Below the pieces are notes generated by a model, which was not told the DNA's origin, ran no database searches, and saw nothing but the letters and a program-made list of their open reading frames with translations. Made by a program: the position numbers and the translations under genes. Below are positions 1-64,000 of a stretch of 64,000 nt of DNA, one piece after another. Positions within the stretch are counted from its first letter, which is position 1, and the number at the start of each line of letters is the position of its first letter. Source of the DNA: Lutimonas halocynthiae (GTDB lineage Bacteria > Bacteroidota > Bacteroidia > Flavobacteriales > Flavobacteriaceae); NCBI RefSeq assembly GCF_030409835.1, contig NZ_JAUFQO010000004.1, positions 186,001 to 250,000 on the forward strand, written 5' to 3'.

Positions 1-1756
1 TGCTACCATCATTCATAGGATTCACCATAAAATTCATTACACGATAGTGGCCTTTATCTTTTAGGATCTCCAATTGCATTCTGCTTATTTCAAAGGGCTT
101 TTCAATTTTTGATTTACTGATAAAATCATCATTGTTGACATACCTCTTATCTATATTCACTAAATCAAGTAAAACCAATACCAGCAAGCCAATAATAACG
201 ATGTTTTTCTTAATTTTATTACCAATAAATAACCAGAGCATAGCCGCAATGATCACCACAAAAACTAAAGTTCTCAAGCTATCTTGAAAAAAGATCGTTC
301 TTCTATCTTCTATTAAAACATCTGACAAACCAGCCAGCATTTGCTCATAGTTTGCATCTCTATAACTCTCGAAAGAAAAAAGATTGGCCCCAATGGCTGT
401 AAAGAATAAGGCAATTCCAACAACTATAATACCAGCGTATTTAAACGCCTTCATCTTTTCTTCCTTACTATACTTATCATTCAGAAAATGATGAATTCCC
501 AGAATTCCCAATAAAGGAACTGATACTTCTGCAATGACCTGTATTGATGAAACCGCCCTGAATTTATTATACAACGGAACGTAGTCAATGAAAAAATTAG
601 TCACGACATCAAAATTCTTTCCCCAGCTTAATACTATTGAAAATATGGTCGCTGCAACCAACCATTTCTTCAAGGGGCTTTTAATCAAAAAGGCTCCCAG
701 GAAAAACAAATAAATAAAAACTGCTCCAATATAGGGTGGCGCGGCAACGATAGGTTGGTCTCCCCAATACATAGGGGCGTTTTCAGCAAATCCTAAGGCT
801 TGTTTCCTTCCGGCTTTATCCTTTAAATATCGATACGTAAAACTTTCCTTATCCAGTTTCTCATTATTTGACCCTCCCATAAAACGAGGTATAAACAGAT
901 CAAATGTTTCCATCAAACCGAAACTGTATTCAGTTATATAGGCTTTAGATAATCCTGAAGATATTTCTTTCGGACTACCGTCCGGGTTAATCGTTAATTC
1001 ACTTTTGCTTCGTGTGCTATGTGCTGCATACTCCTTGGTTGCCAGCAAACTCGTCGCATTGACTCCCACTGCCAGAATAACTGCTCCAATCAGCAATCCG
1101 ACTTGTTTTGCAAAGTCAGGTAATTCTTTATCCTTAACAGCCTGAATGAGATAAATTACGCCAAATATCAATACTGAAAACAACAGGTAATAAGTCATTT
1201 GAGGGTGGCTTGCATTAATCTCTAAAGCCATAGCAAGTGCCATCAAAACAAATCCAAGAAGGTATCTTTTTTGAAAGACCAGTAAAAGGCCAGACAAGAC
1301 AAATGGCATATAAGCAATAGCATGTGCCTTTGCATTATGTCCTACACCTAAAATAATGATTAAATAAGTTGAAAAACCAAACCCTAAAGCTCCGACAATA
1401 GCAAGTTTCCAGTCTACTTTTAATACTGATAGTAACAAGAAAAATCCTAAAAAATATAGGAATAAATAATCCGCAGGCCTGGGTAAAAACCTAAGCAAGC
1501 CATCCAATTTTTTAATATAATCATTAGGATAGTACGTACTTAACTGATAGGTAGGCATGCCACCAAAAGCCCTATTTGTCCAGTAAGGTTCTTCGTGATA
1601 TTGATCTCTATACTCCTTCACTTCCTTAGACATACCCCTAAATTGAGCAATGTCTGACTGGAAAAGCTCCTTGCCTTCTAAAACAGGTGAAAAATAAGCC
1701 AATGAAATGATTACAAAACTGAGTACGGCCACCAATATTGGTAAGAACCTCTTCAT
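1..1756 (-). CDS. YfhO-like multi-pass membrane protein, 3' end cut by window edge
   Basis: The reading frame is open from an ATG at 1756 down to base 1 with no stop, giving about 585 residues of a longer protein. It begins MKRFLPILVAVLSF and has many hydrophobic helices separated by short loops. An early extracytoplasmic loop contains FRGMSKEVKEYRDQYHEEPY, followed by YPND and a glycine-rich helix region. This is the pattern of the large Bacteroidota membrane proteins annotated as YfhO family, which resemble GT-C glycosyltransferases and are thought to act in cell-envelope glycan assembly. The substrate cannot be read from the sequence. DUF4834 lies just upstream on the same strand, 43 bp away. 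The family name is recognised from overall architecture, so the call is moderately sure; the gene itself is sure. Confidence 0.8.
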   Translation of the reverse strand, partial: MKRFLPILVAVLSFVIISLAYFSPVLEGKELFQSDIAQFRGMSKEVKEYRDQYHEEPYWTNRAFGGMPTYQLSTYYPNDYIKKLDGLLRFLPRPADYLFLYFLGFFLLLSVLKVDWKLAIVGALGFGFSTYLIIILGVGHNAKAHAIAYMPFVLSGLLLVFQKRYLLGFVLMALAMALEINASHPQMTYYLLFSVLIFGVIYLIQAVKDKELPDFAKQVGLLIGAVILAVGVNATSLLATKEYAAHSTRSKSELTINPDGSPKEISSGLSKAYITEYSFGLMETFDLFIPRFMGGSNNEKLDKESFTYRYLKDKAGRKQALGFAENAPMYWGDQPIVAAPPYIGAVFIYLFFLGAFLIKSPLKKWLVAATIFSIVLSWGKNFDVVTNFFIDYVPLYNKFRAVSSIQVIAEVSVPLLGILGIHHFLNDKYSKEEKMKAFKYAGIIVVGIALFFTAIGANLFSFESYRDANYEQMLAGLSDVLIEDRRTIFFQDSLRTLVFVVIIAAMLWLFIGNKIKKNIVIIGLLVLVLLDLVNIDKRYVNNDDFISKSKIEKPFEISRMQLEILKDKGHYRVMNFMVNPMNDGS

Positions 1757-1799
1757 CTTTATGGGTGATTCGCTAAATTTATTGCTATCCTTAGCTGGA

Positions 1800-2072
1800 T
1801 TAGTCATCAACTTCTTCAAAATCTACGTATTCGCCAACGCTATTATTACTTTCTTTTCTTTGAACTGGCTGCTTATCCACAACTGTTTCTCCTTCTTTCA
1901 CATGATCAGCGGGCTTTTGATACCCTTGTTGCTCTCTTGCTTTTTTCTCAAAATTTCTGACTACTTTTTGCATCAGTATTGGGAGAAGTACCCTCGCCAA
2001 CCATTTGAAAGCATAATACCCAAGAATAAGGATCAAAATGAACCATAAACCCTGAATTGAGGCCTTCTCCAT
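1800..2072 (-). CDS. DUF4834 family small membrane protein
   Basis: A 90-residue protein with one N-terminal membrane helix (about residues 8-28, GLWFILILILGYYAFKWLAR) and a charged cytoplasmic-like tail ending in acidic residues (EYVDFEEVDD). This matches the DUF4834 family of Bacteroidota, whose function is unknown. The start is placed at the ATG at 2072 because the extended frame begins with a TTG that forms part of a TAAATTTG promoter-like box (2079-2086). It is probably co-transcribed with the YfhO-like gene 43 bp downstream. Confidence 0.8.
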   Translation of the reverse strand: MEKASIQGLWFILILILGYYAFKWLARVLLPILMQKVVRNFEKKAREQQGYQKPADHVKEGETVVDKQPVQRKESNNSVGEYVDFEEVDD

Positions 2073-2078
2073 AATTTT

Positions 2079-2086
2079 CAAATTTA
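2079..2086 (-). promoter_or_regulatory. TAAATTTG -7 box 6 nt before DUF4834 start
   Basis: Read on the minus strand the site is TAAATTTG, matching the Bacteroidota -7 consensus TAnnTTTG. Only 6 nt separate it from the ATG at 2072, so the transcript would have almost no 5' leader. No clear -33 TTG is visible at the expected distance. Confidence 0.4.
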
Positions 2087-2140
2087 ATTTTCAAAAATAA
2101 CAATTTGCAGACAACTTCAGCGTTTATATAATGAAAAACT

Positions 2141-2148
2141 TACTTTTG
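2141..2148 (+). promoter_or_regulatory. TACTTTTG -7 box for the 2168 gene
   Basis: TACTTTTG fits TAnnTTTG and lies 19 nt before the ATG at 2168, in the gap between divergent genes. The -33 element is weak (a TTT about 16 nt upstream). Confidence 0.4.
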
Positions 2149-2167
2149 ATCAAATTATAAGTTGAAC

Positions 2168-3334
2168 ATGAAATCCTTTCTTACGACCCTAGTCCTTCTG
2201 CTATTGGCAGAATTTTCTTATGCCCAATATACAGAGGTGATTAACTCCCGAAGGCCGGGATATTCAGACAGTCCATATAGTGTGGGAACCAAAGTCTATC
2301 AGGTTGAAGCAGGTCTATTTTATAAAAATGTCGGCGGGTATCTCTATTACGACCCCATCCTCGAAGAAACTTTTGATTATAGTGCTTCCAGTTTTGGTTC
2401 AGATATTACGTTTAGAACCGGCCAATTTTTCGAACAATTAGAATTTCTTCTGGATATGGCAATTGTCAGCGAAAGCAGAGACTATACAAGACCAGATGAA
2501 GTTAGCGAATCCGCCTTCGGATTTAGTAAATTGACCTTAGGTGCCAAATACATGGTTTACAAACCTAAGTATACAGATAAAACAAAAGAAATAAGAAGTT
2601 GGGAAGCCAGACATAGTTTTGACAAAAGAAGACTTATTCCTGCAGTAGGAGTTTATGCTGGTTTAAATACGAACTTATTGACTGAATTACATAAAAATCA
2701 AGAAGGAATCAGCCCTAGGTTTGGACTTTACACACAGAATGATCTTTCAAACAGGCTGATTGTCTTATTGAATTTCATTGCTGATAAAGCTTTTACCAAT
2801 GAAGCCGAAAACTCATATATCATTACGGTTACTTACACCTTGGCCGAAAAATGGTCAATTTTCGGAGAAAATCAGGGCTTTTATAGGAAAAATGTTCCTA
2901 ACGATTATCAATTCGGAGCCGGAGGTGCATACCTGATCAATCCCAACATGCAAGCCGATTTCTCTGGGCGAATGATCTTTGATGAACGCGGTGATAATAC
3001 TTATATTATCGGTGGCGGGATATCATGGAGACTCGATAAGCACAAGGATAAAATAATCGTTGGAAAAACCGACAATAACGAAGAAGGCGCAGCCAAGGAA
3101 AAGAAAAGCTTCCTTAATACCATTACGTTTGGCTTATTTGCAGGAGGCAAATCTTCAAATAATGGAAAAATGCGTGATGTAAAGAGTTCTAAGGTTAAAA
3201 CAAGAGATATTGAAGCTCCTGTAAACAAAAAAGCGCAAAAAGCAAGGAAGAAACAAAACGACAGACTGGTCAAAGAACAAAAACAAAAAGAAAAAGCTCA
3301 AAAAAAATACAATAAAAAATCAGAAAACGACTAA
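2168..3334 (+). CDS. Outer-membrane transporter-like protein (phenol MetA-degradation-pathway type)
   Basis: 388 residues beginning with a clear signal peptide (MKSFLTTLVLLLLAEFSYAQ). It is followed by about 260 residues rich in alternating aromatic and polar residues, typical of a beta barrel, with phrases such as NSRRPGYSDSPYSVGTKVYQ that occur in the transporter-like MetA family. The last 80 residues are unusual: a lysine-rich, low-complexity tail (KKAQKARKKQNDRLVKEQKQ) that would lie outside the barrel. An upstream in-frame TTG at 2162 is ignored because the ATG at 2168 gives a normal signal peptide. The GNAT-fold gene starts 9 bp downstream. No substrate is evident. Confidence 0.7.
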   Translation: MKSFLTTLVLLLLAEFSYAQYTEVINSRRPGYSDSPYSVGTKVYQVEAGLFYKNVGGYLYYDPILEETFDYSASSFGSDITFRTGQFFEQLEFLLDMAIVSESRDYTRPDEVSESAFGFSKLTLGAKYMVYKPKYTDKTKEIRSWEARHSFDKRRLIPAVGVYAGLNTNLLTELHKNQEGISPRFGLYTQNDLSNRLIVLLNFIADKAFTNEAENSYIITVTYTLAEKWSIFGENQGFYRKNVPNDYQFGAGGAYLINPNMQADFSGRMIFDERGDNTYIIGGGISWRLDKHKDKIIVGKTDNNEEGAAKEKKSFLNTITFGLFAGGKSSNNGKMRDVKSSKVKTRDIEAPVNKKAQKARKKQNDRLVKEQKQKEKAQKKYNKKSEND

Positions 3335-3339
3335 TTTTG
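3332..3339 (+). promoter_or_regulatory. TAATTTTG -7 box 4 nt before the 3344 start
   Basis: TAATTTTG overlaps the TAA stop codon of the preceding gene and is followed by TCGG and the ATG at 3344. It matches the Bacteroidota -7 consensus. If used, it would give a leaderless or nearly leaderless mRNA from within a tight gene pair. Confidence 0.4.
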
Positions 3340-3343
3340 TCGG

Positions 3344-4471
3344 ATGATAAAAATCCAGGAGATTTCAACGAAAAAGGAACTTAAGCAATTTGTTAAGTTT
3401 CCGTTTTCCTTATACAAGGCTAATAAATACTGGGTTCCACCTATTATAAGTGAAGAAGTAGAAAGCTTTGACAAAGATAAAAATCCTGTATTTGATCATG
3501 CAGATGCGCGCTTTTTTATCGCGTTAAAAGACGGAAAAATAGTCGGAAGAGTGGCCGCCATCGTAAACAAATTAGAGATTGATGTTCAAAAAGTACCCAG
3601 AATGCGTTTTGGTTGGATCGACTTTATCGATGATTTGGATGTCAGCAAAGCACTTTTAGACAAAATTTTAGAAATAGGTAAAAAAGAAAACCTCGAGTTT
3701 ATTGAAGGACCTCTTGGTTTTTCTAATTTAGACAAGGTTGGTGTTCTAACCGAAGGCTTTGACTCATTAAGTACTATGATTACCTGGTATAATTACCCAT
3801 ATTATATTGAACATTATAAAAAACATGGACTGATCACTGGTCAAAAGTTTATTGAAACCAAGTTTTTTCTGGAGGATGTGGATATCAACAAATACAGAAG
3901 ATATGCCTCAGTTATTAGAGAAAGATATAAATTAAGGGCCATAAATTTTAACTCGACCAAAGAAGTATTGCCCTATGTTGAAGAAATGTTCAAACTGTTT
4001 AATGAAGCCTACGCAGATCTTTCTTCTTTTGTGCCTGTAACTGACAAACAAATCGCCTATTTAAAAAAGAAATTTATCGGTTTTATCAATCCTGAGTATA
4101 TCAAATTTATCGTTGATGAAAAGGGCAGATTAATTACCTTTTCGATTACCATGCCCTCTTTTGCAACAGCACTCCAAAAAGCAAATGGCAAATTGTTTCC
4201 TACCGGGTTTATGCATCTATTAAAGGCCAAAAAACATTCTAAATCTTCTGTTTTTTTCTTAATCGGAATACTTCCCGAATATCAGAAAAAGGGGGTTACC
4301 GCCATTGTTTTTGATGAATTTTTCAAAACCTATAAAGAAAAAGGAGTTCATGAAATGATAATTACTCCCGAATTAGAGGAAAACAAAGATATCCAGCTCA
4401 TTTGGAAAAATTTTAAGCCTAATGTCTACAAAAGAAGATGCACAATGCGGAAAGATATTATTTTAGATTGA
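3344..4471 (+). CDS. GNAT-fold N-acetyltransferase-like protein
   Basis: 375 residues with no signal peptide. The N-terminal half carries a GNAT-like strand-turn pattern (FFIALKDGKIVGRVAAIVN, about residues 63-81) and the C-terminal part has a second acetyltransferase-like segment (FFLIGILPEYQKKGVTAIVF), where the QKKG resembles the acetyl-CoA pyrophosphate-binding loop. Homologues in Bacteroidota are often labelled hypothetical or, wrongly, GTP cyclohydrolase. The two half-domains suggest a double-GNAT protein with an unknown acceptor. It follows the outer-membrane protein by 9 bp and precedes rsmE. Confidence 0.65.
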   Translation: MIKIQEISTKKELKQFVKFPFSLYKANKYWVPPIISEEVESFDKDKNPVFDHADARFFIALKDGKIVGRVAAIVNKLEIDVQKVPRMRFGWIDFIDDLDVSKALLDKILEIGKKENLEFIEGPLGFSNLDKVGVLTEGFDSLSTMITWYNYPYYIEHYKKHGLITGQKFIETKFFLEDVDINKYRRYASVIRERYKLRAINFNSTKEVLPYVEEMFKLFNEAYADLSSFVPVTDKQIAYLKKKFIGFINPEYIKFIVDEKGRLITFSITMPSFATALQKANGKLFPTGFMHLLKAKKHSKSSVFFLIGILPEYQKKGVTAIVFDEFFKTYKEKGVHEMIITPELEENKDIQLIWKNFKPNVYKRRCTMRKDIILD

Positions 4472-4533
4472 TAATTTGCATTGACACAAAGTCACCAGAA
4501 TTAATTACATTTAGACTTGTCGTTTAGTACACT

Positions 4534-5247
4534 ATGCAGCTTTTTTACAACCCTCATATAAACACTGATCAGAAAACGCTTTCTTTCAATAAAGAGGAAA
4601 GTCGGCATATTGTCAAAGTCTTGCGGAAATCTGATGGAGATCAGTTAAATATTACTGATGGAAAAGGTAAATTATTCAAAGTAGAGATCCTTCAGGCACA
4701 TGATAAGAAATGCATAGTTGAAATTAAATCATGGATAGAGAAACCGAAGGCATGGGACTATTATTTGCACGTCGCCATTGCTCCTACCAAGATGAACGAT
4801 CGCTTTGAATGGTTTCTTGAAAAAGCAACAGAGATTGGAATTGACGAAGTGACGCCAATTATTTGTGAGCATTCTGAAAGAAAACAAGTAAAAACTGAAC
4901 GCCTGGAAAAAGTCATCCTTTCTGCGATGAAACAATCCTTAAAATTTAAACTTCCGATTTTAAATGAGCCTAAAAAACTAATTGATTTTATTTCGAAAAA
5001 AGATTGGGATCTCGGCTTGATTGCGCATTGCGAGGATGGGCTTAAAAAAGATATGAAATCCTATTTCCCAATGCGGCAAAAGATCATGATTCTTATTGGC
5101 CCTGAAGGGGACTTTTCTCCTTCAGAAATTGAGCTGGCCCTCCAACAAGGCATCAAACCGGTGAGCTTTGGTGAGAATAGGTTAAGAACTGAAACTGCCG
5201 GCATCGTTGCTTGCAGTTATACTGCATTACTCAACCAAATCCTATAA
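4534..5247 (+). CDS. rsmE: 16S rRNA (uracil(1498)-N(3))-methyltransferase RsmE
   Basis: 237 residues, the usual RsmE length. The N-terminal PUA-like part contains EESRHIVKVLRKSDGD, and the C-terminal SPOUT methyltransferase domain holds the knot motif LIGPEGDFSPSEIELA followed by FGENRLRTETAG. Both are hallmarks of RsmE. It methylates U1498 of 16S rRNA using S-adenosylmethionine. The DUF4159 gene begins 5 bp after its stop, so the two are very probably co-transcribed. Confidence 0.95.
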   Translation: MQLFYNPHINTDQKTLSFNKEESRHIVKVLRKSDGDQLNITDGKGKLFKVEILQAHDKKCIVEIKSWIEKPKAWDYYLHVAIAPTKMNDRFEWFLEKATEIGIDEVTPIICEHSERKQVKTERLEKVILSAMKQSLKFKLPILNEPKKLIDFISKKDWDLGLIAHCEDGLKKDMKSYFPMRQKIMILIGPEGDFSPSEIELALQQGIKPVSFGENRLRTETAGIVACSYTALLNQIL

Positions 5248-5252
5248 AAAAT

Positions 5253-5933
5253 ATGACAATGAAGACTACAATTAATAAGAATAAAGGCGCCCACTTAAAA
5301 TCGTTGTTCCTCTTAATTTGTCTTTTATCCATAATTCACAGTACAGCACAAGAAGTGGCTATATTAAAATATGAAGGTGGTGGTGACTGGTATGCAAATC
5401 CTACCGCAGTTCCGAATCTAATTCGATTTTGCAATGAAAATATAAAAACCAAGCTCAATGAAAAGCCTCGAAATGTAGAGACACAAAGCAAGGAGATATA
5501 CAATTTTCCGATTGTTTTTTTAACAGGTCACGGGAACGTATTTTTCTCTGAAACGGACAGCAATAATCTAAGAGATTATTTAATTTCAGGTGGCTTTCTG
5601 CATATCTCAGACAATTATGGGCTGAATGATTTTATCCGAAAAGAGATGAAAAAAGTGTTTCCTGAACTTGAATTTCAAGAAATACCCTTTGACCATGCGA
5701 TCTACCATCAAAGCTATAATTTTAGTACCTTACCAAAAATTCATGAACATGACCAAGCAGCAGCCCAAGGGTTTGGTTTGTTTTTTGAAGGGAGGCTCAT
5801 TTGTTTTTATGATTATGAAAGCGATTTGAGCGATGGCTGGGAAGATGAAATAGTCCACAACAATCCTCCTGAAGTAAGACTTAAAGCCCTTCAAATGGGA
5901 GCTAATATTATTTCATACGCTTTTAAAAACTAA
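5253..5933 (+). CDS. DUF4159 domain protein, secreted
   Basis: 226 residues from the ATG at 5253. The frame is open further upstream, but that part overlaps rsmE, and the ATG gives a normal signal peptide (hydrophobic stretch LKSLFLLICLLSIIHSTAQ). The mature part contains LKYEGGGDWYANPTAVPNL and a second motif GHGNVFFSETDSNNLRDYL, then GGFLHISDNYG. This is the DUF4159 signature, a glutamine-amidotransferase-like flavodoxin fold of unknown function. It sits 5 bp after rsmE and is exported, so a direct link to rRNA methylation is unlikely. Confidence 0.8.
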   Translation: MTMKTTINKNKGAHLKSLFLLICLLSIIHSTAQEVAILKYEGGGDWYANPTAVPNLIRFCNENIKTKLNEKPRNVETQSKEIYNFPIVFLTGHGNVFFSETDSNNLRDYLISGGFLHISDNYGLNDFIRKEMKKVFPELEFQEIPFDHAIYHQSYNFSTLPKIHEHDQAAAQGFGLFFEGRLICFYDYESDLSDGWEDEIVHNNPPEVRLKALQMGANIISYAFKN

Positions 5934-5955
5934 TTGAAATTTGATACTATAAAAC

Positions 5956-6867
5956 ATGGTTGATACTATTGATGATATACAAATACATTTTAATTCAGAT
6001 AATCTCTGGGTTGTAAATCTCACTTTATCACTGGTCATGTTTGGGGTGGCATTGGATATCAAAATGTCTGATTTCACAAACCTTTTAAAATCCCCAAAAC
6101 CAGTTATCGTAGGTATCATTTCTCAATTTATTTTAATTCCACTAGTCACTTTTTTAATGATTATTGTAATTGATCCTTATCCAAGTGTTGCATTAGGAAT
6201 GATAATGGTTGCCGCCTGCCCCGGTGGGAATATTTCAAATTTTATGACCAAGCTGGCAAATGGAAATACGGCACTTTCAGTTAGTCTAACTGCCTTTGCC
6301 TCATTAGCGGCCCTTATTATGACGCCATTAAATTTCGCAATCTGGGGTAGCTTTTATGAACCGACGTCTGAAATTCTTAAATCTGTTGAAGTTTCGCCGA
6401 TGGAAGTTGCCAGGTTTGTTTTACTAATTCTTGGTATTCCTTTGGTTATAGGTATGGTCATCAATAATTACCACCCAAATTTTGCATCTAAAGCGTCGCG
6501 CTTGTTAAAACCTATATCAATCTTGATCTTTCTGGCATTTATTGCCGGAGCTTTTTACAATAACCTCGATATCTTTTTAACCCATATACATTATGTTTTT
6601 ATTTTGGTTATCGCTCATAATACTGTCTTATTATTGGTCGGTTTTTATTTTGCAAAAGTCAACAAACTCACTTATCTCGATCAAAAAACACTGAGTATTG
6701 AAACTGGAATACAAAATTCTGGCCTTGGCTTATTACTTGTTTTTAGTTTTTTTGACGGTTTGGGAGGTATGGCGCTTCTTGTTGCCTTTTGGGCTATTTG
6801 GGATATACTATCCGGATTATTGATTGCCTATTTCTGGTCTGATAAAAAGAAAATAAAGGCATCATGA
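5956..6867 (+). CDS. Bile acid:sodium symporter (BASS) family transporter
   Basis: 303 residues with about nine or ten hydrophobic helices. It carries the BASS signatures LVMFGVALDIKMSDF near the N-terminus, AACPGGNISNFMTKLANG (sodium-binding region, about residues 91-108) and IETGIQNSGLGLLL near residue 252. Family members import organic acids, bile acids or pantothenate with sodium; the substrate here is unknown. Its last 4 bp overlap the following acyltransferase start (ATGA), indicating translational coupling. Confidence 0.88.
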   Translation: MVDTIDDIQIHFNSDNLWVVNLTLSLVMFGVALDIKMSDFTNLLKSPKPVIVGIISQFILIPLVTFLMIIVIDPYPSVALGMIMVAACPGGNISNFMTKLANGNTALSVSLTAFASLAALIMTPLNFAIWGSFYEPTSEILKSVEVSPMEVARFVLLILGIPLVIGMVINNYHPNFASKASRLLKPISILIFLAFIAGAFYNNLDIFLTHIHYVFILVIAHNTVLLLVGFYFAKVNKLTYLDQKTLSIETGIQNSGLGLLLVFSFFDGLGGMALLVAFWAIWDILSGLLIAYFWSDKKKIKAS

Positions 6868-7877
6868 AAAAGATTTGGTACCTTTTTGTAAAATACTACA
6901 TGCGAGCTGGTTTTGCCTTTTATTTTAAAAAGATCCAAGTAAGTGGCGTTAAAAATATTCCGAGAAAGAAAGCCGTTTTGTTTGTCGCAAATCATCAAAA
7001 CGCCTTAGTTGACCCGCTTTTAATTGGAGCCTTAACGCCAAGGGAGTTGAATTTCTTAACAAGAGCCGATGTATTTGACAAACCATTGATAAGAATGCTC
7101 CTGTCAACGGTTAACATGCTACCAATTTACAGGATAAAAGATGGTCGAAACAACCTTTCCAAGAATGAAGAGGTCTTTCAAAAATGCCATAAAATTCTGA
7201 ATAAGAAAGGAACTGTATTGATATTCCCTGAGGGGAATCACAATATCAAAAGAAGGTTAAGAGTTCTTAGTAAAGGCTTTACAAGAATCGTTTTTGGTGC
7301 ACTTGAAAGAAATCCTGAGCAAGAAATATGTGTTGTACCCGTCGGCATTAATTATACCAATGCAAAAAAATATGGCTCAAGTGTGCATCTCATTTATGGA
7401 GATCCTATCAGCATAAATAATCTCGCCCCCTTAAGTCAGAATTCCAAGTTAAAAAATGAAGTCAGTGAGGCTTTAAAAGAATTGATCAGCCATATTGAAG
7501 ATTTAGACCATTATGATGATATAGAAAAATCGTTTAAGGAAGAACATTTTATGGATCCTGTCGAAGTCAACAAACAAATACAAAACATTCAACTCCCAGT
7601 CAGTACTACACATGACGAAAGTGATCAATTTAATTTACTAAGTCCTTTTATTAAAGTGAACAGTTTTATCCCACTTCTGTTCTGGAAATATTTTTATCCT
7701 AAAATAAAAGAAGAAGAATTTATAGCAACCTTTCGATTTACAATTGGAATTACCTTATTCCCTTTAGTCTATCTCTTACAGGCCTATTTGATCAGTCATT
7801 TTTTTGGAAATACAATTGGCCTGATCTATTTAGTAATGAGCTTTTTATTCGTCTATCTATTCGTAAAATCAAAATGA
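6864..7877 (+). CDS. PlsC-like 1-acyl-glycerol-3-phosphate acyltransferase
   Basis: 337 residues. The acyltransferase motifs are visible: NHQNALVDP (the HxxxxD catalytic motif), NFLTRADVF, MLPIYRIKDGRNN and the FPEGNHN block that binds the glycerol phosphate. After the roughly 230-residue catalytic domain there is a linker and two C-terminal membrane helices (about residues 285-335). This size fits membrane-bound acyltransferases of phospholipid synthesis. The start overlaps the BASS gene by 4 bp. The stop abuts the convergent GH3 gene with no intergenic base, so no separate terminator fits between them. Confidence 0.85.
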   Translation: MKKIWYLFVKYYMRAGFAFYFKKIQVSGVKNIPRKKAVLFVANHQNALVDPLLIGALTPRELNFLTRADVFDKPLIRMLLSTVNMLPIYRIKDGRNNLSKNEEVFQKCHKILNKKGTVLIFPEGNHNIKRRLRVLSKGFTRIVFGALERNPEQEICVVPVGINYTNAKKYGSSVHLIYGDPISINNLAPLSQNSKLKNEVSEALKELISHIEDLDHYDDIEKSFKEEHFMDPVEVNKQIQNIQLPVSTTHDESDQFNLLSPFIKVNSFIPLLFWKYFYPKIKEEEFIATFRFTIGITLFPLVYLLQAYLISHFFGNTIGLIYLVMSFLFVYLFVKSK

Positions 7878-10784
7878 TTATTGAATTATAGCTTCTTGAA
7901 TCAATTGTTGAACCACGGTTCTTATATCAGCCTCTCCTAACTTATTATTTTCTCTTGTTGGATAAACTCTGTTCGATAGAAATACATAAACTATTTCTGT
8001 TTCTGGATCGGCAAAAGTATAGGTTCCGGTATATCCGCTATGACCAAAACTTTTAAAGGAAATACAGCCACAAGTAGCCATAGACTCATCGAGTTGTGGC
8101 TTATCAAACCCTAAACCACGTCTCACACCTTTATCTTCAAAATAGCGACGGTTAAATTTGTCAAAAGATTCAGGTTTAAAGTAACTGTCGCCCCCATAAT
8201 AACCCTTTTGCAAATACATCTGCATCATCTTTGCCACATCATTAGAAGTTCCGAATAAGCCAGCGTTTCCACTAATGCCTCCCATCATAGCAGCTCCCTC
8301 ATCATGCACTGTTCCATGTAAAAGTTGGTGTCTGAAAAATTCATCTTCTTCTGTAGGGACAATTCTTGATTTAGGAAACTTGTTTAAGGGATTATACACT
8401 AATGTGGTAGCTCCTAAAGGCCCATAAAAATTATCGTGATTCAACTGATCCATTGGTTCTTCATACACCCGTTCCATATAATCCTTGAATAGATAAAATG
8501 GTAAGCCACTATACTTATATTCCAAAATTTCACGCTGAGGTGCCTCCGCAATTAACTGGAAAATAGTGTCTTTGTAATCAGTTCTGAGGTACAGATTCTC
8601 AGCTACTTTAATACTGAATTTAGTTGAACTTTTATCACTGAAGTATTCCTTCTTAGGCGTATTATCTTTCCCTTCAACCATCGTTACATAATATGGAATA
8701 TATGGCATTAGCTTTGCATAATGCGCTAAAGCTTCCCTCACTGTAACAGTATCTTTATTACTATCCTTTAATACAGGCATGAGATCGCCCATTGGAGCGT
8801 CTAAATCAAATTTGCCCTCTTCTTCTGCTTTAATAATCATGGGTAAACCCCCTAGAATCTTCGTTACAGAAGCCAAATCATAGATACTATTATTATCTAC
8901 TTTTTTTTTTTCGTCATAAGTATAATACCCATAACTTTTTCTATACACAACTTTTCCGTGTCGGGCAACCAGAACCTGCATTCCGGGTGCCATAGACGAA
9001 TCCATGACCACAGTTGCTACAGAATCAATTCTTTGAAGTTTCTTAAGATCCAAGCCCACGTCTTTAGGAATTGAATAGCCCAACCTGTTTATTCCAGCTA
9101 ATTGCAAACCAGATCCAACTTTAAAATGATCATTAATATTTACAGGTAATGCCCCTTTGATATCAAGTGCTCCAAAAATCATCTGGGCAGATAAATCTTG
9201 TGCCAATGCCGTATTCTGGTATGATACGATCACGCCATCAATATCCTCAAAAGAGTCAATTTTCAGTAAACTATACGGGCTTGCAAACACATCCAGAATA
9301 ACTTTATGATGCTTAGCGATCTCTTTAAGAATCAATAGGTTGCTATCCTTAATTTTATAATTTGCATAGGCACCCAGGCTCGTGTGAAAACTAACGATTA
9401 CCGTCTCGTATCCTTGCAATTTCTTTGAAATTTCAGCTGCTGTTTGACCAGAAATTACATCGACTTGTGTATAATCTTTTAAACGATTTACAAAAGTGCT
9501 GTTATTGTGTTTTCCAAATTTGACATACGCCACCTTATTTTTCCCGAGGTTCTTTATTGGTAAAACATCATTTTTGTTTTGAACCAGAGTAACAGAATTC
9601 TCTACTAACCTGCGATTCAACAAATCATCTTCAACTGTATGAAGATCCTTCATTAAGTTTTCAACCTGCAGGGGTTTAAATTGATGTAATCCGGCCCAAT
9701 ATTTGGTTTTCAAAATTTTCTCAACAGATTCATCCAAACGACTCTCTGTAAGTTTTCCTTCTTTAATCGCTTTCTTAAACAATTGAATTGACTTCACAAC
9801 ATTCAAGGGTACATCTAATAAATCATTTCCGGCTAATATGGCTTGTAAATTTATTTCCTCTGAAGAGGCGAAATCTGCTGACCCCTTCATGTTCAGTGCA
9901 TCAGTAACGATCAAACCTTTAAAGCCCATCTTTTCTTTTAACAATCCGGTCACGATATTGTGAGACAATGAAGAAGGTAAATTCGCATTGGGTTCTAAGG
10001 CCGGTATACTGAGATGTGCTATCATAGTTGCTCCAATCCCTTCCTTGAAAATCTCTTTATAAGGATATAATTCAATAGAATCTAACCTGATCGTATCATG
10101 TAAAACTGATGGTAAGGTTTTATGAGAATCCTGGGCCGTATCCCCATGACCCGGGAAGTGTTTAGCACAGGCCATAATATTCTCACTTTGAATTCCTTTG
10201 GTGAAGGCTATCGCTTTGCGCGTTACGTTGAGTCTGTCTTCTCCGTAAGAACGATTTCCAATCACCGGATTAAGCGGGTTGGTATTTACATCTACAACAG
10301 GAGCAAAATTAATATGAACGCCTTCCCTTTTCATATGCGTCCCCATTTGTTTACCCATGTCAAATAACAAATCGTCATTGCGTATAGCTCCTAAAGCCAT
10401 ATTATAAGGAAAAGCTACGGTGTTCTTTAGCCTCATTCTCAAGCCCCATTCACCGTCTATTCCAATTAAAAGAGGAACTTTCGAAAGACTCTGGTATTCA
10501 TTTGTTAATTCTACCTGCTTGATCGCCTGATCCTGAAAAAATATCAGGGCCCCGATATGGTGTTCAGTAATAAGATTTTTTATGAATTTTTCGTGCTCGG
10601 CGTCCTTATTTGTATAGGCCGCCACCATAAATAGCTGTCCTATCTTTTCTTCGACACTCATGGTTTTCATGATACTGTCAACCCACCTGTCTTGTGCGAT
10701 ACTGTCTTTAGTCTTTAATGGGTCTTTTTGTGCCTGGACCTGAACGGTCAATAGCAGCATCAATAGTGCTACAATTTTATTCAT
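7878..10784 (-). CDS. GH3 beta-N-acetylhexosaminidase fused to serine beta-lactamase-type domain
   Basis: 968 residues with a signal peptide (about residues 1-18, cleaving after VQAQ). Residues about 30-400 are a NagZ-like glycoside hydrolase family 3 domain with the family motif KHFPGHGDTAQDSH (about 208-221) and the nucleophile in TDALNM (D295). Residues about 400-560 form a second GH3-type alpha/beta domain. Residues about 580-968 are a class C beta-lactamase/penicillin-binding-type domain with SVTK (639-642, catalytic Ser-Lys), a later Tyr in YKYSG, and HSG in SFGHSGYTGTY as the third motif. All catalytic residues look intact. This suggests a periplasmic enzyme that removes N-acetylglucosamine from muropeptides and also hydrolyses a peptide or ester. 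The fusion is known in Bacteroidota. It stands alone on its strand. Confidence 0.92.
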   Translation of the reverse strand: MNKIVALLMLLLTVQVQAQKDPLKTKDSIAQDRWVDSIMKTMSVEEKIGQLFMVAAYTNKDAEHEKFIKNLITEHHIGALIFFQDQAIKQVELTNEYQSLSKVPLLIGIDGEWGLRMRLKNTVAFPYNMALGAIRNDDLLFDMGKQMGTHMKREGVHINFAPVVDVNTNPLNPVIGNRSYGEDRLNVTRKAIAFTKGIQSENIMACAKHFPGHGDTAQDSHKTLPSVLHDTIRLDSIELYPYKEIFKEGIGATMIAHLSIPALEPNANLPSSLSHNIVTGLLKEKMGFKGLIVTDALNMKGSADFASSEEINLQAILAGNDLLDVPLNVVKSIQLFKKAIKEGKLTESRLDESVEKILKTKYWAGLHQFKPLQVENLMKDLHTVEDDLLNRRLVENSVTLVQNKNDVLPIKNLGKNKVAYVKFGKHNNSTFVNRLKDYTQVDVISGQTAAEISKKLQGYETVIVSFHTSLGAYANYKIKDSNLLILKEIAKHHKVILDVFASPYSLLKIDSFEDIDGVIVSYQNTALAQDLSAQMIFGALDIKGALPVNINDHFKVGSGLQLAGINRLGYSIPKDVGLDLKKLQRIDSVATVVMDSSMAPGMQVLVARHGKVVYRKSYGYYTYDEKKKVDNNSIYDLASVTKILGGLPMIIKAEEEGKFDLDAPMGDLMPVLKDSNKDTVTVREALAHYAKLMPYIPYYVTMVEGKDNTPKKEYFSDKSSTKFSIKVAENLYLRTDYKDTIFQLIAEAPQREILEYKYSGLPFYLFKDYMERVYEEPMDQLNHDNFYGPLGATTLVYNPLNKFPKSRIVPTEEDEFFRHQLLHGTVHDEGAAMMGGISGNAGLFGTSNDVAKMMQMYLQKGYYGGDSYFKPESFDKFNRRYFEDKGVRRGLGFDKPQLDESMATCGCISFKSFGHSGYTGTYTFADPETEIVYVFLSNRVYPTRENNKLGEADIRTVVQQLIQEAIIQ

Positions 10785-10888
10785 GGAAACTAATTTAAGG
10801 ATGTAAATAACTAAATGGTTTGGTCCAATTAATAATTTATTAACAGTAAAAATAAGGCTTGCTAATTTGGCTATGCAAATTAAAGAAA

Positions 10889-11374
10889 TTAGTTAAAATA
10901 ACGACTATGCCAGCTCATATTTGCAGGAACTTCCCAAGTCAAGTCTAAATCACCTTTATTCTGAATCATATTATTAAAAACCAATGTGTCAGGATGTATC
11001 TTATCAGCCTTTACATATTTTTGAAAATCGGCAAGTGAAACAACATTGATATGTTCACCATTTTTAAAAGCTGTATTCAGCTTATTCAAAAGCTCTAACT
11101 TAAATTCGTTTTCGAAGCTTTTAAAAACATGGGTCGATGCATCAATAGAACAACCAGAAACCTGGTTAAAAGACTCATCTACTGCCAAAACGATAAAGTG
11201 CTTATATTTGATCGAGAAAGATGCTTTGAGATCATCTCCATGTCGGGTCCATTCATTTACAAAATCTGTCAATTTTGACGAAATAATACCCATCTCTTCC
11301 TCAGTAAATTCTCTGCTGGATTGATAAACCCAAACTCTAGAACTATCCTTTAACGTATCAAAATCTACATACAT
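10889..11374 (-). CDS. Conserved Bacteroidota protein often labelled 'ABC transporter ATPase'
   Basis: 161 residues from the ATG at 11374. The longer frame (to 11440) would overlap the exonuclease gene and adds no conserved sequence. It begins MYVDFDTLKDSSRVWVYQSS, a conserved start in many Flavobacteriia proteins. No Walker A, Walker B or signature motif is present, so the common 'ABC transporter ATPase' label is not supported. The C-terminus is tryptophan-rich (LTWEVPANMSWHSRYF). It lies 4 bp downstream of the exonuclease and is surely co-transcribed with it. Function unknown. Confidence 0.8.
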   Translation of the reverse strand: MYVDFDTLKDSSRVWVYQSSREFTEEEMGIISSKLTDFVNEWTRHGDDLKASFSIKYKHFIVLAVDESFNQVSGCSIDASTHVFKSFENEFKLELLNKLNTAFKNGEHINVVSLADFQKYVKADKIHPDTLVFNNMIQNKGDLDLTWEVPANMSWHSRYFN

Positions 11375-11378
11375 CTTC

Positions 11379-12197
11379 TTAAATCTTTTTATTAAATTTA
11401 TTTTGCAAGTCTTCAAGGGTACTAATTGATTTCTTTGCACTCATTGTCTCTTTTATCCCAGTAAGAACTTTTTTAGTATAAAGTGGAAAATCAGCATTTT
11501 GAATCCAACTATAATAACCTGGATTCTCTCTAAACACATCAACAACCTTTCTACCCTTGTATTTTCCAAAGGAGAAGATCTCAACATTTTCTGCATCTAA
11601 TATGATGAAACCAGCAAAATCAGCACGTTTATTATGAGAAGAAAATTCGCTTAAAAAAGCTACATCATCCTGCACATCATCATACTTTGCAATCTGTGCT
11701 TCCAGAATTTCAAAAGTAGCCATTGTATCTGCTTCAGCAGAGTGTGCATTTTCAAGTGTTTTACCACAATAGAACGCATAACCGGCACCAAGCGTTCTTT
11801 GCTCCTTTTTATGAAAAATCACTTGCACATCTATGGCCTTTCTGTTTTCCATGTCAAAATTCACTTTGGCACGAAGCATCTCTTCAGCCAACAGCGGAAT
11901 ATCAAACCTGTTTGAATTAAAACCAGCAAGGTCAGCACCTTCTAAGATCTTACTTACTTCTTCGGCCAATTCAGAAAATTTTGGTTCGGTAACCACCCTT
12001 TCATTTGTAATACCATGAATATCCGACGCTTCCTTAGGAATTTCGATCTCTGGATTTACCAGTTTAGTCCAACTTTCTTTGTTTCCGTTTGGATATACTT
12101 TCAAAATTGAGATCTCCACTATTCTGTCAGTGGCTATTTGGATTCCAGTAGTTTCCAAGTCAAAGAAAACAATTGGTTTTTCAAGTTTAATATTCAT
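11379..12197 (-). CDS. DEDDh 3'-5' exonuclease (DNA polymerase III epsilon-like)
   Basis: 272 residues. The exonuclease motifs are visible: FFDLETTGIQ (ExoI, Asp and Glu), GFNSNRFDIPLLAEE (ExoII) and NAHSAEADTMAT (ExoIII, His and Asp). The C-terminal 90 residues (FGKYKGRKVVDVFRENPGYYSWI) match the extra domain found after this exonuclease in Bacteroidota proteins and in other nucleases. It probably trims or proofreads DNA 3' ends. The E2 gene is 36 bp upstream on the same strand, and the small conserved gene follows 4 bp downstream. Confidence 0.88.
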   Translation of the reverse strand: MNIKLEKPIVFFDLETTGIQIATDRIVEISILKVYPNGNKESWTKLVNPEIEIPKEASDIHGITNERVVTEPKFSELAEEVSKILEGADLAGFNSNRFDIPLLAEEMLRAKVNFDMENRKAIDVQVIFHKKEQRTLGAGYAFYCGKTLENAHSAEADTMATFEILEAQIAKYDDVQDDVAFLSEFSSHNKRADFAGFIILDAENVEIFSFGKYKGRKVVDVFRENPGYYSWIQNADFPLYTKKVLTGIKETMSAKKSISTLEDLQNKFNKKI

Positions 12198-12233
12198 CTT
12201 AATGAAATGATATTGAAATTAATTTTTGATATT

Positions 12234-13553
12234 TTAGAAGCTGGTATTGATATCCCAGGCTTCAAGATAGTCTCCAACTCGTTTAGCAAACATACTACCT
12301 AAAGCGCCATTTACAACACGATGGTCATACGAATGTGAAAGAATCATCTTATGTCTTATCCCTATCAAGTCTCCTTCTGGTGTTTCAATAACAGCAGGAA
12401 TTTTACGAATAGATCCAAGGGCCAAAATTCCTACCTGAGGCTGATTGATAATAGGAGTTCCCATAATACTTCCAAATGACCCCACATTGGTTACAGTAAA
12501 AGTACCGCCTTGTACGTCATCCGGATTCAATTTCCCGGCTCTAGATCTTTTTGCCAAATCATTTACTGCTTTGGTCATGCCCACAAGATTCAATTGATCA
12601 GCTCTTTTAATAACAGGAACAATTAAGTTCCCATCTGCCAAGGCAGCAGCCATACCAAGATTAATATCTTTATGTTTTAAAATTCTATCTCCATCAACAG
12701 AAATATTCATCATAGGGAAATCACGAATAGCTTTAGCGATAGCTTCCATAAAAATTGGGGTAAAAGTAATCTTCTCTCCTTCCTTTCTTAAAAATTCATC
12801 CTTTACTTTTTCTCTCCATCTTACTACATTAGTAACATCTACTTCCACAAAACTTTGAACATGAGCGGAAGTTCTAAGAGAATCCACCATATGTTTGGAA
12901 ATTAACTTACCCATTCTAGTCATCTCGATGACTTCATCGCCTAATGCCGGAGGAGCTGTTACCATCTCTGGAGCTTGCGATACACTTTTTGAAACCGGCT
13001 GGGCAGCATTTGATTCTTTCTTAGGAACAGCAGTTTGTCTATTGCCTTCAATATAGGCAAGGATATCATTTTTGGTTATTCTTTGATCTTTTCCACTTCC
13101 TTTAATGCCTTCCAATTCAGCAAGGCTAATACCTTCAGTTTTGGCAATGTTCTTAACTAAAGGTGAAAAGAACTTCCCACTAGGTGAGTTCAATTCTGAA
13201 ACCACATTAGTTACTTCCGCCGTCTTAGCCTTTACAGATTCTACAGTTGGTAAGTCTTCAGGAACCGTTTCTACAACATCCTTTTTTACATCTGAAACTA
13301 CTTCTCCACTACCATTTGTCTCAATAACTGCTATGACCTGCCCTACTCCGACAATTTCATCAACTTCAAAAAACCTTTCTATCAAGACTCCTTCTACTTC
13401 ACTTGGCACTTCAGAGTCAACCTTGTCAGTAGCAATTTCAACGATAGCTTCATCCATTTCAATGGTTTCACCTACTTCCTTTAACCAGGAAGTAATGGTT
13501 GCTTCAGCAACACTTTCACCCATTTTTGGCAATTTCAACTCAAATTTTGACAT
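12234..13553 (-). CDS. 2-oxoacid dehydrogenase E2 (dihydrolipoyl acyltransferase)
   Basis: 439 residues: one lipoyl domain (about 1-80, lipoyl Lys in EIATDKVDSE), a charged linker, a peripheral subunit-binding domain (about 130-170, FSPLVKNIAKTEGISLAEL), and a catalytic acyltransferase domain (about 210-439). It transfers acyl groups from E1 to CoA in a pyruvate, branched-chain or 2-oxoglutarate complex; the sequence does not settle which. The catalytic HxxxDG motif reads HRVVNG, with Asn where Asp is usual (codon 12309-12311). E1 and E3 genes are not adjacent. A -7 box lies 20 nt before the start. Confidence 0.9.
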   Translation of the reverse strand: MSKFELKLPKMGESVAEATITSWLKEVGETIEMDEAIVEIATDKVDSEVPSEVEGVLIERFFEVDEIVGVGQVIAVIETNGSGEVVSDVKKDVVETVPEDLPTVESVKAKTAEVTNVVSELNSPSGKFFSPLVKNIAKTEGISLAELEGIKGSGKDQRITKNDILAYIEGNRQTAVPKKESNAAQPVSKSVSQAPEMVTAPPALGDEVIEMTRMGKLISKHMVDSLRTSAHVQSFVEVDVTNVVRWREKVKDEFLRKEGEKITFTPIFMEAIAKAIRDFPMMNISVDGDRILKHKDINLGMAAALADGNLIVPVIKRADQLNLVGMTKAVNDLAKRSRAGKLNPDDVQGGTFTVTNVGSFGSIMGTPIINQPQVGILALGSIRKIPAVIETPEGDLIGIRHKMILSHSYDHRVVNGALGSMFAKRVGDYLEAWDINTSF

Positions 13554-13573
13554 TTTGATGGCTATTTTAGGGG

Positions 13574-13581
13574 CAAATTTA
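13574..13581 (-). promoter_or_regulatory. TAAATTTG -7 box for the E2 gene
   Basis: On the minus strand the site reads TAAATTTG, matching TAnnTTTG, 20 nt before the ATG at 13553. No convincing -33 TTG is visible. Confidence 0.35.
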
Positions 13582-13689
13582 AGAAATAAAATAGATACTA
13601 TTTAGGAGTTTTTAACTATCCTTCTTTTTACTGAATAAAAATTAATAAAAAAGCCAATTTATTACGAATTTCACATGGGATAATGAATC

Positions 13690-13710
13690 GGAGCTGCTCA
13701 ACATAGCTCC
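13690..13710. other. GGAGCT/AGCTCC inverted repeat after the kinase remnant
   Basis: GGAGCT (13690-13695) and AGCTCC (13705-13710) form a 6-bp stem with a 9-nt loop. It lies 33 bp past the stop of the histidine-kinase remnant on that remnant's strand, so it may be the old terminator, but no T tract follows on the minus strand. Confidence 0.3.
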
Positions 13711-13743
13711 TTTAACTATTTTCACAAGCCTAATTCAAATATA

Positions 13744-13917
13744 TCAACCAGATGTCAAAGCACTTGAAAGATCAACGTTAATCGTTATTCTAGTACCTTT
13801 TCCTTTTTCTGAATTGATAAAAATCCTACCATTGATATAACTGATTCTCTCTCGCATAAAAAACAAACCTAAACCAGAATCTTTTTCGGTATCCTCAATA
13901 TCGCTTAAATCAATGCC
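13744..13917 (-). pseudogene. Histidine kinase remnant (C-terminal ATPase end only)
   Basis: Reading the minus strand from 13917 to the TGA at 13744-13746 gives 57 codons ending in a normal sensor-kinase C-terminus. They contain SGLGLFFMRERISYINGR (the G2 ATP-lid box and following helix), then FINSEKGKGTRITINVDL. This is the end of a NarX/DegS-type (HisKA_3) kinase. Directly upstream in the same frame are TAG and TAA stops, and no kinase sequence continues, so only the last 57 residues survive. The rest of the 488-bp gap between the E2 gene and DUF4202 holds no gene I can support. Confidence 0.75.
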
Positions 13918-14041
13918 CTATTAACAATTATAGCGTAGTAGTTCATAAATTTGCAAATGAAGAAAGTATTAGAAACTTTAAAAAATAGCCTGATGGGCTT
14001 TAGTCCTAATTGTTATCCCTTAACATATTCGTCTTTAAAAT
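13918..14041. other. Non-coding stretch upstream of kinase remnant
   Basis: This part of the gap between the E2 gene and DUF4202 holds no supported gene. On the minus strand an ATG at about 13950 opens a 13-codon frame (MNYYAIIVN...) that stops just inside the kinase remnant in a different phase. This could be the N-terminus of another lost gene joined by a deletion. Confidence 0.3.
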
Positions 14042-14629
14042 TTAGGACAAAGCTTTCGAAATCAGTTCCTGAGAGTCAACTGATAAATGTAATTTCAAAG
14101 CTGCCTCCTGACCTTTGGCTGACATTTTTTTCCAGGTTTTTCGCAAAATGTTGATCATTTTTTCTTCGTTATACTTTTTAGAAAATTTTTCAAAATAAAA
14201 TTCTAAAAAAACCAGACAGATCACATCCTCAAGGGTCTGCGTCAATTCATTCTGCTTCAACTGCTTTTTTAAGAGTAGAAATCTAACCGATTCAACCAAT
14301 TCATCATCGTATCCTACATCTTTTAAAATTTCAGAAGCTTTATCAGCATGAAAAGTCTTGAGGTCATTTCTCCATTTTAAATACCCTACCCGATTCATTT
14401 CATAGTCTTCTCTCGGTATTTCCCATCTTCTTATATGCTGGCATCTTACCGCCAATTTAAGAGACGTTTCTGCCTCCGGACAAAACTTATCTAAGCGCAT
14501 AGTCATTCGGTTGGCATATAAAAGTTCTTTGGAAAACGTTTTGCCTTCAAACAACTCTTTATTAGGATCATTTTCATTTGATTGGTCGAACAAATTAATA
14601 GCAGCTACAAACTTTTGAGAATCGATCAT
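14042..14629 (-). CDS. DUF4202 family protein
   Basis: 195 residues, soluble, starting MIDSQKFVAAINLFDQSNEN. It contains the family blocks CQHIRRWEIPREDYEMNRVG and YLKWRNDLKTFHADKASEIL, with conserved His and Arg residues that resemble an HD-like helical fold. DUF4202 genes in Bacteroidota and Proteobacteria commonly sit beside nitrite/sulfite reduction or sirohaem genes. Here the upstream neighbour on the same strand, 65 bp away, is a siroheme synthase, consistent with that association. The biochemical role is unknown. Confidence 0.85.
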   Translation of the reverse strand: MIDSQKFVAAINLFDQSNENDPNKELFEGKTFSKELLYANRMTMRLDKFCPEAETSLKLAVRCQHIRRWEIPREDYEMNRVGYLKWRNDLKTFHADKASEILKDVGYDDELVESVRFLLLKKQLKQNELTQTLEDVICLVFLEFYFEKFSKKYNEEKMINILRKTWKKMSAKGQEAALKLHLSVDSQELISKALS

Positions 14630-14694
14630 GTGTTTTATTGTAATCTAAGTTATACAGATAAGAAATCCTTTATTAAGATGGCAATCTAGAATAA

Positions 14695-15279
14695 TCAGCC
14701 TTTTTTAATCTTGATCATTTCTTTAGTAATCTCATTCATTTTTGATACTTTTTCTTCAAAATCGCCTTTGATGGTCTTTCGATAGGTATTGAGATTTTCG
14801 ACGAATTCGTTCATGTTTTCGGGTAAAACTTCTTCAAAAAACTGTCTTAATCTCTTGGCAGCAGTTGGCGATTTCCCATTAGTGGAAATCGCAATTTTAA
14901 TACTTCCTTTAGTTACGATCCCTCCCATATAAAAATCACAATAGGTTGGGTTATCGGCCAAATTCACTAGTATATTTTCTTTTTTACAATCGTGATACAC
15001 TTGCAGATTAACGTCTAGATCATCAGTAGTAGCGATCACCATCTGTCTTCCTTTTAAAAAACTGCTTTTATATGCCTCCTCCACTAAAGAAACATTGTAT
15101 CCTTTGGCAAGAGAAATAACTTCAGGAATAAATGCTTTAGAAACCATAGTAACATTAGCAGATGGGCTGGATTTCAAAAGAAAGGTCAATTTTTCCAGGC
15201 CTACATTACCTCCTCCAACAATCAGCACGTCTAAGACAGCAACTTTTAAAAATACAGGATACAGTTCGTTCTTTTCCAA
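14695..15279 (-). CDS. Siroheme synthase, precorrin-2 dehydrogenase/ferrochelatase type
   Basis: 194 residues, the length of the single-module Met8/CysG-N type. The NAD-binding motif is LIVGGGNVGLEKLTFLL and the family blocks DNPTYCDFYMGGIVTKGSI and ISTNGKSPTAAKRLRQFFEE are present. It oxidises precorrin-2 to sirohydrochlorin and inserts iron. The start codon is TTG: the frame has no upstream ATG before an in-frame TAA, and MEKNELYPVFLK is a normal family N-terminus. The partner uroporphyrinogen methyltransferase (cobA) is 27 kb away next to sulfite reductase, so sirohaem synthesis is split across the window. Confidence 0.9.
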   Translation of the reverse strand: MEKNELYPVFLKVAVLDVLIVGGGNVGLEKLTFLLKSSPSANVTMVSKAFIPEVISLAKGYNVSLVEEAYKSSFLKGRQMVIATTDDLDVNLQVYHDCKKENILVNLADNPTYCDFYMGGIVTKGSIKIAISTNGKSPTAAKRLRQFFEEVLPENMNEFVENLNTYRKTIKGDFEEKVSKMNEITKEMIKIKKG

Positions 15280-15470
15280 ATTAAATCGTTTTGAATAATT
15301 CTTAATTTAAGAATAATGAATAATTGATCAAAAATAATTGATTTTGCGAAACACCTTGTCAAACTTTTTCAATTTTATTTACTAAAGTCAAGATAGTATG
15401 ATGAAAATCATAAAAATTGCTAAGTCTATCTCCTACATTTACTTTTCATAATACTTGAAATAAAGCTTGC

Positions 15471-17084
15471 ATGAAAAATTTAGTCCTTGGAAATGAAGCG
15501 CTGGCACAAGGCGCTATAGATGCTGGTATTTCAGGAGTCTATGCCTATCCTGGAACGCCTTCGACAGAAATAACCGAATATATTCAGACCTCAAAAATTG
15601 CGAAGGAACTCGGGATCCATTCCATGTGGTCAGTTAATGAAAAAACGGCTATGGAAGCGGCTTTAGGCATGTCATATAGCGGTAAAAGAGCCATGACAGT
15701 AATGAAACACGTTGGCCTTAACGTAGCTTCTGATGTGTTTATGAATATGGCCGTTTCGGGAATAAATGGCGGCTTGGTTGTGGTTGTAGCAGATGACCCT
15801 TCTATGCATTCTTCACAAAATGAACAAGATTCCAGATTTTATGGCAAATTTGCCAAAGTCCCGATTCTTGAGCCATCAAATCAACAAGAGGCCTATAATA
15901 TGATGCACTATGCGTTTGACCTTTCAGAAGAAACGCAACTTCCTGTTCTGTTAAGACTTGTAACTAGATTATCTCATTCCAAATCTGGCGTTACTTTTAA
16001 AGAAAGAAGGGCCCAGAATGGAATTCAATTACCCATAAATACTGATCGTTTCGCATTGATTCCGTCAAATGCTCGAAAACAATACAACAGGCTGGTTGAA
16101 AAAAAGGCCAACCTTCTTATTGCCTCAGAAACATCACCTTTTAACAAGCTCGGACAGCACAAAGACAGATCCTTAGGCATCATAGCCTGTGGAATTGGAT
16201 ACAACTATGTGATGGAGAATTTGTCTGAAGATTTAGAATTCTTTTCATTATTAAAGATCTCTCAATATCCATTGCCAAAAGAAAAAGTCAAAAAATTATA
16301 TCAGGAATGTGACGAAGTCCTTGTTGTAGAAGAAGGGTATCCACTCGTAGAAGAACTCATTCATGACTATTTCGGTAACAGTACCAAAGTCATTGGTAAA
16401 TTAAGTGGTGACTTGCCATTAACTGGTGAATTAACACCAAATCTGGTTGCAAGAGCCATTGGTCTTTACCGAAAAGAACCCCAGCCAGTATCAGATCTTG
16501 TGGTGGGTAGAGCACCGCAACTCTGTGAAGGGTGCGGCCATACCGATCTCTTTAAAGTGATACAGGAAATTCTACCTGAAATAGGACCTAAAAAAGTGTT
16601 TGGTGATATTGGATGTTATGCCTTGGGTGCCTTGCCTCCAGTAAATGCAATCAATACACTTATTGACATGGGAGCTTCTATAACCATGGCTAAAGGAGCT
16701 GCTGACGCTGGAGTAAAAAATGCCATTGCGGTTATAGGCGATTCTACATTTACCCATTCAGGGATGACGGGCCTGCTGGAAGCCGTTAATGAAAACACAT
16801 CCATTACGGTAGTGATTTCAGACAATTCGACTGTTGCTATGACAGGAGCCCAACCTTCTTTAGCGGTTGGTCGCTTAAAGAAGATTTGTCTCGGATTGGG
16901 CGTAGTTCCTGAGCATCTAAAAATGATTGTACCCTTAAAAAAGAATTTCAAACATAACCTTCAAGTTTTAAGAAATGAAGTTAAGCACAAAGGCGTATCC
17001 GTTATCATATCGGAGAGGCCCTGCATCAGGCTTAGCAGGGACAGCAAACAACAAATCAAACAAAAAATAGCCACCCTAAACTAA
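15471..17084 (+). CDS. iorA: Indolepyruvate oxidoreductase alpha subunit (IorA), lacking the ferredoxin domain
   Basis: 537 residues. The N-terminal pyrimidine-binding domain begins GNEALAQGAIDAGISGVYAY with YPGTPSTEI. The thiamine-diphosphate domain has the CEGCGHTDLF motif (about residue 350), then FGDIGCYALG and VIGDSTFTHSGM. Classical IorA proteins continue into a C-terminal domain with two [4Fe-4S] clusters; this one stops at ISERPCIRLSR plus a short Lys/Gln-rich tail, so no CxxCxxC clusters exist. With IorB it would oxidise aryl or other 2-oxo acids to acyl-CoA and CO2. The iorB gene follows after 11 bp. Confidence 0.9.
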   Translation: MKNLVLGNEALAQGAIDAGISGVYAYPGTPSTEITEYIQTSKIAKELGIHSMWSVNEKTAMEAALGMSYSGKRAMTVMKHVGLNVASDVFMNMAVSGINGGLVVVVADDPSMHSSQNEQDSRFYGKFAKVPILEPSNQQEAYNMMHYAFDLSEETQLPVLLRLVTRLSHSKSGVTFKERRAQNGIQLPINTDRFALIPSNARKQYNRLVEKKANLLIASETSPFNKLGQHKDRSLGIIACGIGYNYVMENLSEDLEFFSLLKISQYPLPKEKVKKLYQECDEVLVVEEGYPLVEELIHDYFGNSTKVIGKLSGDLPLTGELTPNLVARAIGLYRKEPQPVSDLVVGRAPQLCEGCGHTDLFKVIQEILPEIGPKKVFGDIGCYALGALPPVNAINTLIDMGASITMAKGAADAGVKNAIAVIGDSTFTHSGMTGLLEAVNENTSITVVISDNSTVAMTGAQPSLAVGRLKKICLGLGVVPEHLKMIVPLKKNFKHNLQVLRNEVKHKGVSVIISERPCIRLSRDSKQQIKQKIATLN

Positions 17085-17095
17085 AACCCCCATTC

Positions 17096-17689
17096 ATGAA
17101 ATCAAATATCATCCTATCCGGAGTAGGTGGACAAGGGATCCTCACTCTCGCCTCAATTATTGATCTTGCAGCCTTAAGCCAAGACCTATTTGTAAAACAA
17201 TCTGAAGTGCACGGAATGAGCCAACGCGGTGGAGCAGTTCAATGCCATGTTCGAATTTCCGACAAACAAATTTATTCTGATCTAATTCCTCAGGGGGAAG
17301 CTGATTTGATTCTTTCAGCAGAGCCCATGGAGCTCTTAAGACATTTTCCTTTCCTCAAAAAAAACGGGTGGATCATTACAGATTCGAGCACATTTGAAAA
17401 CATTGTGAATTACCCTGATAAGCACGACTTGTACAAGCAAATTAAAACCCATAAAAATCACATCATTATTAGTGCCAAGAGTTGTGCAAAAGAAATAGGT
17501 AATTCTAAAGTTTGTAATATGATATTACTTGGTGCTGCTGCTGAATACATCCCAATTCCGGAAGAAAAATTCTTTAGCGCCATCAACTATTTTTTTAAAG
17601 AAAAAAGTGAAAATATAAAACTTAAAAATATTGAAGCATTTAAAATCGGTCAGCAAAAAGCAAAAGATTTTGTTGAGTTTGCGTATTAG
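17096..17689 (+). CDS. iorB: Indolepyruvate oxidoreductase beta subunit (IorB)
   Basis: 197 residues, the usual IorB length, with the gamma-type oxidoreductase fold. It starts NIILSGVGGQGILTLASII and has the conserved VHGMSQRGGAVQCHVRIS block that binds CoA near the dimer interface. It forms an alpha2beta2-type enzyme with IorA, which lies 11 bp upstream. Its stop is 1 bp from the stop of the convergent aminotransferase gene. Confidence 0.92.
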   Translation: MKSNIILSGVGGQGILTLASIIDLAALSQDLFVKQSEVHGMSQRGGAVQCHVRISDKQIYSDLIPQGEADLILSAEPMELLRHFPFLKKNGWIITDSSTFENIVNYPDKHDLYKQIKTHKNHIIISAKSCAKEIGNSKVCNMILLGAAAEYIPIPEEKFFSAINYFFKEKSENIKLKNIEAFKIGQQKAKDFVEFAY

Positions 17690-17690
17690 A

Positions 17691-18905
17691 TCAAATTATT
17701 AAACTCTTGATTTTTAAATGTTCTTTTATCACATTGGCAAGAAGGAAAACTCCTTTTTCTATGCTGTCTTTTGGCATGTTCGAAAACGACAGCCTTAAAT
17801 GGTTGTCTTTTCTGCTCTCGGGGTCAAAGGTTCTTCCTGTGACGAAAACGACTCCCTGTGACAAGCAATCTTTAAAAAGTGACGTAGCATTTATTGATTC
17901 AGGCAATTTGAGCCACGCATAAAAACCTCCTTTGGGTACATTCCAAGAAACGCCTTTTGGAAGGTGCTTTTTCAAACTAGAATGGAGCAACTCGTATCTT
18001 TCACTGTACTCTTTTCTGAGAAATAAAAGATAAGGTTCTAGGTAGCCTCTTTCGATAAACTCATTGGCGAGTATCTGCATAAAATTGGAAGTACAGGCGT
18101 CTAAAGCCTGTTTGATTGTTTCGGCTTTCTCAAATATTTCCTGGGAAGATAGCATATAGCCCAATCTGAATCCAGGGCCCAAAATTTTCGAAAATGATCC
18201 GGTGTAAATAATATCTACATCATATCCTTTATAAGCCTTTATGGGTCTTGTCAATGGCGCCGTTTTATCATCAAAATAAAGATCTCCATAGGCATCATCT
18301 TCAATCAGAATGATATCAGTTCCTGATAAAACCTCCAACAATGCCCTTCGACGTTCCTCGGTATAAATAATACCAGCGGGATTGTGAAAATTTGGAGTTA
18401 TATATAAAAACTTAGGTTTCTGGGTCAGGTTAGCAATAGCTTCTTTTAAGGCTTGAATATCAATGCCCTGATCATCAATTGGGATTCCGATGATTTTTGC
18501 TCGATAGGTTTCAAAAACAGAAAGCGCACCAACAAAACAAGGGCATTCAGCAAGTATAACATCACCTTCGTTAACAAATTCTTGTGTAATAATACTAATG
18601 GCTTGTAAAGATCCAGTTGTTACCAATACCTTATCTGTACTTAATTTTAGCCCTTTTCTTTCCATCATCTTTTGAAGCGACTTCACTAGTGGAGGATATC
18701 CACTTGTAGGACCATATTGGAAGCATAGCTTCTTAATATCATCACTCAAATTTGACAGGATTTCATCGATTTCTTTTACAGGAAAAAGATCATTATTTGG
18801 CATACCGGCTGCAAAAGAAATCAAACCATCTTTTGAAGATTGTTTCATTAAAAGTTTAATGTCTTCGGAGTGCATTGAATTAACAGCTCGAGAGAATACG
18901 TACAT
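17691..18905 (-). CDS. PLP-dependent aminotransferase (LysN/aromatic type)
   Basis: 404 residues of fold-type I. It has the PLP lysine in YTGSFSKILGPGFRLGYM, the Asn/Asp pair in TPNFHNPAG and IEDDAYGDLYF, and a C-terminal Arg in HLRLSFSN for the substrate carboxylate. The length and motifs match 2-aminoadipate/multi-substrate aminotransferases; there is no N-terminal winged-helix domain, so it is not a MocR regulator. It converges on iorB, which suggests it feeds 2-oxo acids (aryl pyruvates) to IorAB. The precise amino acid is not determined. Confidence 0.85.
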   Translation of the reverse strand: MYVFSRAVNSMHSEDIKLLMKQSSKDGLISFAAGMPNNDLFPVKEIDEILSNLSDDIKKLCFQYGPTSGYPPLVKSLQKMMERKGLKLSTDKVLVTTGSLQAISIITQEFVNEGDVILAECPCFVGALSVFETYRAKIIGIPIDDQGIDIQALKEAIANLTQKPKFLYITPNFHNPAGIIYTEERRRALLEVLSGTDIILIEDDAYGDLYFDDKTAPLTRPIKAYKGYDVDIIYTGSFSKILGPGFRLGYMLSSQEIFEKAETIKQALDACTSNFMQILANEFIERGYLEPYLLFLRKEYSERYELLHSSLKKHLPKGVSWNVPKGGFYAWLKLPESINATSLFKDCLSQGVVFVTGRTFDPESRKDNHLRLSFSNMPKDSIEKGVFLLANVIKEHLKIKSLII

Positions 18906-19019
18906 ACCAACTGAACTAAGATTTAACTATTCAAAGTAAGCACTTTTTTAAGCATTATGACTTGATAAATATCATCTAATTGATCATTTTTTTTGACTTA
19001 ATTTACAATTCAATATCAC

Positions 19020-21083
19020 ATGATTATGTTGCATGCAAAACTAATCAATCCGGCAAGTATAGCTGTCATAGGAGGGTCAGATAACACAGACAGTATTGGC
19101 GGAAGCGTGCTTAAAAACCTGATTGATCAGCAATTTAAAGGGAAATTATATGTGGTAAATCCAAAAAAAGACGAAGTTCAAAAAGTTATATCCTTTAGAG
19201 ACGCCTCCTTATTACCCAAAACTGATCTGGCAATTATCGCGATCCCAGCCATAGATATTGAAGCGGTAGTGACATTACTTTTAGAGGACAAAGAAACAAA
19301 AGCTTTTATAATTTACGCTGCGGGGTTTGCAGAACTCAACGACAGCGGAAGCCAGCTGCAAGATAAAATAACAAAACGCATCACTGAGGCAGGAGGCAGT
19401 CTTTTGGGGCCTAACAATATAGGTATGATCAATCAGAATTATGCCGGTGTTTTCACAAAGCCGATTCCCAAAATAGATAAAAAAGGAGTCGATTTTATTT
19501 CGGGATCAGGAGCTACTGCTGTTTTCACCTTGGAAGTAGCAGAACAAATAGGTTTGAAATTCTCCAGTTTATTTACCGTTGGCAACAGTGCACAGGTAGG
19601 AGTTGAAGAAGTGCTTGAATACCTTGATACGTCTTTTGTACCCGGAGAAAGTAGCCTTGTTAAAATGCTATATATCGAGGGCATAAAAAATTCAGAAAAA
19701 CTTCTAACACATTGCCTATCTCTTAGACAAAAAGGCTGTTCAATAATAGCCTTAAAATCTGGTATTACTGACAAAGGTAAAGCTGCGGCCTCTTCGCATA
19801 CCGGGGCAATGGTGAATAGCGATTTATTCGTTTCAGCCCTCTTTAAAAAAGCTGGTATCATACGATGTCAAAGCCGACATGAATTAGTGACTTGTGCAGC
19901 ACTACTTCAAATTTCAAACAAAAGACCAAAGAAATTTGCCATCGTAACACATGCCGGTGGACCCGCTGTGATTTTAACAGATACACTTAGCCGTAATGGA
20001 TTAATTATTCCGGATCTAAATGAAAATCATCAGCAAAATTTAAAGAAACTATTATACCCGGGTGCCATTGCAAAGAACCCGATTGACATTCTTGCTACAG
20101 GTAATGCTGAACAGCTAGGCGATGTTCTTGATTATTGTGAAAATGAACTGACCGAGATAGAGGGCACTATTGTTATTTTTGGCAGCCCTGGATTGGGAAG
20201 CGTCAATGATGCCTTCCAAATGATTCACCAAAAAATAAGGGAATCACATAAACCCATTTACGCCATTTTACCTTCAACTGTTAATGTGCATGAAGAAATT
20301 CAACACTTCATTCAAAAAGGAAATCTAGCCTTTAGCGATGAATACCTATTCGGAACTTGTCTCTCGATAATAACAAACGCAAGACCTCAAATTAATAAAT
20401 CATCGCCTGAAAATATCATAGATGTTGATAGAATTCGGGCATTGATAAAAAATTTTACAAATGGCTTTATCAATCCAGAACAAGTATATGAACTGCTAAC
20501 AGCAGCAAATATAAAAATGGCGAAACAGGTCTTGGTTCACTCTGAATCAGATTTATTGAATGCAGCCAGATCATTGGAGTATCCAGTTGTTCAAAAAGTG
20601 GTGGGACCACTTCATAAAAGTGATACAAAAGGAGTCATAACAAGTGTCCTTAATATTACTGAACTGATGTATAATTTTAGAAAATTAATCAAACAAAAGG
20701 GAGTTAAGGCAGTAATGATCCAACAAATGATTTCTGGTAAAGAAGTATTTATAGGTTCAAAAAGGGAATCGGGCTTCTCCCCGCTTATCTTATGTGGCGC
20801 AGGAGGTATTTATATCGAAGCCTTACATGACATCAGTAATTCATTAGCACCTGTAGGTATTAATGAAGCCAAAGAAATGGTAGATCAATTAACAATCAAA
20901 CCCATTTTAGAGGGAATACGAGGCGAAGAACCTTGTAATCTGGAGGCCTTTTATGAAACCATAAAAAAAATATCCAACTTGCTGATGGTTACACCAGAAA
21001 TAGCTGAGTTAGACATCAACCCATTAATAATATCTGAAAAAGATATCGTGGCTGTAGATGCCCGAATCAAGATTAAAAAATAA
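19020..21083 (+). CDS. ADP-forming acyl-CoA synthetase (acetate-CoA ligase, ADP-forming), alpha-beta fusion
   Basis: 687 residues in the order of fused ACD enzymes: CoA-binding domain (about 5-130, IAVIGGSDNTDSIGG), succinyl-CoA-synthetase-like domains (about 145-430) with the phospho-histidine block ASSHTGAMVNSD near residue 260, and an ATP-grasp domain (about 470-687, ending EIAELDINPLI). It converts acyl-CoA, ADP and phosphate to acid, CoA and ATP. Beside iorAB and an aminotransferase it would conserve energy from amino-acid-derived acyl-CoA. The ATG at 19020 is used; a second in-frame ATG at 19026 is equally possible. Confidence 0.9.
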   Translation: MIMLHAKLINPASIAVIGGSDNTDSIGGSVLKNLIDQQFKGKLYVVNPKKDEVQKVISFRDASLLPKTDLAIIAIPAIDIEAVVTLLLEDKETKAFIIYAAGFAELNDSGSQLQDKITKRITEAGGSLLGPNNIGMINQNYAGVFTKPIPKIDKKGVDFISGSGATAVFTLEVAEQIGLKFSSLFTVGNSAQVGVEEVLEYLDTSFVPGESSLVKMLYIEGIKNSEKLLTHCLSLRQKGCSIIALKSGITDKGKAAASSHTGAMVNSDLFVSALFKKAGIIRCQSRHELVTCAALLQISNKRPKKFAIVTHAGGPAVILTDTLSRNGLIIPDLNENHQQNLKKLLYPGAIAKNPIDILATGNAEQLGDVLDYCENELTEIEGTIVIFGSPGLGSVNDAFQMIHQKIRESHKPIYAILPSTVNVHEEIQHFIQKGNLAFSDEYLFGTCLSIITNARPQINKSSPENIIDVDRIRALIKNFTNGFINPEQVYELLTAANIKMAKQVLVHSESDLLNAARSLEYPVVQKVVGPLHKSDTKGVITSVLNITELMYNFRKLIKQKGVKAVMIQQMISGKEVFIGSKRESGFSPLILCGAGGIYIEALHDISNSLAPVGINEAKEMVDQLTIKPILEGIRGEEPCNLEAFYETIKKISNLLMVTPEIAELDINPLIISEKDIVAVDARIKIKK

Positions 21084-21094
21084 TGGCGCTAGCT

Positions 21095-22216
21095 TCACAG
21101 CGGCACAACCTCTCCTCTTTCATTTGAAGTATCACTTCCTAGATAAAAACTGTGATCTTGAGCGATGATCCTTTTTCTTAGTTCATGAAGTTCTGGCTGA
21201 TGCATTTCATGAATTATTTGACCATACTTTTGGGAATTGCTGTCAAAAAAAATGATTTCCTGAATTATATTACCCTCCTCTACCTGAGACATTAAACAGC
21301 CTTGAGTGCCTGGAAATTTCTTCTTTAATGCATCAAATATAGTCTTATCATTCCCTGCATAAATCCAATTAGTCATCACTGGAATAGTTTTAGTCTCTTT
21401 TGATCCTATCATCGATTTAACTGAAATCATCATACTGATAAGACCATCCACAATACCATATAATCCTGCGCTGTTTGGAAAATGTTTTTTATGAAAAATA
21501 CTGAGTGCCCCATAAAAATTTTCAAGATAGAACTTATCTTTTATGGTGCTTTCTCCTTTAAAATGAAGCACCTTATTGCTACCAACATAAAAGTTTTTAA
21601 AACCTGCTTTTGTTATTCTGTAACTTAGATCAATATCTTCGCCATACATAAAAAAGTCTTCATCAAATCCGGCAATTTTATCATAAACCTCCTTTTTAAT
21701 AAACATGAAAGCTCCTGTTAAAACATCTATCTCAGCAATTTCATCCTTGCCAATATGATTGGCATAATAATATTTGGAATAACCTAGTAATTTAGCCCCG
21801 GCAACCTTCAAATCAGGAAAATTTCGTTTGCTCTCAGGAAGGTACTTCCCTGAGCCATCCATAAACTGCACCCCAGCCGCACCGAAATTATTTTGCTTCT
21901 CACTAAAACGCAACATTTCTGAAAGAGTGGTTTCCGTTAGCATAGTGTCTGGATTCAAAATCAGGATATAGTCTCCTTGCGCTAATGCCGCGCCTTGATT
22001 ATTGGCTTTTCCAAAACCAACATTCTTTGAATTCTTTATATATTTAATCTTAGGGAAATCTTCATCTAGCATGTCACAACTGCCATCCTTTGAATCATTG
22101 TCAACCACTATGATTTCAATGTCAATAGCAATATCAGAACTTAGAATACTGCAGATGCAATTCTTGAGAAAATACCGGGCGTTATAATTGACAATGACAA
22201 CTGAGATACGAATCAC
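21095..22216 (-). CDS. Glycosyltransferase family 2
   Basis: 373 residues. The GT-A domain has SVVIVNYNARYFLKNCICS at the N-terminus, VVDNDSKDGS for the nucleotide, the metal motif ILNPDTML and a later GAFMFIKKEVYDKIAGFDE acceptor region with MYGEDIDLSYR. This matches rhamnosyltransferase-like GT2 enzymes for surface polysaccharide. About 110 C-terminal residues follow the catalytic domain, including a hydrophobic stretch and an extra cytosolic segment. The start codon is GTG (22214-22216); no in-frame ATG gives the conserved N-terminus. It is isolated from other glycan genes. Confidence 0.88.
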   Translation of the reverse strand: MIRISVVIVNYNARYFLKNCICSILSSDIAIDIEIIVVDNDSKDGSCDMLDEDFPKIKYIKNSKNVGFGKANNQGAALAQGDYILILNPDTMLTETTLSEMLRFSEKQNNFGAAGVQFMDGSGKYLPESKRNFPDLKVAGAKLLGYSKYYYANHIGKDEIAEIDVLTGAFMFIKKEVYDKIAGFDEDFFMYGEDIDLSYRITKAGFKNFYVGSNKVLHFKGESTIKDKFYLENFYGALSIFHKKHFPNSAGLYGIVDGLISMMISVKSMIGSKETKTIPVMTNWIYAGNDKTIFDALKKKFPGTQGCLMSQVEEGNIIQEIIFFDSNSQKYGQIIHEMHQPELHELRKRIIAQDHSFYLGSDTSNERGEVVPL

Positions 22217-22273
22217 AGGGTGTAGATTTTTGGTAAAAATATGACAATTTATTATTTAGTCAAGACTTAGCTA

Positions 22274-22281
22274 TATATTTG
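22274..22281 (+). promoter_or_regulatory. TATATTTG -7 box for the 22301 gene
   Basis: TATATTTG fits the Bacteroidota -7 consensus and lies 19 nt before the ATG at 22301. No clear -33 TTG is present. Confidence 0.4.
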
Positions 22282-22300
22282 TGTCTATAATAAATCAGTC

Positions 22301-22771
22301 ATGAAATCAGCTACTGTAAGGGAAATAAAAAAAGAACTCCAGGAAAGATCTCCAAAAGAGATTTTAGAATTATGTCTGCGACTGTCTAGATTTAAAAAAG
22401 AGAATAAAGAGTTACTCACCTATTTACTATTTGAAGCTTCTGATGAGGCCACGTATATTGAAAGTGTTAAGGAAGAAATTGATGAAAAGTTTGAAAAGGT
22501 AAACCGGAAAAGTCCTTATTTTGTCAAGAAAAGTATTCGAACCATTCTGAATCACACTAAAAAATATATTCGCTACTCGCAAAACAAAGAGACAGAACTT
22601 GAATTACTCATTTACTTTATTCAGAAACTAAAATCATTCCAGCCTTCTATACATAGAAATAGAAAAGTGGAAACCATCTACCTCAGGTTGATTCAAGAAT
22701 GCAAAAAAAAGACCGCCCTTCTTCATGAAGACCTGCAATATGATTATTACAGAGAATTAGAAGAATTCTAA
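22301..22771 (+). CDS. Conserved hypothetical helical protein
   Basis: 156 residues, no signal peptide and no membrane helix, very rich in Lys and Glu (for example KKELQERSPKEILELCLRL and EEIDEKFEKVNRKSPYFVKK) and predicted from composition to be almost all alpha-helical. I do not recognise a functional family. It has its own promoter-like box and is convergent with recR, whose stop lies 29 bp beyond. The codon use looks like its neighbours. Gene call is firm, function unknown. Confidence 0.7.
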   Translation: MKSATVREIKKELQERSPKEILELCLRLSRFKKENKELLTYLLFEASDEATYIESVKEEIDEKFEKVNRKSPYFVKKSIRTILNHTKKYIRYSQNKETELELLIYFIQKLKSFQPSIHRNRKVETIYLRLIQECKKKTALLHEDLQYDYYRELEEF

Positions 22772-22800
22772 GTCTTGGCTATTGTAAATTACTGAAGAAA

Positions 22801-23418
22801 TCAATGCTTTAGTGACTGATGAAAAGGAACCCTATTTAAAATACTACGCCCAAGGGTTACCTCATCTGCATACTCAATCTCATCTCCTACTGAAATACCT
22901 CTTGCGATTGTGGTTAAATTCACCTCAAACTTTTGCAGTTGTCTATAAATATAGAAATTGGTTGTATCACCTTCCATAGTCGAACTTAAGGCTAAAATAA
23001 CTTCCTTAATTTCTCCATCAGCTACTTTTCGGACCAAATCTTCAATAGTAAGATTATGCGGCCCTATCCCTTCCATAGGAGAAATTTTCCCGCCAAGCAC
23101 ATGATAAAATCCTTTGAATTGAGAAGTATTTTCTATGGCCATGACGTCTCTGATATCCTCTACGACACATATTGCACTCGGATCTCTTCTTGGGTTTCTA
23201 CATATCTCACATAATTCAACGTCAGAGATATTATGACAATTCTTACATAGCTTGATCTCGTCTCTAAAACTCGACAATGCTTCAGTAAGATAGTGAGTCT
23301 GTTCTTTTGGTTGTTTTAATAGGTGCAAGACAAGTCGAAGTGCTGTTCTCCTACCTATTCCAGGCAACTGGGCCATCTCATTGACCGCATTTTCTAAAAG
23401 TTTTGAAGAAAAATCCAT
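22801..23418 (-). CDS. recR: Recombination mediator protein RecR
   Basis: 205 residues from the ATG at 23418, the usual RecR size. The helix-hairpin-helix is at [17 protein letters not shown], the zinc finger is [16 protein letters not shown] and the Toprim domain begins [16 protein letters not shown]. RecR helps RecF/RecO load RecA at gaps. A longer frame to 23538 adds a cysteine- and phenylalanine-rich non-conserved stretch and is rejected. A TACATTTG box ends 4 nt before the ATG. Confidence 0.96.
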
Positions 23419-23422
23419 GCAG

Positions 23423-23430
23423 CAAATGTA
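23423..23430 (-). promoter_or_regulatory. TACATTTG -7 box 4 nt before recR
   Basis: On the minus strand the sequence runs TACATTTG-CTGC-ATG. The box is a perfect TAnnTTTG. A TTG lies about 24 nt further upstream, slightly too far for a standard -33. A leaderless recR transcript is the simplest reading. Confidence 0.45.
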
Positions 23431-23547
23431 AGGTTTTTTTAAAATTTTTACTATCAAAACCGAGAGGCAAAAAAAACAAAATATATTCATTTGAATTCCA
23501 CATTTCTCCCAACAAAAACAATTATTTTTACATTTCAATTATTCTGT

Positions 23548-25017
23548 ATGTCTCCCTTTTTACTATTAAGTATAATCCTCATTTACTTTGCTGTACTTGT
23601 TGCAATTACTTATTTTACTTCTAAAGATGACAGCAACGAAGTTTTTTTTAAAGCCAATAGAAACTCTCCCTGGTATGTGGTTGCTTTTGGAATGATTGGG
23701 GCATCTCTTTCCGGGGTCACTTTTATATCGGTGCCTGGCTGGGTTGACAGTACGCAATTCAGTTATATGCAAATCGTGATTGGATATTTTTTTGGTTACG
23801 TTATTATTGCTGCGGTCTTACTTCCGCTCTATTACAGGATGAACCTCACTTCTATTTACGAATACCTTCTGATCAGATTCGGACCTAGAAGTCATAAAAT
23901 GGGGGCCTTTTTCTTTTTGCTTTCGCGAATATTAATTGCTTCGTTTCGCCTATTCCTGGTCGCTTCAGTTTTACAATATTTTATACTTGACACATGGTAT
24001 ATTCCCTTTGAACTTACTGTGATCTTTTCAGTCTTATTTATATGGTTATATACCTATAGAGCTGGGATAAAAACAATCGTCTGGACTGACACGCTTCAAA
24101 CCTTTCTCATGATCGCAGCCGTGATATTTGCTGTTGTCATCCTTTTAGACAGGCTTCCATTTACATTTATGGAATTTATAAATTCAGATGACTTTAAAGC
24201 CTACCGTAAGACCTTTTTTGATGATGATATTAATGACCGTAAACACTGGCTGAAATCATTTCTAGGAGGTATGTTTATTGCCATTGCCATGACAGGCTTA
24301 GACCAGGATAATATGCAAAAAAATCTGACCTGTAAAAACCTGAGAGCATCGCAGAAAAACGTTATTTCTCTGGGTTTGGTCTTAATACCAGTGAATTTAA
24401 TTTTTCTCTTCCTGGGTGCCTTGTTATTCACTTATGCCAATATCAATCAGGTAGAAATTCCTGTTGTAGAAGGGAAAATGAAGACAGATTTATTATTTCC
24501 TGAGATTGCTTTAAACCAAAATTTCGGAAACGGACTTGGCATTATATTTATATTGGGTTTGATCGCAGCAGCTTATTCAAGTGCTGACAGTGCGCTTACT
24601 TCTTTGACCACATCTTTTAGTATTGATTTTATAGGCATTGATTCTAAACCAAAAAAAGATAAGAAGAAAATTCGAAAGTGGATTCATCTCTTGTTTTCTG
24701 TTTTATTGGTAGGCATCATTATTGCTTATCAGTATATTCTTGAAGACAACGTCATTAGTAGTTTGCTCAAAGTTTCATCTTATACTTATGGACCTCTTTT
24801 AGGTTTGTTTTCTTTTGGAATCTTGACTAAATACAAGTTGAATGAAAAATGGGTTTGGTTTGTAGCCATTGCTGCATTGAGCCTTAGTTATGCACTAAAT
24901 ATATACTCTCAAAGCCTATTTAATGGGTATAATTTTGGTTATGAAATTCTAATTGTAAATGGTTTATTAACCTTTATTGGATTGTATCTGATACGCAGTA
25001 AAAGCGAATCAAATTAA
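23548..25017 (+). CDS. Sodium:solute symporter (SSS family)
   Basis: 489 residues from the ATG at 23548 (upstream extension to 23491 is not conserved-looking). About 13 hydrophobic helices. SSS features are [20 protein letters not shown] near residue 50, [20 protein letters not shown], and the sodium-site helix [20 protein letters not shown] near residue 350. Substrate unknown; the family carries sugars, organic acids and amino acids. Divergent from recR. The pdxH gene follows 21 bp later. Confidence 0.88.
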
Positions 25018-25026
25018 AAATTAACG

Positions 25027-25034
25027 TATTTTTG
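25027..25034 (+). promoter_or_regulatory. TATTTTTG -7 box 4 nt before pdxH
   Basis: The order is TATTTTTG-AAGC-ATG, in the 21-bp gap between the symporter and pdxH. It suggests that pdxH also has its own, leaderless transcript. Confidence 0.4.
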
Positions 25035-25038
25035 AAGC

Positions 25039-25686
25039 ATGGAAAAAGACCTGAGTAATTATCGAAAAAGTTATGAACGCAATCCCTTGATAAGGGAAGA
25101 TCTGCCGGAAAACCCAATGGAATTATTTCAAAAATGGTTTTTTGAAGCGGATGAATTTGAAGGCTTGGATGAAACCAATGCGATGAGCGTTTCGACCATT
25201 GGGCTTGATGGCTTCCCTAAAACGCGCATCGTATTACTCAAAAAATTCACCTGGGAAGGTTTTATTTTTTACACTAACTATAACAGTGAAAAAGGTAAGG
25301 CTATAACGGCCAATCCAAACCTATGTTTAAATCTTTTTTGGCATGGTCTTGAAAGACAAATTATCATCAAAGGTGTGGCAGAAAAAATAGCGCCTAACTT
25401 ATCGGATGGCTATTTCGAATCCCGCCCTGACGGCAGTAAATTAGGAGCTTGGGCCTCAGATCAAAGTCAGGAAATACAGTCAAGAGACGAAATGGATTCC
25501 AAATTAAAACAACTGGAAAAACACTATGAAAATAAAGAAATACCCAGACCTGATTATTGGGGTGGGTTTATTGTCAAGCCCGTTTCATTAGAATTCTGGC
25601 AAGGCAGACCCAATAGAATGCATGACAGAATTCTCTATGCTCTGCAAGAAGATTATAATTGGAAAATCACCAGGCTTCAGCCTTAG
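25039..25686 (+). CDS. pdxH: Pyridoxamine 5'-phosphate oxidase
   Basis: 215 residues, the standard length. It carries the FMN and PLP contacts of the family: RIVLLKKFTWEGFIFYTNYNSEKG, FWHGLERQIIIKG, SRPDGSKLGAWASDQSQ and the C-terminal FWQGRPNRMHDRI signature with WKITRLQP end. It oxidises pyridoxine or pyridoxamine phosphate to PLP in the cytoplasm. Confidence 0.97.
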   Translation: MEKDLSNYRKSYERNPLIREDLPENPMELFQKWFFEADEFEGLDETNAMSVSTIGLDGFPKTRIVLLKKFTWEGFIFYTNYNSEKGKAITANPNLCLNLFWHGLERQIIIKGVAEKIAPNLSDGYFESRPDGSKLGAWASDQSQEIQSRDEMDSKLKQLEKHYENKEIPRPDYWGGFIVKPVSLEFWQGRPNRMHDRILYALQEDYNWKITRLQP

Positions 25687-25755
25687 CTCCTAAGGGTTTC
25701 AGTTTTTACAATGGAAAAAAAATATAAATAGAAAACAATCGTTCTCTAATTTTAT

Positions 25756-25763
25756 TATATTTG
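25756..25763 (+). promoter_or_regulatory. TATATTTG -7 box for the sixA-like gene
   Basis: Perfect TAnnTTTG match, 22 nt before the ATG at 25786, in the 99-bp gap after pdxH. The -33 element is not obvious. Confidence 0.4.
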
Positions 25764-25785
25764 ATTAACATTGCCACCTTAAAAA

Positions 25786-26274
25786 ATGAAAACACTATTC
25801 ATTGTGCGTCATGCCAAATCCTCCTGGGAGTACGAAGGCATAAAAGACATAGACAGACCCCTCAAAAAAAGAGGGATCAATGATGCCTATTTAATTTCCA
25901 GGGAATTACAGAAAAAAATTGAAACGCCTTCAGTGTTCGTTGCCAGTTGTGCCAACAGGGCGCTGCATACCGCGATGATTTTCAGCTATGCCTTTAACTA
26001 TCCCCTAGCAAATTTAAAGATCAGTAAATCGCTGTATAGTTTTAGCGATGGCTACCTTATCAAAACGGTAAAAGCATTAGACAACGGTTTTGATTCAGCC
26101 ATTATCTTCAGTCATGATCACGGAATCAGTGATTTTGTGAATAAATTTGGAAACAAAGAAATACATCACGTTCCAACTTGCGGAGTAGTAGCCATAGAAT
26201 TTGATACCAAACATTGGAAAAACATAAAGGACGGTAAAACCTTATTCACAGAATTCCCAAAATATTATAAGTGA
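25786..26274 (+). CDS. sixA: SixA-like histidine phosphatase
   Basis: 162 residues, the size of SixA. The phosphohistidine motif LFIVRHAKSSWEY is at the N-terminus, with conserved Arg in ANRALHTAMIF and the second catalytic His in IIFSHDHGISDF. SixA removes phosphate from histidine on phosphorelay or PTS proteins; without enzymatic data the target is open. It is convergent with the L,D-transpeptidase gene; a repeat array fills the 84 bp between them. Confidence 0.88.
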   Translation: MKTLFIVRHAKSSWEYEGIKDIDRPLKKRGINDAYLISRELQKKIETPSVFVASCANRALHTAMIFSYAFNYPLANLKISKSLYSFSDGYLIKTVKALDNGFDSAIIFSHDHGISDFVNKFGNKEIHHVPTCGVVAIEFDTKHWKNIKDGKTLFTEFPKYYK

Positions 26275-26305
26275 TTTTAACATTGGATTCAGGGTTGAGG
26301 GTATA

Positions 26306-26365
26306 ATTCCTCATCACCTCACTTCCGATCACCTCACTTCCGATCACCTCACCTGCGATCACCTC
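26306..26365 (-). repeat. 15-bp-period repeat array 1 (four units)
   Basis: Read on the minus strand, four units of a 9-bp core plus 6-bp spacer: GAGGTGATC-GCAGGT, GAGGTGATC-GGAAGT twice, then GAGGTGATG-AGGAAT. Total exactly 60 bp. The first unit contains the TGA stop of the L,D-transpeptidase gene (26359-26361). The same family recurs at 32218 and 56719. Confidence 0.92.
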
Positions 26366-27999
26366 ACTTTGTTAAAGTGAAACGGCTCCTTCAAAGCAGT
26401 TATAACTGCCTTATCCCGTTTATAAACATCTTTCATAAACATGAGATTATTGTCTTGATCTACAGCAGCTGTAAGATAAATCAGATAGATATTTACAGGT
26501 TTAGGTAATGTGATTGTCGTTGTTTTACCTGACTTTAATATTTCATTTATCTTATCCATATTCCAGACGTCAGGGTCATCCATCAAACTCATCATCAATC
26601 CCCATTTGTCTTCAGTTCTAATACATCCATGGCTAAATGCCCTGTCTTGTCGGTTGAACAATCCTCTTGAAGGTGTATCATGAAGGTATACAGCATATTT
26701 ATTTGGAAACATGAATTTAACCTCTCCCAGTGCATTCCACGGACCTGCTTTTTGTCTTATGATAAACGGGAAATTACCCCTAGAATACTGGTTCCAGTCA
26801 ATGGTAGAAGGATCTAAAATCTTTCCGTTTCTATCCATGACTTCCATATGCTTCGCTGCCAGATAGCCAGGGTCCTTCTTTAATTTTGGTAAGGTCTCAT
26901 GCGTAGAAATAGAATAGGGCAAAGTCCAAGTAGGATTCATGTCGATATATTTCATAACACCTTTAAACACCGGAGTTTCTTTATGAAACTTCCCAACGAT
27001 TACTCTTGAATCAAAAACTTCCTTTTTATTTGTTATCCGCTTAACATGAAAACCAGCAATATTAACTATTAGAAAATCATCATCAGGATGTTGAAAAATC
27101 CATCTGGTTCTTTCCAAATTCAAAATGATCATATCTATTCTGTCTTCAATTGGAACTCTCATTTGTTCTATGGTTCCTTTACCAATTACGCCATCGCTGG
27201 TAAGTTTATGTCTGACTTGAAAATCCTTAACCGCTGCCTCAACAATCGTATCAAATACTTCCTCATTCTCTACCGAATATTTCTTTAGGTCACCCACCGC
27301 CATTAAATAATTTCTTATCTCAACTACACGTGCCGATGTATCACCAGGTTTTAATGTTTCTCCTTCACTAACTAAAGGCCATCCCCCTTCTGCAGCCTCA
27401 GTTCGCAATTTCTTCAATTGCAGTTTCATGAGTTTATACATATAATGGGTTGGCTTAAATTCTTCTAAGACTACCTTTATTCTTTTATTATGAAGTGTTG
27501 CGGTCAAAAGACTATCAGGATTTGAAGGGCCTTCATTACGCTCTACATCCCAGGTTTTTCTGAGATCAGATTGTTCTAGTTTTCCTTCCATAAGATGGGA
27601 TGCATAAAGAATCAAGGCATCCGTCATTAAAAGGTCCAGATCTGCACGTTCTTGATGACTTAATTTACCTTTTTTGGATTTATCCGTAAGAAGCTTAATC
27701 ATCTCAAGGTGGTAATCATTAGGGCTTAATCCTTCATCAAAAGAAGATTCCAAGCTCTCAATAAGGTCTTTTTTATTTTTAGAATTGTTCCAGGCTGGTT
27801 CAAAATCTCTGTTTGAATAAAATTGAGGAAGTTCCTCTTGAGAAAACAACTCAATCCCATTAACAGCTACAACGTTTTGCCCCTCTTCTGAAAGAACCTT
27901 GCTTTCAAGAACCTGTTCTACAGTTTGTTCCTGGGCATTGATTGAAGTCGATGTGCTAATAAAAATAAAGAAAAGTACTAAAATTTTTAATTTGGTCAT
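26359..27999 (-). CDS. L,D-transpeptidase (YcbB-type, YkuD domain)
   Basis: 546 residues from the ATG at 27999, chosen because it gives a signal peptide (KLKILVLFFIFISTSTSINAQ); the frame extends 12 codons further without a better start. Order of parts: N-terminal scaffold domain (about 50-200), a peptidoglycan-binding domain (about 230-300, KDFQVRHKLTSDGVIGKGTI), and a YkuD catalytic domain (about 315-480) with the active site FSHGCIRTEDKWGL (catalytic Cys). It forms 3-3 cross-links or anchors proteins to peptidoglycan in the periplasm. Its stop codon lies inside repeat array 1. Confidence 0.92.
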   Translation of the reverse strand: MTKLKILVLFFIFISTSTSINAQEQTVEQVLESKVLSEEGQNVVAVNGIELFSQEELPQFYSNRDFEPAWNNSKNKKDLIESLESSFDEGLSPNDYHLEMIKLLTDKSKKGKLSHQERADLDLLMTDALILYASHLMEGKLEQSDLRKTWDVERNEGPSNPDSLLTATLHNKRIKVVLEEFKPTHYMYKLMKLQLKKLRTEAAEGGWPLVSEGETLKPGDTSARVVEIRNYLMAVGDLKKYSVENEEVFDTIVEAAVKDFQVRHKLTSDGVIGKGTIEQMRVPIEDRIDMIILNLERTRWIFQHPDDDFLIVNIAGFHVKRITNKKEVFDSRVIVGKFHKETPVFKGVMKYIDMNPTWTLPYSISTHETLPKLKKDPGYLAAKHMEVMDRNGKILDPSTIDWNQYSRGNFPFIIRQKAGPWNALGEVKFMFPNKYAVYLHDTPSRGLFNRQDRAFSHGCIRTEDKWGLMMSLMDDPDVWNMDKINEILKSGKTTTITLPKPVNIYLIYLTAAVDQDNNLMFMKDVYKRDKAVITALKEPFHFNKVR

Positions 28000-28172
28000 G
28001 ATAGGTTTCGTTGAATGAAAAACAAAAATATTCAATAATCCTTAAAAACGCACACGATCTTTCCCTTAAGTTTCATTATCTATTATAGCTGACTTTAAGA
28101 TCTCTATTTTAACCTGTCGCTCCAAGCTAAAAATTTTTCTATATTAGTTGACCTTATCAAAGCAGCAACGAA

Positions 28173-28427
28173 ATGCCTAAAAAAGATCTTAAAAAGTATT
28201 GGAAAACCAACCTGAAATATTTGGGAATCCTCTTATCCATATGGTTTTTAGTTTCATTCGTAATGGGTATTGTTCTTGTTGACCAGTTGAATTCAATAAA
28301 ATTTGGTGGATTTAAACTTGGGTTTTGGTTTGCGCAGCAAGGATCCATTTACTTTTTTGTATTGATCATCCTGATTTATATAAGATTAATGAACAAGCTC
28401 GATAAAAAATACGGCGTTAACGAATAA
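28173..28427 (+). CDS. DUF4212 small subunit of sodium/substrate symporter
   Basis: 84 residues with two membrane helices (about 17-37 and 54-74), beginning KKYWKTNLKYLGILLSIWFL and including VDQLNSIKFGGFKLGFWFAQQGS, the DUF4212 signature. The family is almost always encoded just before a VC_2705-type solute symporter, as here (3 bp gap), and probably forms a complex with it. Confidence 0.93.
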   Translation: MPKKDLKKYWKTNLKYLGILLSIWFLVSFVMGIVLVDQLNSIKFGGFKLGFWFAQQGSIYFFVLIILIYIRLMNKLDKKYGVNE

Positions 28428-28430
28428 ATT

Positions 28431-30119
28431 ATGACCTTACAAATCTGGACCTGGCTTTTAATCGCCATCACTTTCTCTATTTACATAGGAATCGCTATCT
28501 GGTCTCGAGCTTCATCAACAAAAGATTTTTACGTTGCTGGCGGTGGAGTTTCTCCCTTGGCAAACGGCCTTGCCACTGCGGCTGATTGGATGTCAGCAGC
28601 CTCCTTTATCTCCATGGCTGGCTTGATTTCGTTTAGTGGTTATGATGCTTCAGTTTACCTTATGGGCTGGACCGGTGGTTATGTCTTGCTGGCCTTACTC
28701 CTTGCCCCTTATTTGCGGAAATTCGGAAAATTCACTGTTCCTGATTTTATTGGAGATCGCTATTATTCAAACGTAGCAAGATCAGTGGCTGTATTTTGTG
28801 CTCTGATTGTTTCTTTTACCTATGTAGCAGGACAAATGAGAGGTGTAGGACTTGTTTTTTCAAGATTTCTGGAAGTTGATATTACAACAGGTGTTCTGAT
28901 AGGAATGATCATTGTTTTATTCTATGCGGTTCTTGGAGGTATGAAAGGTATTACTTATACTCAAGTTGCTCAGTATTGCGTGCTTATATTTGCGTTTATG
29001 GTTCCTGCCATATTTATTTCCATACAGATGACAGGGATTGCTATCCCACAAATCGGATTCGGAAGTACCGGTACAGATGGCATTTATCTGCTCGATAAAC
29101 TGGATCAATTACATCGAGATCTGGGCTTTCATGAATATACGTCCGGTTCAAAATCTAAACTGGATGTGTTTTTTATCACTGCTGCGCTTATGGTTGGTAC
29201 CGCTGGATTACCGCATGTTATTGTGCGATTCTTTACCGTTAAAAAAGTGAGTGACGCCAGAAAGTCGGCAGGCTGGGCATTGCTCTTTATAGCCATACTC
29301 TATACTACAGCTCCGGCTATCGCTGTATTTGCCAGAACAAATCTCATTGAAACTGTTTCCGATAAGCCTTATAAAGATTTGCCTTCATGGGTTGCCAATT
29401 GGGAAAAAACGGGCCTCATGCGCTTTACAGACAAAAATAATGATGGAAGAGTTCAGTATGTTGCAGACCCTATGATCAATGAGTTAGAAGTTGATAAAGA
29501 CATCATGGTTTTAGCCAATCCAGAAATCGCCAATTTACCGAATTGGGTCATCGCCTTAGTTGCCGCAGGTGGCTTAGCTGCCGCTTTATCAACCGCTGCC
29601 GGATTGTTACTCGTAATTTCTGCCTCTGTATCTCATGACCTCATCAAAAAAATGATTAATCCGAATATATCTGAAAAAGGGGAATTGATCGCGGCGAGAA
29701 TATCTGCTATTATTGCCGTATCCATTGCTGGATATTTTGGTATAAACCCTCCCGATTTTGTAGCCGCTACGGTGGCCTTGGCTTTTGGTCTGGCTGCAGC
29801 TTCATTTTTCCCTGCCATCATTTTAGGGATTTTTGTCAAAAGAATGAATAAGGAAGGTGCAGTTGCCGGAATGGTTGTGGGCATGCTATGCATGTTATAT
29901 TATATGATGAAATTTAAATTTGATTGGTTCGGGGGTGGAACTCAAGACGAATGGTGGTTCGGCATTTCACCTGAAGGTTTTGGAACGGTGGCAATGATCA
30001 TCAACTTTATTGTTTCCTTGACCATTTCTTCCATGACACCTAAACCTCCTCAGGAAATACAAGAATTGGTTGAAAATATCAGGATTCCTTCAGGTTCAGG
30101 AAAGCCACAGGATCATTAA
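28431..30119 (+). CDS. VC_2705-type sodium:solute symporter (acetate/organic acid)
   Basis: 562 residues with about 13 helices. ADWMSAASFISMAGLISFSG near residue 50 and the sodium-site helix GGLAAALSTAAGLLLVISAS near residue 385 mark the SSS family; together with the DUF4212 partner this is the VC_2705 subfamily related to ActP. A soluble loop carries DKNNDGRVQY (residues 334-343), which resembles a calcium-binding EF-hand loop. The acs gene follows 137 bp downstream, so acetate or another short-chain acid is the likely cargo. Confidence 0.9.
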   Translation: MTLQIWTWLLIAITFSIYIGIAIWSRASSTKDFYVAGGGVSPLANGLATAADWMSAASFISMAGLISFSGYDASVYLMGWTGGYVLLALLLAPYLRKFGKFTVPDFIGDRYYSNVARSVAVFCALIVSFTYVAGQMRGVGLVFSRFLEVDITTGVLIGMIIVLFYAVLGGMKGITYTQVAQYCVLIFAFMVPAIFISIQMTGIAIPQIGFGSTGTDGIYLLDKLDQLHRDLGFHEYTSGSKSKLDVFFITAALMVGTAGLPHVIVRFFTVKKVSDARKSAGWALLFIAILYTTAPAIAVFARTNLIETVSDKPYKDLPSWVANWEKTGLMRFTDKNNDGRVQYVADPMINELEVDKDIMVLANPEIANLPNWVIALVAAGGLAAALSTAAGLLLVISASVSHDLIKKMINPNISEKGELIAARISAIIAVSIAGYFGINPPDFVAATVALAFGLAAASFFPAIILGIFVKRMNKEGAVAGMVVGMLCMLYYMMKFKFDWFGGGTQDEWWFGISPEGFGTVAMIINFIVSLTISSMTPKPPQEIQELVENIRIPSGSGKPQDH

Positions 30120-30256
30120 TCAGGTTTTTCAGTCGTTCGTCGATTTTTTTTCATAAATTTTATCATTAATTTTATATTGCTGCTCATTGCAATTCCGCTA
30201 AAAATAAATAATACTTTATCCACTAGTCTGAGATTGAGAAATTTAAAATATCGTTT

Positions 30257-32167
30257 ATGAAATCCTTACAAATCAACACTTTTAAAGAATACAAAGAGAA
30301 ATATGAACAAAGTGTCACTGACCCAGAGGGCTTTTGGGCGGAAGTTGCTGAACATTTTCTATGGCAGAAAAAATGGGACAAGGTATTGGATTGGGATTTT
30401 TCTAAACCCGAAATTAAATGGTTTGAGGGCGCAAAATTAAATATTGCTGAAAACTGTCTCGATCGGCATTTGGAAACCTTGGGAAATAAAACTGCCATTA
30501 TCTGGGAGCCAAACGATCCGGACGAAGAGTCAAGATACATTACTTATCGCCAACTTTTTGTAAAAGTATCTCGGTTTGCAAATGTGCTGAAAAACAATGG
30601 CATTAAAAAAGGCGATCGCGTATGTTTATATATGCCTATGATTCCTGAATTGGCTATAGCGATGCTCGCTTGTGCCAGAATTGGAGCCGTTCATTCAATT
30701 GTTTTTGCAGGTTTTTCTTCTTCAGCTTTATCGAGTAGGATAAACGATTCTAAATGCAAAATGCTCATCACGGCAAATGAAGTATATAGAGGTAATAAAC
30801 CTATTAATTTGAAAAAAGTATGTGATGAGGCTTTAAAAAATACGCCTTCAGTTGAGAACGTTATTGTTTACAGAAGAACTGTGGAACCTACTGAGATGAC
30901 TCCGGGAAGAGACAAATTCTGGTTTGATGAATTGCAAAAGGTTGATACATCTTGTGAGGCAGAAGCTATGGATGCTGAAGACTTACTTTTTATATTATAT
31001 ACGTCCGGATCAACAGGAAAACCTAAAGGAATGGTTCATACCACCGGAGGTTATATGGTAGGGTCAACGTATACTTTTGAAAACGTGTTTCAATGTAAAA
31101 AGGATGATATTTATTGGTGTACTGCAGATATTGGTTGGATAACGGGTCACTCTTATATTATTTACGGCCCCTTATGCGCAGGAGCAACAACTGTGATGTT
31201 TGAAGGAGTTCCTTCTTTCCCTGATTATGGAAGATTTTGGGAAATTGTTGACAAACTCAATGTGACGCATTTTTATACGGCACCAACTGCGATCAGGGCT
31301 TTGGCAAAACACCCATTAAGTCTTGTTGAAAAGCATGACCTTTCAAGTTTAAAAGTATTGGGTTCAGTTGGAGAGCCTATAAATGAAGAGGCATGGCACT
31401 GGTATAATGACAATATTGGAAAAACGAAGTGCCCGATAGTAGATACCTGGTGGCAAACAGAAACGGGAGCCATGATGATTTCACCAATTGCCGGAATCAC
31501 GCCTACAAGACCTACGTTTGCTACCCTCCCATTACCTGGCGTGCAACCTGTATTAATGGATGAACATGGAAATGAAGTTACTCAAAAAAGCATGGAACCT
31601 TCCGAGGGCAGATTGGCAATGAAAGCCCCGTGGCCATCGATAGCTAGAACCATTTACGGAGACCACCAAAGGTATAAAGACACTTATTTCTCAACCTATA
31701 AGAATATGTATTTCACTGGTGACGGAGCTTATCGCGATGCAAGTGGTAATTATAGAATTACAGGTAGAGTTGATGATGTTGTGATCGTATCTGGGCATAA
31801 TCTGGGCACAGCTCCTATTGAAAATGCAATTGATGAACACGCTGATATTGTTGAATGCGCCGTGGTAGGATTCCCACATGATGTGAAGGGAAATGCCCTT
31901 TATGCTTATGTCACCAAATATGATAACTGTACAACATCTGATGAGGATCTAAGAGTTGAAATTAATAAGCTAATCGCCAGTACTATTGGTGCCATTGCAA
32001 AACTCGACAAAGTTCAATTCGTGTCAGGACTTCCAAAGACCAGGTCAGGAAAGATCATGCGTAGAATTCTCAGGAAAATCGCCTCTAATGAAGGTGACAA
32101 TCTCGGAGACATATCAACGCTTTTAAATCCTGAGGTGGTTGAAGAGATAAAAGCAGGGGTAATTTAA
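30257..32167 (+). CDS. acs: Acetate--CoA ligase (AMP-forming)
   Basis: 636 residues, full-length Acs. The AMP-binding motif is YTSGSTGKPKGMVHT (about residue 250), with WWQTETGAMMISPI (about 400), the hinge ITGRVDDVVIVSGHN and the C-terminal KTRSGKIMRRILRKIA with the lysine that is acetylated in homologues. The segment SGHNLGTAPIE differs from the Arg-containing SGHRLGTAEIE of enterobacterial Acs. It activates acetate to acetyl-CoA via acetyl-AMP. The upstream symporter pair supports uptake of the substrate. Repeat array 2 lies 51 bp after its stop. Confidence 0.93.
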   Translation: MKSLQINTFKEYKEKYEQSVTDPEGFWAEVAEHFLWQKKWDKVLDWDFSKPEIKWFEGAKLNIAENCLDRHLETLGNKTAIIWEPNDPDEESRYITYRQLFVKVSRFANVLKNNGIKKGDRVCLYMPMIPELAIAMLACARIGAVHSIVFAGFSSSALSSRINDSKCKMLITANEVYRGNKPINLKKVCDEALKNTPSVENVIVYRRTVEPTEMTPGRDKFWFDELQKVDTSCEAEAMDAEDLLFILYTSGSTGKPKGMVHTTGGYMVGSTYTFENVFQCKKDDIYWCTADIGWITGHSYIIYGPLCAGATTVMFEGVPSFPDYGRFWEIVDKLNVTHFYTAPTAIRALAKHPLSLVEKHDLSSLKVLGSVGEPINEEAWHWYNDNIGKTKCPIVDTWWQTETGAMMISPIAGITPTRPTFATLPLPGVQPVLMDEHGNEVTQKSMEPSEGRLAMKAPWPSIARTIYGDHQRYKDTYFSTYKNMYFTGDGAYRDASGNYRITGRVDDVVIVSGHNLGTAPIENAIDEHADIVECAVVGFPHDVKGNALYAYVTKYDNCTTSDEDLRVEINKLIASTIGAIAKLDKVQFVSGLPKTRSGKIMRRILRKIASNEGDNLGDISTLLNPEVVEEIKAGVI

Positions 32168-32217
32168 AAGTATTTAAGATTCTGACTTTTTACTTATGAC
32201 TTATCATAGTGATCCCC

Positions 32218-32277
32218 GAGGTGATCGGAAGTGAGGTGATCGGAAGTGAGGTGATCGGAAGTGAGGTGATGAGAAAT
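32218..32277 (+). repeat. 15-bp-period repeat array 2 (four units)
   Basis: Four units on the plus strand: GAGGTGATC-GGAAGT three times, then GAGGTGATG-AGAAAT, exactly 60 bp. It lies after acs in the same orientation as acs, as array 1 does relative to the L,D-transpeptidase gene. The last unit is the same variant (GAGGTGATG-AGRAAT) as in array 1. Confidence 0.92.
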
Positions 32278-32352
32278 GAGCAGTGAGATACTTTCTTTTG
32301 CAAATTATTTTAAATCCTGTCGTGAATATTTTTCGATTTTTCATCGGTTTTA

Positions 32353-32368
32353 TGTAACTTAGGTGACA
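32353..32368. promoter_or_regulatory. Imperfect dyad TGTAAC-N4-GTGACA upstream of nap operon
   Basis: TGTAACTTAGGTGACA is a 16-bp imperfect palindrome centred 22 bp before the napD ATG. Its form resembles sites of CRP/FNR-type regulators, which control nitrate and nitric-oxide genes in many bacteria. Which protein binds, if any, is inference. Confidence 0.35.
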
Positions 32369-32381
32369 TTAAAACCTAACC

Positions 32382-32615
32382 ATGCCAATTAAAAGTTACC
32401 TAGCCCGTCCGCATGACGGCAAATTCAGTGAACTTCTTAATGATTTATCACATTTAAATGGCTGTGATATTATCCCGTCTACAAATCAGGAAATAGCCGT
32501 TCTGGTTACTGATACGCTTAATGAAATTGAAGACAATAAACTCCTTACGCAGATCAATGCAATTGGCAGTTTAAAGATGCTATCCATGGTTTCAGGATTT
32601 GATGTAGATTCTTAA
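32382..32615 (+). CDS. napD: NapD-type chaperone
   Basis: 77 residues, with the ferredoxin-like NapD pattern: KSYLARPHDGKFSELLNDLSHLNGCDI, then a beta-alpha-beta half ending LKMLSMVSGFDVD. NapD binds the Tat signal of NapA and helps mature it before export. The gene lies 15 bp before napA, as in many nap operons. Small size and moderate similarity make the call mainly contextual but good. Confidence 0.87.
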   Translation: MPIKSYLARPHDGKFSELLNDLSHLNGCDIIPSTNQEIAVLVTDTLNEIEDNKLLTQINAIGSLKMLSMVSGFDVDS

Positions 32616-32630
32616 TAATTATAACCTATT

Positions 32631-34958
32631 ATGATTAAAAAAGTTACAAGCAGAAGGGCATTCTTAAAAAAGATGGGCGCAGTATCAGCGATGACTGCAG
32701 CCGCCTCATTTTTTCCGGGAATAGTATTCGCAGAAGAGCAAATCAGCAACGCGGAATCATTTGGTGATCTTACCTGGAATAAAGCGCCATGCAGGTTTTG
32801 CGGAGTTGGATGTGGCGTGTTAATTGGTATGGAAAATAATAAAGCTGTGGCAGTTAAAGGCGATCCTAATTCTTCAGTGAACAAAGGGCTTTGCTGCGTT
32901 AAAGGATACCATCAAACAATTTGTATGTATGCCGAAGACAGACTGACTAAACCGCTAGTTAAGAAAAATGGCACTTATGTAGAAACCTCCATGGAAGAGG
33001 CCCTTGATCTAGTGGCATCAAAAATGAAAGAAACCATTGAATTACATGGTAAAGATTCAGTGGCCATGTACACTTCAGGACAATCGACTATTCCCGAAGG
33101 TTATGTCGCTTCAAAATTTATGAAAGGTGCCATAGGTACCAACAACTTAGACTGTAATGCCAGATTATGTATGGCAAGTGCTGTGACAGGATTCCTAACC
33201 TCATTTGGTGCAGATGAACCTATGGGTTGCTATGATGATATCGATGAAGCTGATGTTTTTATTACCTGGGGAAATAATATGGCCGAAATGCATCCGGTGT
33301 TGTTCTCAAGAATGCTTGACCAACAATTAAAAAGAGGCGCCCAAATAATTGATTTTGCTACAAGAACTACCCGATCGAGCACAGCATCAGATAGATCTAT
33401 CTTATTTAATCCACAAACCGATCTTGCAGTGGCAAATGCCATCTGCTCTGAAATCATTAATAATGGCTGGGTAAACCAAAAATTCGTTGAAGATTATTGC
33501 AGCTTTAACAAAGGTCTTACCAATATTGGTTACGGAACTGAAGACAAATTCAATTTCACTGACAAACCTGAAAAAATTGATTTTGAAGCCTATAAAGAAT
33601 TTTTAAAAGATTACACTCCTGAAAAAGTTTCTGGGATGTCTGGCGTTTCAATTAAGGATATTAAATTCCTGGCTAATTTATATGGTGACCCGAATAAAAA
33701 GGTGGTTTCTTATTGGTGTATGGGTGTTAACCAGCATACGCGTGGTACCTGGATGAACAACCTTATATATAATATCCATTTGCTTACCGGAAAAATATCG
33801 CAACCTGGCAATGGACCATTTTCACTTACAGGTCAACCCAGTGCATGCGGTACCGCAAGAGAAGTTGGAACCTTTACGCACAAACTCCCAAAAGGAGTTG
33901 TTACCAATGAAAAAAATAGAGAATTTGCTGCGAAAATATGGAAAGTTCCTGTTGAAAGAATTCCGGCAAAACCAACATATCATGCTACTGAAATGTTCAG
34001 GGCACTTGATAGAGGAGACATCAAATTTATGTGGACTCAGGTTACCAACCCATTTGTATCATTACCAAATGTTGGAAGGTATACCAAAGGGGCACAAAAA
34101 GAAGATCGATTTATAGTGGTCTCTGACGTCTTCCCTACCCCTACATCAGATGTTGCTGATGTAATACTTCCTGCTGCCTGGCATATTGAAAAAAGCGGCA
34201 TGTATGGAAATTCAGAAAGAAGAACCCAGCATTGGAATAAAATGGTTGACCCTCCGGGAGAGGCTATGGCCGATGCCTGGCAAACTATTGAAGTTGCCAG
34301 AAGAATGGGATTTGAAGATCTTTTCCCTTATTCTGAGGAAAACCATGAAGAAGAAATATTTAATGAATACAGACAATTCCATGAAGGTAAAAAGCATGGT
34401 ATGGCACCTTTAGAGGTTTTAAAAGAAAAATCTGGGGTTATGTGGCCATTTGTTGACGGTAAAGAAACCAAATGGCGGTATAATGCCACTTATGACCCTG
34501 CCTGTGAAAATGGTAAACAATTTCATTTCTATGGAAAACCAGATGGTCGGGCAGTGATCTGGCAAAGACCTTATGAACCAGCCGCTGAATCTCCAGATAA
34601 TGAATACCCATTCTGGCTGAATACGGGAAGAGTTATTGAACACTGGCACACTGGCTCAATGACGCGTAGGATACCTGTATTGCATCAAGCCGTACCGAAT
34701 GCCTATGTTGAATTACATCCTGATGATGCTGCGGCATACGGAATAAACAACGGTGAAAAAGTGAAGGTCATTTCAAGAAGAGGTACAACGATTCTTCCGG
34801 CTTCGATAAATGAAAGAGGACTACCTACCAAAGGTCAGGTTTTTGTTCCTTTTTTCGATGAAAACATGATGATCAATGATACGACCTTAGATGCATTTTG
34901 TCCGATTTCAAAGGAACCGGATTATAAAAAATGTGCAGTTAAAATAGAAAAAGTATAA
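32631..34958 (+). CDS. napA: Periplasmic nitrate reductase catalytic subunit NapA
   Basis: 775 residues. A Tat signal peptide (SRRAFLKKMG, with AAASFFPGIVFA) is followed by the [4Fe-4S] motif CRFCGVGCG with a later Cys in NKGLCCVKGY (about 50-90), the molybdenum-ligand region CNARLCMASAV (about residue 180) and molybdopterin-binding domains through to the C-terminal MOPB fold. It reduces nitrate to nitrite in the periplasm with bis-MGD cofactor. Length is a little under the roughly 830 residues of enteric NapA. It is flanked by napD and napB. Confidence 0.95.
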   Translation: MIKKVTSRRAFLKKMGAVSAMTAAASFFPGIVFAEEQISNAESFGDLTWNKAPCRFCGVGCGVLIGMENNKAVAVKGDPNSSVNKGLCCVKGYHQTICMYAEDRLTKPLVKKNGTYVETSMEEALDLVASKMKETIELHGKDSVAMYTSGQSTIPEGYVASKFMKGAIGTNNLDCNARLCMASAVTGFLTSFGADEPMGCYDDIDEADVFITWGNNMAEMHPVLFSRMLDQQLKRGAQIIDFATRTTRSSTASDRSILFNPQTDLAVANAICSEIINNGWVNQKFVEDYCSFNKGLTNIGYGTEDKFNFTDKPEKIDFEAYKEFLKDYTPEKVSGMSGVSIKDIKFLANLYGDPNKKVVSYWCMGVNQHTRGTWMNNLIYNIHLLTGKISQPGNGPFSLTGQPSACGTAREVGTFTHKLPKGVVTNEKNREFAAKIWKVPVERIPAKPTYHATEMFRALDRGDIKFMWTQVTNPFVSLPNVGRYTKGAQKEDRFIVVSDVFPTPTSDVADVILPAAWHIEKSGMYGNSERRTQHWNKMVDPPGEAMADAWQTIEVARRMGFEDLFPYSEENHEEEIFNEYRQFHEGKKHGMAPLEVLKEKSGVMWPFVDGKETKWRYNATYDPACENGKQFHFYGKPDGRAVIWQRPYEPAAESPDNEYPFWLNTGRVIEHWHTGSMTRRIPVLHQAVPNAYVELHPDDAAAYGINNGEKVKVISRRGTTILPASINERGLPTKGQVFVPFFDENMMINDTTLDAFCPISKEPDYKKCAVKIEKV

Positions 34959-34969
34959 GGAGTAGCATC

Positions 34970-35647
34970 ATGAAAAGACTGTTCATCATATTTTTATTCG
35001 TTTTGCTCCTTGGGGCAACCATAGGGCTATGGAGCTATAGTTACTTTGAATCTCATGAAGAAGCAACAATAGAGACCAACAGAATTAGTGAATCTTCATC
35101 TATACCTTCAGAAGCAGGTATGTTTGAAAGATCTCACTTTGCCATGGAATATGCTATTATGCCAATAGATGAGGATTATCAAAGAGATTTAAACAGCTAT
35201 TATGACAACAGAGCGTTTTACGGAGCGCCTCCAACGATTCCTCATCAAATTGAAGAAGGAGGTATTGGTGCAAATGCATGTCTGAAATGCCATGAAAATG
35301 GAGGCTTCGTCGATAAGTTTCAGGCCTACACACCTGTAAGCCCTCATCCCGAAAAATCGAATTGCGTACAATGTCATGTTCAAGTCAAGTCAACATCATT
35401 TTTTGTACCATCGACTTGGGTAAAGAATCATCCTCCGGCAACAGGAAATCAAGCTCTTGAAGGAAGCCCTCCTATTGTTCCACATTCGCTGCAACTCAGA
35501 GAAAATTGTTTGTCTTGTCATGCAGGGCCTAGTGCCGTTAAAGAGATCAGAACAACACATCCGGATAGAATAAATTGCAGGCAATGTCATGTGATTAATG
35601 AGAAGAAAACAGTTGACATTGGAACGTTTAAAAGAGAAATAAAATAA
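34970..35647 (+). CDS. napB: NapB-like tetrahaem cytochrome c, duplicated module
   Basis: 225 residues with an N-terminal signal anchor (about 4-24). Four CxxCH haem sites occur at 104-108 (CLKCH), 132-136 (CVQCH), 180-184 (CLSCH) and 203-207 (CRQCH). NapB normally has two. Residues 87-136 and 166-207 each begin PPxxPH and contain two haem motifs, the second ending in QCHV, so the protein looks like two NapB modules in tandem. It passes electrons to NapA. A GGAG sits just before the start, 12 bp after napA. Confidence 0.88.
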   Translation: MKRLFIIFLFVLLLGATIGLWSYSYFESHEEATIETNRISESSSIPSEAGMFERSHFAMEYAIMPIDEDYQRDLNSYYDNRAFYGAPPTIPHQIEEGGIGANACLKCHENGGFVDKFQAYTPVSPHPEKSNCVQCHVQVKSTSFFVPSTWVKNHPPATGNQALEGSPPIVPHSLQLRENCLSCHAGPSAVKEIRTTHPDRINCRQCHVINEKKTVDIGTFKREIK

Positions 35648-35655
35648 TAAACCAT

Positions 35656-36279
35656 ATGCTTAGTAGTTCACAGTTAAAATTATTGACTATTACCATATTA
35701 ATTCTTGTCTCTTCCTGCAAAGGAAAGAAAAAAGAATACCATAATCTTATTCATAAAATTGAATCACAAAGCGCTCAATATGAAAGAGATAGCATTCAAA
35801 ACAACGATTCATTTGATATTGATGAGTTGGTTGCAATTGAAGAAAATGGCATCCATTTTTACATACAAAACCGCAAGATCAACATCAAGTCATATGCTTG
35901 CAGTGAATGTCATTCTAAACCCGTTGCTCAATTACATAAAGAAGGGCTAGGAAAAAAAGCGCATTGGGATATCACCATCAATCATGCTGACACCAAAACA
36001 ATGGCTTGTTTGTCATGTCATAACGGTGAAAATATGAATGACCTGCAGAGCATCACAGGTGATCCAATCGATTTTAATAAGAGTTATCAACTCTGCAGTC
36101 AATGCCATAATCAAGAAGTAAAGGACTGGGTTGGTGGGGCACATGGTAAAAACATCAGCGGTTGGAAAAGTGAACGAGTATCAAAATTATGCGTTGAATG
36201 TCATAATCCACATCAACCACAAATTGCCAAAAGATGGCCATCGAGATATAATGCTACCATGGTAGAAGAACGTAAATAA
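35656..36279 (+). CDS. Tetrahaem cytochrome c lipoprotein
   Basis: 207 residues with a lipoprotein signal (ITILILVSSC, lipobox Cys at about residue 22). Four haem motifs are present: CSECH, CLSCH, CSQCH and CVECH. The spacing, with His-rich stretches between (WDITINHADTK, GGAHGKNISGW), fits the cytochrome c3/NrfB-like fold. Encoded 8 bp after napB and 15 bp before the NrfC-like gene, it probably carries electrons from the membrane NrfCD-like pair to NapB. It is not NapC: it has no NapC-type quinol-binding membrane helix. Confidence 0.85.
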   Translation: MLSSSQLKLLTITILILVSSCKGKKKEYHNLIHKIESQSAQYERDSIQNNDSFDIDELVAIEENGIHFYIQNRKINIKSYACSECHSKPVAQLHKEGLGKKAHWDITINHADTKTMACLSCHNGENMNDLQSITGDPIDFNKSYQLCSQCHNQEVKDWVGGAHGKNISGWKSERVSKLCVECHNPHQPQIAKRWPSRYNATMVEERK

Positions 36280-36294
36280 ACAGGATTAAAAAAT

Positions 36295-37347
36295 ATGATA
36301 AGCAAAGACTTTAAAAAGTGGTTTACCTTAGATCTGGGTCAGAAAGATGAGAAGCAATGCGGTTGTTCTGGTGGATCCTGTGATAACACCCCTGCGAAAC
36401 CCAAAGATGGTATTGACCAGGTGTTTGATGTGAATATGAGCAGAAGGCAAGCCTTTAGAAAACTGACAGCAGGCTTGTTAATAGGTGCCGGAGCAGCTAG
36501 TGCATCGTGTTCAGTTGCAGCTGATGATACCCATAAAGAAAAATCTGAAATAGAATGGGAAGAGTATTTTAAGGGGAATTATAAATTAATGGATGAAGGT
36601 GAAAAGGAGAATACTGTTGATAGACTCGTCAGATCATATGAACTCCGAACTGGTAAAAAAATAGATATTTCTTCAAAAGATGCTGATCCGGATGTACTGT
36701 TTGGATACGCCTTTAATATCTCAAAATGTCAAGGCTACATGGATTGTGTTAACGCCTGCGTTAAAGAGAATAATCAAGATAGGGATTCCGAAATGCAGTA
36801 TATACGAATCCATGAAATGAAAGATGGTCAGGGTCTCAACTTTGGAGAAGCAGATGATACTTATTATCACGAGGTTCCAGCTGCGGGTCATTTTTATATG
36901 GGTACTCAATGTTACCACTGTGACAACCCACCCTGCATTGAAGTATGCCCAGTTGAGGCTACTTGGAGAGAAGAAGACGGACTTGTTGTAATTGATTATG
37001 ACTGGTGTATTGGATGTCGATATTGTATGGCTGCTTGCCCCTATGACGGAAGAAGATTCAATTGGAATACGCCTGAAGTTCCTGAAGAGGAAGTGAATAA
37101 AAATCAGCACTATTTAGGAAACAGATTAAGGAAAAAAGGTGTGATGGAAAAATGTACTTTTTGCATACAGCGAAGTAGAAATGGTGATAATCCTGCCTGT
37201 GTCGATGCCTGCCCTACTGGAGCCAGAGTATTTGGAAACCTGCTGGATCCTGAAAGTGAGATAAGATGGGTATTGGCTAACAAAAAAGTATTTAGACTCA
37301 AAGAAGATCTAGGTACAGAACCTAAGTTTTGGTATTATATGGATTAA
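36295..37347 (+). CDS. NrfC-like 4Fe-4S protein, Tat-exported
   Basis: 350 residues. A 47-residue leader with a CGCSGGSC cluster precedes a Tat motif (SRRQAFRKL, 49-57) and a hydrophobic stretch. Four ferredoxin clusters follow: C145/151/155, C206/209/214/218, C238/241/244/248, C287/290/302/306. In the first, residue 148 is Tyr where a Cys is expected (CQGYMDCVNAC), so it may be a [3Fe-4S] or modified cluster. It should pass electrons from the NrfD-like subunit (18 bp downstream) towards the haem proteins. NapG is smaller and lacks this layout. Confidence 0.85.
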   Translation: MISKDFKKWFTLDLGQKDEKQCGCSGGSCDNTPAKPKDGIDQVFDVNMSRRQAFRKLTAGLLIGAGAASASCSVAADDTHKEKSEIEWEEYFKGNYKLMDEGEKENTVDRLVRSYELRTGKKIDISSKDADPDVLFGYAFNISKCQGYMDCVNACVKENNQDRDSEMQYIRIHEMKDGQGLNFGEADDTYYHEVPAAGHFYMGTQCYHCDNPPCIEVCPVEATWREEDGLVVIDYDWCIGCRYCMAACPYDGRRFNWNTPEVPEEEVNKNQHYLGNRLRKKGVMEKCTFCIQRSRNGDNPACVDACPTGARVFGNLLDPESEIRWVLANKKVFRLKEDLGTEPKFWYYMD

Positions 37348-37365
37348 TCTTTGGAATAGAAAAAC

Positions 37366-38580
37366 ATGAAGGTACTTAAAAAATTAGTGAAAGATAGTGT
37401 GGTTTATATGACCCATGGTGGCATATATTACCATATTTGGATGGCAGTTCTTACAGCATTAATGCTGGTAGGAATGTATTGTTATTTTTTACAGTTGGAA
37501 CATGGCTTGAGTGTTACCGGAATGAATGACCGCGTAAGTTGGGGGCTATATATTTCAAACTTTACTTTTTTGGTAGGAGTGGCTGCTGCGGCTGTCATGC
37601 TCGTACTTCCAACTTATATCTTACATGATATTGACTTTAAGCAAGCCGTCTTGATTGGAGAAGGTATGGCTGTTGCCGCGTTAATAATGTGTTTGGCATT
37701 TGTTGTTGCAGACATGGGAGGCCCGGCGCGTCTCTGGCATATTATCCCGTTTATAGGGGTATTTAATTTCCCGAATTCCATGCTTACCTGGGATGTTCTT
37801 GTTTTGAATGGTTACTTATTTATTAATCTTTCTATTCCTTTTTACATCTTATTCCAACGCTATCAGGGTAAAACACCAAATCCTAAAATTTATCTTCCTG
37901 GCGTCATTATATCAGTTTTTTGGGCTTTTGCTATTCACCTGGTTACTGCTTTTCTTTATCAAGGGTTACAGGCACGTCCGTTCTGGAATAATGCCTTACT
38001 AGGTCCCAAATTTTTAGCTTCTGCCTTTGCTGCAGGGCCTTCTCTGATAATAATAGCATTGGCTGTCATTAGAAAATTTACAGATTTTAAAATAGAAGAT
38101 AAGACGATTAAAAAGATCGCAATGGTGGTTACTGTTGCGGCCCAAATTAATCTGATCATGTTAATTTCTGAATTGTTTAAAGAATTTTACGCACCAACTC
38201 ATCATAGTGAAAGCGCTTATTATTTATACTTTGGACTACATGGGAAAGCAAAGTTAGTTCCATGGATCTGGACAGCCATTTCTATGAATGTACTGGCAAC
38301 TGTTACCTTGAGTTTTCATAAATTAAGAAATAATCTGACAATATTATATATAGCGTGTGGCTTACTCTTTTTAGCCATATGGATTGAAAAAGGCTTTGGT
38401 TTGATCGTTCCTGGGTTTATTCCAGGTCCATGGGGAAAAATTGCTGAATACTTCCCTACCCTAATCGAAGTGGGTGTTACCATTGGAATATGGGCTATGG
38501 GTGCTTTTATATTTTCAATATTAGCCCGCACCGGAATCGCAATTGAAATGGGTAAACTCACTTTTAAAGATAAATCATAA
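37366..38580 (+). CDS. NrfD/PsrC-like quinol-oxidising membrane subunit
   Basis: 404 residues with about ten membrane helices, starting after a short cytoplasmic segment. Segments such as SWGLYISNFTFLVGVAAAAV and PNSMLTWDVLVLNGYLFINL are typical of the PsrC/NrfD family, which oxidises menaquinol and hands electrons to an NrfC-type subunit. In this operon it replaces NapC or NapH as the membrane anchor. It is the last gene of the nap operon. Confidence 0.88.
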   Translation: MKVLKKLVKDSVVYMTHGGIYYHIWMAVLTALMLVGMYCYFLQLEHGLSVTGMNDRVSWGLYISNFTFLVGVAAAAVMLVLPTYILHDIDFKQAVLIGEGMAVAALIMCLAFVVADMGGPARLWHIIPFIGVFNFPNSMLTWDVLVLNGYLFINLSIPFYILFQRYQGKTPNPKIYLPGVIISVFWAFAIHLVTAFLYQGLQARPFWNNALLGPKFLASAFAAGPSLIIIALAVIRKFTDFKIEDKTIKKIAMVVTVAAQINLIMLISELFKEFYAPTHHSESAYYLYFGLHGKAKLVPWIWTAISMNVLATVTLSFHKLRNNLTILYIACGLLFLAIWIEKGFGLIVPGFIPGPWGKIAEYFPTLIEVGVTIGIWAMGAFIFSILARTGIAIEMGKLTFKDKS

Positions 38581-38582
38581 GA

Positions 38583-38615
38583 ATCTGTAATTGTTTTTAT
38601 CTTCAGATATTTTTT
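38583..38615 (+). terminator. Weak candidate terminator after nap operon
   Basis: ATCTG (38583-38587) can pair with CAGAT (38604-38608), followed by a run of T. The stem is only 5 bp with a 16-nt loop, so this is a weak candidate. Confidence 0.25.
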
Positions 38616-38702
38616 TGAAATCAATGCTACTAAAGCATAAATAAAATCATGGATTTCTTTTATCTTTACATGAATTGAATTTCAATAATCAACCATTAAT
38701 TC

Positions 38703-39107
38703 ATGATTTCCAAGAAAACCAAATATGGTCTAAAAGCCTTGACTTACATCGCTCGAAATAACGACCGCATGGTTCCTATTGCTCAAATTGCTGAAGACGA
38801 GAACATTCCGCATAAGTTTTTAGAAAGCATTCTATTACTTTTGAGAAAAGCTGGTTTTTTGGGTTCCAAAAAAGGAAAAGGTGGTGGTTATTATCTTTTA
38901 AAAGAAGCTCCTGAAATTTACATGACCGATGTAATGAGAATTCTCGAAGGCCCAATAGCTCCGGTGGCTTGCGTTAGTTTAAACTACTACGAAAAATGCG
39001 ATGACTGCGACGATGAAACTACATGCAGCCTCAATAAATTGATGATCCAGGTAAGGGATGCAAACCTTCATGTATTCAGAAATACTACGCTCGAAGATCT
39101 CAAATAA
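38703..39107 (+). CDS. Rrf2 family transcriptional regulator
   Basis: 134 residues with the Rrf2 winged helix: ISKKTKYGLKALTYIARN, then IPHKFLESILLLLRKAGFLGSKKGKGGGY (recognition helix and wing). The ligand-binding region has cysteines in CVSLNYYEKCDDCDDETTC that could bind an Fe-S cluster, as in IscR/NsrR/CymR-type proteins. It is probably the local regulator of the sulfur and sirohaem operon that starts 104 bp downstream. Confidence 0.92.
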   Translation: MISKKTKYGLKALTYIARNNDRMVPIAQIAEDENIPHKFLESILLLLRKAGFLGSKKGKGGGYYLLKEAPEIYMTDVMRILEGPIAPVACVSLNYYEKCDDCDDETTCSLNKLMIQVRDANLHVFRNTTLEDLK

Positions 39108-39129
39108 TCCAATTTTAACGTCTTAAAAG

Positions 39130-39159
39130 TTGTGACTATCAATTATTTTTTTACATTTG
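39130..39159 (+). promoter_or_regulatory. Promoter of DUF2061-cysH-sir-cobA operon
   Basis: A TTG (39130-39132) and TACATTTG (39152-39159) are separated by 19 nt, matching the Bacteroidota TTG-N17-20-TAnnTTTG promoter. The leader to the ATG at 39212 is about 50 nt and includes an inverted repeat. This is the best promoter in the window. Confidence 0.6.
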
Positions 39160-39167
39160 CATCATTA

Positions 39168-39186
39168 TCCTAGTAATCCGATAGGA
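39168..39186. promoter_or_regulatory. Inverted repeat TCCTA-N9-TAGGA, possible Rrf2 operator
   Basis: TCCTA (39168-39172) and TAGGA (39182-39186) lie 9-27 nt downstream of the -7 box, a position at which a bound repressor would block transcription. The Rrf2 gene is directly upstream. The link between the two is inference. Confidence 0.4.
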
Positions 39187-39211
39187 GTTAAATGTTAAAC
39201 TTAGTTAAAGT

Positions 39212-39445
39212 ATGTTAGTCGACAAATTCTACTCGTCAAAACCCCAAGAGAATGATTCTCATAGTAAAAGTGTTATCAAGGCTATTAGCTGGAGGATCAT
39301 CGGAACTATAGACACAATTCTTATTTCTTGGTGGTTGACTGGTACGCTGGCAATAGCTTTATCAATAGGTTCTATAGAAATATTCTCTAAATTTTTTCTC
39401 TATTACGGACACGAGCGATTATGGAACTTAATAAAATGGAAGTGA
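39212..39445 (+). CDS. DUF2061 membrane protein
   Basis: 77 residues. The core ISWRIIGTIDTILISWWLTG and SIEIFSKFFLYYGHERLW match DUF2061, a two-helix membrane family. DUF2061 genes in Bacteroidota usually lead cys operons. The cysH start is 1 bp after its stop, indicating tight coupling. It may assist sulfate uptake, but this is not shown. Confidence 0.9.
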   Translation: MLVDKFYSSKPQENDSHSKSVIKAISWRIIGTIDTILISWWLTGTLAIALSIGSIEIFSKFFLYYGHERLWNLIKWK

Positions 39446-39446
39446 A

Positions 39447-40076
39447 ATGAAAAATAATGTATTACAACTGGATTTGGCCAAAGCCAATAAATTTTTAAAA
39501 GAATTAGAACCCATTGAAATTATTGAATGGATGATGAATTTTTCAGACAATCCTATGTTGACTACAAATTTCGGCCCTTATTCGGCCAGTTTGATACATG
39601 CAGTGAACACAGTCAATAAAAACATTAATGTAGTTTGGTGTGACACTGGGTACAACACTTCACAAACCTATGATTATGCGCATCATTTAATAGATCGATT
39701 TTCCTTAAACATGGATGTTTACAGGCCAAAATCGACTTCAATTTACAAGGATACCTCACAAGGTATACCATTTATTGATACGCCTGAGCATGAATTATTT
39801 ACTGAGGAAGTAAAACTTGAGCCTTTCAACAGAGCCTTAAAAGAACACCAGCCAGATGTGTGGTTCACAAATTTACGAGCAGATCAAAATGAACACCGAA
39901 GTACTTTAGATATTCTGCACATTGGTAAAGACGGTATTTTAAAAGTAAGCCCATTTTTCTATTACTCTGAATTTGAGCTAGAATTATACTTGCAAGAATT
40001 TGGGCTTCCAAATGAGAAAAGGTATTACGACCCAACCAAGGTTTTGGCTAAAAGAGAATGTGGACTACACTTATAA
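39447..40076 (+). CDS. cysH: Phosphoadenylyl-sulfate reductase (CysH type)
   Basis: 209 residues. The nucleotide-binding segment is TTNFGPYSASLIHAV, followed by VVWCDTGYNTSQTY and WFTNLRADQNEHRS. It ends with KRECGLHL, whose Cys is the catalytic residue. The CC...CxxC pairs that bind Fe-S in APS reductases are missing, so PAPS as substrate is the better guess. It makes sulfite for the sulfite reductase 23 bp downstream. Confidence 0.9.
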   Translation: MKNNVLQLDLAKANKFLKELEPIEIIEWMMNFSDNPMLTTNFGPYSASLIHAVNTVNKNINVVWCDTGYNTSQTYDYAHHLIDRFSLNMDVYRPKSTSIYKDTSQGIPFIDTPEHELFTEEVKLEPFNRALKEHQPDVWFTNLRADQNEHRSTLDILHIGKDGILKVSPFFYYSEFELELYLQEFGLPNEKRYYDPTKVLAKRECGLHL

Positions 40077-40099
40077 TATAACTAATCAAAAAGAATCAA

Positions 40100-42208
40100 A
40101 TGTTAAGCTTCAGAACTGAAATAGAGAACCCCCTAGTTCAAAAAGATATTATAGAATTGGATAAAAAGATCCAGTTGTATCAAAATGGTAAAATTGATGA
40201 AGATGGATTCAGATCACTTCGACTGGCACGCGGTATTTATGGCCAACGTCAGGAAGGTGTTCAAATGATACGGATCAAACTTCCATTTGGAAGACTTAAT
40301 TCAGAACAATTACATAGAATAGCCGATGTATCGGATGAATACTCTACAGGCAGGTTACACATCACCACCAGGCAAGACATACAAATTCACTATGTGAGTC
40401 TTGACCGGACACCTGAATTATGGGCCGAACTCGAAAAAAGTGATATCACCTTAAGAGAAGCCTGTGGGAATGCTGTTAGAAATATAACGGCATCTGAAAC
40501 CGCAGGGATAGATCCTGATGAGCCATTTGATGTAACGCCATATGCAGATGCTGTTTTTAAATTCTTTTTAAGGAATCCTATTTGTCAGGAGTTAGGAAGG
40601 AAATTTAAAATATCTTTTTCTTCCAGTGACAAAGACAGTGCTTTAAGTTTTATTCATGATGTTGGTTTTATAGCAAAAACACGGCTTATAAATGGCCAGG
40701 AAGTCAGAGGGTTTAAAGTGATGATGGCTGGAGGCCTTGGAGCACAACCAAGACAAGCAGATGCTGTTTTCGACTTTCTTGAAACAGATAAGATTATTCC
40801 TTTTATTGAAAGCACCTTAAGAATATTTGACAGATATGGAGAGCGGAACAGAAGGGCAAAAGCCAGACTTAAACATTTGATCTTAAATATAGGTTTGGAT
40901 AAATTTCTTCAATATATAGAGGAAGAAACCAAAGCATTATCAAACCATACGGTAGCTATTTCAGCCGAGGAATCTGAAAGCATAGAAACATTGAATGAAG
41001 TTGAAGTTCCTCAGTTAGAGGTTAAAGATGAATTCGCCTATAGCAGTTGGAAACAGAGTAACGTTTTTGAGCAAAAACAACCTGGATTATATGCCATTGG
41101 CATCAAGGTACGTTTGGGTGACTTCTATACAGACAAGGCTAGAATCTTGGCCGACCTTATAAAAGAATATGCAGAAGATGAACTGAGACTTACCATTAGT
41201 CAAGGTATTCTTATCAGAAATATTAGAGAATCTTTATTGCCATTCTTTTATGAAAGATTGAGTGAATTAGGATTTACAGACATTGGTTATGGTAGCGCTT
41301 TAGACGTTACATCTTGCCCAGGTACAGATACTTGTAATCTTGGAATTGCAAGTAGTACTGGTTTGGCAAGAGAGTTGGAAAAAACTTTAGCGGATGAATT
41401 CCCGATGTATGTCAATAACAAAGATATATCCATTAAACTAAGTGGTTGTATGAATGCCTGTGGGCAACATAGTATCGCTCAAATAGGGTTCTATGGCATG
41501 TCGATGAAAAAAGGCAACCTGGTAATTCCTGCTTTTCAAGTATTACTTGGTGGCGGCACCCTGGGTGATGGCAACGGACGCTTTGCCGATAAAATTATTA
41601 AAATCCCAAGCAAAAGAGGTCCTGATGCCTTAAGGCTGTTAGTTTTTGATTATGAAGACAACAAATTGAACGACCAGTCCTTTAATGATTATTACCTCGA
41701 TATAGGCAAGGAGCACTTCTATCAATTGTTAAAGCCATTGGCAGACATTTCAGAAGTTAATAAAGACATTTTTATAGATTGGGGTCATAACGAGAATTAT
41801 ATCAAAGCCATTGGTGTCGGAGAATGTGCTGGAGTGGTTATTGATTTGGTAAGCACCCTATTATTTGAAACTGAAGAGAAACTAGAAAACGCAAAACTTA
41901 GCCTTGAAGCCGGTAAGTGGGCAGATAGTATTTATCAGAGCTATACTGGCATTATAAATACTGCTAAAGCCGTATTGATTGGTGAAAACGTCAAAACAAA
42001 TACCCAGGCTGGAATCGTAAAAGATTTTGATCATTACTTTACCAGTAACGGATTAATCCAAATGGATGGAACATTGTCAGAGCTGGTATATGAAATAAAG
42101 AACACAGAAGCATCTGCAGATTTTGCAAAAGAATATTTAGACAAAGCGCAGCATTTTTATAAATTAATAGATGCTTTAAGAACAAATGCCTTAAAAGATG
42201 AATCCTAA
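40100..42208 (+). CDS. Ferredoxin-type sulfite/nitrite reductase with C-terminal HEPN domain
   Basis: 702 residues. The first 530 or so form the duplicated sirohaem reductase fold with VQMIRIKLPFGRL, STGRLHITTRQDIQIHYV and the [4Fe-4S]-sirohaem motifs CPGTDTCNLGIASS and KLSGCMNACGQHSIAQIGF. The last 150 residues are a helical HEPN-like domain (about 555-700, GVVIDLVSTLLFETEEKL and KWADSIYQSYTGIINTAKAV), a tail seen in Bacteroidota homologues. With cysH and cobA around it, reduction of sulfite to sulfide is most likely; nitrite is possible. It overlaps cobA by 11 bp. Confidence 0.92.
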   Translation: MLSFRTEIENPLVQKDIIELDKKIQLYQNGKIDEDGFRSLRLARGIYGQRQEGVQMIRIKLPFGRLNSEQLHRIADVSDEYSTGRLHITTRQDIQIHYVSLDRTPELWAELEKSDITLREACGNAVRNITASETAGIDPDEPFDVTPYADAVFKFFLRNPICQELGRKFKISFSSSDKDSALSFIHDVGFIAKTRLINGQEVRGFKVMMAGGLGAQPRQADAVFDFLETDKIIPFIESTLRIFDRYGERNRRAKARLKHLILNIGLDKFLQYIEEETKALSNHTVAISAEESESIETLNEVEVPQLEVKDEFAYSSWKQSNVFEQKQPGLYAIGIKVRLGDFYTDKARILADLIKEYAEDELRLTISQGILIRNIRESLLPFFYERLSELGFTDIGYGSALDVTSCPGTDTCNLGIASSTGLARELEKTLADEFPMYVNNKDISIKLSGCMNACGQHSIAQIGFYGMSMKKGNLVIPAFQVLLGGGTLGDGNGRFADKIIKIPSKRGPDALRLLVFDYEDNKLNDQSFNDYYLDIGKEHFYQLLKPLADISEVNKDIFIDWGHNENYIKAIGVGECAGVVIDLVSTLLFETEEKLENAKLSLEAGKWADSIYQSYTGIINTAKAVLIGENVKTNTQAGIVKDFDHYFTSNGLIQMDGTLSELVYEIKNTEASADFAKEYLDKAQHFYKLIDALRTNALKDES

Positions 42209-42962
42209 AGCAAAACTTACTCTTGTAGGAGCCGGACCAGGTGATCCTGAATTGATTACTTTAAAGGGAATCAATGCCCTGAAATCAGCAGACGTTATTT
42301 TATATGATGCCTTGATCAATCCTGTGCTATTAGAACATGCTCCACAGGCCATTAAAATATTTGTTGGAAAAAGAAAAGGCTTTCACCGCTATACGCAAGA
42401 CGAGATCAATCAGAAGATTGTAGAAAATGCTTACGAGCATGGTCATGTTGTGCGTCTAAAAGGAGGTGATCCTTTTGTTTTCGGAAGAGGTTCAGAAGAA
42501 ATTGATTATGTCGAAAATTATGGTCTGCACACCGATATTGTTCCTGGTATTTCATCCAGTATCGCAGTTCCCTCGAGTATAGGTATTCCACTTACCAAAA
42601 GAGGTGTGTCAGAGAGTTTTTGGGTCATAACGGGCTGCACATCAAGCAGAGAACTTAGTTCGGATGTGCGATTGGCAGCCCAGTCTTCTGCTACTGTTGT
42701 GATTCTAATGGGTATGAACAAACTCAGTCAAATCGTTTCTATCTTTAAGGAACTTGATAAGGAAGATACTCCTGTTGCTATAATTCAAAATGGCACACTA
42801 GAAAATCAAAACAGTGGTATTGGTGAAATGTCCACTATTGAAGACGTGGTCAAAACAAAAAATTTATCTTCTCCTGCAATAATTGTTATTGGAGAGGTTG
42901 TTAAGAATAATAATGAAATACAAAAACTTCAGGAAAATTTAGAGCTCCACTTAGCTTCCTAG
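42198..42962 (+). CDS. cobA: Uroporphyrinogen-III C-methyltransferase
   Basis: 254 residues with SUMT motifs: LTLVGAGPGDPELITLKG, VRLKGGDPFVFGRG and VVPGISSSIAVPSS-like block (DIVPGISSSIAVPSSIGIP). It methylates uroporphyrinogen III at C2 and C7 to give precorrin-2, which the siroheme synthase at 14695 then converts to sirohaem. Start overlaps the reductase gene by 11 bp, so translation is coupled. Confidence 0.95.
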   Translation: MNPKAKLTLVGAGPGDPELITLKGINALKSADVILYDALINPVLLEHAPQAIKIFVGKRKGFHRYTQDEINQKIVENAYEHGHVVRLKGGDPFVFGRGSEEIDYVENYGLHTDIVPGISSSIAVPSSIGIPLTKRGVSESFWVITGCTSSRELSSDVRLAAQSSATVVILMGMNKLSQIVSIFKELDKEDTPVAIIQNGTLENQNSGIGEMSTIEDVVKTKNLSSPAIIVIGEVVKNNNEIQKLQENLELHLAS

Positions 42963-42973
42963 AAATACAAAGA

Positions 42974-43795
42974 TCAAAAGTGAAACTCTACATTTAGAAC
43001 AGGGCCTGCCAGCCTTATTCCAAGGTTAAGATATTTATAATCAAAATCGCCATCATAGTTGATATCAATTACACTATATCCAAGCCCCAAGGCAAACAAT
43101 TTACTGAATCGGTAGCTTGCTTCCCCATTGACATACCATGATGTGTGATTATTTACACCAAATCCACCGATATCAGCTTTAGTAGCAAAGAACCATCTTT
43201 TATATTGTATTGGTACTCTAAAACCAACAAGCAGTTCAAACCAATCAGGCCTGAGGTCCAACAACGCTGTATTTTCAGAATAGATATCAAGGTTGATATA
43301 CCTCACACCTAGATATGGGTAAATCTTAAAGTTAAAATAGGAATCTTTATTTGATTTTTCATAAACCTTATAACCGGCAAGGCCACGCAGAATCGTCCCT
43401 TCTATATCAACATTAAACTGAACCTTATCAATATTTTCGAAGGTCAGGTTACTTGCCAACGTTGTGTGAAAACCATCAACATTAAACAACCAATTTTTAG
43501 GTGTATATGAAATATCTCCAATCAGGTAAAATGTTACCCCAAGTTCACCATTAAGCCTATCAATTATACTATTATCTCCTGATTCCGGTAACTGAGTAAT
43601 GCCTCCATAGGCAAAAGAACCCCTAAACCCAGGAACCCAAATTGGAACTTTCGCGTGCCATTTTCTTTGATCAATGTCATCTAAAAATTCCAATTTAGAT
43701 GCTTTATTCACCAAAGAGTCTTGCCCATAACTCACGTTGCTGAGAGATATCGAAATCAAAAGTGCAAACAGAAAAAATCTTTTATAAATTGCCAT
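42974..43795 (-). CDS. Outer-membrane beta-barrel protein
   Basis: 273 residues with a signal peptide (RFFLFALLISISLSNVSYGQ) and a body of alternating polar/aromatic strands ending in LAGPVLNVEFHF, where the terminal Phe is typical of outer-membrane barrels. I do not recognise a substrate. It overlaps the M42 peptidase stop by 1 bp (both minus strand). Confidence 0.7.
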   Translation of the reverse strand: MAIYKRFFLFALLISISLSNVSYGQDSLVNKASKLEFLDDIDQRKWHAKVPIWVPGFRGSFAYGGITQLPESGDNSIIDRLNGELGVTFYLIGDISYTPKNWLFNVDGFHTTLASNLTFENIDKVQFNVDIEGTILRGLAGYKVYEKSNKDSYFNFKIYPYLGVRYINLDIYSENTALLDLRPDWFELLVGFRVPIQYKRWFFATKADIGGFGVNNHTSWYVNGEASYRFSKLFALGLGYSVIDINYDGDFDYKYLNLGIRLAGPVLNVEFHF

Positions 43796-44883
43796 TAATC
43801 AAAATAACTAAAACCTTTTTTAGGGTCAATGGCTAATAATGTTTCATAGATCAATTTGATTACGTTTTCCACATCATCCTTGTGAACCATTTCAACGGTA
43901 GTATGCATATAACGCAATGCCAGAGAAATTAGCGCTGAAGGAACACCTCCATTTGAATAAGCAAAAGCATCTGTATCTGTTCCAGTAGCTCTGGAAGCTG
44001 CTAAACGTTGAAAAGGAATCTTGTTCTTCTCCGCTGTTTCAATGACCAATTCACGAACATTGTTTTGAACTGCTGGTGCATAAGAAATCACAGGACCATC
44101 ACCTGATTTGGTTTCCCCTTCTTTCTTCTTATCGATCATAGGAGTGGTCGTATCGTGACAAACATCTGTAACAATTGCCATACTCGGTTTAATCGTGTGC
44201 GTGATCATCTCGGCTCCTCGCAATCCAATTTCTTCCTGAACAGAATTCGTAATGTATAGGCCAAAAGGTAATTTCTTATTATTTTCTTTTAATAAACGAG
44301 CCACTTCAGCGATCATAAAACCACCCATCCGGTTGTCTAAGGCCCTGCACACAAAATTATTTTTATTGAGAATCATGAACTCATCCGGATATGTAATCAC
44401 ACAACCAACATGAACACCTAATGCGGCAACCTCATCCTTAGTTTTGCAACCTACGTCAATAAAAATATTATCTAATTTTGGTGTCTCTTCCTTTCCTTTA
44501 TCTCTTGTATGTATGGCAGGCCAGCCAAAGATGCCCTTGACAATCCCTTTCTTTGTGTGGATATTTACTCGTTTTGATGGTGCTATCTGATGATCACTCC
44601 CTCCATTTCTGATTACATAAATCAAACCGTCATCAGTTATATAATTTACATACCATGAAATCTCATCGGCATGTCCTTCAATAACAACCCTAAACTCAGC
44701 GTCTGGATTTATTACACCTACTGCCGTTCCGTAATTATCAGTTATAAACTCATCCACATAAGGTTTTAAATAATCCATCCATATTTTTTGACCTTCCGAT
44801 TCATATCCGGTAGGAGAAGGATTATTTAAATATTTTTCTAAAAATGCTATTGATTTTTTATTCAGAACTGTCTTGCTTGCCAT
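43795..44883 (-). CDS. M42 family aminopeptidase
   Basis: 362 residues. Zinc ligands are visible in VVIEGHADEISWYV, CRALDNRMGGFM, NSVQEEIGLRGAEM and VTDVCHDTTTP; the last two hold the catalytic Glu and metal residues. The family includes glutamyl aminopeptidases and TET peptidases, cytoplasmic and often dodecameric. There is no signal peptide. Confidence 0.9.
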   Translation of the reverse strand: MASKTVLNKKSIAFLEKYLNNPSPTGYESEGQKIWMDYLKPYVDEFITDNYGTAVGVINPDAEFRVVIEGHADEISWYVNYITDDGLIYVIRNGGSDHQIAPSKRVNIHTKKGIVKGIFGWPAIHTRDKGKEETPKLDNIFIDVGCKTKDEVAALGVHVGCVITYPDEFMILNKNNFVCRALDNRMGGFMIAEVARLLKENNKKLPFGLYITNSVQEEIGLRGAEMITHTIKPSMAIVTDVCHDTTTPMIDKKKEGETKSGDGPVISYAPAVQNNVRELVIETAEKNKIPFQRLAASRATGTDTDAFAYSNGGVPSALISLALRYMHTTVEMVHKDDVENVIKLIYETLLAIDPKKGFSYFD

Positions 44884-45016
44884 TATTATAGTTTTGTACG
44901 AAATTAAGAAATATCACATAATATTAAGAGAAAACATCATACATATTCCTAAATTTGCATATCAATTTAATTCTCTCAAATTGCAAACAAGAAATTAATG
45001 AATTGAGATTAAATTT

Positions 45017-45715
45017 ATGAAAAAGAGTTTTGGTATTTTATTTTTAATCGTCCCCATGCTGCTGTTCTCTCAAAATACGAAGAACAAGAAGGCTCTTGAC
45101 GAATTCTATATTATAAAAAATGATTCTTTAACCATTCCCTTAGATGAGGTCTTGGTGTTGAACAAGCGGGATTTTAATTCAAAAAAAGAGCGTAGATACT
45201 ACTATTGGTATTACAAAAAAGTTCATAAAGCCTACCCTTTTGCTAAAATGGCTTCTGATACGCTTCTGCATATCAATGAGGAACTTGCAGGAATAAAATC
45301 AAAAAGGAAGCGGAAAAAAAAGATCAAAAGTATTCAGGAGTATATGGAAGGTGAATTTTCAGATCAATTGAAAAAACTCACACGTACTGAGGGTCGAATT
45401 CTGATCAAGCTTATAAACAGGCAAACGGGTGAAACCATGTATGAATTGATTAAAGAATACAGAAGTGGCTGGAAGGCTTTCTGGTATAATTCTACGGCCA
45501 ATATGTTCAGGTTGTCACTAAAAGAAGAATATAAACCCAGCGAAGAAGGACTCGATTTTATTGTTGAAGACATTTTACAAAGGTCATTCATTAATGGGAC
45601 CCTTGAAAAACAAGAGCCCAAGCTTGATATTGATTATTTTCAGCTTCTCTCTCAATATCATGACATCGATATAGAGAAGGAGATTACTGATTATATTGAC
45701 AAGTACATGAAATAA
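45017..45715 (+). CDS. DUF4294 domain protein, exported
   Basis: 232 residues with a signal peptide (SFGILFLIVPMLLFSQ). The central block DEVLVLNKRDFNSKKERRYY and VHKAYPFAKMASDTL is the DUF4294 signature, a Bacteroidota family of unknown function. The rest is lysine-rich and helical. Its stop is 2 bp from the convergent MscS gene. Confidence 0.85.
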   Translation: MKKSFGILFLIVPMLLFSQNTKNKKALDEFYIIKNDSLTIPLDEVLVLNKRDFNSKKERRYYYWYYKKVHKAYPFAKMASDTLLHINEELAGIKSKRKRKKKIKSIQEYMEGEFSDQLKKLTRTEGRILIKLINRQTGETMYELIKEYRSGWKAFWYNSTANMFRLSLKEEYKPSEEGLDFIVEDILQRSFINGTLEKQEPKLDIDYFQLLSQYHDIDIEKEITDYIDKYMK

Positions 45716-45717
45716 AT

Positions 45718-47388
45718 TCAACCTCCAGGCAAGGTAGAAGCATTAGGATCCATCCGATGCTCGCGATCATCAAACTCATCAGTAATCCTCTTAATCTGTT
45801 TATCAATTGTTGCCTTCTCGGTCATATATTTAGGGGCCAATGATTCTTGTCCCGGAAACTGTTCAATCATCATAGTAGTAGAAGGGAAAGCAAATTCCAC
45901 CCCTAAAGCCGCTGCAAGTCTTACAATACCCATATGTAGAATATGTTTTGACTCTTGCTCTTGCCCCCAATCAAGACCTTTAAAATAAACATTGATCATG
46001 ATATTCAATGAAGACGATCCAAATGAGATGAAATCTACATTATAAGATTGACTTTTTGTTGATGGATGTAAGGCTATTAATTTTTTAATGCCTTCAACAA
46101 AAGCTTCCAGCAGTTGTGGCGGCGTATCATACCTTACACCTACTTCAGTAGTATATCGCCTAAAAACTCTTAGGCCTTTATTATTAATATCTGCCTCGGA
46201 TATTTTACTATTTGGAACCTGAAACAAGGTTGTATCAGCACCTCGAATTTTAGTTGACCTAAACCCTACTCTTTCAACAGATCCTTCAACACCTCCAAAT
46301 TCAATCCAGTCATCTAGTTGGAAAGGTTTGTCCAAAAAGATCACCATTGTTCCAATCAAATTCTTTACTGAATCCTGTGCCGCAAAGGCTACCGCTACAC
46401 CACCTATTGAGGCACCTGCCAAAACCGTTGTCGGATCTACACCGAAGAGCGTCAATATATGTAAAAACCCGATTAAGACGATGATTCCCTGCAGTACTTT
46501 ATTCAAAATTGGCGCTAGTTGTCTGTCTAATTTTGTCTTTTCTTCAGGGTTATGTTCATGGTAAAAATTTAATACTACTTTTAATAATTTCAAGACAACA
46601 AAGATCCAGAATACCGTCTCGGCAATCTTTAAACCCGTTAACATCAACGCATTTAACTTTACCATTTGCAAAGAAGGAAGTACCTTTTTAATAAATCGAA
46701 TAATAACAATAAACACAATTGGTTTAGCCAATTCATGCAATACCGCCATGGTTTTACCGTCTGATATTTTCCTGAAAAACACGCGTTGTATTAATCTCAA
46801 AATAAAGAACATAATGGGTTCCAGGACATAAAAAAGAATGATACATATAATGATGGTGAGAATAACCGCAATGGGTTTCCAGATCAATATCTCATTTACA
46901 GTTGTTTTAAAAAACTCAGGAAATTTTTCATTGAACCAGGAAAATTCTAAAGGAAAAGTATCCTTATAAATTTTATCTAAGTTCTCAACAGTCTCTTCTG
47001 AATAATACCAATAACTTCCTCGTTTTTCAATATAAACCTCGGGCAATCGAACTGGAAACGGAGCGTAGCGATTCTTATTCTGATCTAAAGTTCGCCTGCC
47101 AAAATTTACGGTATCGATGTACTTGGCATCAACAGGAACTTTATTAAAATCTATAATTAACCCATTTCCATCATAAATTTCTTTGATTCTTTTTGCAATG
47201 AACTGTGCTTCTGCTCGCTTGACACCTTTCACTGTGGTCGCAGACTTAGCCAAGTCATAATTTTCAGGTGTTAAAAAATAAATATGAGTAAAAAGAGTCG
47301 AATTAGGAGTCCTAAGATCCACTTTAACCTCAGTTTGAGAGTAACTATAAAGTGAAACAAAAAGAAGTAAATAGGCTAGTTTTTTCAT
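45718..47388 (-). CDS. MscS-family mechanosensitive channel
   Basis: 556 residues. A signal peptide and a periplasmic domain (about 20-150) are followed by several membrane helices (170-340) and the MscS pore helix ASIGGVAVAFAAQDSVKNLIG with the beta domain FQLDDWIEFGGVEGSVERVGF. The C-terminal cytoplasmic domain holds VPNSKISEADINNKG. It releases solutes on osmotic down-shock. The extra N-terminal domain is larger than in small E. coli MscS. Confidence 0.92.
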   Translation of the reverse strand: MKKLAYLLLFVSLYSYSQTEVKVDLRTPNSTLFTHIYFLTPENYDLAKSATTVKGVKRAEAQFIAKRIKEIYDGNGLIIDFNKVPVDAKYIDTVNFGRRTLDQNKNRYAPFPVRLPEVYIEKRGSYWYYSEETVENLDKIYKDTFPLEFSWFNEKFPEFFKTTVNEILIWKPIAVILTIIICIILFYVLEPIMFFILRLIQRVFFRKISDGKTMAVLHELAKPIVFIVIIRFIKKVLPSLQMVKLNALMLTGLKIAETVFWIFVVLKLLKVVLNFYHEHNPEEKTKLDRQLAPILNKVLQGIIVLIGFLHILTLFGVDPTTVLAGASIGGVAVAFAAQDSVKNLIGTMVIFLDKPFQLDDWIEFGGVEGSVERVGFRSTKIRGADTTLFQVPNSKISEADINNKGLRVFRRYTTEVGVRYDTPPQLLEAFVEGIKKLIALHPSTKSQSYNVDFISFGSSSLNIMINVYFKGLDWGQEQESKHILHMGIVRLAAALGVEFAFPSTTMMIEQFPGQESLAPKYMTEKATIDKQIKRITDEFDDREHRMDPNASTLPGG

Positions 47389-47485
47389 GAAAATACAATT
47401 TTGACTGGGGCTAAAGTAATAATATTATACCAAAAACAGATTGCGCTACTTTGATTTAATCTATTAATTATCAAAATTATAATTA

Positions 47486-49423
47486 CTATCGAGAAGATTT
47501 TCTTTTTTGCTTTAAAACACTGGTATAACCATCACTTTGAGGAACTTGAGTTTTTCCTTTTTTAGCAGATTTATTGCCTCTTTTGTTTTCTGTGGGTAAC
47601 AAGCGCTCCATAAGGTCAGTTCTTCCCACTCTCTGAAGTGTATTCCTAATCCAGTTTTGATTCTCCTTTTTATACCAGAAAAAGAAACGATGTTGCTCGT
47701 CTTTGTCTTTTTTTGATTTAGGAACGTATGACTTTTTTAAAGTATAGGGGTGGTAACCGCTATAGTATATGACGGTAGCAACCGTCATTGGCGTTGGTGT
47801 AAACCCTTGGACCTGTTCCAACTGAAAGCCCATATCTTTTGTCTCTGCGGCAAGATTTGCCATGTCCTCTAGCTGACTTTCCGGGTGATTGGAAATAAAA
47901 TACGGTATGAGCTGTAGGTTTAATTTCTTTCTTAAGTTAATCTTATCAAAAGTCTTCTTAAACTCATGAAAGTAAGAGAAAGAAGGTTTTCTCATCAATT
48001 TTAAAACCGGATCTGAAGTGTGTTCAGGTGCCACCTTAAGCCTGCCTGAAACGTGCTTAGTAAGCACTTCTTCAGTATAATCTTCAAGCTCTTTCGGATC
48101 AGCATTCTTATTAAATTCGGGCACGAGCATGTCGTATCGGATACCACTACCAATAAAAGACTTCTTGATTTTTGGGTTTTTATCAATGGCTTGATACAAA
48201 TCTGTCATGGGCTTATGTGAGGTATCCAGGTTATGACAAATAACTGGTGAAATACAAGATGGTGCTACACAATTATCACAAATGCTTTGCACTTTCCCTT
48301 TCATCTGATACATATTAGCCGAAGGCCCTCCAACATCAGACAAATAGCCTTTAAAATCATCCATCTCTGTAACCGCCTGCACCTCTTTCAATACTGATTC
48401 CTGACTTCTACTGGCAATAAACTTTCCTTGATGGGCTGAAATGGTACAAAAACTACATCCACCAAAACATCCCCTATGCGTATTGATCGAAAACTTGATC
48501 ATTTCGTAGGCCGGAATGGGGCCGCGCTTATCGTACTTCGGATGCGGCAATCTTGTAAACGGAAGATCGTATGAAGCATCAATTTCCTTTTCTGTCATGG
48601 TCGGGAAAACCGGGTTGATTACCAAAGTTCTTCCACCTACTTTTTGAAGAATTCTCCTGCCATGAATCTTATTAGACTCTTGTTCTATGGTCTTGAAATT
48701 TGCGGCAAAGGTTTTCTTGTCCTTTAAACATGCTTCATGAGAACTTATTTCTTTATCCTCCCATTGTTTATTCTTAGGTAAATTATCACCAGCCTCTACT
48801 AAAAAAGCTGTTTGCTTTATCGTTTTGATAGATTCAAATGGCACCCCTTTTTTTAACAAATTTACCAGTTCTCTTAAAGGCTGTTCTCCCATCCCATAGA
48901 CCAGAAGATCTGCTTTTGAGTCTTCAAGAATATTGGGTTTAAGTGAGTCACTCCAAAAATCATAGTGTGTAACACGTCTTAAAGACGCTTCAATTCCACC
49001 AATTACAACAGGTACATCCGGAAATTTCTCCTTAAGAATTTTACTATAAACAGTTGTAGCATAATCTGGTCGAAAACCTTTATCACCATTTGGCGTATAA
49101 GCATCCTTGTCACGTCTTCTTTTGTTCGCTGTATAATTACTAACCATTGAATCCATGGCTCCGGAAGTCACTGCAAAAAACAAATTAGGAGTTCCTAACT
49201 TTTCAAAATCCTGAAGGTTATCATTAACATTGGGTTGCGGCACTATGGCAACACGAAGGCCATAACTTTCTAAAATACGCCCTAAAGCTGCGGGACCAAA
49301 CGCGGCATGATCAACATAAGCATCTCCGCTAAAGATAATTACATCAAGATCTTCCCAGCCTCTGATCTTCATTTCTCTTCTCGTGGTGGGCAACCAATCT
49401 GTTAATTGAGGTGTCTTTTGCAT
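47486..49423 (-). CDS. YgiQ family radical SAM protein
   Basis: 645 residues. The radical SAM cluster motif is RGCFGGCSFCTISAHQGKF (CxxxCxxC, about residue 320), preceded by the N-terminal conserved block SGDAYVDHAAFGPAALGRIL and VVIGGIEASLRRVTHYDFW. The C-terminus is basic and low-complexity. Length and order match YgiQ, whose reaction is unknown. A TACCTTTG box ends 4 nt before the ATG. Confidence 0.95.
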   Translation of the reverse strand: MQKTPQLTDWLPTTRREMKIRGWEDLDVIIFSGDAYVDHAAFGPAALGRILESYGLRVAIVPQPNVNDNLQDFEKLGTPNLFFAVTSGAMDSMVSNYTANKRRRDKDAYTPNGDKGFRPDYATTVYSKILKEKFPDVPVVIGGIEASLRRVTHYDFWSDSLKPNILEDSKADLLVYGMGEQPLRELVNLLKKGVPFESIKTIKQTAFLVEAGDNLPKNKQWEDKEISSHEACLKDKKTFAANFKTIEQESNKIHGRRILQKVGGRTLVINPVFPTMTEKEIDASYDLPFTRLPHPKYDKRGPIPAYEMIKFSINTHRGCFGGCSFCTISAHQGKFIASRSQESVLKEVQAVTEMDDFKGYLSDVGGPSANMYQMKGKVQSICDNCVAPSCISPVICHNLDTSHKPMTDLYQAIDKNPKIKKSFIGSGIRYDMLVPEFNKNADPKELEDYTEEVLTKHVSGRLKVAPEHTSDPVLKLMRKPSFSYFHEFKKTFDKINLRKKLNLQLIPYFISNHPESQLEDMANLAAETKDMGFQLEQVQGFTPTPMTVATVIYYSGYHPYTLKKSYVPKSKKDKDEQHRFFFWYKKENQNWIRNTLQRVGRTDLMERLLPTENKRGNKSAKKGKTQVPQSDGYTSVLKQKRKSSR

Positions 49424-49427
49424 TTTG

Positions 49428-49435
49428 CAAAGGTA
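49428..49435 (-). promoter_or_regulatory. TACCTTTG -7 box 4 nt before ygiQ-like gene
   Basis: Minus strand reads TACCTTTG-CAAA-ATG. The box fits TAnnTTTG and the 4-nt gap matches the boxes at recR, pdxH and the gene at 3344. A leaderless mRNA is implied. Confidence 0.45.
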
Positions 49436-49494
49436 AGCCTATTTTAAATATCCTCTACATCTCACATAAGTGATCAATTTTACAATGAGAAAAG

Positions 49495-50964
49495 TTATTT
49501 AAGAGAAGTGTTTTTAATCAATTGGGTATAAAAACGCACTGAATTTTCGAAGTCTGAAACGGCTATTCTCTCATTTAGACCATGAAGAGATTTAATGTTA
49601 GATTTGTCCATTCTAATAGGTAAAAACCTATAAATCTGATCTGATAAGGCTGTGAAATGTCTTGCATCAGTTGCTCCAACTACCATATATGGGCTCACCA
49701 CAGCTTCAGGATAAATTTCAGCGATAGTCTGCTGCACCATTTTAAAACCAGCTGCATCAGTTGAGGAAACTTTTGATGGCTCAGTATTAAAATTACCTTC
49801 AGTTATGGCAATCCTTTCATCATCAAGAACCTGATTAATATGGTCTTTCACTTCGGCAATTGACGACCCGGTGATGATCCTAAAGTTTATGGTTGCAGTG
49901 GCCTTTAATGGAATGATATTATCTTTCATCCCACTATTGAAAATTGTAGGTGAAGTTGTGGTTCTTACCAAGGCATTCCCTGACGCCGAAGATTCATAAA
50001 TGCTAATAATCATACTTTCAAAAACCGCCTTATTTGCAAAAGCCAATCTGTTGACAAAAGGCATTTCAGGCCCTAAATACTCTAAAAAACCTTCAACCGG
50101 TGGTGAGATCAAAGCAGGGAAAGGATTTGTTTTTAATTTGTGAATCGCTCCCGAGAGCACATCAATAGCAGTTTCTTTTCCAGGCATTGAAGAATGCCCA
50201 CCTTCAATTTCAACTGATAATTCTAAAGAAACTGATCCCTTTTCGGCAATTCCAATTAATGCTACATCATTTTCAATGCCTGGCACCAAACCACTAGTCA
50301 AACTACCGCCTTCATCCATAATCAGTTCGGCTTGTATACCTTGTTCCGCTAGATGAGTTGCTATGGCCTTTGCTCCATAAACGCCACCTATTTCTTCATC
50401 ATGACCAAAAGCAAGATAAATACTTCGCCGAGGCTTGAAACCATTCTTCAACATCGACTCTACGGCCTCAAGTATTCCAATTACCCCAATTTTGTCGTCA
50501 ATAGCACCTCTTCCCCAAATTGTATCATTTACAATTTTACCGAGAAAGGGATCTTGTTTCCAAAAAGACCTGTTGGCATCAATAACAGGCACAACATCTA
50601 GATGTCCCATTAAAATAATGGGGTTCAAATTACTCTCAGAACCTTTCCAAAAATACAAATGACTGAATTCATTAATTATTTGATGATCTAATAATGAATC
50701 GCTAAGCGGATACGTTTTCTTCAAAAACGCATTAAACTTTGTAAATTGTAAAGAATCAAAATCAGCTATATTTTCGGGAGAAATGGTTTGTATTTGAAGT
50801 GCTTTAGAAAAATTAGTCACAACATCTGGCTCCAAGATTACTTTCTCAACAGCCGAAGCATTAATTTGTTTGGATTTTGCAGAAAAGGTGTTGAACAAAA
50901 TATAGCCTAAAGCCAAAATGATAAACAAGACAATAAACAAAAATATTAATTTGGTAATTTTCAT
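49495..50964 (-). CDS. M20 family metallopeptidase (carboxypeptidase S-like)
   Basis: 489 residues with an N-terminal hydrophobic anchor (IFLFIVLFIILALGYILF, about 7-24). Metal ligands are in ILMGHLDVVPV, WGRGAIDDKIGV and GHDEEIGG, and a dimerisation lid domain lies between about 220 and 360. Size fits extracytoplasmic M20 peptidases related to yeast carboxypeptidase S and PM20D1. It is 42 bp downstream of an SRPBCC gene on the same strand. Confidence 0.9.
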   Translation of the reverse strand: MKITKLIFLFIVLFIILALGYILFNTFSAKSKQINASAVEKVILEPDVVTNFSKALQIQTISPENIADFDSLQFTKFNAFLKKTYPLSDSLLDHQIINEFSHLYFWKGSESNLNPIILMGHLDVVPVIDANRSFWKQDPFLGKIVNDTIWGRGAIDDKIGVIGILEAVESMLKNGFKPRRSIYLAFGHDEEIGGVYGAKAIATHLAEQGIQAELIMDEGGSLTSGLVPGIENDVALIGIAEKGSVSLELSVEIEGGHSSMPGKETAIDVLSGAIHKLKTNPFPALISPPVEGFLEYLGPEMPFVNRLAFANKAVFESMIISIYESSASGNALVRTTTSPTIFNSGMKDNIIPLKATATINFRIITGSSIAEVKDHINQVLDDERIAITEGNFNTEPSKVSSTDAAGFKMVQQTIAEIYPEAVVSPYMVVGATDARHFTALSDQIYRFLPIRMDKSNIKSLHGLNERIAVSDFENSVRFYTQLIKNTSLK

Positions 50965-51006
50965 AAAACAAGGTTCTTTAAAAGGGCGATAAACGCTTGG
51001 GCAAAC

Positions 51007-51441
51007 TTACATTTTTTCTACAGTTTCCTTTAATTTATCATTCATCATTTCAAAACTCCATCTTGTATTGACATCTAATTTTTTCCAGAACAAACGAACC
51101 AACATTCCCTTGAATTCTTCTCGCTGAATAAACTTTGTTTTTCCTTCACTCAGTTCGACCAGCTCAAAACAATGCTTGCCATCAAAAACCCCTTTCATCA
51201 CTAATTTTCCAAGCCAACTAAATTCCACGTTTTCTTTAAAACTTAAACAAATGGGTTCAAAAGTCATTGGGCTGGAACCAAGGGTTTGTAATTTAACTTT
51301 AAATTTTGACCCTTCAAACACTTCTCCTTGTACAGAAGTGATAAAAGGGTTCCAGTCTGGATAGGCTTTAAAATCGGTTAGTACTTTCCATACTTTATCC
51401 GGAGATGCATTGATGAGTATTTCAGTTTTGATTTCTTTCAT
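51007..51441 (-). CDS. SRPBCC (START/Bet v1-fold) protein
   Basis: 144 residues. It begins IKTEILINASPDKVWKVLTD and has YPDWNPFITSVQG, the usual pattern of the SRPBCC ligand-binding fold, with a hydrophobic cavity. It has no signal peptide, so is cytoplasmic. It follows the outer-membrane gene by 19 bp in an export-type cluster and could bind a hydrophobic molecule, but this is inference. Confidence 0.85.
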   Translation of the reverse strand: MKEIKTEILINASPDKVWKVLTDFKAYPDWNPFITSVQGEVFEGSKFKVKLQTLGSSPMTFEPICLSFKENVEFSWLGKLVMKGVFDGKHCFELVELSEGKTKFIQREEFKGMLVRLFWKKLDVNTRWSFEMMNDKLKETVEKM

Positions 51442-51460
51442 AATTCTGATTGTTTAAAGC

Positions 51461-52621
51461 CTAAAATGACCATTTGAATCTTATAAAAATTGCAGTGCCA
51501 CTGCTAACTAATGGATTTCCGTCTTGATCTTCGACTTCATCCATATTATAATACTGTCCGATACCTGCCAATTCCATGGTGTCTGAAATAGAATAGGTCA
51601 GGGTTGGCCCAACGTACATAAAATTGCCTTCAGGACCATACATTCCTGCCAACATCACTCTAAATAAGGGGCTTACATCATAAGCTACACTCCCAAAAAA
51701 TGCCAGTTTGGTAGGAAACAAATTCTTTGGACTTAGATCCTGAAATAAAATCTCTCCCAGTCCGCTTGAAAAGTTTTCTGCTCCAAAGCCGTTATACAAA
51801 GTTTCAAATTGTAAATTTAGTGAACTTTTAAAAGTATAATCATAGTGAATGGTTGCTGTGGCTTTTCCTCCATCATCGTCACTATCCATGGGATGAAAAT
51901 AAGTCATTTCACCACTAAATCCTCCTCCGGCAATACTCCCTGAAAACCCTCCACCAAGAACGTAATCAGATTCAGTGTATACCCCTCCTAAAAACTGTAT
52001 ATCATATCCCTTGGTGTTAAACCTGTAAAGCAATACCGATGTGATTTCACTTTCTGAATTTAAGGATGTGGAAAGTTCCAGCTTACTCGATTGGCCTATA
52101 TAGTATTGTAACCTGACGGCATCACTACCTGGCTTTTCTTCATAGTCAAAATCAAAATAGGAATAGGTATTGAAAAGATCATTTGGGTTCCACACAAAAG
52201 TCTGCCCCCAGTTTATTCTTTGTCGACCAACTGTGACCTGCAGATTACCAGTTGTATAATCTAACATGAATCGATCAAGTTGAGACAGACCTATCCAGGA
52301 AGTGTTTTCTGCCCACACCCAGGATAAGTCGAAATAACCATTATCTCTGGATACATAGTCTGCATAGCCTGGAATCAAACTGACATTATTGCCAATGATA
52401 ATTCGATTTCTTAGTCCTCCTGTAAAAGTAAATTTATCACTGATATACCAATTGACATCAAATCGATTGTGGATCACATTCTCTAAGGCCATTTCACCAT
52501 CGTCTCCCACCGTCTGCATAATTGCCATGCCCTTTACATATCCTTTGACCATCCATTTTTCTTGCGCTAAAGCAGTACAGCTTAGAAGGAGCATCATGAA
52601 AAAAAGTTGTTTTTTCAACAT
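51461..52621 (-). CDS. Outer-membrane beta-barrel protein in export cluster
   Basis: 386 residues with a signal peptide (KKQLFFMMLLLSCTALAQEK) and barrel-type strands throughout, ending SSGTAIFIRFKWSF with a terminal Phe. Blocks such as GNLQVTVGRQRINWGQTFVW resemble DUF1302-like porins (VGRQxINWG). It lies 38 bp downstream of the ABC ATPase and is the likely outer-membrane component of the same system. Confidence 0.8.
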   Translation of the reverse strand: MLKKQLFFMMLLLSCTALAQEKWMVKGYVKGMAIMQTVGDDGEMALENVIHNRFDVNWYISDKFTFTGGLRNRIIIGNNVSLIPGYADYVSRDNGYFDLSWVWAENTSWIGLSQLDRFMLDYTTGNLQVTVGRQRINWGQTFVWNPNDLFNTYSYFDFDYEEKPGSDAVRLQYYIGQSSKLELSTSLNSESEITSVLLYRFNTKGYDIQFLGGVYTESDYVLGGGFSGSIAGGGFSGEMTYFHPMDSDDDGGKATATIHYDYTFKSSLNLQFETLYNGFGAENFSSGLGEILFQDLSPKNLFPTKLAFFGSVAYDVSPLFRVMLAGMYGPEGNFMYVGPTLTYSISDTMELAGIGQYYNMDEVEDQDGNPLVSSGTAIFIRFKWSF

Positions 52622-52659
52622 AATTTAACGCTTAAATAATCAGGATTTATGAAAATAAA

Positions 52660-53346
52660 TCAGGGTTTTACAACATCTGAAATGACCTTGCCATCATCAA
52701 GACTCACCACCCTTCTTGCCTTATCCATTACCCTTTGGTCGTGAGTTGCAAAAATAAAAGTAATATGCTCATCTTTATTCAATTGTTCCATGATATCTAA
52801 CAGCTGGTTTGTTGCCGTTGAATCGAGGTTTGCTGTGGGTTCATCTGCCAAAATAAATTTTGGTTTTGAGGCTAATGCTCTGGCCACCGCAACACGTTGC
52901 TGCTGACCTCCTGAAAGTTGGTTGGGTTTACTGTGTAATTTATCACCCAATCCTACAGATTCCAATAGTGAAATCGTTCTGGCATCCATTTTCTTTTTAT
53001 CCCAGTTTTGCAACTGCATGATAAATTCTACATTTTCTTTGGCACTTAAAACCGGAATCAAATTATAGGCCTGAAAAACAAATCCTATGTTTCTTAATCT
53101 AAAATCGATCAGATTATTCGATGAAAGCTCTGACATCACACTTCCGTCAACAACTACATTTCCTGAACTAGGAACCTCCAGCCCTCCAATCATGTTCATC
53201 AAGGTTGTCTTTCCACAGCCTGAAGGGCCAACTATAGCAGCAAACTCGCCTTCCTCAAAACTGAGATCAATACCATTGACGGCATAAACCGGCACTTCGG
53301 TATCGTGATAGGTTTTCGTTAAATTGTTGATCTGAATGATGCTCAT
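52660..53346 (-). CDS. ABC transporter ATPase, LolD/MacB type
   Basis: 228 residues. Walker A GPSGCGKTT, Q-loop FVFQAYNLIPVLSAKENVEF, signature LSGGQQQRVAVARALA and Walker B FILADEPTANLD are all intact. Sequence class is that of LolD/MacB ATPases, which power lipoprotein release or efflux with FtsX-type permeases. Two such permease genes lie directly upstream. Confidence 0.95.
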   Translation of the reverse strand: MSIIQINNLTKTYHDTEVPVYAVNGIDLSFEEGEFAAIVGPSGCGKTTLMNMIGGLEVPSSGNVVVDGSVMSELSSNNLIDFRLRNIGFVFQAYNLIPVLSAKENVEFIMQLQNWDKKKMDARTISLLESVGLGDKLHSKPNQLSGGQQQRVAVARALASKPKFILADEPTANLDSTATNQLLDIMEQLNKDEHITFIFATHDQRVMDKARRVVSLDDGKVISDVVKP

Positions 53347-53367
53347 AATATTTAATTTCCTGATTAA

Positions 53368-54594
53368 TTAAATGGACCTTATCGCCTCTGCCGGATGTAA
53401 TTTTAATGCTTTTAACGCTGGATAAATTGATGCTATGATACCTGTAAAAATGACCAAAACTGTGATCTGAATATACCTGTATCCTTCCAACATAGGATAG
53501 GTGATTGCAGCATAACCCACACTTTCCATTCCTTCTGCATAAGAAGACAAATCTATTCCTGCCGTATTGAAATAATTGATCAACAACACACTCAAGATTT
53601 CTCCAAATACAGCGCCAACGAGTGCTAAAAAAAGTGTCTCCAGCATGATCATAAAAAACACCCTTCTTTTATTCATCCCAATGGCCATTAGCATCCCTAA
53701 TTCTTTTGTTCGTTCTAAAACAACCATGAGCATGGTATTCACAATCCCAAATCCTAAGGCCCCCAGAATAATGATCATAAATAAGCCCATCATAGTGTCC
53801 ATATAACCTGACATCAGGCTTAAGTATGGCGAAACCTCTGCCCAGTCTTCTACCTTTTCATCAGGAAATTTGTTTTGTATTTCAGCCGCCAGCAACTCGG
53901 CTTTTTCGAAATCATTTAACAAGAGTACAATTTCATGTGCTTCATCTTTAGGCAAAGCAAGAACCCTTCGTAGATCATCATTTTTTACAAAAACATGCAT
54001 TTTATCCCATGGATTATTATCGGTTCTATATATACCTACCACTTTAAAAGCTGCTCCTGTAATCTCCCCGTTATAATCTTGAAAAGTAAGTACGATTTTT
54101 GACTTTAATCGCGCTTTAAGTTCATCCGCAAGGGCTCTGGAAATCACTATAGAATTTTTCTTTTTGGCCTCAAAAAAATCACCTGAAGCTGTGTCAATCT
54201 TTTTATAAATTTCAAAAACTTGCTTTTCTTGTATTGGATCTACTCCAATAATATTAACACCCATATTCTTATTAGCTGTTGCAGACATACCTGTTACAAG
54301 AATTCTCTCGGTTACGCCAACAACATCCTTTGTCTCTTGTAGATACTTTAATTTTTCTGCTGTGTTTTTTATGGTTTTTTTGACATCAGTGTTTTCATCA
54401 TAAACAGGATTATGTAATTGGACATGTCCTATCTCATAAGCAAAAGTGTTCTTTACACGCTGTTGTGCCATCCCATTCATCCAGGCACTTGAAAACAAAC
54501 CTCCAACCAGACCCGAGGCAATAGCGAAAATGACCACAGCACTTCTCATCTTGCTGCGCCATAAACTTCTCCAGGCTATCTTGATTAATACCAT
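53368..54594 (-). CDS. FtsX/MacB-type ABC permease (second)
   Basis: 408 residues: one N-terminal membrane helix, a large periplasmic domain (about 40-270), and three helices at the C-terminus (about 275-400) with the VLERTKELGMLMAIGMNKRR loop typical of FtsX/LolE permeases. It lies 21 bp upstream of the ATPase and 2 bp after the first permease. Confidence 0.9.
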   Translation of the reverse strand: MVLIKIAWRSLWRSKMRSAVVIFAIASGLVGGLFSSAWMNGMAQQRVKNTFAYEIGHVQLHNPVYDENTDVKKTIKNTAEKLKYLQETKDVVGVTERILVTGMSATANKNMGVNIIGVDPIQEKQVFEIYKKIDTASGDFFEAKKKNSIVISRALADELKARLKSKIVLTFQDYNGEITGAAFKVVGIYRTDNNPWDKMHVFVKNDDLRRVLALPKDEAHEIVLLLNDFEKAELLAAEIQNKFPDEKVEDWAEVSPYLSLMSGYMDTMMGLFMIIILGALGFGIVNTMLMVVLERTKELGMLMAIGMNKRRVFFMIMLETLFLALVGAVFGEILSVLLINYFNTAGIDLSSYAEGMESVGYAAITYPMLEGYRYIQITVLVIFTGIIASIYPALKALKLHPAEAIRSI

Positions 54595-54596
54595 AA

Positions 54597-55820
54597 TTAT
54601 GTTCTTAAGCCTTTAACAACTTCTAAATTCAATATCTTAATGGTAGGATACGACATAGCGATCAAACTAAGAATACTTATTGCAATTCCCTGAAAAACAA
54701 AAATATTCGGCTCCATACTCATAGGCATGACGGGTTCAAAATTAAAATCCTGCATCACTTCAACCGCGTCTCCAGAAAATTCTATAGGGTTATAATAAAA
54801 ATATAACATCACCGGAAGACTAATCATAATTCCAGCCGCCACGGCCATGGCCGTTAGAATAAATAATTCTACAATAACAACTTTGGCCAGTTGCGCTTTT
54901 TGCATTCCAATGGCAACCATGACTGAAAATTCTCGCATTCTTTCATTGGTCATCATGAGTACTGTTCCAAAAATGCCAAAAGCAATGACCATATATAAAA
55001 TTGCTATCATGATTACGCCACCGGCATTATCAGTTTCAATCATTTGAATCAATTCTTTATTCATTAGCTCCCAACCTAAAACCTGGTATTGATCAGGATC
55101 TATTTTCTGTTTCACATATTTTTCGACTGCAGGAGTCTGGTCCATGTCTTTTAAATCAAAGACTAAAGCAGTATACCGGTCATAGGCTGAAAATAGTTCT
55201 TGTGCTTCTTTTACAGCCAAATAGACCGTACTTCTGTTCATTTCTGGAGTGGGAAGTTTTAAAATTCCTTTGATCGGATACAAACCCGCCGCTGTCGCGC
55301 CGTGATAACCCGACGAAAACAAAACCAAGGTATCGTTAACTCCAACTCCTAAAAAACTGGCTAATCCAGCTGCAATAAGTATGCTCTTATCGTTTTCATT
55401 AATGAATTCTCCTTCCTCTAAAAAAGACTTGACCTTCGTCATCTTGTCTTCTTTATCAGGATCGATACCCATTACCGCTACTCCCTTTGTGGATTCACCT
55501 GATGAAGCCAAAGCAAAAGATTCAAGCCTGGGGATAATTGCATATATACGCTCATCACTTGATAAATCATCAACTACAGCCTGATCAATTGCCATGGTAT
55601 TATTGATGGTTTTATCATCCCAATAGTCTTTGTTTTGTACCTGAAGATATCCTGAATATGATTCAACAGCATTGGTCTTCATCTTGGCATATGACCCCTT
55701 TTGAAAGCCCCTCATAATAATGGCAAAGAACAAAGCGAACATGATCGAAGCAACAGTAATCATTGTCCTTCTCTTGTTTCTCCAGATATTCCTCCAGGCT
55801 ATTTTAAGAATCGTATTCAT
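54597..55820 (-). CDS. FtsX/MacB-type ABC permease (first)
   Basis: 407 residues with the same layout as its partner: N-terminal helix after LKIAWRNIWRNKRRTMITVA, periplasmic domain, and three C-terminal helices with MTNERMREFSVMVAIGMQKAQ. Two different permeases with one ATPase suggest a LolCDE-like heterodimer. It follows the LolA-like gene by 15 bp. Confidence 0.9.
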   Translation of the reverse strand: MNTILKIAWRNIWRNKRRTMITVASIMFALFFAIIMRGFQKGSYAKMKTNAVESYSGYLQVQNKDYWDDKTINNTMAIDQAVVDDLSSDERIYAIIPRLESFALASSGESTKGVAVMGIDPDKEDKMTKVKSFLEEGEFINENDKSILIAAGLASFLGVGVNDTLVLFSSGYHGATAAGLYPIKGILKLPTPEMNRSTVYLAVKEAQELFSAYDRYTALVFDLKDMDQTPAVEKYVKQKIDPDQYQVLGWELMNKELIQMIETDNAGGVIMIAILYMVIAFGIFGTVLMMTNERMREFSVMVAIGMQKAQLAKVVIVELFILTAMAVAAGIMISLPVMLYFYYNPIEFSGDAVEVMQDFNFEPVMPMSMEPNIFVFQGIAISILSLIAMSYPTIKILNLEVVKGLRT

Positions 55821-55835
55821 TACAAATTAATTCGT

Positions 55836-56603
55836 TTACCTAATTCGCTTCATATTCTGCTGCGAAAAATAGGATGTTGGTAACTCAATATCAAACTGTA
55901 CTTCCTTCAAGAAGATAACTGTCTTTTTCCCTTCTCCATCCGCCGGAACAATTTCTATTCTCGTTGGGATCAGCCTGCCATCCATTTTTTTAAATTCATA
56001 ACCGAAATCGCTTTTGACCAAATCATCATCCTCATCATAATATTCTGATTTTATCTGAATGAATTCATCCTTGGTGATCCATTTATACACCTTGGCCCAG
56101 ATAACTGCAGCTTCTTCTTTGGGGATCATCTGTATCTTATAACACAATAGTCCTTCTACTGTCTCTTCTTTATCGATACTATGATTGTAATCTCTTACGA
56201 TTGAACTTTCCTTGAGGATATCATCATTTGTATAATCGGAGCCCATCCAACCCTGAGACATCATAGAGGCCGGAATTTTGATCATGCGACCAATGCTCGG
56301 CATCCAATTCCACATTTCAGTCTCCCTTTTCATAAAAACCTGCCCCTTATCTTTTGCAGGAGCGGTGATATAGGTCATTGAATAATCCAGTCCGTTTGAC
56401 CAGCTTTTCATTGAGATGGTTCGGTTCCAGGTAGGCCTAATGATCTGCATTTCTAAGATAGAATGATTGGTTTTACCCCTTACCTTCTCATCGGCCATTT
56501 GAACAATTTCAATAGCGGAAAGTTCCTGTGAGTTAAGTACTTGAATATGTTGAACAAAAATAGAGAAGAGGGCTATTGTAAGTGAAAGCGATGTAAACTT
56601 CAT
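55836..56603 (-). CDS. LolA-like outer membrane lipoprotein-sorting protein
   Basis: 255 residues with a signal peptide (TSLSLTIALFSIFVQHIQVL). The body matches the LolA-like fold: EIVQMADEKVRGKTNHSILE, VFMKRETEMWNWMPSIGRMI and KIPASMMSQGWMGSDYTNDD, a block typical of this subfamily. It should bind a hydrophobic cargo in the periplasm and link the ABC permeases with the outer membrane. First gene of the export cluster. Confidence 0.85.
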   Translation of the reverse strand: MKFTSLSLTIALFSIFVQHIQVLNSQELSAIEIVQMADEKVRGKTNHSILEMQIIRPTWNRTISMKSWSNGLDYSMTYITAPAKDKGQVFMKRETEMWNWMPSIGRMIKIPASMMSQGWMGSDYTNDDILKESSIVRDYNHSIDKEETVEGLLCYKIQMIPKEEAAVIWAKVYKWITKDEFIQIKSEYYDEDDDLVKSDFGYEFKKMDGRLIPTRIEIVPADGEGKKTVIFLKEVQFDIELPTSYFSQQNMKRIR

Positions 56604-56718
56604 AGATAACTTTCTTGAGATAATGAAGTATAAAAATAAAGATTTAATGAACTAATTCCTAGGGAAATCACTCTTTAAACCCTACGATAAAAATCTGAAG
56701 ATTGACGGTTTCTCTTGC

Positions 56719-56817
56719 GAGGTGATCGCAACTGATCACCTCACCTCCGATCACCTCACTTCCGATCACCTCACTTCCGAACCCTTCGCGAGTGAAGCCT
56801 TCAGCTGCGAACCCTTC
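56719..56817 (-). repeat. 15-bp-period repeat array 3 (seven cores, two core types)
   Basis: Read on the minus strand, seven 9-bp cores sit at an exact 15-bp period: GAAGGGTTC, GAAGGCTTC, GAAGGGTTC, then GAGGTGATC three times, then the inverted core GATCACCTC. Spacers are 6 bp (GCAGCT, ACTCGC, GGAAGT, GGAAGT, GGAGGT, AGTTGC). The last two cores form a GAGGTGATC/GATCACCTC hairpin. It lies 11 bp after the esterase stop. Confidence 0.9.
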
Positions 56818-56828
56818 GGAAAAAAATA

Positions 56829-57692
56829 TTAATATTGATGAAAAGCCTGAGAGATAAATTCTAAAACTTTCGGAAGAGATTCTCTCCAATAAGTCCAATT
56901 ATGAGCTCCGTCTCTAACGCGATATTCATGTGGTATTTCTCTCTTTTTCATTTCAATATGCACCAAACTATTCCCTTCAAAAAGGAAATCATCATCACCA
57001 CAATCAATATACCATCTCACCGATGAAACCTTATCCTTAGGCATGTTTTTAACCAATTCAACGGCATTGTATTGAGCAAAATAATTTTGTAATACTTCAT
57101 CTGAATAGGTTGCTTTTGAGTTTGCCTCGATATTTCCTTTTAAATCTTCTATAGTTAAAGGCCCTACATAAGCGCTCAGGGGTGCCGCTGAAGAAAATAA
57201 TTCAGGATGGTGCAAAGCATAAATAAATGAACCTCCTCCACCCATAGATAGGCCTGAAATTGCTCTGAATCTTTTTTCTTTCTTAATACGGTATTGCTTT
57301 TCTACATGAGGCATGAGCTCTTCAAAAAAGAAGTCTTCATAATTCCATTCTCCGTTAATATCATTATTATAACCTCTTTGGCCGGTATGAGCATCGGGCA
57401 TAACAATGATCATGGGTGTTGCTTTTCCTGATTTAATTGCCTTATCAGTTATGCGAAGTACCTCTCCAAATTGAACCCAACCAGTTTGATCATCTCCTGA
57501 TCCATGCAATAAATAAAGTACGGGATAGCTTCTTGACGAAGATTCATAATCAGGAGGTAAATAAATGGCAAACTTACGATCAGCGTTCAAAATTTCACTT
57601 TTCATAGTCAAGTCATCAAACACTTTTCCATGCTGACAATAACCGGAATACGCTGTAAAAAAAAACAATAGAAATGCGATACTATTCTTCAT
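56829..57692 (-). CDS. Secreted alpha/beta-hydrolase esterase (CE1-like)
   Basis: 287 residues with a signal peptide (SIAFLLFFFTAYSGYCQ). The esterase fold shows YPVLYLLHGSGDDQTGWVQF, the nucleophile elbow GLSMGGGGSF (Ser about 150) and the catalytic His in DGAHNWTYWRESL. This is the putative-esterase/CE1-type family that includes feruloyl and acetylxylan esterases. The TolB-like gene lies 27 bp upstream, and repeat array 3 follows the stop. Confidence 0.9.
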   Translation of the reverse strand: MKNSIAFLLFFFTAYSGYCQHGKVFDDLTMKSEILNADRKFAIYLPPDYESSSRSYPVLYLLHGSGDDQTGWVQFGEVLRITDKAIKSGKATPMIIVMPDAHTGQRGYNNDINGEWNYEDFFFEELMPHVEKQYRIKKEKRFRAISGLSMGGGGSFIYALHHPELFSSAAPLSAYVGPLTIEDLKGNIEANSKATYSDEVLQNYFAQYNAVELVKNMPKDKVSSVRWYIDCGDDDFLFEGNSLVHIEMKKREIPHEYRVRDGAHNWTYWRESLPKVLEFISQAFHQY

Positions 57693-57719
57693 GACTTACT
57701 AAATTAAAACGATGTTTAT

Positions 57720-59237
57720 CTATTTATCAGTATTACTAATAAACGCTACTTTTTTACTGTCAGGTGACCAACTCGGAACATTAATAGTTCCTTGGCCTCC
57801 ATAAAGGTAACCTAATATTTTAGGCTCCCCGCCATCAACAGACATCATCCTCAGGTATACATGCTTGTAAAACGGGTGATCGCCTGAATCTACATCAGTT
57901 CCGAATGTTACAAATAATATCTTTTTTCCATCAGGAGAAATATGTGGAAACCAATCATTAAGTTCATCAAAAGTCAATTGTTCAACTTTGCTTCCATCTG
58001 GTAGCATCCTGAAAAGCTGCATCGTTCCGGTTCTGTTCGAATTGAAATAAATATATTTTCCGGCAGGGTCAAATTCAGGGCCATCATCTAAGCCTGGGGT
58101 ATCAGTTAGTTGTGTTTCTTCTCCAGTAGCGATGTCAACACTATAAATATCATACTGTCCGTTTCGATTACCTGTAAATAATAACGTCTTGGCATCGGTT
58201 GACCATCCATGAAGGTAGGAAGCTCCTAATCCTGTCTTTGTAACGCGAACTGGCGCATCACTGCCTTCAACCGGAAGGGTATAAATAGCTGAATCACCAT
58301 TATCATCATCGTCATGATGGCTAATTGCCATTTGCTTCCCATCGAATGAAAGTACATGGTCATTATTATTTCTATTGGCGAAACCAGTATTCAGCATCGT
58401 TGTCTTTTGACTTGCCAAATCATATCGATATAAATATCCATTTGAATTATAAATCAATGCCTTCCCATCAGTTGTCCAATTAGGCGCCTGAATTGAATGA
58501 TCTGAAGAAAAAAGAACTTTTCTTTCAAGATTCTCCACATCTAAAACTTCCATTCTACTGCCAATATAATTTTCATATTGCTCTTTGGAATCATCAAAGG
58601 GTTTGATGATTCTCACATTGCTGAAAATAGCTTTCTCAACAACATCTGCATTGTGAGAACAAACATAAAGTCCTATAAATAATTCATTATTTAAATCAAG
58701 GTTTTCCACGGTAACCTTATGCAAAGGCTGCCCCATTTTAGCTGTCCCCATAATAAAAGAATTCCCCCGCCTTTCAAGTTGAATGATGTCAGGCAAACTA
58801 TCAGTTGACACGGTTTCTTCAGTGTCTCCGCCTCTTTGTTTTCTATACTGAAGTGAGACCAAACCATCTCCATGCATCGAGGCATTGATGTGTTCAGAAT
58901 CAGCATGGAAATTATTTCTTACCATCCAGCCTAACTTTCTATGCGGATCAACACCCTCGCCTACAAAGCTCACTTTGGCCCTTAGGATAAAATCTCCTTG
59001 TATACTCTTCCAAAGAAATTGAAATTGGTCATCACCAAACCACATATTGGCTCCAGAGCCTTCAATTAAATATTCCTGATCATCACTGTGATAAGATACA
59101 TTACCCTCATGTTTAACAGCTCCAATGTCTTGATGATCATCAAAAACACCGATTGGGTTATTTTGGGCCAACATATTATATTGAAAGACCATAAAAAGCA
59201 GTAATAAAGAATAGATTTGACAGGTTTTTATTTTCAT
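57720..59237 (-). CDS. TolB-like (PD40) beta-propeller protein with N-terminal lectin-like domain
   Basis: 505 residues with a signal peptide. The first 200 residues resemble a DUF1349/concanavalin-like sandwich (RAKVSFVGEGVDPHRKLGWM and NHADVVEK-type blocks). Residues about 230-505 hold WD40-like PD40 repeats (APNWTTDGKALIYNSNGYLY, DGPEFDPAGKYIYFNSNRTG, FPHISPDGKKILFV). Often named TolB or biopolymer transporter; a role in glycan binding is possible. It is probably co-transcribed with the esterase. Confidence 0.85.
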   Translation of the reverse strand: MKIKTCQIYSLLLLFMVFQYNMLAQNNPIGVFDDHQDIGAVKHEGNVSYHSDDQEYLIEGSGANMWFGDDQFQFLWKSIQGDFILRAKVSFVGEGVDPHRKLGWMVRNNFHADSEHINASMHGDGLVSLQYRKQRGGDTEETVSTDSLPDIIQLERRGNSFIMGTAKMGQPLHKVTVENLDLNNELFIGLYVCSHNADVVEKAIFSNVRIIKPFDDSKEQYENYIGSRMEVLDVENLERKVLFSSDHSIQAPNWTTDGKALIYNSNGYLYRYDLASQKTTMLNTGFANRNNNDHVLSFDGKQMAISHHDDDDNGDSAIYTLPVEGSDAPVRVTKTGLGASYLHGWSTDAKTLLFTGNRNGQYDIYSVDIATGEETQLTDTPGLDDGPEFDPAGKYIYFNSNRTGTMQLFRMLPDGSKVEQLTFDELNDWFPHISPDGKKILFVTFGTDVDSGDHPFYKHVYLRMMSVDGGEPKILGYLYGGQGTINVPSWSPDSKKVAFISNTDK

Positions 59238-59325
59238 GATAAATATTTTGAAGTGAATGTATCAATTTACTTTTTTTAAGATAACTAAAAGTAGAAAAAA
59301 ATATACAAACCTCTCAATATTAATG

Positions 59326-60027
59326 CTATTGAATTAAAACTGCTTCCTCAACAATTAATGGATATACATAACCTGCTCCAAATTCTCTATCAAGGGCAAG
59401 TATCCCTTTAAACACAACGGTATCCCCTACTTTTACCAATTCCTTGGTCGTGAAGGTAAGGTCAGATCTATCATCGCCCTTGGTTCCGTCAACCAGGTGT
59501 ACCCAATTACGGTCCATAATATCCATATTGACTTTTACGACTTGACCTCTTATAGTCACAGTTTTTTCTTTGAATTTCTCCGCATTACTGTAGAGTTCTC
59601 CTATACTTTGTCCTCCAGCTACTGGTTTGATTTTTATACTATCTAACAAATGCTCCATCTTTTTTTGCTTCTTATCGATTAGTTCAGCTTTGAGGGTTTC
59701 TGCATCGATTGGCGTTTTACTGATTTGATCTACGAAAAAGATCTTGTCAAAAACTCTGTTCAATTCTTTACTTTCAAAATTGCTCATTTCCATCGCCTCA
59801 ACAAAATAGATTTTCTCTCCAACTTTTGCATCATATTTTTGAACTGCCATCCAATACTCTTGTTGGCCTTCCTGCACTAATAAATAGGTGTACGCCCCTG
59901 TTTGCAGCACTTCATTTATAGTGACCTCACTTTGATTAATTGTTTTTTCTAACGGCGCATAGTCTTTCTTTTTATTGTCACATGACATCAAAATGGTTAG
60001 ACAGAATACTACTATTGTAATTCTCAT
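59326..60027 (-). CDS. OB-fold-like lipoprotein
   Basis: 233 residues with a lipoprotein signal (TIVVFCLTILMSC, Cys at about 16). Two similar halves are present: TINEVLQTGAYTYLLVQEG and, later, KTVTIRGQVVKVNMDIMDRN then LVDGTKGDDRSDLTFTTKE, typical of nucleic-acid-binding-type OB folds found in secreted proteins. Function unknown. Lies 14 bp downstream of a methyltransferase. Confidence 0.75.
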   Translation of the reverse strand: MRITIVVFCLTILMSCDNKKKDYAPLEKTINQSEVTINEVLQTGAYTYLLVQEGQQEYWMAVQKYDAKVGEKIYFVEAMEMSNFESKELNRVFDKIFFVDQISKTPIDAETLKAELIDKKQKKMEHLLDSIKIKPVAGGQSIGELYSNAEKFKEKTVTIRGQVVKVNMDIMDRNWVHLVDGTKGDDRSDLTFTTKELVKVGDTVVFKGILALDREFGAGYVYPLIVEEAVLIQ

Positions 60028-60040
60028 AATTTTAGATTTA

Positions 60041-60667
60041 TTAAGTTATTCTTTTCAAGCGACAAAATACATAATTCTGCCTTGCCAAAGAGGGTGTAAT
60101 ATGTGTTGCTTCCATGTTTTTTTCAAGATGAAAGTCTTGGGTGAATATTTGAGTTATGGTTTTACTGTCATATTGCTTAATGGGCAAACCGCTGCATTTT
60201 TTTGGTCCGGTTTTTGAAAATGTTCCTAAAACCACGGTTCCTTTTTCAGCGAGAAACTGATTGAGTTTTGAAGCGTAAATTTGAATATCCGCATTGTCAA
60301 TTAGAAAATGAAAACAAGCCCTATCATGCCATAGATCAAACTTTTCATCTGTATTAAAATCACGAATATCTGAACAGATCCAATTCACATTAGATCCTTT
60401 TGATCCCAACCTACTTTTAGCTCTTTCAATGGCACTTTTAGATAAATCCAGTACGGTGATATTTAAATATCCCAGTTCAAGAAGATGGTCAACCAATAAG
60501 CTATCTCCCCCGCCGATATCAATAATTTTTGCGTCTATTTTGATACCGGATGACTTGATCAAATCCAATGACATGGCAGGCACCTCTTGAAACCACCCTA
60601 GTTCTATCGTAGGTTTTTCTTGATAAATAGTATCCCAGTAATTTTTCTTGGTCAGGAATTCATTCAT
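60041..60667 (-). CDS. Class I SAM-dependent methyltransferase
   Basis: 208 residues. Motif I is IIDIGGGDSLLVDHLLELGY, with the acidic residue in ITVLDLSKSAIERAKSRLG and a later DLWHDRACFHFL block. The layout resembles TPMT/Tellurite-type methyltransferases that start with a W-D-xxY motif (NYWDTIYQEKP). The substrate is unknown. Confidence 0.85.
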   Translation of the reverse strand: MNEFLTKKNYWDTIYQEKPTIELGWFQEVPAMSLDLIKSSGIKIDAKIIDIGGGDSLLVDHLLELGYLNITVLDLSKSAIERAKSRLGSKGSNVNWICSDIRDFNTDEKFDLWHDRACFHFLIDNADIQIYASKLNQFLAEKGTVVLGTFSKTGPKKCSGLPIKQYDSKTITQIFTQDFHLEKNMEATHITPSLARQNYVFCRLKRIT

Positions 60668-60698
60668 TTGAACCGGTTTTTTGATTATTATAAAACAA

Positions 60699-61283
60699 CT
60701 ATTGAACTTGAGGCAAGGCTACAACATGCGCATGTACTTCTAAGCCTTCCATGGTTATCTCAAGCCTTTTGTCATACATTTTTATACCCTTCACATCATT
60801 TAATTTCCCTTTTTTGGAAATAGACTTTACACCATAGAGCACACCATTTTCTCCAACAGCTTTAATATGAATAATATAACCTGTCTTCCTTACTCCCTTT
60901 ACCTTCAGGTATTTACCGTTTTTATCAATAGCGACTAAATCATACGTTTTACCTTGTCCAACAATAGCTACGACAGGTTTGTATTCTTCTTCGCTCACCA
61001 TTACTTTAACCGGGAAAATTTCTTTTCCAACAAAAGCTTTAACATCCATGATATAGCGTTGATCTGAATTCTCTATGGCTTTTATATCATACTGGTTATG
61101 CTGCTCATCTATTGCTTTTACATCCATAGTATAACCTTCAGGATGAAGTGCCTTAACATGCCATATAACATCTTGCGCTATGTTTTCTGTAGTATCTGTA
61201 ATGGCATCCTGATTTTGAGATCTGGTTGAAAACGCAATTCCCAACAACATTAAAGTCAAATAAAAATACCGAGCTTTTTTCAT
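60699..61283 (-). CDS. Exported repeat protein with VKAI-type repeats
   Basis: 194 residues from the ATG at 61283; the frame extends 12 codons further without a good start. A signal peptide (KARYFYLTLMLLGIAFSTRS) is followed by at least five ~20-residue repeats built around a D/VKAI core: YTMDVKAIDEQHNQYDIKAI, YIMDVKAFVGKEIFPVKV, YDLVAIDKNGKYLKVKGV, YIIHIKAVGENGVLYGVKSI and LNDVKGIKMYDKRLEI. They would pack as short beta hairpins. No known enzyme motif is present. A -7 box lies 23 nt before the start. Confidence 0.7.
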   Translation of the reverse strand: MKKARYFYLTLMLLGIAFSTRSQNQDAITDTTENIAQDVIWHVKALHPEGYTMDVKAIDEQHNQYDIKAIENSDQRYIMDVKAFVGKEIFPVKVMVSEEEYKPVVAIVGQGKTYDLVAIDKNGKYLKVKGVRKTGYIIHIKAVGENGVLYGVKSISKKGKLNDVKGIKMYDKRLEITMEGLEVHAHVVALPQVQ

Positions 61284-61306
61284 GATATTTTTGTTAAAAG
61301 TTAAGA

Positions 61307-61314
61307 CAAATGTA
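61307..61314 (-). promoter_or_regulatory. TACATTTG -7 box for the repeat protein
   Basis: Minus strand TACATTTG, 23 nt before the ATG at 61283, fits TAnnTTTG. No -33 TTG is evident. Confidence 0.35.
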
Positions 61315-61398
61315 AGCATGAAAATTTCAGTTTACTATGACTTTGGTTAGTTTTTATAGTCGATTAAAACACTATTGAAGTAAGCTTCTTTCAAAAAA

Positions 61399-61421
61399 AA
61401 ACTCCAACATAGTTGGAGTTT
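61399..61421 (-). terminator. Strong intrinsic terminator after the SRPBCC gene
   Basis: AAACTCCAAC and GTTGGAGTTT form a 10-bp stem with a 3-nt loop. On the minus strand a run of T follows, and it lies 24 bp after the stop of the gene at 61446. The stem also has T-rich sequence on the other side, so it may work in both directions. Confidence 0.85.
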
Positions 61422-61445
61422 TATATTTAAATATTTAGTTAGATT

Positions 61446-62090
61446 CTAATTAATAATGTGATGTGAAACCAAATAATCGAAGTCACCAGAATGGTCTTTC
61501 TCGTCATATCTTTTTCTCAATTCTTTGATTTCGGTATTCTTCTCACCGTTCTCAATATAATTCTTATAAGCCAACAAGCTATCTTTATTCGCTCTGTCTA
61601 GCTTCTTTTTTAAAAGCCCATTTGCCAAAGCATTGTTAAATTTAAAGTAGGTTTTACTAAACAACACCGTTCTGCCATGATGGTCTAATCTCACACCATA
61701 GGTTACCTGCATTTTTTTAATGGGGAAATTTTCGGATTCATAGACATCATAAGTATAATAAATACCTTCGATGATCTTAATAATTTTTTCCTTATTAATG
61801 ATGTTATTGATCCCATCAGGAATCTGAATCTCTCTTTCAGCGCCTAACATCGCTTCTTCTGCAGTGCCATTCAATACAATAGATTCATCAATGGTTGAAT
61901 GAAAAGTACTCACATTTCCGTAGGCAACTAAGGCTTTCCAAACTTCTTGAGGCGTATTGTTAACAATTACTTTATTTTCGAAAAATTTCATTTTTTCACC
62001 TTCAATGACCTGCTGAGCTGACAACTGTGTCACTAGCAGTAATATCAACCAGAGAGGTAAATAGGTTTTCATTTTTTTTAATGTTTTCAT
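61446..62090 (-). CDS. SRPBCC-like exported protein
   Basis: 214 residues from the ATG at 62090 (MKTLKKMKTYLPLWLILLLV, signal peptide). Two other in-frame ATGs at 62114 and 62072 are also possible; 62090 gives the best N-region. The body resembles the polyketide-cyclase/SRPBCC fold (VIVNNTPQEVWKALVAYGNV) and has a C-terminal charged helix. It may bind a hydrophobic ligand outside the cytoplasm. The AraC-type regulator gene lies upstream, 65 bp away. Confidence 0.7.
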   Translation of the reverse strand: MKTLKKMKTYLPLWLILLLVTQLSAQQVIEGEKMKFFENKVIVNNTPQEVWKALVAYGNVSTFHSTIDESIVLNGTAEEAMLGAEREIQIPDGINNIINKEKIIKIIEGIYYTYDVYESENFPIKKMQVTYGVRLDHHGRTVLFSKTYFKFNNALANGLLKKKLDRANKDSLLAYKNYIENGEKNTEIKELRKRYDEKDHSGDFDYLVSHHIIN

Positions 62091-62155
62091 CGTTTCATAT
62101 TTAGGGGGTATCATGAAACAAATTTCTTGTTTTATTCACTAGACACTTTTGATAA

Positions 62156-63019
62156 TTAGGTCAATTCCTTGACCGATTGGTTCATTCTATATTCTGATGG
62201 GGAAATCCCGTATTTATTTTTAAAACTTCTTGAAAAATGGGCCAAATCATTAAAACCAGAGTCATATGCGATTTTACTCACATTCTTCGAAGAGCCAAGC
62301 AACAAACCTGCAGCTTTTTCTAATTTTTTCTTTTTCAAATAACTTGCCGTACTTTCTTTATATATCTCTTTAAACTTTCTCTTAAAACTCGACAAGCTAT
62401 GATTACTTAAAAGTGCAAGATCTGTTACACTAATGTCATCATATAAATGTGCATCGACTACTTCACGAATAGAATAGGTCTGCGGGGAGAACAATTGAGA
62501 TAAGATTCTCTTGACATCGGGTGCATTCTTTGTATGCATTAGCAACATAAAAAGTTCCTTGATCTTTAATACCAATAACTCTTCAGTAGCAAGAGATGGG
62601 TTTTCGAAATAAAACAAAATACTGTCAATATACTTTATAAGCAGTGTATTGCCTTTGATCAATGGCAGTTCAGTTGTAACTTTTTCATTCTCTTCAACTT
62701 TTAAAAACGAAGGAATCTCATTTTGATAAATTTGTTTTAAAACTTCGGGTAGTAAATGAATCACCATAGTGTGATAATTCGAATCCTGTTCGGTCACATG
62801 TATTTTTCCCAGATAGTTACCGCATTTTAACAAAACGGCTTCCTGAGAATTCAATTTTACCATTTCAGTAGATGATAGTACAGAACCAGAGCCTTCAATT
62901 ACAAAAATGAAGCAGGCTTCATTCTCCATCGGATTCGGCAATCTTAAAGGTGGCCTTACAACCGCTTTTTCAAACAAGTGCTTGCCAAATAATTCAAGGG
63001 ATTTGTGTTCTAGGATCAT
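62156..63019 (-). CDS. AraC family transcriptional regulator
   Basis: 287 residues. The C-terminal DNA-binding part has two helix-turn-helix units: VTDLALLSNHSLSSFKRKFK and KIAYDSGFNDLAHFSRSF, ending with the KNKYGISPSEYR signature. The N-terminal 180 residues are an AraC sensor domain (cupin-like, LKCGNYLGKIHV). It may control the SRPBCC gene downstream or the sulfatase upstream; neither is shown. Confidence 0.92.
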   Translation of the reverse strand: MILEHKSLELFGKHLFEKAVVRPPLRLPNPMENEACFIFVIEGSGSVLSSTEMVKLNSQEAVLLKCGNYLGKIHVTEQDSNYHTMVIHLLPEVLKQIYQNEIPSFLKVEENEKVTTELPLIKGNTLLIKYIDSILFYFENPSLATEELLVLKIKELFMLLMHTKNAPDVKRILSQLFSPQTYSIREVVDAHLYDDISVTDLALLSNHSLSSFKRKFKEIYKESTASYLKKKKLEKAAGLLLGSSKNVSKIAYDSGFNDLAHFSRSFKNKYGISPSEYRMNQSVKELT

Positions 63020-63135
63020 GTAATAAGATGGTTTACTTAGTCTCTATACTAAAAAGACGTAATAATCCAGCTTTGGTTACAGTCTGAAGTCCTAAAATTA
63101 TTAAAATTAACAATTATTTAATCTTTGACCCTATT

Positions 63136-63165
63136 CGAATAATTCCTCGTTTTCGTTATTATTCG
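63136..63165. other. CGAATAAT/ATTATTCG inverted repeat
   Basis: An 8-bp stem with a 14-nt loop in the 161-bp gap between the sulfatase stop and the AraC gene. AT-rich; it could be a weak terminator for the sulfatase or an operator for the AraC gene. No T run is clear. Confidence 0.3.
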
Positions 63166-63180
63166 CATTGAAATGACCTG

Positions 63181-64000
63181 TCAATTTTGATACATATCAA
63201 TAAATTTCTGATCCAGTTCCGGAGAGTCTTTATAATGAATTCTTAATTCATCCAGTTTTACATGAAGATCAGCTACAACATCAGCATAAGCAGGATCTGT
63301 ATAAACATTGTTCATTTCCTGAGGATCCTTAAGCCTGTCATATAATTCCCATTCATCCACATCATAGTAAAAATGTACCAACTTAAATTCTTTGGTTACG
63401 ATGGCATAATGTCTTTTGACCATATGAACCGAAGGATATTCATAATAATGATAATAAACCGCCTCTCGAGACCATGAAGCAGTATCTCCTTTCATAAGTG
63501 GCACCAAACTTTCTCCTTGCATGTCTTGCGGTGCAGTAATGCCGGCAGCGTCTAAAAAAGTTTGTGCAAAATCAAGATTTTGAACCATTTCATCATTCGT
63601 TGTGCCTGGTTTTATTTCATTGGGCCATCTGATTAACAAGGGTGTTTTAAAGGATTCATCATAGACAAATCGCTTGTCAAACCATCCGTGTTCTCCCAAA
63701 TAAAAGCCTTGATCTGAGGTATACACCACAATGGTATTTTCAGCAAGGCCGCTTTCGTCAAGATAATCAAGTACCCTGCCTACATTATCATCTACAGATG
63801 AAATTGTTCCGAGGTAATCCTGCATATAGCGCTGGTATTTCCATCGCATTTTTTCTTTGGCGTTCATCAATGGCCAATGATTTTTAAAATCTTCATTAAT
63901 ACTGTCAAGGACAACATCATATTTCGCCTTTTGTGCTGCATTAGCTCGATCATAAGGCCCATAAAAACCATTATTATATTCAACTACCTGGGGCACTACC
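63181..64000 (-). CDS. Sulfatase, C-terminal part (5' end beyond window)
   Basis: 273 codons of an S1-type sulfatase whose N-terminus, including the formylglycine site, lies outside the window; the frame is open to base 64000. Visible family blocks: IVVYTSDQGFYLGEHGWFDK (the D-Q-G and H-G metal/substrate residues), FVYDESFKTPLLIRWPNEI and the C-terminal sub-domain WELYDRLKDPQEMNNVY. It probably removes sulfate from a glycan in the periplasm, fitting a marine polysaccharide degrader. The substrate class cannot be told from this part. Genes further upstream in the same direction may belong to a polysaccharide utilisation locus. Confidence 0.9.
   Translation of the reverse strand, partial: VVPQVVEYNNGFYGPYDRANAAQKAKYDVVLDSINEDFKNHWPLMNAKEKMRWKYQRYMQDYLGTISSVDDNVGRVLDYLDESGLAENTIVVYTSDQGFYLGEHGWFDKRFVYDESFKTPLLIRWPNEIKPGTTNDEMVQNLDFAQTFLDAAGITAPQDMQGESLVPLMKGDTASWSREAVYYHYYEYPSVHMVKRHYAIVTKEFKLVHFYYDVDEWELYDRLKDPQEMNNVYTDPAYADVVADLHVKLDELRIHYKDSPELDQKFIDMYQN

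Follow-up and report, generated by a model that had tools for sequence, protein, structure and literature searches.

The question raised by this locus is what a short tandem array is doing at the very end of an L,D-transpeptidase gene of Lutimonas halocynthiae, where it contains the stop codon of the gene itself. The window analysed here is a 64-kb stretch corresponding to positions 186001-250000 of contig C16 in genome G000 (3.99 Mb, 20 contigs). The first-pass annotation of this sequence had described four 15-bp units covering 60 bp, and had proposed for this and two further arrays either a role of the RNA at transcript 3' ends or a mobile element that inserts there. The 15-bp array was confirmed on the minus strand, where it runs from 26365 to 26312 in the order GAGGTGATC gcaggt GAGGTGATC ggaagt GAGGTGATC ggaagt GAGGTGATG (59.7 bits with a lattice profile), and the TGA stop (26361-26359, minus strand) of the L,D-transpeptidase gene (26359-28035, minus strand; Pfam domains Scaffold, PG_binding_1 and YkuD) indeed lies inside its first word. 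There are four words, as had been described, but the fourth ends in G instead of C (GAGGTGATG), and the array extends over 54 bp, the figure of 60 bp including one further 6-bp step. Its predicted folding is weak (-2.6 on the plus strand and -9.6 on the minus strand). The flank beyond its right end, aggaattataccctcaac (26294-26311, minus strand), fits only in part a loose right-end motif of the family, since it carries RG followed by ACCCTCA and not RGWWW. Because array 1 lies between convergent genes, it is also only 37 bp from the stop codon of a histidine phosphatase gene (25786-26274, plus strand).

Array 2 (32218-32271, plus strand, 58.2 bits) is likewise composed of three copies of GAGGTGATC and a terminal GAGGTGATG, with ggaagt as every spacer, and begins 50 bp after the stop of the acetyl-CoA synthetase gene acs (30257-32167, plus strand). 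It hardly folds on the plus strand (-7.6), and its right-end flank agaaatgagcagtgagat (32272-32289, plus strand) fits RGWWW without the CYTCA part. Between the acs stop and this array, a degenerate low-complexity 7-bp repeat (TGACTTA) was observed at 32183-32204. Array 3 (56719-56817, minus strand) is a mosaic of seven listed words, six of them on the minus strand, which read on the plus strand as GAGGTGATC, three copies of GATCACCTC, GAACCCTTC, GAAGCCTTC and GAACCCTTC; with a marginal eighth word at 56704-56712 it scores 110.6 bits, and it stands 11 bp from the stop of a putative esterase gene (56829-57692, minus strand). Given that array 3 includes one flipped word as well as the other words GAACCCTTC and GAAGCCTTC, the family has several words, of which GAGGTGATC is just one. 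When one mismatch is tolerated, the window contains 25 occurrences of GAGGTGATC, where 8.4 are expected, and none of 100 shuffles has as many. Under the lattice profile, which was trained on the family itself with arrays 1-3 included, the window arrays score 58-111 bits, whereas 20 dinucleotide shuffles of the window reach no more than 15.1, and no fourth array at 15 bits or more was found in the 64 kb.

In the window and the other regions fetched from G000, 34 arrays with two or more of the listed words were identified. All but one consist of 9-bp words and 6-bp spacers at a 15-bp step, with the lattice consensus SAnSnSnTS+RSnnSY and with swappable words in either orientation. The exception, L037, has two halves out of phase; it was omitted from the token counts (33 of the 34 arrays, 156 words) and is included, partly out of register, in a count of 164 words. 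Since the skeleton of the lattice is the same on both strands, a word or a spacer can be inverted without breaking the 15-bp beat. Pattern searches of the whole genome detected 24 exact word pairs, 83 word pairs matching the general form, compared with 4 for a reversed control pattern, and inverted word pairs at 12 places against none for the control. Five pattern matches with words and spacers unlike the lattice were not fetched (C1:449728, C8:830399, C16:334677, C16:821929 and C16:1028832), and two fetched regions (L033 and L049) were without an array by the word list.

Counted on either strand of the 33 arrays, the most frequent words are GAGGTGATC (60), GAACCCTTC (28), CATCACCTC (19) and GAAGCCTTC (9), and the most frequent spacers are GGAGGT/ACCTCC (49 of 123) and GGAAGT/ACTTCC (27 of 123). 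Identical words are adjacent 32 times in these arrays versus 12-15 times in token shuffles, none of 5000 shuffles reaching 32, indicating tandem duplication. In 18 of the 34 arrays there is an exactly inverted pair of words or some longer hairpin, the best being a perfect 24-bp stem; by the rule used, the other 16, including arrays 1 and 2, have none, and several of these fold into shorter hairpins. No Rfam family was found over any array in the seven sources scanned (the window and six loci); at L057:1-40 a SAM-II riboswitch match, cut by the end of the stretch, scored just over the gathering threshold. The first-pass annotation knew of no described Bacteroidota family with this unit, and we likewise found no description of this repeat family in the open-licence literature, by which it looks like an undescribed one.

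To place the arrays relative to genes, we relied on gene calls from our own ORF scorer, by which 32 of the 34 arrays could be classified: 13 lie in convergent, 16 in tandem and 3 in divergent gaps, the remaining 2 being at contig ends. Convergent gaps are over-represented, both against the gaps of the window (7 of 58, P 4e-5) and against those of all fetched regions, which were themselves chosen around arrays (38 of 205, P 0.003). Divergent gaps are weakly under-represented (P 0.065), and two of the three cases (L040 and L044) involve doubtful short ORFs. Of the 16 arrays in tandem gaps, 14 are closer to the stop of the upstream gene. Altogether 29 of the 32 arrays face some 3' end, which is no evidence by itself because 51 of the 58 window gaps also do. 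None of the 34 arrays is inside a long gene. Five reach into the stop or final codons of a gene (array 1, L046 8578, L050, L053 and L054), and one more (L044) overlaps a doubtful 112-aa ORF. These overlaps were counted from the gene-call scan, given that a lattice extended by SAnnnnnTS may gain an end word by chance. The bias for 3' ends that had been proposed from three arrays is thus borne out genome-wide by the convergent and tandem gaps, whereas the proposed bias for gene orientation is absent: in the 16 tandem gaps the G-rich strand is sense in 6, antisense in 7 and neutral in 3. In consequence, the reading of the window's three arrays in the direction of their genes was a coincidence and does not extend to the genome.

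These positions also bear on whether the arrays are themselves transcription terminators. Convergent gaps would suit such a role, as would the 17-24 bp hairpins into which some arrays fold. Among 42 facing 3' ends, 20 are within 25 bp of the lattice, but a GC hairpin followed by a T run is formed by the array itself at only 3 of the 42, while a separate terminator-like structure precedes the array, between it and the stop, at 11 and follows it within 100 bp at 9 (approximate counts, as the rule was simple). Together with the poor folding of arrays 1 and 2, this makes it very unlikely that the arrays act as terminators, and intrinsic terminators were rejected as a description of the family. Because separate terminators precede the array at 11 of these 3' ends and only 3 are array-formed, the notion that all arrays share one RNA role at 3' ends is weakened.

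Another reading holds that, near stop codons, the G-rich sense strands fold into two-layer G-quadruplexes, in the manner of the GGGNATC heptamers of Xanthomonas and Nostoc. As outlined in the published account, those heptamers are dispersed short tandem arrays of variable unit number, over-represented in non-coding DNA, located 0-50 bp from stop codons or overlapping them and generally not tied to mobile elements, with a G-rich, quadruplex-forming 7-bp unit that shows strand preference near ORFs (PMC4692102). Dispersed tandem arrays near or over stop codons are the closest published behaviour that we have seen to that of the present family, and arrays 1-3 and others do carry a G2+N1-7 motif on one strand. 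Nevertheless, the motif is on neither strand in 9 of the 34 arrays, no strand preference was seen in tandem gaps, and the G-quadruplex option of ViennaRNA placed none on either strand of any of the 34; the present arrays differ further from what is outlined for the heptamers in their 15-bp lattice and their exchangeable, invertible words. On these predictions a heptamer-type quadruplex repeat is very unlikely and was set aside.

The 3' tail of 16S rRNA reads ...GGATCACCTCC, and GAGGTGATC, which is more frequent than any other word in all four array-carrying species, matches nine letters of its complement. This anti-Shine-Dalgarno reading could suggest that GAGGTGATC serves as a sink for 30S ribosomes, an idea that we consider extremely improbable, as the other frequent words do not match the complement and words occur in either orientation. 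No 16S match was obtained in the G000 assembly, and the tail pattern was found in none of six genomes, the tail being not assembled, masked or different.

The history of the family is visible in relatives of the same genus. Sixteen arrays were examined there (10 in G014, 3 in G012 and 3 in G015), and 12 of them (8, 3 and 1, respectively) share their site with an array of G000; one of those in G012, at the array 3 site, was found only through a targeted syntenic stretch. The other four (L274 and L295 in G014, L270 and L271 in G015) have no clear homologous flank in the G000 loci compared. Compared genes share 83-86% protein identity between G000 and these relatives, and identity at fourfold sites is 41% for G014, 35% for G012 and 35% for G015 against 28% expected by composition (51, 36 and 10 genes, respectively, of the window and five loci, with at least 60% protein identity), indicating that silent sites are near saturation. 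The arrays have nonetheless stayed in step with the 15-bp lattice, and several orthologous ones are equal in length: L053 has 7 words in both genomes, L057a and L057b have 5 each, and L045b has 4 in each of G000, G012 and G014 once a marginal fifth G000 word is dropped. Their letter identity is 54-91%. In the five equal-length comparisons among the 12 pairs (25 word and 20 spacer pairs, one G000 array being used twice), the S/W class is conserved without exception at lattice positions 1, 2, 6, 8, 9, 11 and 14 and in 24 of 25 instances at position 4; position 11 is among the fully conserved ones although its letter is identical in just 8 of 20. The lattice form was partly a search criterion (SAnnnnnTS words and GARGnSWTC seeds), which inflates this class conservation, least so at positions 11 and 14.

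Such retention raises the main rival to the reading that we favour, namely that selection maintains the lattice because it works as a boundary element of transcription units. In this view, a protein or a folded nucleic acid would recognise the palindromic skeleton TSRSnnSYSA at 15-bp spacing and insulate convergent or neighbouring genes or protect transcript 3' ends, the n positions being free to drift. The persistence of 12 of 16 arrays at shared sites despite near-saturated silent sites, the conserved classes and the gene-end bias all agree with selection. The same sites, though, show that arrays can be lost. At the array 1 site, G014 has by eye an array of six words, unlike that of G000, 12 bp past the stop, and no array was seen in G012, G011, G013 or G015; at the array 2 site, again by eye, G014 has an eroded two-word remnant below the profile threshold and G012 is empty; at the array 3 site, compared in G012, G011 and G013, G012 has a degenerate seven-word lattice (42.9 bits) and the other two have none. 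These absences and decay argue against necessity, and they add to the lack of orientation bias, the inflated class conservation and the failure of pattern searches to find arrays in 18 of the 22 genomes of the genus. We therefore see selection for a boundary function as a possibility of about one in three. Tentatively, and with a somewhat lower expectation, the family may keep a phase-locked 15-bp skeleton at fixed gene-end sites across species near silent-site saturation, with a candidate DNA- or RNA-binding protein or copying enzyme acting on the skeleton TSRSnnSYSA and not on the continually exchanged words.

Returning to the view of the arrays as repeats tolerated at gene ends, words have changed at many of the sites that relatives share. 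When the ortholog of each of the 12 shared-site arrays was ranked by similarity among the 34 G000 arrays, it ranked 1-6 in 7 pairs and 17-24 in the other 5, so that both vertical inheritance and rewriting are seen. Word usage has also diverged, GAACCCTTC accounting for 28 of 164 words in G000 versus 1 of 52 in G014 (P 0.004). In addition, an identical 54-mer occurs with different flanks at two unrelated loci, C12:27877 and C16:311079, and because the G014 ortholog of the latter site is different, copying between sites is indicated. Persistence of the lattice at near-saturated sites exceeds what passive neutral inheritance allows and requires either frequent rewriting or selection; saturation thus argues against passive persistence and not against frequent rewriting.

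Whether the arrays are mobile was considered further from their ends. Across G000 and the relatives, 17 of 30 GAGGTGATG occurrences are in end position, versus 5 of 93 for GAGGTGATC (P 6e-9), and the flank after a terminal GAGGTGATG carries RGWWW in 12 of 17 cases and [CGT]TCA further on in 10 of 17, these 17 including orthologous ends that are not all independent. For the nine G000 ends, the information in the right-end flank is 12.0 bits versus 5.6 in shuffles, a value reached by none of 2000. The right-end flank is accordingly significant but loose, and the left end is undefined. Direct or inverted flank repeats were not significant in 33 of the 34 arrays, duplications of a few bases being below the reach of the test. 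The exception is the array at C16:748547, flanked on both sides by a direct gene-end duplication of about 70 bp (L056 ~2970-3175, corresponding to C16:748470-748675). By eye, its upstream copy belongs to the gene and its downstream copy resembles a remnant. By this flank test, the family does not show the terminal inverted repeats and target-site duplication of MITEs. The mobile-element proposal of the first-pass annotation is in part sustained, by the loose right-end motif and the identical 54-mer at two loci, but the searches made here revealed neither a mobiliser nor a general target duplication.

The arrays might in principle be REP/BIME elements, mobilised by a REP-associated tyrosine transposase (RAYT). 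REP/BIMEs are outlined as intergenic, species-specific mosaic repeats with units in both orientations, proposed to be non-autonomous (PMC2817692), and the present arrays resemble that outline in being short, partly palindromic intergenic mosaics with words in both orientations, 18 of the 34 with an inverted pair or longer hairpin. On the other hand, about half (16 of 34) are without such a palindrome, though several of them fold shorter ones, their units do not alternate palindromically (32 identical against 6 inverted neighbours), and the unit length differs. The Y1_Tnp domain of RAYT/IS200 transposases (PF01797) had no match in any of the carriers, G000, G012, G014 and G015, which are 99.9%, 90%, 84% and 79% complete, and yet matched in 8 of the 18 genus genomes in which arrays were not detected. 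This phyletic pattern disfavours RAYT-driven REP, which we regard as highly improbable here. A retro-element mobiliser was rejected on similar grounds: among the 22 genus genomes reverse transcriptase (RVT_1) matches only in G000 and G021, hence in one of the four carriers, and does not track the arrays. The G000 match (40 bits) is within a 505-aa open frame at L299 (C16:822749-823216, minus strand).

The family is narrowly distributed. In an order-wide draw of 395 genomes, which excluded other members of the genus, G000 had 50 occurrences of the two-word lattice pattern and four other genomes had one apiece, with words that resemble chance. Within the genus (22 genomes including G000), arrays were identified by pattern in four, G000, G012, G014 and G015, and one or two chance-like matches were found in each of G001, G008 and G020. 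Absence in each relative is provisional because most of them are incomplete; in G011 and G013, both 100% complete, neither patterns nor the profile, applied to 60 kb and 58 kb of syntenic sequence, detected an array. A contig scan found at least 115 two-word stretches, and among the matches listed three had lattice spacers (L064, L093 and L090), all from Flavobacteriaceae MAGs. Stretches of the array loci of G015 and G014 are identical to Flavobacteriaceae MAG sequence (JAUXCI01, CSMAG_2821; CAJQNF01). Spread by phage or plasmid was rejected, since none of 26 viral stretches with the two-word pattern had a lattice spacer and searches of one 99-bp array against phages and one 114-bp array against plasmids gave no match.

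Taken with evenly balanced confidence, our preferred explanation is that the arrays belong to a family of small intergenic repeats, modular and non-autonomous, that is restricted to one lineage, has a BOX/BIME-like layout and is tolerated at gene ends. Pneumococcal BOX elements have a modular A-(B)n-C layout and are the closest in this respect, combining a variable number of core units with a more fixed end, although they belong to another host and differ in sequence, and the present family has 15-bp units with swappable words, an undefined left end and no known mobiliser. Direct observations are the lattice, its location at gene ends, the word differences at shared sites, the tendency seen at right ends and the identical 54-mer; on these the following scheme would build. 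A member of the family would be a run of 9-bp words on the 15-bp lattice, those ending in GAGGTGATG tending to share the loose right-end flank. Words would multiply by tandem duplication through slippage and may be overwritten or inverted by conversion or, more conjecturally, by short-range template switching, and whole runs might occasionally be copied to new sites by an enzyme. Arrays would pile up behind stops and between convergent genes for two reasons: insertion does no harm at such places, and TGA occurs in two of the three sense-strand frames of the GAGGTGATC lattice, so that a run invading the last codons of a gene could supply its stop. No RNA function would be necessary.

Template switching between inverted repeats is described as homogenising their arms and inverting spacers (PMC8604942) and as creating and repairing hairpins (PMC8794818). 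It would preserve a palindromic skeleton, but as the main engine of the family it is not well supported, since palindromes are only mildly in excess, complementary spacer pairs are not, and adjacent inverted words are rarer than in shuffles. Specifically, there are 5 exact word-centred palindromes of 39 bp versus 2.05 in within-array shuffles (5 being reached by 9 of 5000 across-array and 210 of 5000 within-array shuffles), 10 complementary spacer pairs around a word versus 9.8 and 13.5, and 6 adjacent inverted words versus 12 and 15.

The value of the family lies in the fact that the same sites can be compared in four species, where arrays are seen to be present, absent, decayed, changed in their units or furnished with other words, so that persistence by copying can be tested against persistence by function. 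The family further illustrates how a stop codon can be supplied by a repeat at a gene end, and bacterial intergenic repeats without an identified mobiliser represent a gap in the current REP/MITE picture.

At the ends of contigs C8 and C15 (L045:11766-11954 and L048:1-204), an array and the sequence beyond it are shared up to the assembly break, the two copies being near-identical apart from a single 15-bp unit and a single flanking base. No tRNA was found in these two end loci, and the shared end may belong to an unassembled repeated operon. Congeners have other low-complexity word repeats behind gene ends, such as a ggagactgaagact... repeat downstream of the acs stop in G006 (L244) and attgaatcaataaatcatt-like runs downstream of the L,D-transpeptidase stop in G015 (L224), and gene ends in the genus may attract different repeat families.
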